Source: an uncultured Erysipelotrichaceae bacterium
Lineage (GTDB): Bacteria; Bacillota_I; Bacilli_A; RF39; UBA660
Direction of reading: 5' to 3'
Length of the DNA stretch: 43,547 nucleotides
Assembly (NCBI GenBank): GCA_902795975.1
Contig: CADBNE010000062.1
Span: forward strand, 1 to 43,547
Of the stretch, positions 1-43,547 are shown one piece after another. A program made the position numbers and the translations under genes. The notes beneath the pieces are model-generated. The model had not been told where the DNA came from, searched no databases, and saw only the letters and a list, made by a program, of their open reading frames with translations. Each line of letters begins with the position of its first letter. The stretch's first letter is position 1.

Positions 1-831
1 AAAGGTATAAAATTAGATATGCCATTACAAAGTTATTTTAGATTAAATGCTCCTGGTGCTGGACAATTTGAACACACATTAATTATTGTAGATGAAGATT
101 CATCTATGGACTTTATAGAAGGTTGTTCTGCTCCTGGATATAATGAGTTAAACTTACATGCAGGATGTGTAGAATTATTTGTTAAAAAGAATTCTAGTTT
201 AAGATTTGCTACTATAGAGAATTGGTCTCGTAATATGTTAAATTTAAATACTAAGAAATGTTATGTAGAAGAAAATGGAAAAATAGAATGGATAATGGGA
301 TCATTTGGATCTAAAGTATCTATGTTATATCCACTTAGTGTATTAAATGGTAGTGGTGCTAAATGTGAATTTACTGCTATGTCTTTTGCAGGACTAGGTC
401 AAAATCTAGATACAGGATTGAAAGTAATACATAATGCTCCAAATACAAGTACAATAGTAAATTCTAAATCAATATCTAAAGATGGAGGAATATGTACTTT
501 TAGAAGCAATGTATTAGTAAAGAAACAAGCAGTTAATTCTAAGTTATCGTTATCATGCGAATCATTAATGTTAGATAGTATATCTAGAAGTGATACTATA
601 CCAGTAAATACTTTACTTACTGATGATGTAGAATTTGCACATGAAGCTAAGATAGGAAAAATAAGTGATGATGCTATATATTATTTAATGACAAGAGGAA
701 TGAGTGAAGAGGATGCTAAAGCATTAATAGTAAGAGGTTTTGCAGAACCAGTTGCTAAGTCATTCCCTGTAGAGTATGCTGTAGAAATGAATAGATTAAT
801 AGATTTAGAATTAGAAGGAACAATAGGATAG
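1..831 (+). CDS. sufB: Fe-S cluster assembly scaffold SufB (3' part, truncated by window edge)
   Basis: The reading frame is open from base 1, so the gene starts upstream and only about 276 of the usual 465-480 residues are present. SufB is the core scaffold of the SufBCD complex, which builds Fe-S clusters in the cytosol. Visible family signatures are PLQSYFR, the GQFEHTLI strand, YVEGC-like FIEGCSAP, a Cys in the LSCESLML segment that probably corresponds to the conserved cluster-acceptor cysteine, and the C-terminal block EFAHEAKIGK followed by YYLMTRGMSEEDAKALIVRGF. The next gene, 7 bases on, is a SufD-like protein, so the two are co-transcribed. The order sufB then sufD differs from the common Bacillota order sufCDSUB. 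The assignment is firm; the start lies outside the window. Confidence 0.96.
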   Translation, partial: KGIKLDMPLQSYFRLNAPGAGQFEHTLIIVDEDSSMDFIEGCSAPGYNELNLHAGCVELFVKKNSSLRFATIENWSRNMLNLNTKKCYVEENGKIEWIMGSFGSKVSMLYPLSVLNGSGAKCEFTAMSFAGLGQNLDTGLKVIHNAPNTSTIVNSKSISKDGGICTFRSNVLVKKQAVNSKLSLSCESLMLDSISRSDTIPVNTLLTDDVEFAHEAKIGKISDDAIYYLMTRGMSEEDAKALIVRGFAEPVAKSFPVEYAVEMNRLIDLELEGTIG

Positions 832-838
832 GTGTAAT

Positions 839-1867
839 ATGAAATTAAATAAATTAGATTTAAAAACAACTAATAATTTTAATATTAATGATATTGATAT
901 AGATATTACTATTCCTACTAATTATAATAATAAAGCATACAGTATTAAAAGTGATGAATATACTAATATAGAAGTTAATGTGACTAAAAAAGAAAAATTA
1001 TCTAGTAGAATAGGTATAGATTTTGATTCATACTATAATGTAGATATAAAAATACCTAAAGATACTAAAATAGATGAACCAATAGAATTTATATATAAAT
1101 TTAATAATAATGATTCATTAGTAGATAATTTAAATATTGTATATGAAAGTGGTAGTAAAGCTGACATAATTATTAAATCTATATCAGAAGATAATAATAA
1201 TCATTTTAGATATTTAAAAATAAATACAATATCTAATCCTTATTCTAATGGAAGCATTACTATAATAAATTTATTAAATGAAAATAGTAATCATTTTTTA
1301 GCTATTGATAATGAAGTATTAGATAATTCAAATATAAAACATAATATTATTGATATAGGTAGTAATATAAAAATAAATAATATGTATAGTAATATAATAG
1401 GTTATAATTCTACTAATATATTAAATAATATGTATATAGGAAGTAATAGTAATATACTAGATATGAATTATAATTTTGATATTAAAGCAAAAAATTCTAA
1501 GAGTATTATGAAAGTAGAAGGTGCTTTATTTGATACAAGTAAGAAAAATTTTAGAGGTATCATAGATTTTAAAGAAGGTTCATCAAAATCAGTAGGAGAA
1601 GAAAATGAAAATTGTATATTATTTTCTGATACTTGTATATCTAGATCACTTCCTATGTTATTATGTCATGAAGAAGATGTAATAGGTACTCATGGAGTAT
1701 CTAGTGGTAAAGTATCTAAAGATAAACTATTCTATTTAATGAGTAGAGGATTAGATAAAAAAGATGCGTCTAAGTTAATAGTAAGTGCTAATTTCAGTAC
1801 AATTATTAATGATTTACCAGAGAGTATTAAAGAAGAATTAAATAATATAATTGATAAAAGAATATAA
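839..1867 (+). CDS. sufD: Divergent SufD-like Fe-S assembly protein
   Basis: A 342-residue SufB/SufD-family protein directly after sufB. The N-terminal 220 residues are Asn/Ile-rich beta-helix-like sequence with little obvious identity to known SufD. The C-terminal quarter is diagnostic: CHEEDVIGTHGVSSGK at about 276-291 followed by LFYLMSRGLDKKDASKLIV, the same block that closes SufB and SufD. His285 lies where SufD carries its conserved functional histidine. It is shorter than typical SufD (about 420-435). By family knowledge it would form the SufB-SufD heterodimer with the SufC ATPase, which is presumably encoded upstream of the window. Its stop codon overlaps the start of a terminator stem, so the suf operon ends here. 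Confidence 0.85.
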   Translation: MKLNKLDLKTTNNFNINDIDIDITIPTNYNNKAYSIKSDEYTNIEVNVTKKEKLSSRIGIDFDSYYNVDIKIPKDTKIDEPIEFIYKFNNNDSLVDNLNIVYESGSKADIIIKSISEDNNNHFRYLKINTISNPYSNGSITIINLLNENSNHFLAIDNEVLDNSNIKHNIIDIGSNIKINNMYSNIIGYNSTNILNNMYIGSNSNILDMNYNFDIKAKNSKSIMKVEGALFDTSKKNFRGIIDFKEGSSKSVGEENENCILFSDTCISRSLPMLLCHEEDVIGTHGVSSGKVSKDKLFYLMSRGLDKKDASKLIVSANFSTIINDLPESIKEELNNIIDKRI

Positions 1868-1890
1868 AGTATCTTAACGATGCTTTTTAT
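1866..1890 (+). terminator. Intrinsic terminator of the suf operon
   Basis: Stem AAAGTATC (1866-1873), loop TTAAC, GATGCTTT (1879-1886) with one G:T pair, then a T-rich tail. The last two bases of the sufD stop codon are the first bases of the stem. Confidence 0.75.
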
Positions 1891-1919
1891 TTGAAAAAAA
1901 GGTATATATGTGCTAATAT
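1891..1919 (+). promoter_or_regulatory. Sigma-A type promoter of the RNB/ClpX-like operon
   Basis: TTGAAA at 1891-1896, a 17-base spacer, TAATAT at 1914-1919 with an upstream TGn extension (1911-1913). The predicted transcript starts near 1926, about 16 bases before the ATG. Confidence 0.6.
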
Positions 1920-1941
1920 ATTCAAATAAAGTGGTGATACT

Positions 1942-3591
1942 ATGGCTAATAATAAAAGTGATAAATTTAGAATTGGCTTTGAATGTTTTGTTCATAAAAG
2001 TTTACAAAATAAAAAGAAATTATCTTCATCTGAAATAGATAAATTATTTATAACTATGAAAAAACATAATATGAAAGAAACTAAAGATAATCTTTTATAT
2101 AAGAGAGTAAGAAAATTGGTTTTATTTTCTAGAAACGAATATAAGTATAACGAATATATTAAATATCTAAAAAAAGATTATAAAGATTTAACAGAAACAG
2201 AATTAATAGAATGTATATCTATATTTGTTGAATATATACCAGAAGTATTAAATGAAGGTTTACTAGAAGAATTAATAGTACAATATTTATCATATGATTC
2301 AGATAGATTAGTATTAAAAGAATATTTAACTAAATATAAGAATAATTTAAAAGAATATGATTATTTAATTAAATTAATAGATAATAATCCTAATGATATA
2401 TTATTTAATATATTAATCTTATTAGAATCAAAAGATATAGATATGGAATTATTAGAAAAATTAGTAAATAAAATGTATGTTATAGATAAAAAATATAATG
2501 TTAAAATATTAAATATATCACTACTTAAGAAAGTAATGATTAAATTAACTGATGAAGAATTATTATATAAAGTAGATAATAAAAAATTTTTTGAATTAAA
2601 AAATAAATTACTTGAAAAAGTATATATCTATCTAACTAAGGAACAAACAAATAAATTAGTTAGAGTAGATATGATGAATGAAAAAATAAATATATATCCT
2701 ACATTTAATATAAAGAAAGAAGATATATATTTTGAAAAACTACCTTTATTTACTAAAGAACATGTTGTAGCAATTGACGATATTGATTCAGAAGATTTAG
2801 ATGGAGCATTTAGTATAAGTAAAATAGATGATTTATATTATTTAAATATTTATATATCAGATGTACCAAGTTATATAGTAAAACAAAATGAATTATTTAA
2901 TGAAGCATATAATAGAGGATGTAGTATATACTTAATTAATGAAGATAAAACTAAAAAAACTATAGATATGTTACCACCAGTATTATCACATAAATACTTA
3001 TCATTAAGAGGTAATTATCCTAAAAATGTAATTAGATTTGAATTTATAATTGATAGTAAAGGAAATATATGTAATGTAGATATAGATAGAGTAAAAACAT
3101 ATATAAATAGTAATATTATAACTAATCAAGCACAACAATATTTAGATAACAGAAATATAAAAAACAATGATACATATACATTATATTTATTAAAACAATT
3201 AGTAAATGTTCTTAAGAAGAATACTAATTATTCTATGATTAAAGATATAAATATAAAAAGAATAGAATCATTAGGTTCATTACCATCATTATTAGTAAAT
3301 TACTATGTAGGAAGTAATAGTGAGTTTGCTATATACAGAGAAAATGGTATATATACAAAATATAATAATGATTGTTACACATCATCTTCAACACCAATAA
3401 GAAAGTTTTCATCAGATATTAATTTAATGTTCTTTTTAAAACAAAAAAATATAGTATCATATCCAAATAAAAGGTTATATTGGATTAAAGATAACATAGA
3501 TGAAGTAATAAATCATTTAAATGAAAGAGAAATATTAAGTAAGTTTGCTAATTCAAATAGTGAATTTGTAAAAAAATATATTAAGTATTAA
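1942..3591 (+). CDS. RNB-domain (RNase II/R family) protein with altered active site
   Basis: A 549-residue protein. Residues 1-250 are predominantly helical, with no recognisable cold-shock domain. Residues about 270-500 match the RNB exoribonuclease domain: AIDDIDSEDLDGAF (277-290) is the metal-binding motif, followed by YISDVPSYI, EAYNRGCSIYL, MLPPVLSHKYLSL and the late motif YTSSSTPIRKF (479-489), the counterpart of YTHFTSPIRRY. Aligned to RNase R, three acidic residues (Asp279, Asp285, Asp287) are kept, but the fourth metal ligand is Gly288. No S1 domain follows. The start has GGTGAT about 7 bases upstream. It heads a three-gene operon with a ClpX-like ATPase. It may be a narrowed-activity nuclease or an RNA-binding protein that has lost catalysis; which is not decidable here. 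Confidence 0.85.
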   Translation: MANNKSDKFRIGFECFVHKSLQNKKKLSSSEIDKLFITMKKHNMKETKDNLLYKRVRKLVLFSRNEYKYNEYIKYLKKDYKDLTETELIECISIFVEYIPEVLNEGLLEELIVQYLSYDSDRLVLKEYLTKYKNNLKEYDYLIKLIDNNPNDILFNILILLESKDIDMELLEKLVNKMYVIDKKYNVKILNISLLKKVMIKLTDEELLYKVDNKKFFELKNKLLEKVYIYLTKEQTNKLVRVDMMNEKINIYPTFNIKKEDIYFEKLPLFTKEHVVAIDDIDSEDLDGAFSISKIDDLYYLNIYISDVPSYIVKQNELFNEAYNRGCSIYLINEDKTKKTIDMLPPVLSHKYLSLRGNYPKNVIRFEFIIDSKGNICNVDIDRVKTYINSNIITNQAQQYLDNRNIKNNDTYTLYLLKQLVNVLKKNTNYSMIKDINIKRIESLGSLPSLLVNYYVGSNSEFAIYRENGIYTKYNNDCYTSSSTPIRKFSSDINLMFFLKQKNIVSYPNKRLYWIKDNIDEVINHLNEREILSKFANSNSEFVKKYIKY

Positions 3592-3612
3592 AAATAGAAT
3601 TTAGGGGATAGA

Positions 3613-5211
3613 ATGAGTAAATTAGCAATTATTTATAAAGAAGAAAGTGATTATCATAAACTAATTAAATATAATTCAAGTTGTAGTATAACTACTAAGC
3701 TAGATAATAAAAAGATAATTGTATTAGATGGTAAATTTAGAGATAAAGATGAACAATTTTTTGAAACAATTATAGGTGATCCTAGTTTTATAGATTTAGA
3801 TATTAGACCTACTTTTACAATAAATGAAAAATCTACTACTGGTTATTATATGTTTATATTTGAAAATGATTATATTAATGAATATGCATCAAAATATGAA
3901 ATAACTTATGATGAAGCAATTAAACGAATAAGTGAATATGCATCTAAATATCAATTTGAATATGATACAAGCGATTATAGAAAATTACAATTATTTAGAG
4001 TTAGGAGATCTTTCTCTGAAAAATCTAAAAAATTTATTTCAGAAAATAATATCAATAATATTAGTTCTACATCATTATATAATTATCCATTATCTACATT
4101 TTTAAATTTAAATGAAGAATATGATAATAGAATAAAAAAAGAACAAGAAAAGAAAAAACAATATAGTATGGATAATGTAGATATAAAAGAAATAATAAAT
4201 AATATAAATGGAAAAATTATTAAACAAGATAAATCTATTAAGACATTAGTATGTAATATATATTTTAATCAAAGATTAATAGACAGTTTATCTAATACTA
4301 ATGAAAATATTAATAATGAATTAGATAGTAGAAAAGTAGCAATACTTTTAGATGGTGCTACAGGAGTAGGTAAAACAGCACTTGCTAAAGAAATAGCCTC
4401 TAAATTTAATTTACCTATAGTAATAGAAAATGCTAATGCATTTTCAGAGACTGGATATGTTGGAGCTACTATTACAGATATATTAGAAAAATTATTACAA
4501 AAAGCTAATGGTGATTTATCTTTAGCGCAAAGAGGTATAGTATTTTTAGATGAAATAGATAAGATTGCAAAGAAAAATGAATTAGATTCTACAAGTATGA
4601 AATTGGGAGTTCAAAAAGAATTGTTAGGATTTATGAGTGGGGGAACATATGAATTAGATTTAGGTTTTATGCCTTTATTTGTAAAAGATAAAGTACAATT
4701 TGATACATCTAAATTAACTTTTATTTTTGCAGGTGCATTTACTGATATGAAAGAAGAAAAGATAGAGATTAATAATAAAAAAACTATTGGATTTAATAAT
4801 ATTGAAAATAATAATAATTCATATTTAGTAGATACAGAAGATTATATTAATTTTGGATTAATGAGAGAGTTTTTTGGTAGAATAAAAGTAATTTCACATA
4901 TGAAAACATATACAAAAGAAGATTTAAGAGAAATCTTAGAAAAATCATCTATATCACCATTAAAAGGATTTGAAAAAACATGTATTTTATTTGGTGCTGA
5001 AGGTATAGAGTATAATGATGAATTTATAAGTAGTGTAGTAGATAAAGCATATGATATGGGAACTAATGCTAGAGCACTTCAAAGTATTATGTCTAGTATT
5101 CAAAACTTATTATTATTTGATTTAGAAGTAGGAGAATATATTGGTAAAAAAGTAGTATTAGAGAAATCATTGTTAGAAGAAATAGATAAAGAAAAAGTAA
5201 TAGAGTATTAA
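3613..5211 (+). CDS. ClpX-like AAA+ unfoldase with novel N-terminal region
   Basis: A 532-residue protein. The C-terminal ~340 residues align with ClpX: Walker A GATGVGKT (248-255), pore loop GYVG (281-284), Walker B with GIVFLDEID (308-316), the IGF tripeptide that in ClpX docks to ClpP (392-394), the arginine-finger segment FFGRIKVI (420-427) and sensor 2 GTNARAL (483-489). The N-terminal ~190 residues are unrelated to ClpX and lack the four-cysteine zinc-binding domain that selects adaptors and substrates. By family knowledge it would be a hexameric ATP-driven unfoldase; the intact IGF loop suggests that it can feed ClpP. The new N-terminal region presumably chooses different substrates. 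It lies 21 bases after the RNB gene and is likely co-transcribed with it. Confidence 0.9.
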   Translation: MSKLAIIYKEESDYHKLIKYNSSCSITTKLDNKKIIVLDGKFRDKDEQFFETIIGDPSFIDLDIRPTFTINEKSTTGYYMFIFENDYINEYASKYEITYDEAIKRISEYASKYQFEYDTSDYRKLQLFRVRRSFSEKSKKFISENNINNISSTSLYNYPLSTFLNLNEEYDNRIKKEQEKKKQYSMDNVDIKEIINNINGKIIKQDKSIKTLVCNIYFNQRLIDSLSNTNENINNELDSRKVAILLDGATGVGKTALAKEIASKFNLPIVIENANAFSETGYVGATITDILEKLLQKANGDLSLAQRGIVFLDEIDKIAKKNELDSTSMKLGVQKELLGFMSGGTYELDLGFMPLFVKDKVQFDTSKLTFIFAGAFTDMKEEKIEINNKKTIGFNNIENNNNSYLVDTEDYINFGLMREFFGRIKVISHMKTYTKEDLREILEKSSISPLKGFEKTCILFGAEGIEYNDEFISSVVDKAYDMGTNARALQSIMSSIQNLLLFDLEVGEYIGKKVVLEKSLLEEIDKEKVIEY

Positions 5212-5212
5212 T

Positions 5213-5548
5213 ATGATATGTGATTATAATGGTAATTTAGAATATGAAGAAAGAATAGCTAAAGTAGTAAAAGAAATACAAGATAATTATAATTTTATAA
5301 CTAAAGGAGAAGCTATTTTAGTAGCATCTTTAGAACCAATTATCAATGATTTTAATAATGATATTTCTTTAGCAAAAAGATTATATTATATAATGAGAGT
5401 AAATCATAATTATGATAATATAATATATAAAGATATACTAAATATAAATTCTAATAATGATATTATTATAAGTTTCAAAATAGTAATAGAAGAATATATA
5501 AAAGGAAATAGAAAATTTCCAGAATATAATGAAATATTTACAGACTAA
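5213..5548 (+). CDS. Small hypothetical protein in the RNB/ClpX-like operon
   Basis: A 111-residue acidic, probably all-helical soluble protein with no recognisable family. It starts one base after the ClpX-like stop codon, so translation is probably coupled. No signal peptide or membrane segment is visible. Its stop codon sits in the loop of the operon terminator. Given the position it could be an adaptor or substrate of the unfoldase, but that is only inferred from adjacency. Confidence 0.7.
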   Translation: MICDYNGNLEYEERIAKVVKEIQDNYNFITKGEAILVASLEPIINDFNNDISLAKRLYYIMRVNHNYDNIIYKDILNINSNNDIIISFKIVIEEYIKGNRKFPEYNEIFTD

Positions 5549-5566
5549 TAGTCTGTTTTTATTTTT
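5541..5566 (+). terminator. Intrinsic terminator of the RNB/ClpX-like operon
   Basis: CAGAC (5541-5545), loop TAATA, GTCTG (5551-5555), then a T-rich tail. The TAA stop of the preceding gene (5546-5548) lies in the loop. Confidence 0.8.
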
Positions 5567-5569
5567 ATA

Positions 5570-5578
5570 TGATATACT
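5570..5578 (+). promoter_or_regulatory. Extended -10 element (TGATATACT)
   Basis: TGn followed by TATACT, about 27 bases upstream of the lipoprotein ATG. No clear -35 is seen because the region overlaps the T tail of the preceding terminator. Confidence 0.45.
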
Positions 5579-5604
5579 ATTAATAGTAAAAAAGGAGTGT
5601 ATAT

Positions 5605-5988
5605 ATGAAAAAAGTATTTAGTTTTATAATAATAATGTTATTAATAGTAGTAGCAGCTGGTTGTGGTAAAAAAGGAAAAAAAGTAGATTACATTAGATAT
5701 GAATTTTCTCATAATTCATCAGCAGCTGAAAAGGTAATTATTGATGAATCTAATAAAGGTATAGTAAATATAGAAGAAGAATCAAATAGAAAAAATTGTT
5801 CTAAAAGAGAAGGTTGTAGTTTTACTACATATTATAATATTAAAGGAATTAAACAAGGTAGTACTAAAGTAACATTTACTAAGAAAAGATTAACAGATGG
5901 TAAAGTACTAAAGAAGAGAGTATACAATATTACAGTAGATAAAGAACTAAAAATAACAGAAACACATAAAGATAGGAGTAATGATTAA
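5605..5988 (+). CDS. Small lipoprotein with Ig-like/inhibitor-like C-terminal region
   Basis: A 127-residue protein with an AAAAGGAG ribosome site. The N-terminus is MKK plus a hydrophobic stretch ending VVAAGC, a plausible lipobox with the lipid-modified Cys at residue 20, so it should be anchored to the outer face of the membrane. The mature part is beta-rich. Its end, IKGIKQGSTKVTF followed by YNITVDKELKI, has the shape of a bacterial Ig-like (BIG2) or chagasin/I42-inhibitor-like strand pattern. This is a resemblance only. The next gene starts at the 3' end of this one, so it is in an operon with an MBL-fold hydrolase. Confidence 0.75.
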   Translation: MKKVFSFIIIMLLIVVAAGCGKKGKKVDYIRYEFSHNSSAAEKVIIDESNKGIVNIEEESNRKNCSKREGCSFTTYYNIKGIKQGSTKVTFTKKRLTDGKVLKKRVYNITVDKELKITETHKDRSND

Positions 5989-5989
5989 T

Positions 5990-6625
5990 ATGTTAAATTT
6001 CTTAGGTGGAGATTCTGGCTTTGGAGATAATAATACTTCAGCGTACATAGTAAATAATAATAAATTTATACTTATAGATTGTGGATTTACTGTATTTAAT
6101 AAAGTAAAAAATATTATATCTAATTATGATGATATAGATATAATTGTTACACATTTACATAATGATCATGCAGGTTCTTTAAGCCAAATAATTATGTATT
6201 TATATTATGTATACAATAAGAAAGTAAGAGTAATTAGTAAGTGCAACAGAATAATAGATTATTTAGATATAACTGATGTACCTCATGATGCTTATACATT
6301 AGTAAATAGTACTGAATATGTAGAACTAATACCTACTATTCATGGTAGTAATATAGATGCATATGGTATTAAATTAGATATAGATAAAACAAGAATAATA
6401 TATACTAGTGATACATCTACATTTGAACCATTTAAACCATATATTAATGATATAGATGAATTATATACTGAGTTATCAGCAACTAGTAATGTACATCTTA
6501 AAGTAGATGAAATGAAAGATATTTTAGATGAGATTTCTAATAAAGGTGTAAAAATATATATAATGCATACTGATGATAAAGAATATATAAGAAAGACTTT
6601 AAATAATAAATATGAAATTATGTAA
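5990..6625 (+). CDS. Metallo-beta-lactamase-fold hydrolase
   Basis: About 211 residues. The family signature is clear: the GGDSGFGDNNTSAYI beginning, the metal motif THLHNDHAGS (HxHxDH), a later His in TIHGS, the bridging Asp in YTSDTS and a terminal His in IMHTDD. These supply the usual dinuclear zinc ligands, so it is probably an active hydrolase, of unknown substrate, in the cytosol. An ATG also exists at 5981, but AGGAG at 5974-5978 is only 2 bases from it and 11 from the ATG at 5990. The latter also gives the usual MLNFLGG-type start. It follows the lipoprotein gene directly and overlaps the small membrane-protein gene by 14 bases. Confidence 0.85.
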   Translation: MLNFLGGDSGFGDNNTSAYIVNNNKFILIDCGFTVFNKVKNIISNYDDIDIIVTHLHNDHAGSLSQIIMYLYYVYNKKVRVISKCNRIIDYLDITDVPHDAYTLVNSTEYVELIPTIHGSNIDAYGIKLDIDKTRIIYTSDTSTFEPFKPYINDIDELYTELSATSNVHLKVDEMKDILDEISNKGVKIYIMHTDDKEYIRKTLNNKYEIM

Positions 6626-6833
6626 AAAAGACATAATAGTTTTATCAATATTAGTAATACTAAGTATTGTTTCTACAATATTTATATTTTATAATGATAG
6701 ATTTTATGATAAAGAAATAATAACTAATTCAAAAGAATTTATGAAAATAATATTTAGTGCGATAGGATGTATAATTGTTATACCTATTACATCATATATA
6801 ACTAGTAGAAATTTAATAAAGAAAGATGAATAA
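6612..6833 (+). CDS. Small two-helix membrane protein
   Basis: A 73-residue protein with two predicted membrane helices (about 8-27 and 46-66), a basic N-terminus and a charged C-terminal tail. The family is not recognised. It overlaps the end of the MBL-fold gene by 14 bases, so it is translationally coupled to it, and it ends inside the operon terminator. Confidence 0.65.
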   Translation: MKLCKKDIIVLSILVILSIVSTIFIFYNDRFYDKEIITNSKEFMKIIFSAIGCIIVIPITSYITSRNLIKKDE

Positions 6834-6844
6834 TCTTTCTTTTA
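6818..6844 (+). terminator. Intrinsic terminator
   Basis: Perfect 10-bp stem AAAGAAAGAT (6818-6827) / ATCTTTCTTT (6833-6842), loop GAATA. The TAA stop (6831-6833) overlaps the loop. Confidence 0.8.
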
Positions 6845-6874
6845 TTGTTTTCTATATTTAAAAAATGATATAAT
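6845..6874 (+). promoter_or_regulatory. Promoter of the phospholipid operon
   Basis: TTGTTT (6845-6850), 18-base spacer, TATAAT (6869-6874) with TGA immediately upstream (extended -10). The transcript should start near 6881, very close to the TTG start codon at 6890. Confidence 0.6.
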
Positions 6875-6889
6875 GTTGTTGGTGATAAT

Positions 6890-7468
6890 TTGAAAGATAG
6901 TATACTTTATACTATAGTAAGACCTATAGTAACAATTTATTTTAAAATAATTTATAAACCAAAGTATATAGGAATAGAAAATATACCTAAAGAAGGTAGA
7001 GTTATTTTAGCAAGTAATCATAAAAATAATTTAGATTGTATATATTTAATAAGTTCAACTAAAAGAACAATTCATTTTTTAGCAAAAAAAGAACTTTTTA
7101 GTGGATTAAAAAAAATTATATTCAATAATATGGGTTTAATACCAGTAGATAGAGGAAATAGTGAAAAAAGACATGAAGCATTTCTTGAATCTATTAAATA
7201 TTTAGAAAATGATAAAGTAATTGGTATATTTCCAGAAAGTACATTTAATAAATCAGATAAACCAATATTACCATTTAAAATGGGTTCTGTTAAAATGAGT
7301 TATGAAACTAAATCACCAATAGTTCCTGTAATAATTAAGGGGGAGTATAAAAAGTTTTCTAAAAATTTAGTTATAGAATTTTTAAAACCAATATATATTA
7401 GTAGTGATGATTTTGAAAATGAAAATAAAAAATTAGAAAATATTTTTATTAACGAATTGGAGGAATAA
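6890..7468 (+). CDS. plsC: 1-acyl-sn-glycerol-3-phosphate acyltransferase (PlsC family), copy 1
   Basis: A 192-residue protein starting with TTG, with GGTGAT 4 bases upstream; no ATG is better placed. PlsC transfers an acyl chain to lysophosphatidic acid at the membrane during phospholipid synthesis. Motif I appears as SNHKNNLD (NHx4D) near residue 42. The FPEGTR block is changed to FPESTFN, and later strands read PIVPVIIKGEYKKF. The acid and His of the catalytic motif are present; the Gly-to-Ser and Arg-to-Asn changes in the FPEGTR motif are unusual and might alter substrate binding. It is followed after one base by an acyl-CoA ligase gene and then by a second PlsC gene. Confidence 0.88.
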   Translation: MKDSILYTIVRPIVTIYFKIIYKPKYIGIENIPKEGRVILASNHKNNLDCIYLISSTKRTIHFLAKKELFSGLKKIIFNNMGLIPVDRGNSEKRHEAFLESIKYLENDKVIGIFPESTFNKSDKPILPFKMGSVKMSYETKSPIVPVIIKGEYKKFSKNLVIEFLKPIYISSDDFENENKKLENIFINELEE

Positions 7469-7469
7469 T

Positions 7470-9206
7470 ATGTTATTAGATTTTTTTAGAAAAAAGAAAA
7501 GTGTTCCAACACCATGGAGAAAATATTATACAGATGAAGAAATGAATTATGAAATACCTAATATAAGTATATATGAACAAGTAAGACAAAGTAGTTTAAA
7601 ATATCCAAACTATAAAGCAATAGAATATTTAGGAAAAGGTATTACATATAAAAAATTTATTAAATTAGTAGATAAAGCAAGTGTTTCTTTTAATGAATTA
7701 GGAATAAGTAAAGGAGATATAGTTACTATTTGTCTTCCTAATGTTCCTGAAGCTTTAATAGCGCTTTATGCATTAAATAAATTGGGTGCGATAGGAAATA
7801 TGTTACATCCATTATCAGCAGAAGAAGAAATAAGACAAAGTCTTACTTCTACTAAAAGTAGATACTTAGTATTTTTAGATCAATTTTATGAAAAAATAGA
7901 AAAAATAATAAAACAAACAGAAGTTCAAAAAGTTATATTTGTAAATCCAGCAGATTCATTAAATATATTTAAACGTACTGCTTTTAAAATAAGTAAAATA
8001 GGTAAATATAAAAAATATCCATGTGATAAATTATTTATGAGTTATAGAAAATTTATGAGTTTATCACGAGGTAAAAAGCTAGGTGAATATACTAAGTATG
8101 GTAAAAATACACCAGCAGTAATATTACATAGTGGAGGTACTAGTGGTACACCTAAAAATGTAGTATTACAAAATAGAGCATTTATATTAGGTGCTGAACA
8201 AACAGGAGGTATAATGTTAAAAAATTTATACCCAGGTGATTGTTGTTTAGCTATTATGCCTAACTTTCATGGATTTGGATTAAGCGTATTAATGCATACA
8301 CCATTAACTTTAGGGTGCTACACAATATTAGTACCACAGTTTGATGCTAAAAAATTTGATACATTATTCAAAAAAACAAGACCATCATGTGTACTTGGAG
8401 TACCTACATTATATGAAGCATTATTAAATTGTCATAATGAAAAAAATTTAGATTTATCATTTTTAAAATATGTAGTAAGTGGTGGAGATATATTAACTAA
8501 AAACTTAGAAGATAGAGTTAATACATATTTAAAAGAACATAACTCTAAAGCACATATTACTCAAGGATATGGATTATCAGAAGCTTTAGCAGCAGTATGT
8601 TTAGCTTGTGATGATATTAATAAAAGTGGTTCTGTAGGTATACCTTTAGCAGGTAATTATGTAAAAATAATAGACCCAGCTACAAGAAAAATTATGCCTT
8701 ATGGAGAAGTTGGAGAAATTGTAGTTAATACTAGAAGTATGATGATTGGTTATTTAAACGATGAATCAGAAACTAATACAGCTTTACAAATGCATGATGA
8801 TGGATATGTATGGTTACACACAGGTGATTTAGGATACATGGATAGTGATGGATTTGTATTCTACAAAGGAAGAAAGAAAAGAATGATTATTACTAGTGGA
8901 TATAATGTTTATCCATCACATGTAGAAGAAGTAATTGAATCACATCCAGCAGTATTACAATGTACTGTGATAGGTGTACCGCATCCATATAAACAAGAAG
9001 TAGGAAAAGCATTTATTGTATTAAAAGAAGGATATAGAGGATTATTAGTAAAAGCTGATATAAGAAATTATTGTAAAAAGAATTTAGCAAAATATATGAT
9101 ACCTCATGATTTTGTTTATAGAAAACAATTACCAAAAACTAAGTTAGGTAAAGTTGATTTCAATAAATTAAAAAGTGATATAGGTGTTGATGACGATGAA
9201 ACATAA
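7470..9206 (+). CDS. Long-chain acyl-CoA (or acyl-ACP) synthetase, ANL superfamily
   Basis: A 578-residue AMP-forming ligase. The nucleotide loop is HSGGTSGTPKNVV (near 217-229), followed by YGLSEALAAVC, the GDLGYMDSDGFVFYKGRKK hinge region, SGYNVYPSHVEEVI and the C-terminal catalytic Lys in PKTKLGKVDF. It activates a carboxylic acid with ATP to an acyl adenylate and then to a thioester. Length and motifs fit medium/long-chain fatty acid ligases. Flanking plsC genes argue that its acyl thioester supplies phospholipid synthesis, perhaps from scavenged fatty acids. Whether the acceptor is CoA or ACP cannot be seen. RBS GGAGG precedes the ATG. Confidence 0.9.
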   Translation: MLLDFFRKKKSVPTPWRKYYTDEEMNYEIPNISIYEQVRQSSLKYPNYKAIEYLGKGITYKKFIKLVDKASVSFNELGISKGDIVTICLPNVPEALIALYALNKLGAIGNMLHPLSAEEEIRQSLTSTKSRYLVFLDQFYEKIEKIIKQTEVQKVIFVNPADSLNIFKRTAFKISKIGKYKKYPCDKLFMSYRKFMSLSRGKKLGEYTKYGKNTPAVILHSGGTSGTPKNVVLQNRAFILGAEQTGGIMLKNLYPGDCCLAIMPNFHGFGLSVLMHTPLTLGCYTILVPQFDAKKFDTLFKKTRPSCVLGVPTLYEALLNCHNEKNLDLSFLKYVVSGGDILTKNLEDRVNTYLKEHNSKAHITQGYGLSEALAAVCLACDDINKSGSVGIPLAGNYVKIIDPATRKIMPYGEVGEIVVNTRSMMIGYLNDESETNTALQMHDDGYVWLHTGDLGYMDSDGFVFYKGRKKRMIITSGYNVYPSHVEEVIESHPAVLQCTVIGVPHPYKQEVGKAFIVLKEGYRGLLVKADIRNYCKKNLAKYMIPHDFVYRKQLPKTKLGKVDFNKLKSDIGVDDDET

Positions 9207-9786
9207 AATGCCATTTTTATATAGAACAGGAAGATTCTTGTTAACACCATTATTTAAATTTTATTATAAACCAACAGTAATAGGTAAAGAGAATATACCC
9301 TCAAATGGTTCAGTTGTAATAGCAGGTAATCATAAACATTTATATGATCAATTCTTAACAGTTATATCTACTAAAAGATTTGTTACTTATATGGCTAAAA
9401 GAGAATATTTTGATTCTAAAAAAACTAAGTGGTTTTTTAAGGGTACTGGATGTATATCAGTAGATAGAAGTATACATGATGAGAATGCTAAAGCAAGCGC
9501 TATAGATGTATTAGATAGTGGAAATGCATTAGGTATATTTCCTGAAGGTACTAGAAATAAAACAGATGAATTCTTATTACCATTTAAATTTGGAGCAGTT
9601 TCAATGGCAAAGAAAACTGATTCATATATATTACCATTTGGTATAACAGGTGATTATAAATTTAGAAGTAATAATCTTACTATTAGATTTGGTAAACCAT
9701 TTAAAGTAGGAAATATGAATTTAGTAGATGCTAATGAAAAACTATATAGAGAAGTAGAAAAATTAATGAAACAAAATATAGAGTAA
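9196..9786 (+). CDS. plsC: 1-acyl-sn-glycerol-3-phosphate acyltransferase (PlsC family), copy 2
   Basis: About 196 residues with intact motifs: GNHKHLYDQ (NHx4D type) and GIFPEGTRN. It is paralogous to copy 1, sharing TVIGKENIP/YIGIENIP and FTGTG/NNMGLIPVDR-type segments. Upstream starts GTG 9184 and ATG 9190 are in frame, but AGGTG at 9182-9186 is best spaced (9 bases) for the ATG at 9196. The gene overlaps the end of the ligase gene by 11 bases, indicating translational coupling. The cleaner motifs suggest this is the canonical enzyme and copy 1 a specialised one. Confidence 0.9.
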   Translation: MKHKMPFLYRTGRFLLTPLFKFYYKPTVIGKENIPSNGSVVIAGNHKHLYDQFLTVISTKRFVTYMAKREYFDSKKTKWFFKGTGCISVDRSIHDENAKASAIDVLDSGNALGIFPEGTRNKTDEFLLPFKFGAVSMAKKTDSYILPFGITGDYKFRSNNLTIRFGKPFKVGNMNLVDANEKLYREVEKLMKQNIE

Positions 9787-9802
9787 ATACTCTATATTTT
9801 TT
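9775..9802 (+). terminator. Intrinsic terminator of the phospholipid operon
   Basis: AATATAGAGTA (9775-9785) pairs with TACTCTATATT (9788-9798), followed by a T-rich run. The stop codon 9784-9786 is at the apex. Confidence 0.8.
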
Positions 9803-9803
9803 A

Positions 9804-9831
9804 TTGTAGTTTTATAAAAATGTGGTATAAT
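9804..9831 (+). promoter_or_regulatory. Promoter, extended -10
   Basis: TTGTAG (9804-9809), 16-base spacer, TATAAT (9826-9831) with TG one base upstream. About 26 bases upstream of the next ATG. Confidence 0.6.
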
Positions 9832-9857
9832 ACATAACTATAAATGAGGTGATACAT

Positions 9858-11168
9858 ATGAGAATTAATATAGTTAATCCACTAACTAGTGATGGTAATA
9901 TTAGACGAATAATAGAATGTTATTTTAAATCTAGAACAAGAGAACAATTTAGTGCTAATATAAAAAACTATGTATCATTTAGAAATTATTCAGAAAAAAA
10001 TAGTGAAGATTTTGCATCATGCGAATTTGGTAAATTATTATTTGAATATTGGAAAAATCAAATAAGTAATAGTAATATAGAAAAATTTCCATATAAAAAA
10101 TATAATATAAATGAAACAGATTTATTATATTTAAAAAGTTATATAAAAAATCAAGAAAAAATAAGTGTTGAAGGATATGGTATAAGTAATACTCAAAATA
10201 CAAGATTATATGAAATATTTAATAAATTTAATTATATAGATGAAAAAAATGATTATAGAACTATTAATTCATATATGTATTATATAGACCAAAAATTTGA
10301 ATTAGATAATGAATTTATTGTATCTATAAATATAAAATCTAAAACTCTTATATTTAAATTACTTACAAAATATATAGGTGTATGCTTAAGTAAAAAGTTA
10401 CCATTTTATATTAAATTTTCAGATACATTAAATAATGATAATACAATAATGGTGTATGCTAATAAAAATAATTTAGAAAAAATTATAAATATATTTACTG
10501 ATATTAGAAATTCTAATCCAGAATTAGATGCAGAATTAAAAGATGTTGTTAAAAGACCACAAATATTATGTGGAATGGTAGATGATTGGATAGGGGTTAG
10601 ACAAATAGATGATCAATTCTTTGATAATAGAATAAATTGCCTATATGATTCAATACATTTAACTGTTTCAAAATGGTATGATGAAGATTTTAAAACAAAA
10701 GAATCACAATATATGGATATGACATATAAAGATGTTATAGATTATGAAATAAGAACATATTTTAATCATGAATTAAATTATTTGTGCTTAAATACTATTA
10801 AAGAAATATTTATAAAAAATAAAATAGATAAAGTGCTAGAAGAAATAATTAATACTAAATATGAAGATTTAAAAGAATATAGAGTACATGTTGGAAAAGG
10901 TGTAGATATAAAAATATCTAGGGAAGATATAAATAATAAAATATATGATTTATTAGGAAATATATATAGAAATAATAAAGAATTTTTGGATGAAGTAAGA
11001 AATAATATAGTAGTATGTTGTAAAAAATATAATATAGATTCTAAAAGATTTTATTTAGATACTAAATCAAGTGATATATTGTATGCAATATATGATGAAA
11101 CATCTTTGTTAGATTTAGAAGATTATATACCTAGTAAAGAAAAAGTTTTAAATAGAAACTACAAATAG
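9858..11168 (+). CDS. Hypothetical protein, 436 aa
   Basis: A soluble, Asn/Ile/Lys-rich protein of no family I can name with confidence. A GTG at 9849 is in frame but is part of the GAGGTGAT ribosome site, so the ATG at 9858 is the start. The middle holds a segment (about 165-225) in which IKFSDTLNNDNTIMVYANK is followed by a helix and a proline-containing stretch. This is faintly like the central region of HopA1/lanthipeptide-associated proteins, but too weak to name. It is transcribed alone between a strong promoter and a terminator formed by its own 3' end. No signal peptide or membrane helices are seen. Confidence 0.7.
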   Translation: MRINIVNPLTSDGNIRRIIECYFKSRTREQFSANIKNYVSFRNYSEKNSEDFASCEFGKLLFEYWKNQISNSNIEKFPYKKYNINETDLLYLKSYIKNQEKISVEGYGISNTQNTRLYEIFNKFNYIDEKNDYRTINSYMYYIDQKFELDNEFIVSINIKSKTLIFKLLTKYIGVCLSKKLPFYIKFSDTLNNDNTIMVYANKNNLEKIINIFTDIRNSNPELDAELKDVVKRPQILCGMVDDWIGVRQIDDQFFDNRINCLYDSIHLTVSKWYDEDFKTKESQYMDMTYKDVIDYEIRTYFNHELNYLCLNTIKEIFIKNKIDKVLEEIINTKYEDLKEYRVHVGKGVDIKISREDINNKIYDLLGNIYRNNKEFLDEVRNNIVVCCKKYNIDSKRFYLDTKSSDILYAIYDETSLLDLEDYIPSKEKVLNRNYK

Positions 11169-11180
11169 TAGTTTTTATTT
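11156..11180 (+). terminator. Intrinsic terminator
   Basis: AAACTAC (11156-11162), loop AAATA, GTAGTTT (11168-11174), then a T-rich tail. The TAG stop (11166-11168) is at the loop edge. Confidence 0.78.
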
Positions 11181-11188
11181 TATAATTT

Positions 11189-11197
11189 TGATATAAT
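11189..11197 (+). promoter_or_regulatory. Extended -10 element TGATATAAT
   Basis: TGATATAAT, identical to the elements at 6866-6874 and 19380-19388. It is placed about 32 bases before the ASCH-gene ATG. No good -35 is seen. Confidence 0.5.
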
Positions 11198-11228
11198 TAT
11201 CTTGCAAGTATATAATGAGGCGTATAGA

Positions 11229-11630
11229 ATGAAAGTATTAAGTATAAAAGAACCATTTGCTACATTAATAAGTAATGGAAAGAAAAGAATAGAAACTAGA
11301 AGTTGGAAAACAAAATATAGAGGAGAATTATATATACATGCATCAATTGCTAAAATTGATAAGAAAACACAAAGTAGACTAGAATTAATGGATTTATTAG
11401 GTGATGATGAATTACATTATGGTCAAATAATATGTAAGTGTAATTTAGTAGATTGTATATATATGACTAAAGAGTTTGTTGAAGATATTAAAAAAGACAC
11501 CCAAGAATATATCTGTGGCTATTATGAAGAAGGTAGATATGCATGGGTACTTGATGATATTGAAATTTTAAGTGAACCTATTGATGCTAAAGGTAAGTTA
11601 GGAATATGGAATTACGAGAAAGGTGATTAG
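11229..11630 (+). CDS. ASCH-domain protein
   Basis: A 133-residue PUA-like/ASCH-fold protein. The family pattern is clear: VLSIKEPFATLISNGKKRIETRSWKTKYRGELYIHAS-type beginning (quoted in parts: IKEPFATLI, GKKRIETRSWKT, RGELYIHAS), then GQIICKCNLVDC and YAWVLDDIEIL. ASCH proteins bind RNA or modified nucleosides; a few are nucleoside hydrolases such as N4-acetylcytidine amidohydrolase. The exact role here is not known. An in-frame TTG at 11202 lies before the GAGG ribosome site (11217-11220), so ATG 11229 is the start. Its stop codon abuts the ATG of map. Confidence 0.82.
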   Translation: MKVLSIKEPFATLISNGKKRIETRSWKTKYRGELYIHASIAKIDKKTQSRLELMDLLGDDELHYGQIICKCNLVDCIYMTKEFVEDIKKDTQEYICGYYEEGRYAWVLDDIEILSEPIDAKGKLGIWNYEKGD

Positions 11631-12386
11631 ATGATAACAATCAAGAGTGAGAAAGAAATTGAATTAATGCGACATGCTGGTATGTTAGTATCTAAAATGC
11701 ATAAATTTATTAAACCATATATTAAAGCAGGAATTACTACACAAGAGTTAGATAGATTATGTGAAAAGTTTATTAGAGATAATGATGCTGTTCCTACTTG
11801 TAAAGGATTTGAAGGTTTTCCTGCTACATTATGTACAAGTGTTAATGATGAGGTAGTTCATGGTATACCAAGTAATTATAAATTAAAAGATGGAGATATA
11901 ATTACTGTAGATGTTGTAATTGGATATAAAGGTTATCAAGGAGATGCTGCATGGACATATGCTGTAGGTAGTATTGATGATGATAAAAAATATTTAATGG
12001 AACATACTGAAAAAGCTTTATATGAAGGTATAAAAATGGTTAAACCAGGAAATAGAATTGGTGATATATCTCATGCAGTAGAAGAATATGCTACAAGTCA
12101 TAATTTAGGTGTAGTACAAGAATTATGTGGACATGGTATAGGACTTGATATGCATGAAGATCCAGATGTACCAAATTTTGGAAAACCAGGAGTAGGACCT
12201 AGACTTAAAGAAGGAATGGTAATTTGTATTGAACCAATGTTAACATTTGGATCTAGAAGAATATATATTTTAGATGATGAATGGACTATTAAAACATTAG
12301 ATGGTTCACCAGCTGCTCATTATGAACATACAGTTTTAGTTACAAAAGATGGATATGAAATTTTAACTCCAAGATTAGATGATTAG
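11631..12386 (+). CDS. map: Methionine aminopeptidase, type I
   Basis: A 251-residue enzyme that removes initiator Met from nascent proteins. The pita-bread metal ligands are visible: Asp in TVDVVIGYKGY, Asp in YQGDAAWTY, His in CGHGIGLDMHE, Glu in CIEPMLTF and Glu in HYEHTVLV. The substrate-gating His is in VVHGIP. Length is the norm for bacterial MetAP type Ia. The ATG directly follows the ASCH stop codon with GGTGAT overlapping, so expression is coupled. The chromosome may hold a second copy; this one is complete. Confidence 0.96.
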   Translation: MITIKSEKEIELMRHAGMLVSKMHKFIKPYIKAGITTQELDRLCEKFIRDNDAVPTCKGFEGFPATLCTSVNDEVVHGIPSNYKLKDGDIITVDVVIGYKGYQGDAAWTYAVGSIDDDKKYLMEHTEKALYEGIKMVKPGNRIGDISHAVEEYATSHNLGVVQELCGHGIGLDMHEDPDVPNFGKPGVGPRLKEGMVICIEPMLTFGSRRIYILDDEWTIKTLDGSPAAHYEHTVLVTKDGYEILTPRLDD

Positions 12387-12411
12387 AAAGAATAAGAAGG
12401 GAATAAATAAT

Positions 12412-13125
12412 ATGATATGTAATAAGTGTGGTACACAAAATAGTGATAATTCTAAATATTGTTTAGGATGTGGAAGTGAATTAACTCCAAATGTTCAACC
12501 AATGAATAATTATAATCAACCTATGTATAATCAACCAGTGCAACAACCAATACAACAACCAGTACAACAAATAGTTCAACAACCAATGAATACTTCTATG
12601 TATAATCAACAACCAGTAAATGGATATGCTCAACCAGTATATCCAATGTATGGACAACAAAAAAAATCTAATATAGGATTAATAGTAGGCATTATAATAG
12701 GTGTTTTAGCACTAGGATTTATTGGATTAGTAGTATTAGGTACAATTGTTACTAAAGCATATCCAGTAGCAGGTAAATGGGATTGTAAATCTTTTGATGG
12801 TAGTGGTGCTAAAGGAGATTATCTAGTTACATTTGATATGAGATATGATAAGAAATTTACTTGGGAAAAATATGGTGATGGTACTAATAACCATGTAAAA
12901 GGAACATATACATTTGAAAAAGTAGATAAATCTAATAATAATACTAAATATAAATATTATAATGTAAAACTAGTTGGTAATGAATATATTAATAATGGTG
13001 TAAAACAAACACAAGCTTATAATGCACAATATGAAATGGGTATTATAGATAATAAAGATGGAAAAAGACAAGCTATATTAATTAATCCATATACATATAG
13101 AATGTATTATTGTTATGAAAGATAA
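12412..13125 (+). CDS. Zinc-ribbon, Q/P-rich, single-pass membrane protein
   Basis: A 237-residue protein. It begins with a zinc ribbon (C3, C6, C17, C20 in CNKCG...YCLGCG). A Gln/Pro/Asn-rich linker of repeated QPVQQP-type units follows (about 27-88), then one transmembrane helix (GLIVGIIIGVLALGFIGLVV) and a C-terminal domain of about 115 residues starting AGKWDCKSF. The cytosolic ribbon and outside C-terminal domain suggest a membrane-tethered regulator or envelope protein; the function is unknown. ATG 12412 is chosen because AAGAAGGG lies 10 bases upstream; the in-frame ATG at 12379 lies in the map gene. It is a paralog of the protein at 22665, which lacks the ribbon. Confidence 0.8.
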   Translation: MICNKCGTQNSDNSKYCLGCGSELTPNVQPMNNYNQPMYNQPVQQPIQQPVQQIVQQPMNTSMYNQQPVNGYAQPVYPMYGQQKKSNIGLIVGIIIGVLALGFIGLVVLGTIVTKAYPVAGKWDCKSFDGSGAKGDYLVTFDMRYDKKFTWEKYGDGTNNHVKGTYTFEKVDKSNNNTKYKYYNVKLVGNEYINNGVKQTQAYNAQYEMGIIDNKDGKRQAILINPYTYRMYYCYER

Positions 13126-13154
13126 AAGAAAATTCTTATAATTTTCTTTTTTTT
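13124..13154 (+). terminator. Intrinsic terminator
   Basis: Perfect 11-bp stem AAAAGAAAATT (13124-13134) / AATTTTCTTTT (13140-13150), loop CTTAT, followed by Ts. It begins within the stop codon of the preceding gene. Confidence 0.8.
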
Positions 13155-13192
13155 GTTGTATAATTAATATTAGGGTAGGAAAGAGTGATAGC

Positions 13193-14761
13193 ATGCGAGG
13201 AAACTTAATTGAATATAATGGTGAAATGCTTACATTAAATGCTATAGCAAATAAAGAAAAATTATCTAGACAATCATTAGCTGATTGGTATAAAAAAACT
13301 AATAATATATACGAAGCTGTTGAAGGATTAAAAAAATCTTCAGGTATAAAAAGAATTAAATATAATGGAGAAGAATTAAGTTTAACTGCTATATCAGAAA
13401 AAGAAAATATAAAATATGAAACATTAAAAAAGTTTTATGTAAGAGAAAATGATATATATAAAGCAGTAGAATTAACTAAAGAAGCTCAACGAAAGAGAAA
13501 TGGTAGTATAGAATATAATGGTAAAATGATGTCTATAACAGCTATAGCAGCACAAGAAGATATAGAAAGACATTCATTAGATAGATATTATAAAAAATTA
13601 GGTAATATATATGATGCTATTAAAGAATGTAAAAAAGCTAAAGAAATACATAATGGAACTATTGAATATAATGGTAAAAAAAGAACTATTAGTGGTATAG
13701 CAAGTTTAGAAAATATAAAAAAAGAAACACTAAAAGAATATTATGAATTATATAATAATATTGAAAAAGCAGTAATGCTTACTAAAGAATCACAAAGAAG
13801 AAGAAAAGAAAGCTTATATAGAAATAGTAAGACTAGTGTAGATTCATTTTCTAAATATCATAATATTCCAGTATTAAAAGTAGAAAAAATGTTAGATAAT
13901 GGTTCTACATTAGAAAAAATAGAAGAAGATATTCCTACAAAGAATAATGATTATTTAACATATAAGGGTGAAAGTTTATATAGATATTGCTTAGATAATG
14001 GATATAATTATTGGGTAATAAGAAATATGATAGAAAAATATAAAGTAGATCCAGATGAAGCTTTATTTCAATATAAACAAAATGGACAACAAATACCACA
14101 TAAATGGATATATGAAAAGTATGGAGTATTATTTAAACATTTATTACTTAAATATGGATTTGATTCAAATAGAGTAATTAAATTAATGAATAATGAAGGA
14201 TATACATTAGATGATGCATTAGTTAAATTAGTATTTATTAGTGATAATAAATTATCTAGTTTACAATCTAATTGGTTATATGATTTATATGATTTAATCA
14301 ATTCATCATCTCCTAATGAATTAGAAAATATATATGAAACATTTTATGTAGATGAAAATGAAAAAGAAATACTTAGAAAAAAACATTTTAAAATAGAAAA
14401 AGTAAAAAGAGATTTATTATTATTTGATATATCACAAGTAATAAATACATGGTCTAATGAAGAATTATTTGAAATATTTACATTATATGAAATAACAGAT
14501 AAAGAAATAATTGTTATATATAATGAATTATATCAACCATTTAATGAAGGAATAATTAATCCTACATTAGAACATTTATCACGTATGGATAATATTAATA
14601 CAGTAATTAAAGATTCATTAAAAGGTGAATTAAAAAAAGAAGATTTAGATTTATTATCAAGTGAAGATAAGATGTATGCTTTAAATAAAATTAAATTAAT
14701 AAAATCTATATTAGAGCAAAGAAAAGAATATCAAGAAAAAAATAATAAAATGAGACGTTAA
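13193..14761 (+). CDS. Tandem HTH-like repeat protein
   Basis: A 522-residue soluble protein. Four consecutive 51-residue repeats occupy about residues 4-206. Each runs (I/L)xYNGxxx(S/T)(I/L)xAIAxxExIxxxxLxxYY, then NIYxAVxxxK. More degenerate copies follow (for example LTYKGESLYRYCLDNGYNY...DPDEAL and YGVLFKHLLLKYGFDSNRV...TLDDAL). The YNGK/SLxxIAxxxxIxxxTLxxR layout is that of the modular DNA-binding HTH found beside homing-endonuclease and phage nuclease domains (NUMOD-like), but no nuclease motif is present. The C-terminal ~180 residues are helical and unrecognised. I infer a nucleic-acid-binding or scaffold role. TATAAT at 13159-13164 is a likely -10. Confidence 0.75.
   Translation: MRGNLIEYNGEMLTLNAIANKEKLSRQSLADWYKKTNNIYEAVEGLKKSSGIKRIKYNGEELSLTAISEKENIKYETLKKFYVRENDIYKAVELTKEAQRKRNGSIEYNGKMMSITAIAAQEDIERHSLDRYYKKLGNIYDAIKECKKAKEIHNGTIEYNGKKRTISGIASLENIKKETLKEYYELYNNIEKAVMLTKESQRRRKESLYRNSKTSVDSFSKYHNIPVLKVEKMLDNGSTLEKIEEDIPTKNNDYLTYKGESLYRYCLDNGYNYWVIRNMIEKYKVDPDEALFQYKQNGQQIPHKWIYEKYGVLFKHLLLKYGFDSNRVIKLMNNEGYTLDDALVKLVFISDNKLSSLQSNWLYDLYDLINSSSPNELENIYETFYVDENEKEILRKKHFKIEKVKRDLLLFDISQVINTWSNEELFEIFTLYEITDKEIIVIYNELYQPFNEGIINPTLEHLSRMDNINTVIKDSLKGELKKEDLDLLSSEDKMYALNKIKLIKSILEQRKEYQEKNNKMRR
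13202..13810 (+). repeat. Four in-frame ~153-bp coding repeats
   Basis: Coding repeats of the HTH-like unit: the YNG codons recur at about 13215, 13363, 13516 and 13669, i.e. every ~150 bp. Copies have diverged at the DNA level but stay in phase and equal in length. Confidence 0.75.
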
Positions 14762-14775
14762 GTCTTATTTTTTTG
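14747..14775 (+). terminator. Intrinsic terminator
   Basis: AAAATGAGAC (14747-14756) / GTCTTATTTT (14762-14771) with one G:T pair, loop GTTAA containing the stop codon (14759-14761), T-run after. Confidence 0.78.
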
Positions 14776-14825
14776 ACTAATAATATTATTTATGATAGTA
14801 TAAAAACTATTGTGGGGTGTGACAT

Positions 14826-16073
14826 ATGGAAAAGAATACTAATGAATTACCATCATTAAAAGAAAGAGAAAATGCTTATATAGTTTTAAAAGATTATTTT
14901 GAAAATGCTTTCTATGATAGAGAAAGATATTATGAAAAAAATAAAAAAGAAACAATTAATTCTAATGTTATTGAAAAATTAACTAGAGGATATAAAATAG
15001 ATTTAAAAGAATGTACATATAGATGTGGATATGATTTTAGTTTAAAATCAATATGTAGTGAAGAAAATTTATATTTATATAAAGAACTTGAAAATTTAGT
15101 ATTAACTAATGAAGAAAAAGAACAATTTTATAAAATGTTAAGATGGTATGTTATGAATATTCCATATACAGAGTGGAGTTCAATAAATATAGAATCAGCA
15201 TTTATGTCAGATATAGCTATTAGATATTATTTAAATGAAAAAAGGAAAAAAAATCCATATAAATATTTAGAAAAATATATAATTATGTTTGAAGAAGCTA
15301 GAGTTCATGAAAGTCCAAACTTTTATAATACTAGATTTGCTTTTAGTAATGAGGATTTTTATTCAATGTATGACCATTTTGAATTTGAAAAATATAAAAG
15401 TAATTATTTTTTAAGTTATGATAAAAATGGTATTGATTGTGAATATTCTACTCCAAGATTTTATTTTGAAGATATGGCATTAGATTTCATAAATGGAAAT
15501 TTAATAGTAAATAATAAAGAAAGATACTATGATTTAATAGATAAAAAATATATAGAAAAAGAAGCTTTTCCTATACCACTTACAAGTATGCTAGAAAACT
15601 TTAAATATAAAAATATTTTATTTAATATTCCTATTAAAAATATGGAACAAATAAAATATATACTTGAATTTATAAATAAACATCAAAAATATAATATGGA
15701 TGAAGTAATTAATTTATGTGAAACTACATATGATGTTTTTTCTAAAATTATATGGTATTCATATAGTGATGAACAAACAATAGATATTGATAAAATAAAA
15801 AATGAATTAATAATGAATTTAATTATTGATTATGTAATAAATGATGGAAACTTCTATTATGGATTTAACTATGATGATAGAAGAAATACAAAACCTAAAA
15901 AGTTTAGATTTAATTCTTCAATAGATTTTATAGGTAATGTAGGAGATTTACTATTTAATGATGGTAAAGTATCTTATAAACCTTTCTTTGATGAAAAGAA
16001 AGATTTATGCCATTTAGATAGTGGTAATATTATTATTGATTATAAAGAAAAGACTAAAAAATTAGAAGACTAA
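14826..16073 (+). CDS. Hypothetical protein, 415 aa
   Basis: A soluble, Tyr/Asn/Lys-rich protein of no family I recognise. It has no signal peptide, membrane helices or clear catalytic motif. GGGGTGTGAC provides the ribosome site. It is monocistronic: the previous gene ends in a terminator and so does this one. A short inverted repeat (ATAGT/ACTAT, 14796-14810) precedes the ribosome site and could be a promoter-region operator. The composition is the same as other chromosomal genes here, so there is no sign of recent transfer. Confidence 0.65.
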   Translation: MEKNTNELPSLKERENAYIVLKDYFENAFYDRERYYEKNKKETINSNVIEKLTRGYKIDLKECTYRCGYDFSLKSICSEENLYLYKELENLVLTNEEKEQFYKMLRWYVMNIPYTEWSSINIESAFMSDIAIRYYLNEKRKKNPYKYLEKYIIMFEEARVHESPNFYNTRFAFSNEDFYSMYDHFEFEKYKSNYFLSYDKNGIDCEYSTPRFYFEDMALDFINGNLIVNNKERYYDLIDKKYIEKEAFPIPLTSMLENFKYKNILFNIPIKNMEQIKYILEFINKHQKYNMDEVINLCETTYDVFSKIIWYSYSDEQTIDIDKIKNELIMNLIIDYVINDGNFYYGFNYDDRRNTKPKKFRFNSSIDFIGNVGDLLFNDGKVSYKPFFDEKKDLCHLDSGNIIIDYKEKTKKLED

Positions 16074-16089
16074 AAGTCTTCTTTTTTTC
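16064..16089 (+). terminator. Intrinsic terminator
   Basis: AGAAGAC (16064-16070), loop TAAAA, GTCTTCT (16076-16082), then Ts. The TAA stop (16071-16073) lies in the loop. Confidence 0.82.
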
Positions 16090-16110
16090 ATATAATTATT
16101 AGGTGATAAT

Positions 16111-18009
16111 ATGTTTTTACATAAAATAGATGAAAGAATAAAAATAGTATTATTAGTAATTATATTTCTATTTGTAGTAATAATATTTAAAGTATTTTAT
16201 ATACAAGTAATTAATTATAAAAAATTAAATAAGTATGCGACAAGCTTATGGAGTAGAAATTTACCATTAGAAGCTAATAGAGGTATTATATATGATAGAA
16301 ATGGTACAGTTTTAGCAGGTAATATAACTACTACATCATTAGTATTAATACCTAATCAAATAAAAGATAAAGAATTAACAGCACGTACTTTGTCTACTAT
16401 ATTAAAAACAGATTATAAAGATATGTTATTTCATGTTAGTAAGAAAACATCTATAGAAAGAGTACACCCAGAAGGTAGAAGATTATCTTATGAAATAGCA
16501 GATAAAATAAATAAATTAAAATTACCAGGAGTATATTTAGTAAAAGAATCTAAAAGAAATTATCCATATGATAAATATTTATCACATACATTAGGGTTTG
16601 TTGGTATTGATAATCAAGGTTTAAGTGGTTTAGAACTAATATATGATAATTATCTTACAGGTAGTTATGGTGCTATAAAGTATTTTAGTGATGCTAAAGG
16701 TAGTAAGTTAAATTTAAGTCAAATATATGAACAACCACAAGATGGTATGAATATAACATTAACTATTAATTTTAAAATACAAGAAGCATTAGAAAGAGAA
16801 TTAGATAATGTAATTAATATGTATTCTCCAGAAGGAGCATGGGCTATAGTTATGAATCCAAATACAGGAGAAATACTTGCTATGGCATCAAGACCAAATT
16901 TTTCTCCTACTAGTTATAAAGAATATGATAAAGAATTAATAAATAGAAATTTACCTATATGGATGACATATGAACCAGGATCTACTTTTAAAATTATTTC
17001 TTTAGCTAGTGCTTTAAATGAAAATCTAATAGATTTAGATAATGATCACTTTTATGATTCAGGAAGTGTTAAAGTAGGAGGTGCTACGATACATTGTTGG
17101 CGTCATGGTGGACATGGAGAACAGACTTATTTACAGGTTGTAGAAAATTCATGTAATCCAGGATTTGTTAGTATAGGATTAAAATTAGGTAAAGAAAGAT
17201 TATTTAGTTATTTAGATAAATTTGGCTTTGGTAAGAAGACAGGTATAGAGTTAAGTGGAGAAGAAAATGGAATTATATTTAATGTAAATAAGATAGGGGA
17301 ATTAGAAACAGCTACTACAGCATTTGGACAAGGTGTATCAGTAACAGCTTTACAACAAGTAGTAGCAGTATCTGCTGCTGTAAATGGAGGAATACTATAT
17401 AAGCCATATATAGTTAAAAGTATTAATGAACCAGTTACTAATCAGGTAATAGTAGAAAATAAACCAACTAAAATTAGACAAGTAATATCTAAAGAAGCTA
17501 GTGATAAGGTAAAATATGCATTAGAAAGTGTAGTAGCTAGAGGTACAGGACATAATGCTTATATACCAGATTATAGAGTAGGGGGAAAGACAGGTACAGC
17601 TCAAAAAGTAAAAGATGGAGTATATATGCAAGGTAATTATATTACTTCTTTTATAGGTATATTACCATCTAATTCACCAGAGGTAGTTGTATATTTAGCA
17701 GTAGATAATGCTAAAGGTGTTACTCAGTATGGAGGTACAGTTTCAGCACCTATAGTTAAATCTTTAATGAAATCTATTATAGATATATTAGATATAGAAC
17801 CAGATCCTAATGGTATAGAAAAAGAAGATAATTATATAGATAAAAAATATGTAACAGTACCTAATGTAGTAGGTATGGATATTAAAAAAGCTAGAAAAGC
17901 ATTAAAAGGATTTAAAATAAAAGAAGAAGGAAAAGGAAAAGTATTATATCAATCACCAAGTGATACTAAAATAGAAGAAGGAGGAATAGTAAGATTATAC
18001 TTAAAATGA
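16111..18009 (+). CDS. Class B penicillin-binding protein (PBP2/SpoVD/FtsI type) with PASTA domain
   Basis: A 632-residue D,D-transpeptidase for peptidoglycan cross-linking, anchored by one N-terminal helix (about 11-33). The pedestal region has the EANRGIIYDRNG motif (54-65). The transpeptidase motifs are complete: STFK (Ser291-Lys294), SCN (347-349) and KTGTAQ (493-498). A single PASTA domain (about 575-632, VPNVVGMDIKKARKAL...) ends the protein. A TATAAT at 16091-16096 would give a very short leader; the ribosome site is GGTGAT. The stop is TGA, the only TGA stop in the window. It may be the divisome FtsI or a SpoVD-like enzyme; with no mur/fts genes beside it, I cannot choose. Confidence 0.94.
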   Translation: MFLHKIDERIKIVLLVIIFLFVVIIFKVFYIQVINYKKLNKYATSLWSRNLPLEANRGIIYDRNGTVLAGNITTTSLVLIPNQIKDKELTARTLSTILKTDYKDMLFHVSKKTSIERVHPEGRRLSYEIADKINKLKLPGVYLVKESKRNYPYDKYLSHTLGFVGIDNQGLSGLELIYDNYLTGSYGAIKYFSDAKGSKLNLSQIYEQPQDGMNITLTINFKIQEALERELDNVINMYSPEGAWAIVMNPNTGEILAMASRPNFSPTSYKEYDKELINRNLPIWMTYEPGSTFKIISLASALNENLIDLDNDHFYDSGSVKVGGATIHCWRHGGHGEQTYLQVVENSCNPGFVSIGLKLGKERLFSYLDKFGFGKKTGIELSGEENGIIFNVNKIGELETATTAFGQGVSVTALQQVVAVSAAVNGGILYKPYIVKSINEPVTNQVIVENKPTKIRQVISKEASDKVKYALESVVARGTGHNAYIPDYRVGGKTGTAQKVKDGVYMQGNYITSFIGILPSNSPEVVVYLAVDNAKGVTQYGGTVSAPIVKSLMKSIIDILDIEPDPNGIEKEDNYIDKKYVTVPNVVGMDIKKARKALKGFKIKEEGKGKVLYQSPSDTKIEEGGIVRLYLK

Positions 18010-18012
18010 TAT

Positions 18013-18042
18013 AAAAAAATAATATATTACTTATTTTTTTTA
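18013..18042 (+). terminator. Possible weak A/T-only terminator
   Basis: AAAAAAATAA (18013-18022) / TTATTTTTTT (18031-18040), loop of 8. All A:T pairs, so confidence is limited. Confidence 0.4.
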
Positions 18043-18091
18043 CCCCATATAAATAATTTTTATAAAAATTTATAAAATGTGCTTATATATT

Positions 18092-18120
18092 TTGATTTTT
18101 AAATAAAAGTATTATATAAT
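18092..18120 (+). promoter_or_regulatory. Promoter of the LysR-type regulator
   Basis: TTGATT (18092-18097), 17-base spacer, TATAAT (18115-18120). It is 20 bases before the ATG, with GAGGTG between. Confidence 0.65.
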
Positions 18121-18140
18121 ACTCCTCGAGGTGTGTTTCT

Positions 18141-19031
18141 ATGAATAACAGAGATTTAAATCTATATAGAATATTTCTTACATTATATGAACAAAAGAGT
18201 ATTTCTAAGACTGCTAATAAGTTATATGTATCTCAACCAGCAATTAGTTATAGTCTAAAAGAATTAGAGTCACAATTAGGATATAATTTATTCTATCGTA
18301 ACTCTAAAGGTATTGAACCAACTATAGAAGCAAAGGAATTATATTCATATATTTCTGCTGCTTTTAATATGATTAAAAATGGTGAAGAACATATCATGAA
18401 CTTAAATAGTTTAGATGTAGGTGAGATAAAGATAGGTGCTCACTCACATATAGCTACATTTTATTTGATGCCATTTATTATTGAATTTAGAAAAAAATAT
18501 CCAAATGTTAAATTTGAAATTATAAGTGTGCATACACAAGAATTAGTTGAAAGATTAGAAAGCCGTAAAATAGATATTATAATAGGTGCTTTACCAATTA
18601 ATATAACTAATAAGTCAGCTGAAAAGAAAATACTTACAAAATTTAAAAACTGTTTTGTATATAAGAAAGATAGTTTTAAAGACATTAAATTAGAATCACC
18701 AGAAGATTTAGTTAAGTATCCATTAATATTACCTAGTGCTACATCATCTATTAGAGTTAAATTAGATGAATATATGGAACAAAGAAATATAAAACTTGAA
18801 CCAGTGGTTGAATCATGGACAACAGGATTTATGATTGAAATGGTTAAAAATGGAGCAGGTATAGGTTATTTTGCAGAAAATGCAGTAGAACAGCAACCAG
18901 ATAAAGAAAACTATGAAATTATAGACTTTAATGATACTTTACCAACTATGGATATATGTGCAGTATATTTAGGAGACTTTGTTATACCAGTATTAAGAAG
19001 ATTTGTAGAATTTTTAGAAGAAAATAGTTAG
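18141..19031 (+). CDS. LysR-family transcriptional regulator
   Basis: A 296-residue protein with the N-terminal winged HTH (about 3-62; SISKTANKLYVSQPAISYSLKELE region) and the two-lobed effector-binding domain beginning near 92 (GEIKIGAHSHIATFYLMPFI). These regulators usually bind a small metabolite and control a nearby or divergent gene. There is no divergent gene here, because the upstream PBP gene runs in the same direction, so its target is not obvious. The 355-base gene-free region after it contains structured RNA signals. It is monocistronic, with its own promoter. Confidence 0.92.
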   Translation: MNNRDLNLYRIFLTLYEQKSISKTANKLYVSQPAISYSLKELESQLGYNLFYRNSKGIEPTIEAKELYSYISAAFNMIKNGEEHIMNLNSLDVGEIKIGAHSHIATFYLMPFIIEFRKKYPNVKFEIISVHTQELVERLESRKIDIIIGALPINITNKSAEKKILTKFKNCFVYKKDSFKDIKLESPEDLVKYPLILPSATSSIRVKLDEYMEQRNIKLEPVVESWTTGFMIEMVKNGAGIGYFAENAVEQQPDKENYEIIDFNDTLPTMDICAVYLGDFVIPVLRRFVEFLEENS

Positions 19032-19119
19032 TTAGAAATAGAAACATAGTGTGCAAATGTAACATTATAAACAATACTTATAGCGCATATTAAAATTATA
19101 TATTTGATTTATAAAGGTT

Positions 19120-19200
19120 AATAGTGTATATTTAAGTTGTAAAGGGAGATAGATTCGATTCTATATCCATAAATTACTTAATAAATGCACTATTTTTTAT
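19120..19200 (+). ncRNA. Long hairpin ending in a T-run: terminator or small RNA
   Basis: AATAGTG (19120-19126) pairs with CACTATT (19188-19194) and is followed by six Ts. Inside, TTAAGT (19132-19137) pairs with ACTTAA (19176-19181). An apical hairpin follows: GGAGATAGA (19145-19153) / TCTATATCC (19160-19168) with a G.A mismatch, loop TTCGAT. This is more elaborate than the other terminators in the window and lies 90 bases after the LysR stop codon. It could simply end the LysR transcript or be the 3' end of a small RNA. Confidence 0.45.
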
Positions 19201-19348
19201 AAATTTTTTGAACTCGATAAGAGTCGTTTATTTTTTGACCGGAATAAAAAGAGGGCCAATATTTTCAAAGTAATTTTAATTACTCTTGATTTCTTTCTAA
19301 ATTGATTAATTGCCATTTATAAGAGGTATAGTTGTTTAATAAGTAATT
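19201..19348. other. Gene-free structured stretch between two terminators
   Basis: No coding frame is supported. Visible elements are AACTC/GAGT hairpin (19211-19224) before a T-run, TTGACC/GGCCAA imperfect hairpin (19235-19259), and the palindrome AGTAATTTTAATTACT (19269-19284). Because a strong terminator follows at 19349, something is probably transcribed across it; a small RNA is possible. It matches no RNase P, tmRNA or SRP RNA core that I can recognise. Confidence 0.35.
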
Positions 19349-19378
19349 AAAGAAATGTTTATACATTTCTTTTTTTTT
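19349..19378 (+). terminator. Strong intrinsic terminator in a gene-free region
   Basis: Perfect 10-bp stem AAAGAAATGT (19349-19358) / ACATTTCTTT (19363-19372), loop TTAT, T-run to 19378. No gene ends just upstream. Confidence 0.82.
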
Positions 19379-19379
19379 A

Positions 19380-19388
19380 TGATATAAT
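19380..19388 (+). promoter_or_regulatory. Extended -10 element TGATATAAT
   Basis: TGA plus TATAAT (19383-19388). It gives a predicted start near 19395, leaving a ~10-base leader before the ATG at 19405. Confidence 0.55.
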
Positions 19389-19404
19389 GAGTATGGTGAA
19401 AGAT

Positions 19405-19884
19405 ATGATTAGTAAGACATCAAAGAATATAGCAGAAATAAATTGGAATTCTACTAATGATAAGCTAAATGAATTAGCTAATTATTATATAAATTTATTT
19501 GATAATATTAATGAAGTAATAATAGATGAGTTTGAAAAAAATATTAATAGTATACTTAAAGGTATTAAGATAGAAGACTATATAAGAATGAATTGGTGTC
19601 CTATGGAATTATCATTAAAATATGAAAAATTATTATCTTTAAAAAATAATTTTTATTATAATTTAGGTAATAAAAAAACATATCAAAAAAATATTTGTGA
19701 GAAGGAGGAGGATACAGTGATTAAGATAGAAAAAGAACAAAATGATATAGAACAATATATTAACTCTATTAAAGAAGCTGTTAAATTAAGAGAAATGCAA
19801 TTATCTGATTATGTACCTCCAGAAGACCCTGAAGAAGATTATCCAGAAATACCAGAAGAATTAGCAAAGTTATTAAATGATTAA
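19405..19884 (+). CDS. Hypothetical protein, tandem paralog 1
   Basis: A 159-residue soluble helical protein with no family I recognise. In-frame ATGs at 19387 and 19393 overlap or abut the -10 box, so they should not be in the transcript. ATG 19405 has GGTGAA upstream and aligns exactly with the start of paralog 2. Shared blocks are KNIAEINW/ENIKEINW, GIKIEDYIRMxWCPxEL (near 54-70) and a C-terminal IPxELxxLLxD tail. The middle is variable. The constant tail motif looks like a short interaction peptide. It is separated from its paralog by a terminator and a new promoter, so the two may be regulated differently. Confidence 0.72.
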   Translation: MISKTSKNIAEINWNSTNDKLNELANYYINLFDNINEVIIDEFEKNINSILKGIKIEDYIRMNWCPMELSLKYEKLLSLKNNFYYNLGNKKTYQKNICEKEEDTVIKIEKEQNDIEQYINSIKEAVKLREMQLSDYVPPEDPEEDYPEIPEELAKLLND

Positions 19885-19914
19885 ATAATACTATATAAAA
19901 TAGTATTATTTTTG
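19883..19914 (+). terminator. Intrinsic terminator
   Basis: Perfect 12-bp stem AAATAATACTAT (19883-19894) / ATAGTATTATTT (19900-19911), loop ATAAA, then Ts. It begins in the stop codon. Confidence 0.82.
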
Positions 19915-19923
19915 TTTGATAAT

Positions 19924-19953
19924 ATTGATTATTAAAATCAATAATGTTAAAAT
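19924..19953 (+). promoter_or_regulatory. Promoter overlapping an inverted repeat
   Basis: TTGATT (19925-19930), 17-base spacer, TAAAAT (19948-19953). The -35 lies in an inverted repeat ATTGATT (19924-19930) / AATCAAT (19936-19942), a possible operator. Confidence 0.5.
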
Positions 19954-19968
19954 TATAGTGGTGATAGT

Positions 19969-20481
19969 ATGATATTGACTCGCACAACAGAGAATATAAA
20001 AGAAATTAATTGGTCAAATACAAATACATTATTAGATGAAACTGCAGATTACTATTTAAATAAATTTGAAAATAAGATTACTGAACCACTATTACATGAA
20101 TTAGATAGATCATTAAATCATGTACTTAGAGGTATTAAAATAGAAGATTATATAAGAATGGCTTGGTGTCCTATAGAATTAGCTGCTAAATGCGATAGAC
20201 TGTTATTAATGAAAAATAAGTTTTATGCTAAAGAAAGAGATACATCTATTATGATTAAGACTTTACCTAGTATACCAGCAGATTATACAATAGAAGTAGA
20301 AGAAGTAAATACTATTAAATCTAATAACTTAAGTTATGATGATATCGTAAATCAATTTAGTACTACAGAATTAAAAAAATTAGGAATGGTAGAAGATACT
20401 ACAGAAGAAGATTTAGAGACTATACCAAGTGAATTATCATCATTATTAGGTGATGATGAAATAAGAATAAAAGGAATCTAA
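19969..20481 (+). CDS. Hypothetical protein, tandem paralog 2
   Basis: A 170-residue soluble protein homologous to the one at 19405: TENIKEINWSNTN, LRGIKIEDYIRMAWCPIEL and the C-terminal IPSELSSLLGDDE. GGTGAT precedes the ATG by 5-6 bases. Shared residues include a Trp-Cys-Pro in the core and two conserved Arg/Lys clusters. No membrane helix or signal peptide is seen. The pair looks like a local duplication; no function can be proposed from the sequence. The his leader promoter starts just after its end, and no terminator is obvious between them. Confidence 0.72.
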   Translation: MILTRTTENIKEINWSNTNTLLDETADYYLNKFENKITEPLLHELDRSLNHVLRGIKIEDYIRMAWCPIELAAKCDRLLLMKNKFYAKERDTSIMIKTLPSIPADYTIEVEEVNTIKSNNLSYDDIVNQFSTTELKKLGMVEDTTEEDLETIPSELSSLLGDDEIRIKGI

Positions 20482-20491
20482 CAAATGATAT

Positions 20492-20520
20492 TTGACTTAA
20501 TTAATAAAATGTGTTAATTT
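20492..20520 (+). promoter_or_regulatory. Promoter of the hisG-hisS leader
   Basis: TTGACT (20492-20497), 17-base spacer, TAATTT (20515-20520) with TGt upstream (extended -10). The predicted start is near 20527, just before the AAAGGGAG ribosome site of the leader peptide. Confidence 0.55.
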
Positions 20521-20544
20521 ATTTTTAACGAAAGGGAGATTATT

Positions 20545-20607
20545 ATGAAAAAATTATATATAAATGTACATCATCATAATATTCTGCACTTGGACTTACG
20601 ACATTAA
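20545..20607 (+). CDS. Histidine leader peptide (20 aa)
   Basis: A short frame starting ATG with AAAGGGAG (20531-20538) 6 bases upstream. It encodes 20 residues, of which five are His: three in a row at residues 9-11 (CAT CAT CAT, 20569-20577), then His15 and His20, ending TAA at 20605-20607. A run of His codons upstream of hisG is the hallmark of a translation-coupled attenuator. A ribosome short of charged His-tRNA would stall at residues 9-11. The frame overlaps the antiterminator segment (20586-20595) and the first hairpin, as expected for this mechanism. Confidence 0.85.
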   Translation: MKKLYINVHHHNILHLDLRH

Positions 20608-20628
20608 AATGTCGCAATGTACAAGTGC
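20586..20628 (+). promoter_or_regulatory. Antiterminator of the his attenuator
   Basis: GCACTTGGAC (20586-20595) can pair with GTACAAGTGC (20619-20628), nine pairs around one G.A mismatch. It encloses a perfect hairpin CGACAT (20599-20604) / ATGTCG (20609-20614). The second partner is the 5' arm of terminator 1, so the two structures exclude each other. A ribosome stalled on the triple-His codons would leave 20586-20595 free; one reaching the stop codon would cover it. Confidence 0.75.
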
Positions 20629-20653
20629 TATTTGTGGTGCTTGTACATTTTTT
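20616..20653 (+). terminator. his attenuator, terminator 1
   Basis: 5' arm 20616-20628 (AATGTACAAGTGC) pairs over 13 positions, including two wobbles, with 20637-20649 (GTGCTTGTACATT), loop of 8, then a T-run. It lies between the leader peptide and hisG. Confidence 0.85.
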
Positions 20654-20665
20654 ATATTTTAATAT

Positions 20666-20703
20666 AAAAAGCTATTACAAGTACCATGTAATAGCTTTTT
20701 AAT
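20666..20703 (+). terminator. his attenuator, terminator 2
   Basis: Perfect 14-bp stem AAAAAGCTATTACA (20666-20679) / TGTAATAGCTTTTT (20687-20700), 7-base loop. ACAAGTACC (20677-20685) in its loop side can pair with GGTGCTTGT (20636-20644), the 3' arm of terminator 1, which would link the two terminators. Confidence 0.8.
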
Positions 20704-20724
20704 TTGCAAGAAAGGATGAGTATT

Positions 20725-21321
20725 ATGATAACAATTGCTTTATCAAAAGGTAGAATAGAAGCAAATTTTTATAAAATATTATTAGATAAGAATATAACTA
20801 AAAATATAATAAATCCAAATAGAAGTTTAAAAATAAATGTAGATGATAATATAGAATTATTATTAGTTAAGCCAGTAGATGTTATTAAATTAGTTAGTTG
20901 TAAGTATGCTAATGTCGGAATAGTAGGAAGTGATTCTATAGAAGAAGAAAATGATAAAAATATTGTAGAATTATTAGATTTAGATATTGGTAAATGTTCT
21001 TTTGCACTTTCAACTATACCAGGAGTTAAAATAGAGGATATTAAAAGTATAGCTACTAAGTATCCAAATATTGCTAAAAGATTAATTAATGATTTAGGTA
21101 TTAATTCTAATATAGTTAAAATGGAAGGTTCACTTGAGGTAGCACCTATAATTAATTATGCAGATGCAATAGTAGATTTAGTAGAAACAGGTAATACATT
21201 AAAAGCTAATGGACTTATTATATTAAAAAGACTATTAGAAATATCAACTAGAGTAATTACAAATGAAGATAGTATTGATGATTATGAAGTAAAAAGATTT
21301 ATAAAGAGAATGGAGAGTTAA
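20725..21321 (+). CDS. hisG: ATP phosphoribosyltransferase, short form
   Basis: About 198 residues. HisG joins ATP and PRPP in the first step of histidine synthesis. The start MITIALSKGRI, the VKPVDVIKLV segment, VGIVGSDSIEEE and the PRPP-site region NYADAIVDLVETGNTLKANGL are family-typical. The length marks the short form, which lacks the C-terminal regulatory domain and in other organisms works with HisZ, a HisRS paralog. The ribosome site AAAGGA (20710-20715) fits ATG 20725; the in-frame ATG at 20716 is too close. It sits behind a His leader attenuator and is followed after one base by hisS. No other his biosynthesis gene is in the window. Confidence 0.93.
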   Translation: MITIALSKGRIEANFYKILLDKNITKNIINPNRSLKINVDDNIELLLVKPVDVIKLVSCKYANVGIVGSDSIEEENDKNIVELLDLDIGKCSFALSTIPGVKIEDIKSIATKYPNIAKRLINDLGINSNIVKMEGSLEVAPIINYADAIVDLVETGNTLKANGLIILKRLLEISTRVITNEDSIDDYEVKRFIKRMES

Positions 21322-21322
21322 T

Positions 21323-22600
21323 ATGAAAATAGAAAATGTAAAAGGTGGATATGATTATTTACCTAAAGAACAATATATAAGAAATTATATAAATAAAATA
21401 TTAGAAAGTACTTTTATAAAATATGGTTATAAACCTGTAGAAACACCTATTATTACTTATTATGATATATTAAGTGATAAGTATGATGAAAATAATGATT
21501 TATTAAAAGAAATATATAAATTAACAGATCAAGGAAATAGAAAATTAGGATTAAGATATGATTTAACAGTACCATTTGCTAAATTAATATCTAATAATAA
21601 AAATGTATTAAGGTTTCCTTTTAAGAGATATGAAATAGCAAAAGTATTTAGAGATGGACCTATAAAAAAAGGTAGAGATAGAGAATTTACTCAGTGTGAT
21701 GTAGATGTAGTAGGTATTGAAGGACAACTTATAGAAGCAGAATTATTAACATTATATGTAGATGCATTTAATGAGTTAGGAATAGATATTATTATTAAAT
21801 ATAATAGTAGAAAATTAATGAGTGGTTTAATTAAAGAAGCTGGAGTAAGTGATGATAAAATATCATCTACTATAACTATTATAGATAAGTTTAATAAATT
21901 ATCTCAAAAAGAGATAAGAGATTTATTATTAAGTATAGGATTAGATAATGAACAAATAGATAAATTATTAAATTATTTTAAATTAAGTATAGAAGAATTA
22001 AATAATGTAAATAGTAATAATGAATTATTAAATAAAGGTTTAGAAGAAATAAATAATTTAACTGAATATATTAAATATCTTAATATAGATAAATATGTAT
22101 CATTTGATTCAACTTTAGCACGTGGACAAGACTACTATACAGGTAATGTATTTGAAGTATATGAAGCAAATAATAAGTTAACATCTAGTATAGGTGGTGG
22201 TGGTAGATATGATAATATGATCACTAACTTTATTAATGATGGTAATAGTTATCCTGCAGTAGGTATAAGTTTTGGTTTATCATCTTTATATGAATTATTA
22301 AAAGATAAAGAGTTTGATAATAATGATTATATTTATATAATACCAATGGATACTAATTTATATTGTTTGAAACTAGCTACTTTATTAAGAAATATGGGAT
22401 ATAAAGTAGAAATAGAACCAAATAATAGAAGAGTAAAAAAATGTATAGAATATGCTGATAAAGAGAATATACCATATATAATAGTAGTAGGTAGTGATGA
22501 GGTAAATACTAATAAATTTAAGATAAGAAATATGAAAAATAAGGAAGAATATACTATTGATTTAAATAATATAGAGAGTGTAAAAGAATATATAAAATAA
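21323..22600 (+). CDS. hisS: Histidyl-tRNA synthetase (or HisZ/HisS dual-role protein)
   Basis: A 425-residue class II synthetase. Motif 1 region KGGYDYLPKE...ETPIITYYD, motif 2 VFRDGPIKKGRDREFTQCDVD (in two parts: VFRDGPIKKGR, DREFTQCDVD), the histidine-binding LARGQDYYTGNVFEVY, GGGGRYDNM and motif 3 VGISFGLSSL are all present. A C-terminal anticodon-binding domain (about 325-425, YIYIIPMDTNLYCLKLATLL...) is kept, which argues for a true HisRS rather than the shorter HisZ. The motif 2 form resembles the eukaryote-like HisRS clade found in some Clostridia. Coupling to short-form hisG suggests it may also serve as HisG's regulatory partner; that is inference. Confidence 0.88.
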   Translation: MKIENVKGGYDYLPKEQYIRNYINKILESTFIKYGYKPVETPIITYYDILSDKYDENNDLLKEIYKLTDQGNRKLGLRYDLTVPFAKLISNNKNVLRFPFKRYEIAKVFRDGPIKKGRDREFTQCDVDVVGIEGQLIEAELLTLYVDAFNELGIDIIIKYNSRKLMSGLIKEAGVSDDKISSTITIIDKFNKLSQKEIRDLLLSIGLDNEQIDKLLNYFKLSIEELNNVNSNNELLNKGLEEINNLTEYIKYLNIDKYVSFDSTLARGQDYYTGNVFEVYEANNKLTSSIGGGGRYDNMITNFINDGNSYPAVGISFGLSSLYELLKDKEFDNNDYIYIIPMDTNLYCLKLATLLRNMGYKVEIEPNNRRVKKCIEYADKENIPYIIVVGSDEVNTNKFKIRNMKNKEEYTIDLNNIESVKEYIK

Positions 22601-22610
22601 ATTAAAATAC

Positions 22611-22639
22611 TTGATAAATTCTAATATAAATGTTATTCT
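22611..22639 (+). promoter_or_regulatory. Promoter of the Q/P-rich membrane protein gene
   Basis: TTGATA (22611-22616), 17-base spacer, TATTCT (22634-22639) with TGt upstream. Confidence 0.45.
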
Positions 22640-22664
22640 TAATATATATAGAAGGAGAGTTAAT

Positions 22665-23237
22665 ATGGATAATAATCAATTTAATAATCAAAATAATTAT
22701 GGTCAACCTGTACAACCTACATATCAACAACCAGTACAACAACCTGTATATGGTCAACCAGCATATCAACAACCAATGCAACAACCTGTATATGGTCAAC
22801 AACCAAAGAAAGCTAATACTGGATTAATAGTTGGTATTGTTATTGCTGTTATAGTATTAGTAGGTGTTGTTACTACAGTTGGTAAAGGTGGTTCATCTAA
22901 GAAAATTGATGGTAAATGGGTATGTACTGGAAGTAAAGGTACATTAACTATTGATGCAGATGCATCTGCTAAAACAGTTAAAATGAAAGTTGGTGTATTT
23001 AGTATAGATGCTAAATATAAAGCTTCAGGAACTGTTAAACCAGCATCTAAAAAAGATGGATACAAATATACACAATATGTATTTACTAGTGGAAGTAATT
23101 CACAAGGAACTACTTATTCATCTTCTAAGAAAGTAGGATTTGTATTTGGTATTGATCCTAACAATGATAAAGTAGGTCATTATGTAGATAGTACTAAAGC
23201 AGGTTCTATGGAATTTAATTGTACTAAAACAAACTAA
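22665..23237 (+). CDS. Q/P-rich single-pass membrane protein, paralog of 12412
   Basis: A 190-residue protein. Residues 1-46 are Asn/Gln/Pro/Tyr-rich, including two copies of a 14-residue YQQP(V/M)QQPVYGQ unit. Then comes PKKANTGLIVGIVIAVIVLVG, a transmembrane helix with a positive N-side, and a C-terminal domain of about 120 residues starting DGKWVCTGS. The architecture and the QQxKKxNxGLIVGI and GKWxC segments match the protein at 12412, but the zinc ribbon is missing. AGGAG is 7 bases before the ATG. The C-terminal part is beta-rich and probably extracellular; the function is unknown. Confidence 0.78.
   Translation: MDNNQFNNQNNYGQPVQPTYQQPVQQPVYGQPAYQQPMQQPVYGQQPKKANTGLIVGIVIAVIVLVGVVTTVGKGGSSKKIDGKWVCTGSKGTLTIDADASAKTVKMKVGVFSIDAKYKASGTVKPASKKDGYKYTQYVFTSGSNSQGTTYSSSKKVGFVFGIDPNNDKVGHYVDSTKAGSMEFNCTKTN
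22720..22803 (+). repeat. Two 42-bp coding repeats in the Q/P-rich region
   Basis: Two adjacent near-identical 42-base units (starting TATCAACAACCA at about 22720 and 22762) encode the repeated YQQPxQQPVYGQ segment. Slippage could change copy number. Confidence 0.7.
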
Positions 23238-23251
23238 TATTACTTAGTAAT

Positions 23252-23280
23252 AAAGAGGATAACTTGTTATCCTCTTTTAT
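23252..23280 (+). terminator. Intrinsic terminator
   Basis: AAAGAGGATAAC (23252-23263) / GTTATCCTCTTT (23266-23277), a long G/C-richer stem followed by Ts. Confidence 0.85.
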
Positions 23281-23293
23281 TATGTGCTATAAT
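23264..23293 (+). promoter_or_regulatory. Promoter of the nuclease gene, extended -10
   Basis: TATAAT (23288-23293) with TGc upstream, and TTGTTA (23264-23269) at an 18-base spacing inside the preceding terminator. Confidence 0.45.
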
Positions 23294-23315
23294 TATAATA
23301 GGAGATAGTAGTAGT

Positions 23316-24080
23316 ATGAGTAGAAAAAAGAAGAAAGTTATAAAAAAAATATTTAAATTAAAACTTAGTCCGTTTACTTATTTTATATTAATTCTATTTG
23401 TAATATATTTAGATTTAATATATAAAGACGATATAAATAGTTATCTTACTGGTATGTCTTCAACAGGAACTAGAGTAGTAGAAACATCATATAATTTAGG
23501 AGAAATACCTGAATATAATGGTTCATCTTATGTAGTAATAAATAATAATGTACCTTTCTTTGATAAAAAAGACTTAAATACTAAATCTTATGAAAAATAT
23601 AGTGAGCATGATGCATTAGGTAGATGTGGTGTAGCTATTGCTAATATAAGTGTAGATATGATGCCTACAGAACCTAGAGGTAGTATTGGTATGGTTAAAC
23701 CAAGTGGATGGCATACAGTTAAATATGATATAGTAGATGGTAAATATTTATATAATAGATGTCATTTAATAGGTTACCAACTTACAGGAGAAAATGCTAA
23801 TGAAAAAAATTTAATTACTTGTACTAGATATATGAATACTGTAGGAATGTTAAAATTTGAAAATATGGTAGCTGATTATATTAAACGTACTGAAAATCAT
23901 GTATTATATAGAGTAACACCTATATATAATGGTAATAATTTATTAGCTAGTGGAGTAGAGATGGAAGCATTATCTATAGAAGATGATGGTGAAGGTATTA
24001 AGTTTAATGTATATGTATATAATGTACAAGATGGAATAGTTATTAACTATGCTAATGGTAATAGTTATTTAAAGAAATAA
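23316..24080 (+). CDS. Membrane-anchored DNA/RNA non-specific endonuclease (EndA-like)
   Basis: A 254-residue protein with a basic N-terminus and one membrane helix (about 16-36), so the catalytic domain should lie outside the cell. The domain matches the beta-beta-alpha-metal nucleases of the streptococcal EndA/DNase type: the segment YNRCHLIGYQLTGENANEKN holds the catalytic His (NRCH in place of the DRGH form) and metal-binding Asn, followed by LITCTRYMN. It would degrade extracellular nucleic acid for nutrition, or during DNA uptake. GGAGA is 10 bases before the ATG. It is transcribed alone between two strong terminators. Confidence 0.88.
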   Translation: MSRKKKKVIKKIFKLKLSPFTYFILILFVIYLDLIYKDDINSYLTGMSSTGTRVVETSYNLGEIPEYNGSSYVVINNNVPFFDKKDLNTKSYEKYSEHDALGRCGVAIANISVDMMPTEPRGSIGMVKPSGWHTVKYDIVDGKYLYNRCHLIGYQLTGENANEKNLITCTRYMNTVGMLKFENMVADYIKRTENHVLYRVTPIYNGNNLLASGVEMEALSIEDDGEGIKFNVYVYNVQDGIVINYANGNSYLKK

Positions 24081-24104
24081 TGGATAAAATCCATTATTTT
24101 TATT
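24075..24104 (+). terminator. Intrinsic terminator
   Basis: Perfect 11-bp stem AAATAATGGAT (24075-24085) / ATCCATTATTT (24089-24099), loop AAA, T-run. It contains the stop codon 24078-24080. Confidence 0.83.
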
Positions 24105-24114
24105 TGTGTAAAAA

Positions 24115-24143
24115 TTGACAATAAGTTAATAATATTGTAAAAT
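24115..24143 (+). promoter_or_regulatory. Consensus promoter of the five-gene operon
   Basis: TTGACA (24115-24120), exactly 17 bases, TAAAAT (24138-24143). It is the closest match to consensus in the window. Confidence 0.75.
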
Positions 24144-24172
24144 ATATCACTATCGAAAAAGGGGTTTTGCAT

Positions 24173-25390
24173 ATGATAAATATTAATAAATTTAAAAGTA
24201 AGACATTATCATTTATATTAAGTACTACTATATTAGGTACTATGGTAGGATGTAGTTCAAGAAATATAGAAGATAGATTAACTAAAGAAGGTATTAGTGT
24301 AGAATTATTATCAGATGATATATATAAGATGAATTCATTTAATCAAACTACAATAGATAAATTTGATTCAGGATATATAGAAATAAATAATAGTCCAGAA
24401 GAGGATTATAAAATATTATGTACTCCTAGTGAATTTAGTCAATATACTAATGAATATAATATTACTTATGATGATATAAGAAATACTATTAATAGTATAG
24501 ATATAGATTTAAATATAAAGGATTTATTATTAGAAGGTATTAATAATATAGAAAATAATAATTTTAATATGGATTTATCTGTTTTAAATTATAATTTAAA
24601 ACATTTAAAAATTAAATATGAAGATGAAATAATAGATGGTATGGAACAAGCTTATGCTAAATTTGAACCAAAAGATAGTACTATTGTAATAAGTAGTAAT
24701 GCATTTGATAGTGAAGATTTTGTTAATACTTTTTATCATGAAGTATTTGGTCATGGTATGACAATAGCATACATTGAAGATAAAGAAGTATTATGTTCTA
24801 CATGTTTAACAACATGTATTATAAATGATAATAAATATAAAGGTAATTATGTATTAGGTAGAGCACTAGATGAAGGATTAGCCGAAATAATTAGAAAGTA
24901 TGCTTCTAATAAGAGAATAGATAATGATGATTCATTCTATTGTCCAGATATATATTCTTTATTAATATTGCTTAAAAGTAATAATATAAGTATAGAAGAA
25001 TATGCAAATAATGGAGTTGAATATTTAATAAATAAATTAAATATTAATAATTTAGGTAGTCAAATAAATTATATTGAATGCTTAGATAAGAAATTATTAT
25101 ATATAGTATATAATAATGAAGATATAGATGAAAAATTAGAAGATTTAGTTACTAATTATTTATTTAATTATATTGAAAATGAATTAAATAAAGGTAAGGA
25201 TACTACAACTATAGATATAGAAGTAAATAATATTATAAATAGTTATATGAATTATCTTATACCATATCCTATGGGTGAATTATCTATTATAAGTATGCAA
25301 ACAGAAACTGTAGGAGATTATATTGCTATAGAAAATATACAATATTATAAAGATGAATATTTAAATCAATATAAAGGAAAAAGATTTTAA
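24173..25390 (+). CDS. Lipoprotein with HEXXGH metallopeptidase-like motif
   Basis: A 405-residue protein. The signal peptide ends in TMVGC, with the lipidated Cys at 27, so it faces the outside. The segment YHEVFGHGMTIAY (188-200) carries H189-E190-x-x-G-H194 and is followed at 231-238 by ALDEGLAE, the layout of a zinc peptidase with a downstream glutamate ligand. The six-residue spacing HEXXGH is known from dipeptidyl peptidase III (M49), while the LDEGLAE part also resembles ATLF-like (M34) peptidases. I cannot assign it to either. ATG 24173 is chosen: AAGG is ~10 bases before it, and the TTG at 24167 falls inside that spacing. It is first of five closely spaced genes. Confidence 0.78.
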   Translation: MININKFKSKTLSFILSTTILGTMVGCSSRNIEDRLTKEGISVELLSDDIYKMNSFNQTTIDKFDSGYIEINNSPEEDYKILCTPSEFSQYTNEYNITYDDIRNTINSIDIDLNIKDLLLEGINNIENNNFNMDLSVLNYNLKHLKIKYEDEIIDGMEQAYAKFEPKDSTIVISSNAFDSEDFVNTFYHEVFGHGMTIAYIEDKEVLCSTCLTTCIINDNKYKGNYVLGRALDEGLAEIIRKYASNKRIDNDDSFYCPDIYSLLILLKSNNISIEEYANNGVEYLINKLNINNLGSQINYIECLDKKLLYIVYNNEDIDEKLEDLVTNYLFNYIENELNKGKDTTTIDIEVNNIINSYMNYLIPYPMGELSIISMQTETVGDYIAIENIQYYKDEYLNQYKGKRF

Positions 25391-25391
25391 T

Positions 25392-26279
25392 ATGAATAAA
25401 GAAGTAAGTAAAAAAATGAAAATTATTATGAGAAAAAATGGTTCATTAGTAACCTGTGGTATATATGAATCATTAGCAGCTATATTAATAGGATTATCTA
25501 CTTTAACAGAACGTATTTCTCTACCTGCAACATCATTTTGCTTATATACTTTAATGACTGTTGGAATTAATTATATAAAAGCATTAGAAGAATTAGAAAA
25601 AGATAAATATAAAGAAGAACATTTAGAAGAATATAATGAATTAGAAAAAATATATAATGAATATTTAGATTCTATTGTAGATATAATAAAACAATATGAA
25701 TATGAAGATGATTTACAATTATTAATTATTTTAGATTATTTATTATATACAGGTATATTTTCATATAATAATAAATATGAATATAAAAATTTTGAAGAAG
25801 TAAATGAACATTTTAGAGAACTAATAGGTACATTTGTATTTACAGGTTATGGTGTATGTAGACATAATACTTTATTTATTCTAGATATATTAAAAAAACT
25901 AGATAAAAAATGTTTTGAAGTATTGTGTTCTTCTGATGGTAAAAAAGCTAATCATGATGTAGTAGGAATTGTAAGTAATGGTGAAAAGTATATATATGAT
26001 TTTACAAATCATTATTGTGGTGAAATAAATGGTAAAAATATATATGCATATCCTGTAGGAGAAAAATTATATAAGATAACAAAAGTTCTTATTAATAATA
26101 AAGAATATAAAAAGTATCCAGAAAGAAAAATAGATACAGATTTAGTTATGAAATACATAAATAAAATGGATGACTATGATTATAATTTAATATTTCAAAT
26201 GTTTATGTTTTCATGTCAAAATGATGAAATAAAAAAAGATATATCAGAAAAAACATTAAAATTAATGCCAAGAAAATAG
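25392..26279 (+). CDS. Membrane protein with transglutaminase-like Cys-His-Asp domain
   Basis: A 295-residue protein with two short hydrophobic stretches near the N-terminus (about 20-36 and 45-60), then a charged helical linker and a papain-like/transglutaminase-like domain. The proposed triad is Cys156 (TGYGVCRHNT), His188 (KANHDVVGI) and Asp203 (YIYDFTN), in the order and spacing of that superfamily. It would be a peptidase or amide-transfer enzyme at the membrane; which side it faces is not clear. It starts one base after the preceding stop codon, so coupling to the HEXXGH lipoprotein is strong. Loss of any of the three residues is not seen. Confidence 0.78.
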   Translation: MNKEVSKKMKIIMRKNGSLVTCGIYESLAAILIGLSTLTERISLPATSFCLYTLMTVGINYIKALEELEKDKYKEEHLEEYNELEKIYNEYLDSIVDIIKQYEYEDDLQLLIILDYLLYTGIFSYNNKYEYKNFEEVNEHFRELIGTFVFTGYGVCRHNTLFILDILKKLDKKCFEVLCSSDGKKANHDVVGIVSNGEKYIYDFTNHYCGEINGKNIYAYPVGEKLYKITKVLINNKEYKKYPERKIDTDLVMKYINKMDDYDYNLIFQMFMFSCQNDEIKKDISEKTLKLMPRK

Positions 26280-26287
26280 GTGATAAT

Positions 26288-26713
26288 ATGAATAGTATTA
26301 CAACAATATTAAGTTTTATAAAAATATGTGATTATAATGTAGATAAAGCATTATATGAATATATTAAAACTCAAAATATAACTTTAGAAGAATTTAATAT
26401 AATAAATAAATTTAATATGGATGATAAATATTTTATAGAATTTAAAAATAAATTAAGAAGATTTATAGATGATAATTTATTTATAACAGATTACCTTTTA
26501 GCGCATAATCCTAATATAGATGAATATATAGAAAAGAAATATGAAATATCATATAGTAATGGTAGAAAATTCCCATATGGAATAGAATATGCTAGAAAAT
26601 TATCACATACTATTTTAGGTAGAGATAAAGATATAATAGAACAATATATAAATGGATATATTATATATTATAAAAATAGAAAAAGAGAAGAGAAAGTAAA
26701 AAGAAAAAAATAA
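26288..26713 (+). CDS. Hypothetical protein, 141 aa
   Basis: A small helical, soluble protein with a basic C-terminal tail (KNRKREEKVKRKK), possibly nucleic-acid- or membrane-binding. The family is not recognised. It follows the transglutaminase-like gene by 8 bases with GGTGAT as ribosome site, and precedes the HEPN-like gene by 16 bases. It has no nucleotidyltransferase (MNT) motif, so it is not an obvious HEPN antitoxin. Confidence 0.65.
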   Translation: MNSITTILSFIKICDYNVDKALYEYIKTQNITLEEFNIINKFNMDDKYFIEFKNKLRRFIDDNLFITDYLLAHNPNIDEYIEKKYEISYSNGRKFPYGIEYARKLSHTILGRDKDIIEQYINGYIIYYKNRKREEKVKRKK

Positions 26714-26729
26714 TTAATGGAGGAAGTAT

Positions 26730-27278
26730 ATGAAAATAAATAATAAAAATTTATCAATTTTAAATATGTATCAATCTAATATATTTCATACATCCAAAGC
26801 ATATTTTAAATTATATAATTTCTTTGTTACCAATAGTTTAATTGATCCAGAATCATTTTCTTATAGAACACTTAAAACTTATGGATGGTCATCAGAAAAA
26901 GTAGAAGGTGAATTAAAGAAAAAATTAGATGAATTAGAAGTATTTAATAATATAATATGTGCGAAAAGTAGTAGTGATGTATATACTAAATGTGAAGAAG
27001 TAAATATGTCATATAATAAAATAGGATTAGGTAAAGAACAAGCAGTAGTACAAAAAGATAGTAATAAGTATTCAATATATTATGTATTATATGCTAAAGT
27101 AAGAGATGCTTTATCACATGGTAATTTTAGAATACAAAAGAATAAAAAAGATGTATATATGTTTATCGCAGAAGATTATTCTTCTCAAGGTAATTTAAAT
27201 GCTAGAATGGTAGTTAAAGTAAAAACATTAACTGATATAGTAGATATAGTAGATAGAAATAATATAATTAAATATTAA
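26730..27278 (+). CDS. HEPN-like protein with RxxxxH motif
   Basis: A 182-residue helical protein. YAKVRDALSHGNFRI (121-135) carries R125-x4-H130, the active-site motif of HEPN ribonucleases, in the typical context of a helix followed by a Gly/Asn turn. The N-terminal 80 residues are helical. HEPN proteins act as RNases in toxin-antitoxin, abortive infection and CRISPR effectors, or as non-catalytic partners. Nothing in the flanks is a recognised antitoxin. It has GGAGG 7-8 bases before the ATG and lies fourth in a five-gene operon. Confidence 0.7.
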   Translation: MKINNKNLSILNMYQSNIFHTSKAYFKLYNFFVTNSLIDPESFSYRTLKTYGWSSEKVEGELKKKLDELEVFNNIICAKSSSDVYTKCEEVNMSYNKIGLGKEQAVVQKDSNKYSIYYVLYAKVRDALSHGNFRIQKNKKDVYMFIAEDYSSQGNLNARMVVKVKTLTDIVDIVDRNNIIKY

Positions 27279-27292
27279 ATAGTAGGTGTTAT

Positions 27293-29134
27293 ATGAAATA
27301 TATAGAATGGAATAAATTAAGTAATAGAGATTTTATAGAATTATTACAAAATATTAAAGTAAGAACATCTATATATGATGATCCATATAAAGAAGAATAT
27401 CCAAAAATATTAAAAAGAATAGATAATATATTAAAAAATAATATATACTCTTTAAATGGATATGAAATAAAAAGTTTACAATCAAGTTATAATTTTATTA
27501 AATCTTTAAGTTCTCTATATAAAATAGATGAATTATTAGATAATAAGAATGATTATTCACAACAAAAAATAACTAGTATATATAGAAATATATATTTATA
27601 TGAAGATAGTAAAGTTAGATTAAGCTATTGTATAGGTAAAAGACTATATTTAGTATTAAATAATTTAAATAATATAGATACTATAGATAATACTGATAAA
27701 TATTATGAAGCATCTAATTATTTAGATAACTTTTATAATGGGTATGTAAATAGTAGTAATAAATCTAATTATATAAAGAATTTATATAAAAGTAATTTAG
27801 TAACTATTGAAGATTTAAATAAATATTTTAATATTTTAGTATCATATTATGATAAATCAATAATATATAAAAAATTTATTAAAGTATATGAAGATTATCC
27901 TATAGATAAAATATTAGAAATAGATAAAATAATAAGTTCATATAAAGTATTTATAAATAATATAGATAGATTTTTAGATTATGATGATTATGGTATTGAA
28001 GAAACTAATTTTGATTTAAATAAATTTATAGAAAATTATAATAGTTATAAATGTAGTGATGACTTTTTTATGTATTTATATATACAAGATAATGTTACTA
28101 ATATTTTATTAAGTAAATATATTAATTATTATAAAAAGAAGTATGTAAAAACATATGGAAATAAATATAGTGATGAATTAAATACAATTTATAAAGTAAA
28201 TAAAATATATGATGAATATATTAATTTCTTAGGAAAAATAAAGATTCAAAATGAAATAGATAAAGATGTAATAGATTCATATTTAAATAATAATAAAGAT
28301 TTAGATTGTATGTTTTTTGATTTATTAAGAAATAATAAATTAAGAAGTAATAAAATAAATAAAACTTATTATGAAGAATTAACTGAAGAAGAACAATTTA
28401 AATATTCTATTATAATTAATTTTATTAATAATAGAATAGTAACACTTAGTTCTAATGAATTATTTAAAAATAGAATAATATTAAGTGATTTAAAGAATAA
28501 ACAATTATATTATAATTATATGATTGAATATTTCTATAAGAGAAATTATAAACCAACTTGTAAATATGTAAAATATAGTAAATCAGCACTATCAAAAGAA
28601 GATAAAGAAAAGATAGATGAATTCTACTCTATGTATTATGATTATTATTATAATCATAATAATAGATATATTAGAAAAGAATTAAATGTTAAAGAAGTAA
28701 TTGAAACAGAAGATGTAGATATTAATAGTTTAATAGATATATTAGATAAATTAATGGTAACAAAAAAAGAAAAAGTATTATTAGAATTCTATAGATTATC
28801 TCCATATAATATAACTACATTCTATAATTTAATTAAATCTAATGTATCTGTTACTCAAAAGATATTTTTAAATAAATTCTATGGTACTTTTAAAGATGAT
28901 ATAACTATAAGTGAATTAAGAATAAATGATATATTAACTCAAGAAAAAATAAGTTATGGATTAGAAGATGGTACTATGTATGAAATAACAAAATATGATA
29001 AAGAACAAGTACTTCTATTATTACAAGAAGAAAACATACCTATTACTAATAGAACATTCTATTGTGGATTAAGACAATACTTTATGGATAATATATACAA
29101 TAATTCAAATAATAAAAAATTAATAAAAAAATAA
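27293..29134 (+). CDS. Large hypothetical protein, 613 aa
   Basis: A soluble, all-helical protein rich in Asn, Tyr, Lys and Ile; the family is not recognised. There is no signal peptide, membrane helix, P-loop or nuclease motif. The C-terminal 130 residues (KEKVLLEFYRLSPYNITTF onward) could hold a winged-helix-like fold, suggested only by alternating short helices and TFYNLIKSN/RTFYCGLRQ segments. It is the last gene of the operon, 14 bases after the HEPN-like gene. The C-terminus is immediately followed by a strong terminator. Confidence 0.68.
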   Translation: MKYIEWNKLSNRDFIELLQNIKVRTSIYDDPYKEEYPKILKRIDNILKNNIYSLNGYEIKSLQSSYNFIKSLSSLYKIDELLDNKNDYSQQKITSIYRNIYLYEDSKVRLSYCIGKRLYLVLNNLNNIDTIDNTDKYYEASNYLDNFYNGYVNSSNKSNYIKNLYKSNLVTIEDLNKYFNILVSYYDKSIIYKKFIKVYEDYPIDKILEIDKIISSYKVFINNIDRFLDYDDYGIEETNFDLNKFIENYNSYKCSDDFFMYLYIQDNVTNILLSKYINYYKKKYVKTYGNKYSDELNTIYKVNKIYDEYINFLGKIKIQNEIDKDVIDSYLNNNKDLDCMFFDLLRNNKLRSNKINKTYYEELTEEEQFKYSIIINFINNRIVTLSSNELFKNRIILSDLKNKQLYYNYMIEYFYKRNYKPTCKYVKYSKSALSKEDKEKIDEFYSMYYDYYYNHNNRYIRKELNVKEVIETEDVDINSLIDILDKLMVTKKEKVLLEFYRLSPYNITTFYNLIKSNVSVTQKIFLNKFYGTFKDDITISELRINDILTQEKISYGLEDGTMYEITKYDKEQVLLLLQEENIPITNRTFYCGLRQYFMDNIYNNSNNKKLIKK

Positions 29135-29166
29135 GAGATTTCTATTTAGAATCTCTTATTTTTATT
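29127..29166 (+). terminator. Strong terminator of the five-gene operon
   Basis: 5' arm AAAAATAAGAGATT (29127-29140) pairs fully with 29150-29163, loop of 9, T-rich flank. The stop codon 29132-29134 lies in the stem. Confidence 0.85.
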
Positions 29167-29192
29167 ATATATGTTTAATATAGCTAAAAAAT

Positions 29193-29221
29193 TTGACAAA
29201 TAAAAATTTTTTTTATATTAT
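29193..29221 (+). promoter_or_regulatory. Promoter of the polysaccharide cluster
   Basis: TTGACA (29193-29198), 17-base spacer, TATTAT (29216-29221). It predicts an untranslated leader of about 265 bases. A second -10-like TATAAT is at 29303-29308. Confidence 0.6.
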
Positions 29222-29317
29222 ATACAACTAATACAAATAAATTATTAATGTATTTATTTTTTATGTTGCAATATAAGATATTTTTATACCCAGTCTTTTT
29301 AGTATAATTAATTTATT

Positions 29318-29414
29318 TTACCTTACAAGGTAAGGAAAAATAAGGGTAAATCAAGTATCTAGCTTTACTAAGCCTTTAAAAGTAAGTGATTTACTTGAAT
29401 TTGCTTATTTTTTG
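29318..29414 (+). promoter_or_regulatory. Structured leader with terminator-like hairpin (attenuator candidate)
   Basis: First hairpin TTACCTT (29318-29324) / AAGGTAA (29327-29333). Then AAATAAG (29338-29344) pairs with CTTATTT (29404-29410) and CAAGTA (29352-29357) with TACTTG (29392-29397), followed by a T-run to 29413: a terminator-like element 80 bases before the first gene. AAGTAA (29380-29385) / TTACTT (29391-29396) can form an alternative hairpin that would break the inner helix. I recognise no known riboswitch core. The rest of the 360-base gap shows only the promoter and AAGGAG ribosome site. Confidence 0.55.
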
Positions 29415-29493
29415 TAGTATTATTAATACTGTTCGTGTTTAAATTACGTTAATTTAGACTATATATACTAATAAAAATACAAGGAGAATTATT

Positions 29494-30174
29494 ATGGATA
29501 TGACAGATATTGCTACATCAGGTATGGATGTTGCTCAAACAAAAACAAAAATAAAAAGAAGAGGATATTTAGTAATTAAAAGAACTTTTGATTTTGTATG
29601 CTCTTTGATAGGATGCATATGTTTATTACCATTAATGCTAGTTGTAAAGATATGTTATTTAGTTACTGGAGATACTAAATCAATTTTTTATAAGCAAACA
29701 AGAGTAGGCCAAAATGGAAAATTGATATATATATATAAGTTTAGATCAATGGTTCCAAATAGTGCTGAAATATTAGAACAATTATTAAAAGATGAAAAAT
29801 ATGCTAAGGAATGGAAAGAAAATCAAAAATTTGAAAATGATCCAAGAATAACTAAAATAGGTAATATTTTAAGAAAGACTTCGTTAGATGAAGTTCCACA
29901 ATTTATTAATGTATTAAAAGGTGATATGTCTTTAATAGGACCTAGACCTTTAATTGTTGGTGAATTGGATGATCATAATGGAAATCATGCTATTTATGAA
30001 AGTGTTAAACCAGGTATAACTGGTTGGTGGGGATGCAATGGTAGATCTGCTACAACATATGAAAAAAGATTAGAACTAGAATATTATTATTGTAAAAATG
30101 CAAGTATTAAATTAGATATAAAATGTATATTTAAAACAATTGCTTGTGTAATAAAAAAAGATGGGGCTAAATAA
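29494..30174 (+). CDS. Initiating sugar-phosphate transferase (WcaJ/EpsL type)
   Basis: A 226-residue membrane enzyme that moves a sugar phosphate from a UDP-sugar to undecaprenyl phosphate, starting surface-polysaccharide repeat synthesis. It has one hydrophobic N-terminal segment (about 33-54) and the family core: FYKQTRVGQNGKLIYIYKFRSM, DPRITKIGNILRKTSLDEVPQ (given in parts: YKQTRVGQNGK, YKFRSM, RKTSLDEVPQFINVLKG, MSLIGPRPL) and KPGITGWWGCNGRS. The length is that of the short form without extra N-terminal helices. It is separated from the rest of the cluster by a terminator, which may set different expression of the first step. Confidence 0.94.
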   Translation: MDMTDIATSGMDVAQTKTKIKRRGYLVIKRTFDFVCSLIGCICLLPLMLVVKICYLVTGDTKSIFYKQTRVGQNGKLIYIYKFRSMVPNSAEILEQLLKDEKYAKEWKENQKFENDPRITKIGNILRKTSLDEVPQFINVLKGDMSLIGPRPLIVGELDDHNGNHAIYESVKPGITGWWGCNGRSATTYEKRLELEYYYCKNASIKLDIKCIFKTIACVIKKDGAK

Positions 30175-30216
30175 AAGAATAAAAAAGTTTCAGGGGTTAC
30201 AACAATATATTAAGAT

Positions 30217-30266
30217 AGATACATTATAATACACACCCGTATTGTATATTATAATGTATCTTTTTT
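30217..30266 (+). terminator. Intra-cluster terminator or attenuator
   Basis: Perfect 14-bp stem AGATACATTATAAT (30217-30230) / ATTATAATGTATCT (30248-30261), followed by six Ts. An inner AATAC/GTATT pairing is also possible. It lies between the first and second genes of the cluster. Confidence 0.82.
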
Positions 30267-30287
30267 AACGTTTAGAGGGGTGACAAA

Positions 30288-30998
30288 ATGTATAGAACTG
30301 AATTTCATGTACATACAAGATATTCTAAAGATAGTATATTATCTTATTGGTTAATATTATTGATGTTAAAAGTAAAAAAAATAGATACTGTTACGATAAC
30401 AGATCACAACGAAGTAGCAGGAGCTCTAAAATTTAAAAATAAATTTAAAAAACATGGTATTGAACTTATTGTTGGTGAAGAAATATTTACTAATAAAGGT
30501 GAGATAATTGGATTAGGTTTAACAAAAAAAATAGAACCAGATTTATCACCTGAAGAAACTATAAGACAAATTAGAGAACAAAATGGAATTGTATATGTAC
30601 CGCATCCTTATGATGAAAAAAGATATAAAACAGTTTTGGTTGAAGAAGAAATTGAAAAGAATAAAGATGAGATAGACTTTATAGAAGTACATAATGGTAG
30701 AAATATAAGTTCAAGATTTGATGAAAAACAAAATGAAATAGCAGAAAAATATAATTTAACTAAAATTATAGGTAGTGATGCTCATACTTTTTTTGAACTT
30801 GGTAGAAATTATGTTATTACTGAAAATAAAATTACAATAGATAATTTAAAAGAAGAATATAAAAATGTTAAATTTAATGAAAAAAAATGTATTAATTTTG
30901 CTCATAAATGGACAAGAATAGCAAGATTAATAAATATTTTCTTCAGGAGGGATTTTAATGAATTACGTAGAATTATCAATAAAAAACGTGGAAGATAA
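30288..30998 (+). CDS. PHP-domain metal-dependent phosphoesterase
   Basis: A 236-residue protein with the four PHP motifs: FHVHTRYSKDS (His7, His9), TITDHNEV, VPHPYD and GSDAHTFFELG. These bind two or three metals and hydrolyse phosphoesters; related single-domain proteins remove phosphate from nucleotides, histidinol phosphate or sugars. Within a polysaccharide cluster a sugar or ribosyl phosphate is a reasonable substrate, by inference only. The gene overlaps the following phosphoribosyltransferase by 41 bases in a different frame, indicating tight coupling. RBS GAGGGGTG. Confidence 0.88.
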   Translation: MYRTEFHVHTRYSKDSILSYWLILLMLKVKKIDTVTITDHNEVAGALKFKNKFKKHGIELIVGEEIFTNKGEIIGLGLTKKIEPDLSPEETIRQIREQNGIVYVPHPYDEKRYKTVLVEEEIEKNKDEIDFIEVHNGRNISSRFDEKQNEIAEKYNLTKIIGSDAHTFFELGRNYVITENKITIDNLKEEYKNVKFNEKKCINFAHKWTRIARLINIFFRRDFNELRRIINKKRGR

Positions 30999-31551
30999 AT
31001 GTAATGAATTATATGAAAATATAAAAAAAGAATATGATTATGATTTAGTTATATTTATAGCTAGGGGATCATATATAATAGGTAAGTGTTTGGCAGATTT
31101 AAATAATGCTCCATTACTAGAAATATATGCTACTAGAAAAGGCGGAAAATTAAAAAAATTAATAAAACCTTTATTTAGATTTGTTCCTAAAAAAATATTA
31201 ATAAAATTAAGAAGTAAAGAAATGAATTCAACATTTCATGAGAAAAATGAGGATAGAAGAGTTAGCTTTAATGAAATGATTTATTCTAAACATACCGATG
31301 CAAGAAAAATTTTAATTGTAGATGATTCTATAGATTCAGGTAACTCAATAAAATTAACTAAATCAGCAATTAGTGATTATTTTAAAAATTCAGAAGTGAA
31401 GGTTGCTGTATTTAATGTTATGAGTAAAGCTACTATTAATGCTGATTATAATCTTTATCAAGATATGATGATTTGTGGTCCTTGGTCTAATGATTCAAAA
31501 GAATGTAATAAGCATTTAAAGATGTATGAAGAATGGAAGAAGAGTGAGTAG
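30958..31551 (+). CDS. Phosphoribosyltransferase-family protein
   Basis: A 197-residue type I PRTase. The PRPP-binding motif is ILIVDDSIDSGNSI (near 118-131) in standard form, and the N-terminal ARGSYIIGKCLADL matches the nucleotide/pyrophosphate-binding region. A strong AGGAGG lies 7 bases before the ATG, within the PHP gene. The flexible hood contains many Lys/Arg residues (KGGKLKKLIKPLFRFVPKK), unlike housekeeping purine or pyrimidine enzymes. Its place with a PHP phosphatase between glycosyltransferases suggests a role in making a ribosyl donor or modified sugar; this is inference. Confidence 0.85.
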   Translation: MNYVELSIKNVEDKCNELYENIKKEYDYDLVIFIARGSYIIGKCLADLNNAPLLEIYATRKGGKLKKLIKPLFRFVPKKILIKLRSKEMNSTFHEKNEDRRVSFNEMIYSKHTDARKILIVDDSIDSGNSIKLTKSAISDYFKNSEVKVAVFNVMSKATINADYNLYQDMMICGPWSNDSKECNKHLKMYEEWKKSE

Positions 31552-31552
31552 T

Positions 31553-32356
31553 ATGGAAAAAGGCTTAATTTCTGTTGTTATGGGTGTATATAATATACCA
31601 GAAAAAGAACAATTAAAATTATCTATTGATTCCATATTAAATCAAACTTACAAAAATTTTGAATTTATAATAATAGATGATGGTTCTACAAATGATACAT
31701 ACGAATGGCTAGAAGATTTATGTAAAAATGATAGTAGAGTTAAATTGTTTAAAAATGAGCAAAATATGGGCTTACAAAAAACATTAAATAAAGGAATTAA
31801 ATTATCTAAAGGTGAGTATATTGCACGTATGGATGGTGATGATTACTGTACATTAGATAGATTTGAAAAGCAAATAAATTTTCTAAGCAATCATCCTGAA
31901 TATCAATTAGTATCAACAAATGCAAATTGTTTTGATGAAAATGGTGTATGGGGAGAAAGAATATTTGATGAAGTTCTAAACAAAAATAGTTTTTTATTTA
32001 CTAGTCCTATTCAACATGGTTCGATATTAACATATCGAAAAAGTTTTGATATTGCAGGATTGTATAGTGAAGAATCATATGCTGAAAGAAATGAAGATTA
32101 TGATTTATTTATGCGTATGTTTTCTAGAGGTATAAAAATGTATACATTACAAGAAAAAATGTATTTTTACCGTGTTGATGATGTATGTTATTCAAAGAGA
32201 AAATATAAATATAGAGTTAAAGAAGCAAAAGTGCGTGCTAAAGGATATAAAAAATTGGGATTATATCCAAAAGGATTAATTTATGTTATTAAACCTTTAA
32301 TTGTAGGTTTAATACCACAAAGTATTTTAAAAAAGATACATTCTAAAAGAAAGTAG
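31553..32356 (+). CDS. Glycosyltransferase family 2
   Basis: A 267-residue GT-A fold enzyme. ISVVMGVYN starts the nucleotide-binding domain, followed by IIIDDGSTND, NMGLQKTLNKGI and the metal-binding MDGDDYC. The acceptor-side region includes SPIQHGSILTYRKSF and RNEDYDLFMRM, which hold the usual ED catalytic acid pair. It adds one sugar to the lipid-linked repeat on the cytosolic face. A frame extending to 31526 exists, but ATG 31553 immediately follows the previous stop codon and gives the normal start. Confidence 0.92.
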   Translation: MEKGLISVVMGVYNIPEKEQLKLSIDSILNQTYKNFEFIIIDDGSTNDTYEWLEDLCKNDSRVKLFKNEQNMGLQKTLNKGIKLSKGEYIARMDGDDYCTLDRFEKQINFLSNHPEYQLVSTNANCFDENGVWGERIFDEVLNKNSFLFTSPIQHGSILTYRKSFDIAGLYSEESYAERNEDYDLFMRMFSRGIKMYTLQEKMYFYRVDDVCYSKRKYKYRVKEAKVRAKGYKKLGLYPKGLIYVIKPLIVGLIPQSILKKIHSKRK

Positions 32357-32367
32357 AAGGTGTAACA

Positions 32368-33360
32368 ATGGAAAAAATAGATTTTGTAATTACCTGGGTA
32401 GATTGTAATGATGCAAAATGGCAAAAAGAAAAAAATAAATACAAACCTGAAAAAAATACAGATACATCGGTAAATAGATATAGAGATTGGGAAAATTTAA
32501 AATATTGGTTTAGAGGAGTAGAAAAGTATGCTTCATGGGTAAATAAGATTTACTTTATTACCTATGGACATATACCAAATTGGCTTAATATAGAAAATGA
32601 AAAACTAGTTATAGTTAAACATGAAGATTATATTCCAAAAGAATACTTACCAGTATTTAACAGTGTTCCAATAGAACTATATATGTCAAATATAGAAGAA
32701 TTATCAGAAAATTTTGTATATTTTAACGATGACATGTTTCTTATAAATAAAACATCTAAAGAAGATTTCTTTAAAAACGATTTACCATGTGATAATGCAA
32801 TATTAACTGCAATCGTACCATCAAAAATAAATGATGGATTCTCACATTGTCTATTAAGTAATATAGAGATAATAAATGAAAGATATAATATGAAAATGGT
32901 AATAAAAAAGAATAAGAGTAAATGGTTCAATTTAAAAAATGGTGTAGATCAAATTAGAACATTATTGCTTTTACCGTGGAATAATTTTCCAGGAATAAAA
33001 ATGTCACATTTGCCTGTTTCATATAAAAAGAGTACATTTAATGAAGTATGGAAATATGCTCAAGACAAAATAGAAGAAGCATCAAAAGATAGATTTAGAA
33101 ATAATTATCATGTAAATCATTGGATATTTAGAAATCATCAATTGGTAGAAGGAACATTCTCACCACGAAAAAAAAGTTTTGGAAAATTCTATGTAGTAAC
33201 AGATGATAATAAGGAAATAGTAGATACAATAAAAAAACAAAAGAAAAAATGTATATGTATTAATGATGTAGGAAACTTTAAAAATTTTGAAAAAACAAAA
33301 CAAGAAATAAATAATGCTTTTGAATTTATATTAAATGAAAAGAGTACATTTGAAAAATAA
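32368..33360 (+). CDS. Stealth-family hexose-1-phosphate transferase
   Basis: A 330-residue protein with the Stealth conserved regions: CR1 IDFVITWVDCND (4-15), CR2 RYRDWENLKYWFRGVEKY then WVNKIYFITYGHIPNWLN and KEYLPVFNSVPIE, CR3 ENFVYFNDDMFL, and a CR4-like NYHVNHWIFRNHQ. This family includes capsule polymerases such as meningococcal SacB and GlcNAc-1-phosphate transferases, so the product polysaccharide probably has a phosphodiester link. A hexose-1-phosphate donor is expected. It lies between GT2 and GT4 genes in one operon, with GAAGGTG as ribosome site. Confidence 0.92.
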   Translation: MEKIDFVITWVDCNDAKWQKEKNKYKPEKNTDTSVNRYRDWENLKYWFRGVEKYASWVNKIYFITYGHIPNWLNIENEKLVIVKHEDYIPKEYLPVFNSVPIELYMSNIEELSENFVYFNDDMFLINKTSKEDFFKNDLPCDNAILTAIVPSKINDGFSHCLLSNIEIINERYNMKMVIKKNKSKWFNLKNGVDQIRTLLLLPWNNFPGIKMSHLPVSYKKSTFNEVWKYAQDKIEEASKDRFRNNYHVNHWIFRNHQLVEGTFSPRKKSFGKFYVVTDDNKEIVDTIKKQKKKCICINDVGNFKNFEKTKQEINNAFEFILNEKSTFEK

Positions 33361-33376
33361 TAATCGAGGTGTTTTT

Positions 33377-34579
33377 GTGAAAATATTAATAATAGGTACT
33401 CCTTATTTACCTTTACCAGCTGTCAATGGTGGAGCTATAGAAGGACTTGTAGATGATTATTTACAATATAATTCAAAAAATGAAAAAATTAACATTACAG
33501 TTTATTCTCCTTTATCAGATAATATAGATTACGAATATAATAAGATATATATAAATACATCTTTTAGATATATAAATACTAGATGTTTAAAATATAAATT
33601 TTATAAATATTTTTTAGCATTAAAAAGAAGATTTTTAAAAGGAAAGCAGGTTCCTACAGCATATGCTATGAATGTATTAAGTGATTTAAAAAAAAGAAAT
33701 GAACTAGAAAAATACAATTTAGTCATAATTGAAAATCAAGTAGAATCTTTAATTGAGTATGGAAGAAAAATAAAAAGTAAAGTAGTTAATCATTTGCACA
33801 ATGATTATTTAAATTGTAATGTTGCAGATGCTAATAAAATTGTGGCATCTTGTTCTGAATTTTGGTGTGTAAGCAAATTTATATGTAATCAAATCAAAAT
33901 GATAAGTAGCGATGCATGTACTAAGGTTTTATATAATGGAGTTAACATAAAAAAATTTGGCAAAGTAAGTGAATATCAAAAGGAAAAAATGTATGAAAAA
34001 ATAGGATTTAAAAAAAATGATTACATTGTATTGTTTACTGGACGAATTATGCCTGAAAAAGGAGTTTTGCAATTAATAAAAGCATTTAATAAGGTTAAAA
34101 GTAAGGATGATAATTTAAAACTTTTAATTGTAGGTGGATTAAAAAATAATAGTAAGGAATGTAAAAATTATTTAAAAAAAATTGATTTTGAAATAAAAAA
34201 TAATAAAGATTCAATATATATTTATGGTAATGCTTCTGCTGAGGAATTAGGGGTATTATATTCAATTGGTGATTTACAAGTTGTTCCTAGTATGTGGGAA
34301 GAAGCATTTGGTCTGATTGTGATAGAAGGAATGTTGTTTAAAAATTCTCTCATTATTTCTAATTCGGGCGGCATGCCAGAAATAGTAAATGAATCTGCTT
34401 TGATTGTAGATAGAAAAAATATTGTTGAAGAACTTGCTTTTTCAATTAAAAAAATTGTTTCTAATAAAAAACTTTCTGAGCATATGATTAGTCAGTATGA
34501 AGATATACTTTCAAATTTTACTATAACGAAATATTGTAAAACTTTTGAAAATTATATTTTAGATATTTGTAAAAAATAG
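33377..34579 (+). CDS. Glycosyltransferase family 4
   Basis: About 400 residues, GT-B fold. The N-domain begins VKILIIGTPYLPLPAVNGGAIE. The C-domain has VLFTGRIMPEKGVLQLIKAF, LLIVGG and the donor-binding WEEAFGLIVIEGM (the EX7E motif), then ISNSGGMPEIV. It retains sugar configuration using a nucleotide-sugar donor. An ATG at 33335 is in frame but lies inside the Stealth gene; GAGG at 33366-33369 is well placed for GTG 33377, which also gives the normal start of the family. Confidence 0.9.
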   Translation: MKILIIGTPYLPLPAVNGGAIEGLVDDYLQYNSKNEKINITVYSPLSDNIDYEYNKIYINTSFRYINTRCLKYKFYKYFLALKRRFLKGKQVPTAYAMNVLSDLKKRNELEKYNLVIIENQVESLIEYGRKIKSKVVNHLHNDYLNCNVADANKIVASCSEFWCVSKFICNQIKMISSDACTKVLYNGVNIKKFGKVSEYQKEKMYEKIGFKKNDYIVLFTGRIMPEKGVLQLIKAFNKVKSKDDNLKLLIVGGLKNNSKECKNYLKKIDFEIKNNKDSIYIYGNASAEELGVLYSIGDLQVVPSMWEEAFGLIVIEGMLFKNSLIISNSGGMPEIVNESALIVDRKNIVEELAFSIKKIVSNKKLSEHMISQYEDILSNFTITKYCKTFENYILDICKK

Positions 34580-34597
34580 TTGAAATGTGGTGTTTGT

Positions 34598-35602
34598 ATG
34601 AAAATAAGTGTAATTGTTCCAGTATATAATTCAGAAAAAACTTTAGAAAAATGTTTAGATTCTATTATTGAACAAACATATTCGAATCTTGAAATTATTA
34701 TAATTAATGATGGCTCAAAAGATTCTAGTGATAAAATTATTAAGGAATATGAAAAAAAAGATTCTAGAATTATATATCTAAATAATTCAAATCATGGGGT
34801 TAGTTATTCAAGAAATTGTGGTATAAAAATTGCTAATGGAGATTATATTACATTTGTTGATTCCGATGATTACTTAGCTGATGATTGTTATGAAGAGTTG
34901 GTTAAAATACTTAATATGAAAAAATATGACTTTTTGAGATATAATTTATTTGTAGTAGGTGGAAAAGGTTTTAATAATGAATTATATGAGTTATCGAATA
35001 AAGAGTTTGACTGCGATGATTATAACAAAATTAGTAGGCATTTTTTTCTTAATGATGAAATGATTCCCTGCCTTGTTATGTTATTATTGGTTAAATCCGA
35101 AATAGCAAAAGAAATATCTTTTAATGATAATTTGACCATGATGGAAGATGTTGATTTTTATCTTCAACTATTTATTAAGTCTAAAACATGTTATTTTGCA
35201 AATCATAAAAAATACTATTATTATGTTAATCCAGATAGTGTTTCACATAATGAATATTATTTTAAGAAGAATATTTATGGCGTATTGGATACGAATAAAT
35301 CTTTAAAAAAGAGAATTAATGATAGTGGTTTTAATATTAATTTAAATATGTTAAATGCTAATCATTTAAGAATTATTTCGAATTATTTGGATATGGAATA
35401 TAGAGAAAATAGAAAAAAATATATTAGTATTATAAAGGAATTAATACATAATCAAATATTTTGCGAAATTTTGTTTGATTATAAATTGACTTCTTTAAAA
35501 AATAAAATCTATTTCTTTTTTGTAAAAAATAATTTATATTTGTTACAATGTGTATGGCTATCAATGGTAAAATTCACAAAAAAAATGATTGGAAAAGAAT
35601 AA
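34598..35602 (+). CDS. Glycosyltransferase family 2 (capsular type)
   Basis: A 334-residue GT-A enzyme: KISVIVPVYNSEKTL, IIINDGSKDSS, NHGVSYSRNCGI and the metal-binding FVDSDDYL, all canonical. The catalytic acid region is TMMEDVDFYLQLF. The C-terminal 90 residues are helical and basic, typical of EpsJ/WcaA-like enzymes near the membrane. ATG 34598 is preferred over the TTG at 34580 that directly follows the GT4 stop, because it gives the standard N-terminus. It transfers one sugar of the repeat unit; the donor cannot be read from sequence. Confidence 0.9.
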   Translation: MKISVIVPVYNSEKTLEKCLDSIIEQTYSNLEIIIINDGSKDSSDKIIKEYEKKDSRIIYLNNSNHGVSYSRNCGIKIANGDYITFVDSDDYLADDCYEELVKILNMKKYDFLRYNLFVVGGKGFNNELYELSNKEFDCDDYNKISRHFFLNDEMIPCLVMLLLVKSEIAKEISFNDNLTMMEDVDFYLQLFIKSKTCYFANHKKYYYYVNPDSVSHNEYYFKKNIYGVLDTNKSLKKRINDSGFNINLNMLNANHLRIISNYLDMEYRENRKKYISIIKELIHNQIFCEILFDYKLTSLKNKIYFFFVKNNLYLLQCVWLSMVKFTKKMIGKE

Positions 35603-35622
35603 GAAATCAAAGGAGTGTTCTT

Positions 35623-36768
35623 ATGAAAAAAATATTGCTAAGTAGGTTTTTATTTTATTTATCGTATGTATTAATTGTAATTTATTATATGTGTGGTCAA
35701 ATAAAATTTTTATATGAGATAAATCATTTCATTTATCCTCTTGTTGCAATTATACTTATTGTATTGATTTTAATACAGTCTTTTAAATATACGCTTAAAA
35801 GCTTAGTTCTGATGTTTATCTCTATTATTGTGTTTTTTATTTCATACAAAAATAGTCAAAATAGCGCATTATTTATGACTTTATTATTTATTTTGACAAG
35901 TAAAAATATTGAAATAGATAATTTTATTAAATTTGACTTTAAACTAAAATTATACTTGTTTCTGTTTGTTATAATTTTGTATAGCTTTGGAATGACAAAT
36001 GTTGTTTTAAAATATCGTGATGATGGTACAATTAGATATGCTTTAGGTTTTGGACATCCAAATGTATTAGGAGCAATATTATTTTCAATGTGTTCAAGTT
36101 TATCATTAATTAATTATAAAAAAAAGAATATTAAAGTGTATTTATTTCTATTCATTTCATTTTTAATTTGCACTTTTGTATGTGATAGTAGAGCTAGTCA
36201 ATTTGGTATTGTTATTTTATTTTTATTATTAATTATTATGCCTAAAATAGAAAATAATAAAATTTTTAATAAAATTATTCCTTTTTTACCGGCAGTTTTA
36301 CTTACTATATCATACATGAGTGCAATTCTTTATACTGAAAAAAGTGATTTCATTATAAAATTAAATGATTTAACTAGTACAAGAATAAAATGTTCATCAG
36401 AGTTTTTAGACTATTATGGTGTTAATTTATTTGGACATCATTTTGAATATTATGGTATGTGGGATAAACGCTCATATTTAACAGTTTTAGATAATTCTTA
36501 TATGAATATGCTATTACAATTTGGACTTGCACCAATAATTGTTATAATGTCTAGTTTGTTTATCACTATGAAAAAAGCGATTAAAGCACATAAATATGCC
36601 ATTATAATATGCTTTATTTCATTATTGTTTTATGGTTTAATGGAAAATTATGCATATATGATTGGCTATAATGCAATTCTTATATATATGAGTTGTTTAA
36701 TCTATGAAAAGAAGGGAAAAGATGAAGATGAAGAAAATAGCAACAATAACATTTCACTCATCGTATAA
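35623..36768 (+). CDS. Wzy-like polysaccharide polymerase
   Basis: A 381-residue polytopic membrane protein with about ten helices and a large loop between the later helices (about 265-310). ALGFGHPNVLGAILFSM (near 142-158) resembles the GHPN segment of O-antigen polymerases and ligases. Wzy links lipid-bound repeat units at the outer face of the membrane. Sequence conservation in this family is poor, so position in the cluster is a main support. AAAGGAG is 8 bases before ATG 35623. The next gene overlaps its 3' end by about 47 bases. Confidence 0.8.
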   Translation: MKKILLSRFLFYLSYVLIVIYYMCGQIKFLYEINHFIYPLVAIILIVLILIQSFKYTLKSLVLMFISIIVFFISYKNSQNSALFMTLLFILTSKNIEIDNFIKFDFKLKLYLFLFVIILYSFGMTNVVLKYRDDGTIRYALGFGHPNVLGAILFSMCSSLSLINYKKKNIKVYLFLFISFLICTFVCDSRASQFGIVILFLLLIIMPKIENNKIFNKIIPFLPAVLLTISYMSAILYTEKSDFIIKLNDLTSTRIKCSSEFLDYYGVNLFGHHFEYYGMWDKRSYLTVLDNSYMNMLLQFGLAPIIVIMSSLFITMKKAIKAHKYAIIICFISLLFYGLMENYAYMIGYNAILIYMSCLIYEKKGKDEDEENSNNNISLIV

Positions 36769-37843
36769 TTATGGTTCTCACTTACAGGCGTATGCATTAC
36801 AGGAATTTATAAAAAAAATAAGTGTTGAACCAATTGATTATAAAATTATAAATTTAAGAACTCAAATTCAAAAAAATATGTATAAAAATATTTTTGAAAA
36901 AAGTGGAATTAAAAATAATATAAAAAAAGTATTGCTTTTAAATTATAAAAAAGATTTATTTAAGAAAAGTGAAAATTATGAAAAATTTTTAAAAGATAGA
37001 TTACAAGTAACTAAAGAATATAATTCTTATGATGAGTTAATGAAAGAAGATTTTGATTTTGATTATTATATAAGTGGAAGTGACCAAGTATGGAATTTAC
37101 AAGCTATAGATTTTGATTGGTCTAATTATCTTGAGTTTGTAAAAAAAGGTAAAAAAATTTCTTATTCAGCAAGTTTTGGGCCAAAACCTCAAACATGGAA
37201 TGAAGAAGAAAAAGCACGTGTAAGAAATGATTTACTTCAATTTTTAAATTTGTCAGTAAGAGAACAAGGGAGTTTTGATAATGTTAAAGAATTAACCGGG
37301 ATTAAATCTGAAATACATGTTGATCCAACAATGCTTCTCGAAAAGGAAGATTGGTTAAAAATAATCGGAGATGAACCAATTTTAAAAAAAGATTATATAT
37401 TCTTTTATGATTTAAAAGGTAGAGAAGAGGATATAAAATTAGTTAAAGAAATTTCGAAAAGATTAAATATGCCAGTTGTAATTACAAAATACATGGATTT
37501 GAAAATTCATTTTTCAAATTTTGAGAAACATTATTACTGTGGACCAGTAGAGTTTTTGAATTTATTATATAATTCAAAGTTGGTTTTATCATCATCTTTT
37601 CATGGAAATGTTTTTTCAGTAATATTTAATAAACCATTTTTTGCCCTAAATGGTAAAAATGATTTTAGAATTAGTACAATGCTTGATAAATTTAGCTTGT
37701 CAGATAGAAGTATTGTTATAGAAGAAATTAATGAAAAATTAAAAAAAGTGTATGATATAGATTTTGAAAATGCAAAAAAAGTATTTGCGGACGAAAGAAA
37801 AAAATCAGAAGAGTACTTAATAAATGCTTTAGATTTAGAATAA
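36722..37843 (+). CDS. Polysaccharide pyruvyl transferase-like protein
   Basis: About 373 residues. KIATITFHSSYNYGSHLQAYAL, DYYISGSDQVWN, KKISYSASFG, LSVREQGS, HVDPTMLL, SSFHGNVFSVI and DFRISTML are the family's ordered blocks. It transfers pyruvate from PEP to a sugar of the polysaccharide as a ketal, adding a negative charge. Several in-frame starts are close together (36704, 36722, 36728); GAAGGG at 36711-36716 suits 36722 or 36728. It is followed by an F420-dehydrogenase-like Fe-S protein, a pairing frequent in Bacillota polysaccharide clusters. Confidence 0.88.
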   Translation: MKMKKIATITFHSSYNYGSHLQAYALQEFIKKISVEPIDYKIINLRTQIQKNMYKNIFEKSGIKNNIKKVLLLNYKKDLFKKSENYEKFLKDRLQVTKEYNSYDELMKEDFDFDYYISGSDQVWNLQAIDFDWSNYLEFVKKGKKISYSASFGPKPQTWNEEEKARVRNDLLQFLNLSVREQGSFDNVKELTGIKSEIHVDPTMLLEKEDWLKIIGDEPILKKDYIFFYDLKGREEDIKLVKEISKRLNMPVVITKYMDLKIHFSNFEKHYYCGPVEFLNLLYNSKLVLSSSFHGNVFSVIFNKPFFALNGKNDFRISTMLDKFSLSDRSIVIEEINEKLKKVYDIDFENAKKVFADERKKSEEYLINALDLE

Positions 37844-37857
37844 AAAGGAGTGTTATT

Positions 37858-39021
37858 ATGATTTGTGAAAAGGATAAATGTACAGGTTGTTTTGCTTGTT
37901 ATAATGTTTGCCCTAAAGGCGCAATTGAAATGAAAGAGGATGAGTTTGGATATATTTATCCTGAAATTATAGAATCAAAATGTATAAATTGTGGATTATG
38001 TAAAAAAACATGTCCTGTTTTAAATAAGGTTGATTTGAAAGAACCATTAAAATGTTTAGCAATTCGTACAACAAACAATGAAATACTAAGTAAATCATCA
38101 TCTGGTGGTATTGCTACAATTGTATCAAAAAAAATAATAGAATCTAATGGAATAGTGTATGGTGCTAGATTTATTGATAATTGTGAAATAAATCATGTTA
38201 GAATGGATTCGGTTAATCAATTATATAATGCTCAAGGGTCTAAATATGTTCATAGTTATATAAAAGATACATTTAAGAATATTAGGAAAGATTTGAATAA
38301 TAATTTAACAGTTCTATTTATAGGTACACCATGCCAAATTGCAGGACTAAAAAAATTTTTAATAAAAGATTATAGTAATTTATATACGATAGACATAATT
38401 TGTCATGGCGTTCCATCACAAAAATTTTTAAAGAACGAAGTATTAAGAATAAATAAAAATTTAAAAATTGACAGGGTTAATTTTAGAGATAAACAGTTTT
38501 CACCATTTCATTTTTCTCTTGTAAAAAATGGCAAAACTTTTTATTATGAAGATTGGCATAGGTCACCATATTTCTATACATTTATGAAATCATATACATA
38601 TAGAGATAATTGTTACTCATGTAGATATGCAACTTCAAAAAGATGTTCCGATATGACTATCGGAGATTTTTGGGGAATTTCTAAAGAATCAAAATTTTAT
38701 GAAACAAGAAATAAAGGATTATCTGTTGCACTTCCTACTAGTGATAAAGGTATGTATTTATTAAAAATTATTGATAGTGAAGTTGAATACGAAGAAAGGC
38801 CTATATTAGAAGCTATCAATGGCAATGATCAATTACAGGGACCATGCTCAAAAAATAAACTACAAATTAAATTTAAAAAAATGTATTTAAAAAATAAAGA
38901 TTTTTATATTGCATACAAAAAAGTTTTTAAAAAAAATCATATTAAGCAAAAACTTAAAAAAAATGTGCTTGTTTCAAAGCTGTTGAAAGTAAAGAAGGTA
39001 ATTAAAAATGGCAAAAAGTAA
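37858..39021 (+). CDS. Fe-S protein of the F420-H2 dehydrogenase beta-subunit family
   Basis: A 387-residue protein. The N-terminus has two 4Fe-4S ferredoxin motifs: CTGCFACYNVCP and CINCGLCKKTCP. The FrhB-like part has SSSGGIATIV, YNAQGSKYVHS, VLFIGTPCQIAGLKKFL, DIICHGVPS and, near the C-terminus, CYSCRYATSKRCSDMTIGDFWG. It is a flavin/Fe-S oxidoreductase. Its partner in such clusters is typically a pyruvyl transferase, as here, but the reaction is not established. RBS AAGGAGTG. The Wzx gene overlaps its 3' end by 14 bases. Confidence 0.9.
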   Translation: MICEKDKCTGCFACYNVCPKGAIEMKEDEFGYIYPEIIESKCINCGLCKKTCPVLNKVDLKEPLKCLAIRTTNNEILSKSSSGGIATIVSKKIIESNGIVYGARFIDNCEINHVRMDSVNQLYNAQGSKYVHSYIKDTFKNIRKDLNNNLTVLFIGTPCQIAGLKKFLIKDYSNLYTIDIICHGVPSQKFLKNEVLRINKNLKIDRVNFRDKQFSPFHFSLVKNGKTFYYEDWHRSPYFYTFMKSYTYRDNCYSCRYATSKRCSDMTIGDFWGISKESKFYETRNKGLSVALPTSDKGMYLLKIIDSEVEYEERPILEAINGNDQLQGPCSKNKLQIKFKKMYLKNKDFYIAYKKVFKKNHIKQKLKKNVLVSKLLKVKKVIKNGKK

Positions 39022-40411
39022 AAATAGAGGAAAAGATTTAGCAATTAATACAATTGTAATTGGTATTGGTAAATTTAGTACACAATTAGTTTCTTTTTTA
39101 CTTCTACCATTATATACTTCGATATTAACAACATCTGAATATGGCATTTATGATTTGATAATTACTATATCTACTTTTTTACTTCCAGCTATAACATTAT
39201 TGATGGAAGAATCGATGTTTAGATTTTTAATTGATTGTAAAACAGATGATGAGAAAAAAAGTGTTATTTCTCAAACGTTCTCATATATCACAAAGAGTTC
39301 TATTATTTTTTCAATTATTGGATTTTTAATTGGATATATATTTAAAATACCATACTCTATAATTGGATTAGCATATATATTTACATGTATTTTATCTGGA
39401 TTAAGAAATGCACTTGTAAGAGGATTAGGAAAATTAAAGTTTTATACTATTGTAAATTTTATAGCAAGTTTAATTAATATTTTGTGTAATGTTTTATTTA
39501 TAGCTATTTTCAGATTTGGAGTATATGGATTATTATTATCTGGAATTATTTCCAATTTAGTTTCAACTTTAATTGTATTTTTTAAGGTTAAAGTATTTAA
39601 ATATTTTTCGTTTAAATCTTATAATAGTAAATTAACAAAACAAATGATAAAGTATTCTTTACCATTAGTACCAAATAGTTTATCATGGACAATTGTAAAT
39701 TTATCTGATCGATTAGTTATATCAGGATTTATGGATTCAGCTGCGAATGGTATTTATTCAATGTCATATAAATTTCCAAATTTAATGAATACAATATATG
39801 GATTTTTTTATACAGCTTGGAAGGAAAGTTCAGCAAGAGCTATGGATGATGACGATAAAGATGTTTTTTTTAATAAGATATACTCAATGTTGACTAAAGT
39901 AATGTTTTCTGTTTCTTTAGGAATAATTGTTTGTATGCCTATTGTGTTTAGTATTTTTATAAAAAAATCATTTTCAGAGTCATATTTTTATATTCCAATT
40001 TTAGTTGTAGCAATGTATTACAATAATATGTCTGGATATTATGGTGGAATATTTAGCGGTTATAAAGATACTAAAATTATGGGCGCTACCACAATATGGG
40101 GTGCAATAATTAATTTAGTAGTCAATTTAGCATTAATAAAATTTATAGGAATATATGCAGCAGCAATTTCAACCTTAGTTTCATGTATGGTAATTTACTA
40201 TTATAGGAAAATTAAGGTAAAAAGATATATAAAATTAAAGAAAGTAAATATGACATTAGGTTTTTTTATGTTAGTTATTTCAGTAATATCATATTATTTA
40301 AATACAAATATTTTAGTAAAATTATTTGTACTTTTAATTACTTTTGTTTATTGTATTTATGAAAATAGAGAAGTTATGAATATATTTAGAAAAAAATTAA
40401 TAAAAAAATAG
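39008..40411 (+). CDS. Wzx-like flippase (MOP superfamily)
   Basis: A 467-residue polytopic membrane protein with about 12-14 helices and the polysaccharide-transport pattern: RGKDLAINTIVIGIGKFSTQLVSFLLLPLYT at the N-terminus (quoted in parts: KDLAINTIVIGIGKF, LVSFLLLPLYTSILTTSEYG) and the second-half repeat LPLVPNSLSWTIVNLSDRLVIS. It moves undecaprenyl-linked repeat units to the outer leaflet for polymerisation. AAGAAGG is upstream of the ATG. The length is normal for Wzx, and its 3' end is followed by a truncated-looking tagD. Confidence 0.9.
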   Translation: MAKSKNRGKDLAINTIVIGIGKFSTQLVSFLLLPLYTSILTTSEYGIYDLIITISTFLLPAITLLMEESMFRFLIDCKTDDEKKSVISQTFSYITKSSIIFSIIGFLIGYIFKIPYSIIGLAYIFTCILSGLRNALVRGLGKLKFYTIVNFIASLINILCNVLFIAIFRFGVYGLLLSGIISNLVSTLIVFFKVKVFKYFSFKSYNSKLTKQMIKYSLPLVPNSLSWTIVNLSDRLVISGFMDSAANGIYSMSYKFPNLMNTIYGFFYTAWKESSARAMDDDDKDVFFNKIYSMLTKVMFSVSLGIIVCMPIVFSIFIKKSFSESYFYIPILVVAMYYNNMSGYYGGIFSGYKDTKIMGATTIWGAIINLVVNLALIKFIGIYAAAISTLVSCMVIYYYRKIKVKRYIKLKKVNMTLGFFMLVISVISYYLNTNILVKLFVLLITFVYCIYENREVMNIFRKKLIKK

Positions 40412-40478
40412 CTCATTATATTATTTATATGATATAAAAAAGTTGTGGAGAAAAAATGTATAAACAGGAGAAAATAAA

Positions 40479-40997
40479 ATGAAAAAATATTAACATATGG
40501 AACATTTGATTTATTCCATGAGGACATAGAAATTTATTACAAAGAGTAAAAGCATTAGGAGATTACTTAGTAGTAGCAGTTTCTACTGATGAGTTTAATG
40601 AATCAAAGGGAAAACATTCAGTATATCCTTTTGAAATAAAAAAATGGTAGAATCTTTACCTTATGTAGATGAAGTAATTGCTGAAAATTGCTGGGAACAA
40701 AAAGTAGATGATATTATTAAAAATGAAATTGATATTGTTGTAATGGGTAGCGATTGGGCAGAAAGTGACAAGTTTGATTATTTAAAAGAATATTGTGAAG
40801 TTGTTTTTTTACCTAGAACACCAGGAATTTCGACAACTGAAATAAAGCAAGAATTAGGTATAGAAGTAGATACTGGAGATATAGTATTTGATACTGATCC
40901 TTCAAAACTTCAAGCAGCACTTAATCAAATTCAAATAGATGTTTCAACGATTGAAGAATTAGGAAGTATTGGAACATCGCTTAAACTTAAAAAGTAG
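40479..40997 (+). pseudogene. tagD: Glycerol-3-phosphate cytidylyltransferase with three frameshifts
   Basis: A TagD-like coding sequence broken three times. Restoring one base at each of three homopolymers (A6 at 40482-40487, GG at 40522-40523, A7 at 40638-40644) gives an open frame with LTYGTFDLFH, GDYLVVAVSTDEFNESKG, SVYPFEI, VDEVIAENCWEQKVDDI, VVMGSDW and LPRTPGISTTEIKQEL. TagD makes CDP-glycerol from CTP and glycerol-3-phosphate for teichoic-type polymers. A 40-residue C-terminal extension follows the usual end. The downstream piece from ATG 40644 (117 aa) is open but lacks the nucleotide-binding start. It may be a real pseudogene or the result of homopolymer sequencing errors. Confidence 0.8.
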
Positions 40998-41020
40998 AGT
41001 ATTACTACTCTTTTTTTCTT
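40996..41020 (+). terminator. Terminator of the polysaccharide cluster
   Basis: AGAGTA (40996-41001), loop TTAC, TACTCT (41006-41011), then a T7 run. The TAG stop (40995-40997) is at its base. Confidence 0.78.
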
Positions 41021-41047
41021 GTTTTAGATTTTACATAGTTATATAAT
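41019..41047 (+). promoter_or_regulatory. Promoter of the Ser-rich protein gene
   Basis: TTGTTT (41019-41024), 17-base spacer, TATAAT (41042-41047). Confidence 0.55.
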
Positions 41048-41067
41048 GTATTAAAGGAGTATTAAGT

Positions 41068-41634
41068 ATGAAAAATGTAAGAAAAATAATATTTTTATTA
41101 ATATTATTAATACCTATATCTGTAAATGCTAATATTATGTGTAAAGATGGTACTAGAAGTGATAATTGTCTTGATTGCCATAGAGGATGTTGTTCTCATC
41201 ATGGAGGATGTGCTAGTAGTAAAAGTGTTAATTCTAGTATAAGCAAAAAGAATTCTGTTAAAAAAAGTACTAATAGTACAACTAAGGCAGTAAGTAGCAA
41301 AAAGAGTATAAGTAGTACTAAAAAGAGTAATACAAGAAATAATTCTAGTAGTAAATCTAATATAAGTTCTAAATCAAATACTTCTTCAAAAAGTAATACT
41401 TCTATAAGTAATAAAGTAAGTAACGAAAAGAGTAATAGTACAAGTAATGATACTAGTAGTAATAAGAGTAATAGTGTAAGTAATAAAGAGAAAAGTAATG
41501 ATATAAAAGATGATATATATACTTCTATATATAAAAATAATAATTCAAACAATTCTGATGGGATATGGGCTTTAATTATAGTTGCTACAGGTACAGTAGC
41601 AGGGTGTTATGCTTATCAAAAGAGAAATGAATAA
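41068..41634 (+). CDS. Secreted/surface Ser-Asn-Lys-rich protein with Cys/His motif
   Basis: A 188-residue protein. It has a signal peptide (about 1-22, cleavage likely after VNANA-type VNA) and then a Cys/His cluster, CKDGTRSDNCLDCHRGCCSHHGG, of which the second half CHRGCCSHHGGC is like the CSHHGG motif seen in small secreted bacterial domains. About 110 residues of Ser/Asn/Lys/Thr low complexity follow, then one hydrophobic helix (GIWALIIVATGTVAGCYAY) and a short basic tail. It looks like a membrane-anchored stalk with an outward metal- or disulfide-bearing tip. Function unknown. RBS AAAGGAG. Confidence 0.75.
   Translation: MKNVRKIIFLLILLIPISVNANIMCKDGTRSDNCLDCHRGCCSHHGGCASSKSVNSSISKKNSVKKSTNSTTKAVSSKKSISSTKKSNTRNNSSSKSNISSKSNTSSKSNTSISNKVSNEKSNSTSNDTSSNKSNSVSNKEKSNDIKDDIYTSIYKNNNSNNSDGIWALIIVATGTVAGCYAYQKRNE
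41218..41500 (+). repeat. Ser/Asn/Lys low-complexity coding region
   Basis: Runs of AGTAAT/AAATCTAAT-type codons (Ser-Asn-Lys) that encode the stalk, including KSNTSSKSNTS near 41385. Copy-number change by slippage is likely. Confidence 0.7.
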
Positions 41635-41652
41635 AATTCATTTCTTTTTTAT
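41623..41652 (+). terminator. Intrinsic terminator
   Basis: Perfect 10-bp stem AGAAATGAAT (41623-41632) / ATTCATTTCT (41636-41645), loop AAA, T-run. The stop codon 41632-41634 is at the loop. Confidence 0.83.
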
Positions 41653-41681
41653 TTGCTTTTACTATTATTTTGTTTTATAAT
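41653..41681 (+). promoter_or_regulatory. Promoter of the ART-like gene
   Basis: TTGCTT (41653-41658), 17-base spacer, TATAAT (41676-41681). Confidence 0.55.
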
Positions 41682-41706
41682 ATAGCGAAAAGAAAGAGGA
41701 AATGAT

Positions 41707-42915
41707 ATGTATACATATAGAGTTTTAAATAAGAATGATATAGATGTAAAAAATAATGGTATTATAGCTAAAGTACCTGTTGATGATTCTACATTAATAA
41801 AGGATGCATTAACTAAAGTACCTAGCCATTTACAAGTTGGTTCTTCAAAATCTAGCGCTTGGATATCTACATCAGTATCATTAACTACAGTATCAGAACA
41901 CTATGCTATTCCATATACACCTGGAGAAGTAAGAACTCCTTTAGCTGTAATAGATAATTGTGCTGAAATAAATAAAAATATATCTATATTTGAACCAATT
42001 AATAATCAAAAAGTTATTGTTAATGTTAGTACTGAGAAAGAATTAGCTAATTCTATGAGAAATCTTTTAATATGTTTAAGTAATGGAGTCTTCTGTGTTC
42101 AAAAAGATATTTTAAAAATATTTGATAATAAAATTAAAGTAGGTAAAAGACTTCCCCTTAGTAGTAAAAGAAATCCTAATGAATTAATTATAGTTGAAGC
42201 AATAAAAAATGAAAAAAAATATCCTGGTATTAAGTATGGTTTATTATCAAAAGAAGTAGTAGTCTTAAATAAGATAGATAAAGAAGATATAGTAAAGGTA
42301 TTAAATCCATTAGAAATTGATATAGCATACGCTATAGCTAAATATCATGAATTAAATAATATTGAATTTGATATAGAAGATTTTATAAATAATAAAATAA
42401 ATAATAGAAATAATGTATTGGTAGATAATGGTATTGAATATAAATTGTTTTATGACATGTATATAAATTGTTTATTTACTAGTGATATAGTGAAAAAAAT
42501 ATATGAAGAGAATAATAATGATAAATCTATAGATATATTAGAAATATATTCTTATATTAAAAATATAAAAAGAAATATTATAAATAGATATTTAGCTAAT
42601 ATGGGTTATAATTTAGAATTTATCCCTATATTAGAGGATTATATTTACATAATGAGAATAGGTAATATTAATACAAATAAATTAAGAAATATAAAAACAT
42701 ATTGTTATAATACCAAATTACCAAATGTTGAATATAATGCTGATGCATTTATTGATCCAAATGTAAGAAAAACATATTCATATGTATTTGAATATCAGGA
42801 AAATAATCCTTTATATGCATTAGGTACATATAAAGGGAATGACGAGATAACTGATGATATAGCTAAAAAGATTGATGATTATAAAATATTAGAAAAAATA
42901 AATATAATAAAGTAA
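41707..42915 (+). CDS. Possible ADP-ribosyltransferase-fold protein, 402 aa
   Basis: The N-terminal ~85 residues have the shape of the R-STS ADP-ribosyltransferase fold: an early TYRVL with Arg5, a helix with DSTLIKDALTKVP, then SAWISTSVSLTTVSEHYAIPY (51-70, quoted in parts: SAWISTSVSLTT, VSEHYAIPY) and a TPLAVIDN strand. The Ser-Thr-Ser step at 54-56 fits. A catalytic Glu is not identified with certainty. Residues 100-402 are an uncharacterised helical region. There is no signal peptide, so a cytosolic or conflict-type role is possible. It is monocistronic, with AAGAGG as RBS, and directly after the polysaccharide locus. Confidence 0.6.
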   Translation: MYTYRVLNKNDIDVKNNGIIAKVPVDDSTLIKDALTKVPSHLQVGSSKSSAWISTSVSLTTVSEHYAIPYTPGEVRTPLAVIDNCAEINKNISIFEPINNQKVIVNVSTEKELANSMRNLLICLSNGVFCVQKDILKIFDNKIKVGKRLPLSSKRNPNELIIVEAIKNEKKYPGIKYGLLSKEVVVLNKIDKEDIVKVLNPLEIDIAYAIAKYHELNNIEFDIEDFINNKINNRNNVLVDNGIEYKLFYDMYINCLFTSDIVKKIYEENNNDKSIDILEIYSYIKNIKRNIINRYLANMGYNLEFIPILEDYIYIMRIGNINTNKLRNIKTYCYNTKLPNVEYNADAFIDPNVRKTYSYVFEYQENNPLYALGTYKGNDEITDDIAKKIDDYKILEKINIIK

Positions 42916-42933
42916 CTGAAATAATTTAAGATT

Positions 42934-42966
42934 AAGAAGTGAAAAATAATTTCATTTCTTTTTTTT
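42934..42966 (+). terminator. Intrinsic terminator
   Basis: AAGAAGTGAAA (42934-42944) / TTTCATTTCTT (42950-42960) with one G:T pair, loop AATAA, T-run. Confidence 0.8.
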
Positions 42967-42967
42967 A

Positions 42968-42997
42968 TTGACATTATAGCTTAATTTTTATTATACT
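42968..42997 (+). promoter_or_regulatory. Promoter of ugd
   Basis: TTGACA (42968-42973), 18-base spacer, TATACT (42992-42997). Confidence 0.6.
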
Positions 42998-43057
42998 TTA
43001 TTTATGAGAATAAATGAGTAAGGGATAATTCTTATATTAGAAAAGGAATGTATGCAT

Positions 43058-43547
43058 ATGAAGATAGCAGTAGCAGGTACTGGTTATGTAGGTTTATCTC
43101 TAGCTACACTACTAGCACAAAATAATGAGGTATATGCATTAGATGTTATACCAGAAAAAGTAGAGAAAATTAATAATAGAATAAGTCCTATTCAAGATGA
43201 GTATATTGAAAAATACTTTGCTGAAAAGGAATTAAATTTAACAGCAACTCTAGATTATCAAGAAGCATTTAAAGATGCAGAGTTTGTTATAATTAGTACT
43301 CCAACTAATTATGATGATGAAAAGAATTTCTTTGATACATCAAGTGTAGAAGATATCATTAAAAAAGTAATTAGTATGGGTATAGATACTACTATGGTAG
43401 TTAAATCTACTATACCTGTAGGATTTATTCAAAGTATGAGAGAAAAATATAATATAGATAATATTATGTTCTCTCCAGAATTCTTAAGAGAAGGTAAAGC
43501 TTTATATGATAATTTATATCCATCTAGAATTATAGTTGGTGAAAAGA
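43058..43547 (+). CDS. ugd: UDP-glucose/nucleotide-sugar dehydrogenase (5' part, truncated by window edge)
   Basis: The first 163 residues of an NAD-dependent UDP-sugar dehydrogenase that makes UDP-glucuronate or a related acid. [19 protein letters not shown] is the Rossmann NAD motif, [13 protein letters not shown] the adenosine-binding acid, and [22 protein letters not shown] plus [30 protein letters not shown] continue the family pattern (shown here in parts of at most 20). The gene runs off the window. AAAAGGA is about 10 bases before ATG 43058; upstream ATGs at 43048 and 43052 fit less well. It probably supplies a donor for the neighbouring polysaccharide cluster, although a terminator and two unrelated genes separate them. 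Confidence 0.94.

Follow-up and report, generated by a model that had tools for sequence, protein, structure and literature searches.

Upstream of the hisG-hisS gene pair of a very AT-rich uncultured bacterium (GC 22.9% in the window, the whole 43,547-nucleotide stretch of DNA analysed here), a leader of about 198 bases holds a short His-rich frame followed by two hairpins, which raises the question of how these parts control the two genes and which hairpin stops transcription. A preliminary description of the same DNA had proposed a leader-peptide attenuator with two linked terminators. Our analysis indicated that the leader very likely places hisG-hisS under a transcription attenuator of the his A-F type that is ribosome-mediated and responds to histidine. 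The features of the locus are collected in Table 1.

Table 1. Features of the his leader and the genes behind it (positions in the window).
Feature	Position	Strand	Basis
Candidate promoter TTGACT - 17 nt - TAATTT, TG one base before the second hexamer	20492..20520	+	predicted from sequence
Putative leader-frame ribosome-binding site, GGGAG (in AAAGGGAG, 20531-20538)	20534..20538	+	sequence
Leader peptide MKKLYINVHHHNILHLDLRH, 20 codons, ATG 20545, TAA 20605-20607	20545..20607	+	sequence
Segment A, spans the three His codons; pairs with D (20632-20650)	20562..20579	+	folds, duplex energy
Segment B, GCACUUG; pairs with C (20622-20628)	20586..20592	+	folds
Small hairpin P between B and C (CGACAU UAAA AUGUCG), stop codon in loop	20599..20614	+	folds
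T1, C:D hairpin (C 20616-20630, D 20635-20649), 15 bp, loop UUUG, tail UUUUAUAUUU	20616..20649	+	terminator scan, folds
Segment D (20629-20649), antiterminator strand 20629-20645; pairs with T2 20676-20693	20629..20645	+	folds
T1 U-tail; 20648-20657 alternatively pairs with 20662-20671 (antiterminator fold)	20648..20661	+	folds
T2, E:F hairpin, 15 bp	20665..20701	+	folds
Putative hisG ribosome-binding site AAAGGATG	20711..20718	+	sequence
hisG, short-form ATP phosphoribosyltransferase, 198 aa	20725..21321	+	TIGR00070, 154.1 bits (cut-off 75.75)
hisS, histidine--tRNA ligase, 425 aa	21323..22600	+	TIGR00442, 352 bits (cut-off 286.75)

On the hisS frame, the listed hisZ models all scored below their own cut-offs. 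Short-form HisG elsewhere requires HisZ; here it adjoins a full HisS, and the frames inspected in the window included no hisZ. HisS might take over the part of HisZ. The gene upstream ends at 20481, just ahead of the leader. It is the second of two tandem look-alike frames (19387-19884 and 19969-20481) that have EINW.NTN and GIKIEDYIRM.WCP.EL in common and gave no NCBIfam match. Two other frames, 12379-13125 and 22611-23237, the latter directly 3' of hisS, encode two similar proteins that are rich in Pro and Gln, seem to be anchored in the membrane and have QQPVQQ-type repeats, and 16111-18009 encodes a SpoVD-type penicillin-binding protein (691.8 bits, barely above the family cut-off of 688).

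Transcription would be expected to start near 20527, behind a candidate promoter that did not reach the 9-of-12 threshold used to scan for consensus promoters. The 20-codon frame with three consecutive His codons and two more, which the preliminary description had reported, was borne out: His occupies codons 9, 10, 11, 15 and 20, and CAT CAT CAT lies at 20569-20577. This is the only CAYCAYCAY on the plus strand of the 43.5 kb window, the other 10 of the 11 on both strands being on the minus strand. As in his-type (A-F) attenuators, a short frame with consecutive His codons, whose translation is predicted from sequence, precedes the first structural gene.

The leader folded at -52.3 kcal/mol (z = -7.9), which none of 200 shuffles equalled. 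Both hairpins previously placed upstream of hisG-hisS were found, C:D (T1) at -16.7 and E:F (T2) at -16.0 kcal/mol. T1 was among five terminator-like sites between 15000 and 30000 on both strands, while shuffles gave 1.1 +/- 1.1. T2 was absent from the list of the simple terminator scan, we think because its own U-run pairs with its own A-run, and is probably the decisive terminator.

Three alternative pairings involve these hairpins. In A:D, 20562-20570 pairs with 20642-20650 and 20572-20579 with 20632-20639; this pairing of the His codons, like hairpin P, had escaped the preliminary description. When the coding stretch was randomised, 2 of 5000 sequences with permuted codons and none of 5000 with shuffled bases equalled this duplex (-16.9 kcal/mol). 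B:C with P nested reached -17.8 kcal/mol. Since permuting the codons gave an equally good fold in 178 of 5000 cases and shuffling the bases in 59 of 5000, B:C is weak as sole evidence. The 10-base segment 20586-20595 that had been called complementary to the 5' arm of T1 matched 20619-20628 at nine of ten positions rather than in full, seven of them contiguous (GCACUUG:CAAGUGC). The third pairing, D:E, comprises 17 bp with one bulge (20629-20645 with 20676-20693) plus the pairing of the U-tail, 20648-20657 with 20662-20671. It contains the pairing of 20677-20685 with 20636-20644 noted earlier, which was correct but only part of this larger duplex.

D can thus pair either with C, forming T1, or with the loop and 3' arm of T2. 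When C was removed, the probability of T2 was 0.001; a value of 0.001 or less was reached in 20 of 3000 nulls with the inner pairs and loop of T2 randomised, and in 0 of 3000 with the pairs of T1 randomised. Scored by energy gain, 22 and 69 of 3000, respectively, reached the observed D:E value. As a plain duplex, D paired with one of 1176 plus-strand tiles (9473-9511, a chance site) at least as well as with T2. A:D, B:C and D:E taken jointly, at the positions that an attenuator needs, are hard to explain by chance.

To describe the folds in each ribosome state, equilibrium probabilities were calculated with Turner 2004 parameters and a ribosome footprint. The edge of the ribosome is placed about 12-13 bases past the first base of the A-site codon. 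The untranslated leader gave T2 at 0.95, A:D at 0.63 and C:D at 0.31, and with an initiating ribosome A:D, B:C and T2 rose to 0.98, 1.00 and 0.99. With the ribosome at the stop codon, C:D was 0.99-1.00 and T2 0.97-0.98. The choice of footprint mattered here: 20588-20618 gave T2 at 0.97, whereas 20590-20619 gave only 0.24, because the start of C was covered too. Stalling on His1 (edge 20581 or 20582) gave B:C at 0.51-0.53, D:E at 0.57-0.59 and T2 at 0.40-0.42, and stalling on His2 (edge 20584 or 20585) gave 0.62-0.63, 0.70 and 0.29-0.30. On His3, T2 was 0.56 or 0.92, depending on the edge (20587, 20588). The stalled leader has two global folds only 0.3 kcal/mol apart (-38.9 and -39.2). These folds agree with the earlier proposal that a stall lets B take the 5' arm of T1 and frees its 3' half, dismantling T2.

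The comparison of four parameter sets weakened the equilibrium case. For the complete leader with a stall on His2, T2 was 0.29 (Turner 2004), 0.85 (Turner 1999), 0.51 (Andronescu) and 0.90 (Langdon), against, in the same order, 0.99, 1.00, 0.97 and 0.99 with an initiating ribosome, 0.97, 0.99, 0.93 and 0.90 at the stop codon, and 0.95, 0.99, 0.93 and 0.88 when untranslated. The His2 stall therefore lowered T2 relative to the initiating state in all four sets, but in the Langdon set T2 was no lower than at the stop or untranslated. Read-through at equilibrium was favoured only in Turner 2004 and evenly balanced in Andronescu. Default termination of the untranslated leader was seen in silico in every set (T2 0.88-0.99), and the exclusive folds B:C + D:E and C:D + E:F were shifted by the stall to an extent that depended on the set. 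The check proposed beforehand, folding with and without a stalled footprint, thus gave the expected move towards B:C + D:E, with an equilibrium shift of nil in Langdon.

Because the equilibrium of the complete stalled leader favours T2 in two sets and is even in one, read-through would have to be kinetic. In the growing transcript with a His2 stall, B:C was 0.99-1.00 at end 20634, and B:C and D:E were both 0.98-1.00 at ends 20686-20694 in all four sets, before completion of the 3' arm of T2. With the polymerase at the T1 U-tail (end 20655), C:D was favoured despite the stall (0.87-1.00, all four sets), so read-through at T1 hinges on the barrier from B:C to C:D. This barrier was 8.1-11.3 kcal/mol at ends 20655 and 20670 in the four sets, values from a direct-path search being upper estimates. 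With the ribosome at the stop codon, D:E was still 0.72-0.91 at end 20690, and the off state would accordingly need T1 to form first and persist.

From these folds we infer stalling, termination at T1 and T2, a kinetic order of folding and a response to histidine in the cell. In an untranslated or just-initiated leader, A:D and B:C would keep D from T2, so that T2 forms and transcription ends. When His-tRNA is plentiful, the ribosome would reach the stop codon and hide B, C:D (T1) would tie up D, and T2 would form; T1 with its U-tail may already halt some polymerases. When His-tRNA is scarce, a ribosome stalled on His1 or His2 would hide A and leave B exposed, so that B captures C and D is freed. 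D would then pair with the loop and 3' arm of T2, and the T1 U-tail with the A-tract before T2, leaving T2 too late to form, and hisG-hisS would be transcribed. The kinetic order would be B:C first, surviving past T1, followed by capture of the T2 loop and 3' arm by D.

Related proteins and leaders were also compared. HisG relatives at 66-78% identity (P0002-P0010) were metagenome proteins; the HisS relatives included proteins 93% (P0126) and 87% (P0127) identical and some at 65% named 'Bacilli bacterium'. Equal longest contigs for P0007 and P0136 (14544) and for P0025 and P0131 (13466) suggest that hisG and hisS are kept together in relatives. A HisG search of genome contigs found two distant loci (45% and 31%), and viral contigs gave only four HisG-like fragments at 31% (L035-L038, IMG/VR). 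In the phylum of Clostridium sp. 1001270J_160509_D11 (genome G001, locus L001), a strain that NCBI places in Clostridiaceae, 313 of 398 genomes had a HisG match, the best-scoring being 43-45% identical. HisS had no match at E<=1e-120 in 219 genomes, and at E<=1e-110 it had one in 398 genomes of the class of G358 (46% identical); none of the genomes covered was a close relative of the window, whose lineage may lie outside this phylum as grouped in these searches. A three-His-codon run was present in one of 30 regions upstream of HisG loci of the phylum (L005, same genome as L001), regions that span only 1500 bases, so that leaders further up can be missed.

In the family of G001, 23 of 71 genomes had a HisZ match, and 19 of these loci (L039-L057) carry a leader frame that has a run of three to five His codons and ends 149-349 bases before the match. 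The other four (L058-L061), whose matches were 27-33% identical, were without such a frame. The 19 leaders, 17 of them distinct, run in the order His run, B (AGGGATTGT in most), small hairpin, C, D and terminator. The window has the same order of His run, B, hairpin, C, D and E:F, with A:D, and folds as A:D + B:C + T2, like the RNAalifold consensus of the 19 (A:D + B:C + E:F), where double-sided change affects 3 of the 32 pairs.

For C:D + E:F of the comparators, 96.0% of cells were standard pairs, and the cells with double-sided change (12) and the covariation score exceeded all 500 shuffles; the pairs with double-sided change (3) and the pair types (10) were as high in 271 and 419 of 500 shuffles. 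A:D + B:C gave 95.4% standard pairs, two double-sided cells (8/500 shuffles) and one such pair (171/500). Support from covariation is limited because several of these measures were equalled by many shuffles. On stalling, E:F fell below 0.5 in only one of the 19 (L044). In none of the 19 was C:D followed by a U-tail (no more than 4 T in 8, against 6 in the window). A covariance model of the 19 leaders (R1), run with filters off, gave 47 matches in the window. The best, 20569-20701 (22.2 bits, E 0.0049), begins at the first His codon and was missed by the default-filter search. The second and third, 42765-42844 on the minus strand (19.6 bits) and 41574-41652 on the plus strand (18.6 bits), are probably chance matches.

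The tail of C:D bears on the two-step switch of the preliminary description, under which, taken literally, regulation would act chiefly at terminator T1, with T2 linked to it as a further terminator and both halting the polymerase. The U-tail of T1 is better than that of T2, D links the two hairpins, and since no comparator has such a tail, it may have been selected. As the main gate, however, T1 would be poorly designed, with C:D favoured under the stall when the polymerase reaches its tail, and the tail is otherwise used, by pairing in the antiterminator. We regard this reading as possible rather than probable: the linked folds that it predicted stand, while the leader follows the his A-F design with T2 probably decisive, and T1 may terminate as well. 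That C:D and E:F are both working terminators sharing one strand, with one stall opening two gates and controlling hisG and hisS, seems rather doubtful to us.

The two hairpins might also be plain constitutive terminators shielding hisG-hisS from the genes before them, with the frame rich in His by accident. Their terminator-like form and the gene end just upstream would suit such a role, but they sit behind a frame with a Shine-Dalgarno sequence and a His run, the A:D, B:C and D:E complementarities are above controls, and, with no other promoter evident, constitutive terminators at this place would shut off hisG-hisS, which makes insulation very unlikely. A T-box, the type of control most often found at histidine genes of Lactobacillales according to Ashniev et al. 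2022 (PMC9413887), or another known riboswitch is extremely improbable, as no Rfam family reached its gathering score in the window. The 23 Rfam matches at E<=5 in 20480-20760 were all below gathering and included neither T-box nor His_leader.

The attenuator preferred here has known counterparts. In the Salmonella his leader (PMC4046918), B:C and D:E form on stalling and E:F otherwise, and the untranslated leader terminates. The Salmonella and E. coli attenuator resembles ours in its consecutive-His leader, in B:C + D:E on a stall and in E:F by default or on run-through. It has seven consecutive His where the window has three, and its A pairs with B rather than D. Unlike it, the window has a U-tail after C:D, D pairs mainly with the loop and 3' arm of T2, and the targets are hisG-hisS. 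The leader matched the Rfam family His_leader (RF00514) neither at gathering nor at E<=5. Ashniev et al. 2022 (PMC9413887) likewise report no RF00514 match for Firmicutes, and predict attenuators of his operons for the B. cereus group, for Peptostreptococcaceae/Lutispora and for Erysipelotrichales.

The comparators L039-L057 probably correspond to the Peptostreptococcaceae/Lutispora group. They share with the window the order of parts and the A:D + B:C + E:F consensus, but precede hisZ, lack a U-tail after C:D and show borderline sequence similarity only. The Erysipelotrichales candidates (PMC9413887), likewise with a His-rich leader and alternative hairpins, may belong to a lineage nearer to that of the window. 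For bacilli, Naville and Gautheret 2010 (PMC2965389) predicted that hisS* and hisZ are preceded by a His leader peptide; this system also senses His through a peptide before a hisS-family gene in Bacillota, though there before a second hisS paralogue (hisS*), whereas hisS here is in an operon with hisG. In the S. aureus ilv-leu leader, a Leu-rich attenuator peptide has experimental support (PMC5794164); it too is a peptide attenuator in Bacillota, but it senses leucine and differs in genes and sequence.

Peptide-based his attenuation in Bacillota, including before hisS-type genes, has thus already been published (PMC2965389, PMC9413887), and the preliminary view of it as typical of Proteobacteria is outdated. 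A search of the open-access literature found no paper on tandem terminators together with a leader peptide and attenuation. Three things are new within the reach of these searches: the lineage concerned, hisG-hisS as the target, and a C:D hairpin that resembles a terminator.

The U-tail of C:D leads to a definite prediction, two nested stops with one stall opening both. If both hairpins do terminate, the U-tail that enables termination at C:D would also sequester the A-tract of the second terminator, and the circuit would govern the first enzyme of histidine synthesis together with the synthetase whose product is sensed. The mechanism itself is textbook; the finding places peptide-based His sensing in an uncultured lineage of 23% GC, ahead of a hisG-hisS pair, and fits the view that such attenuators arose or spread repeatedly in Bacillota.
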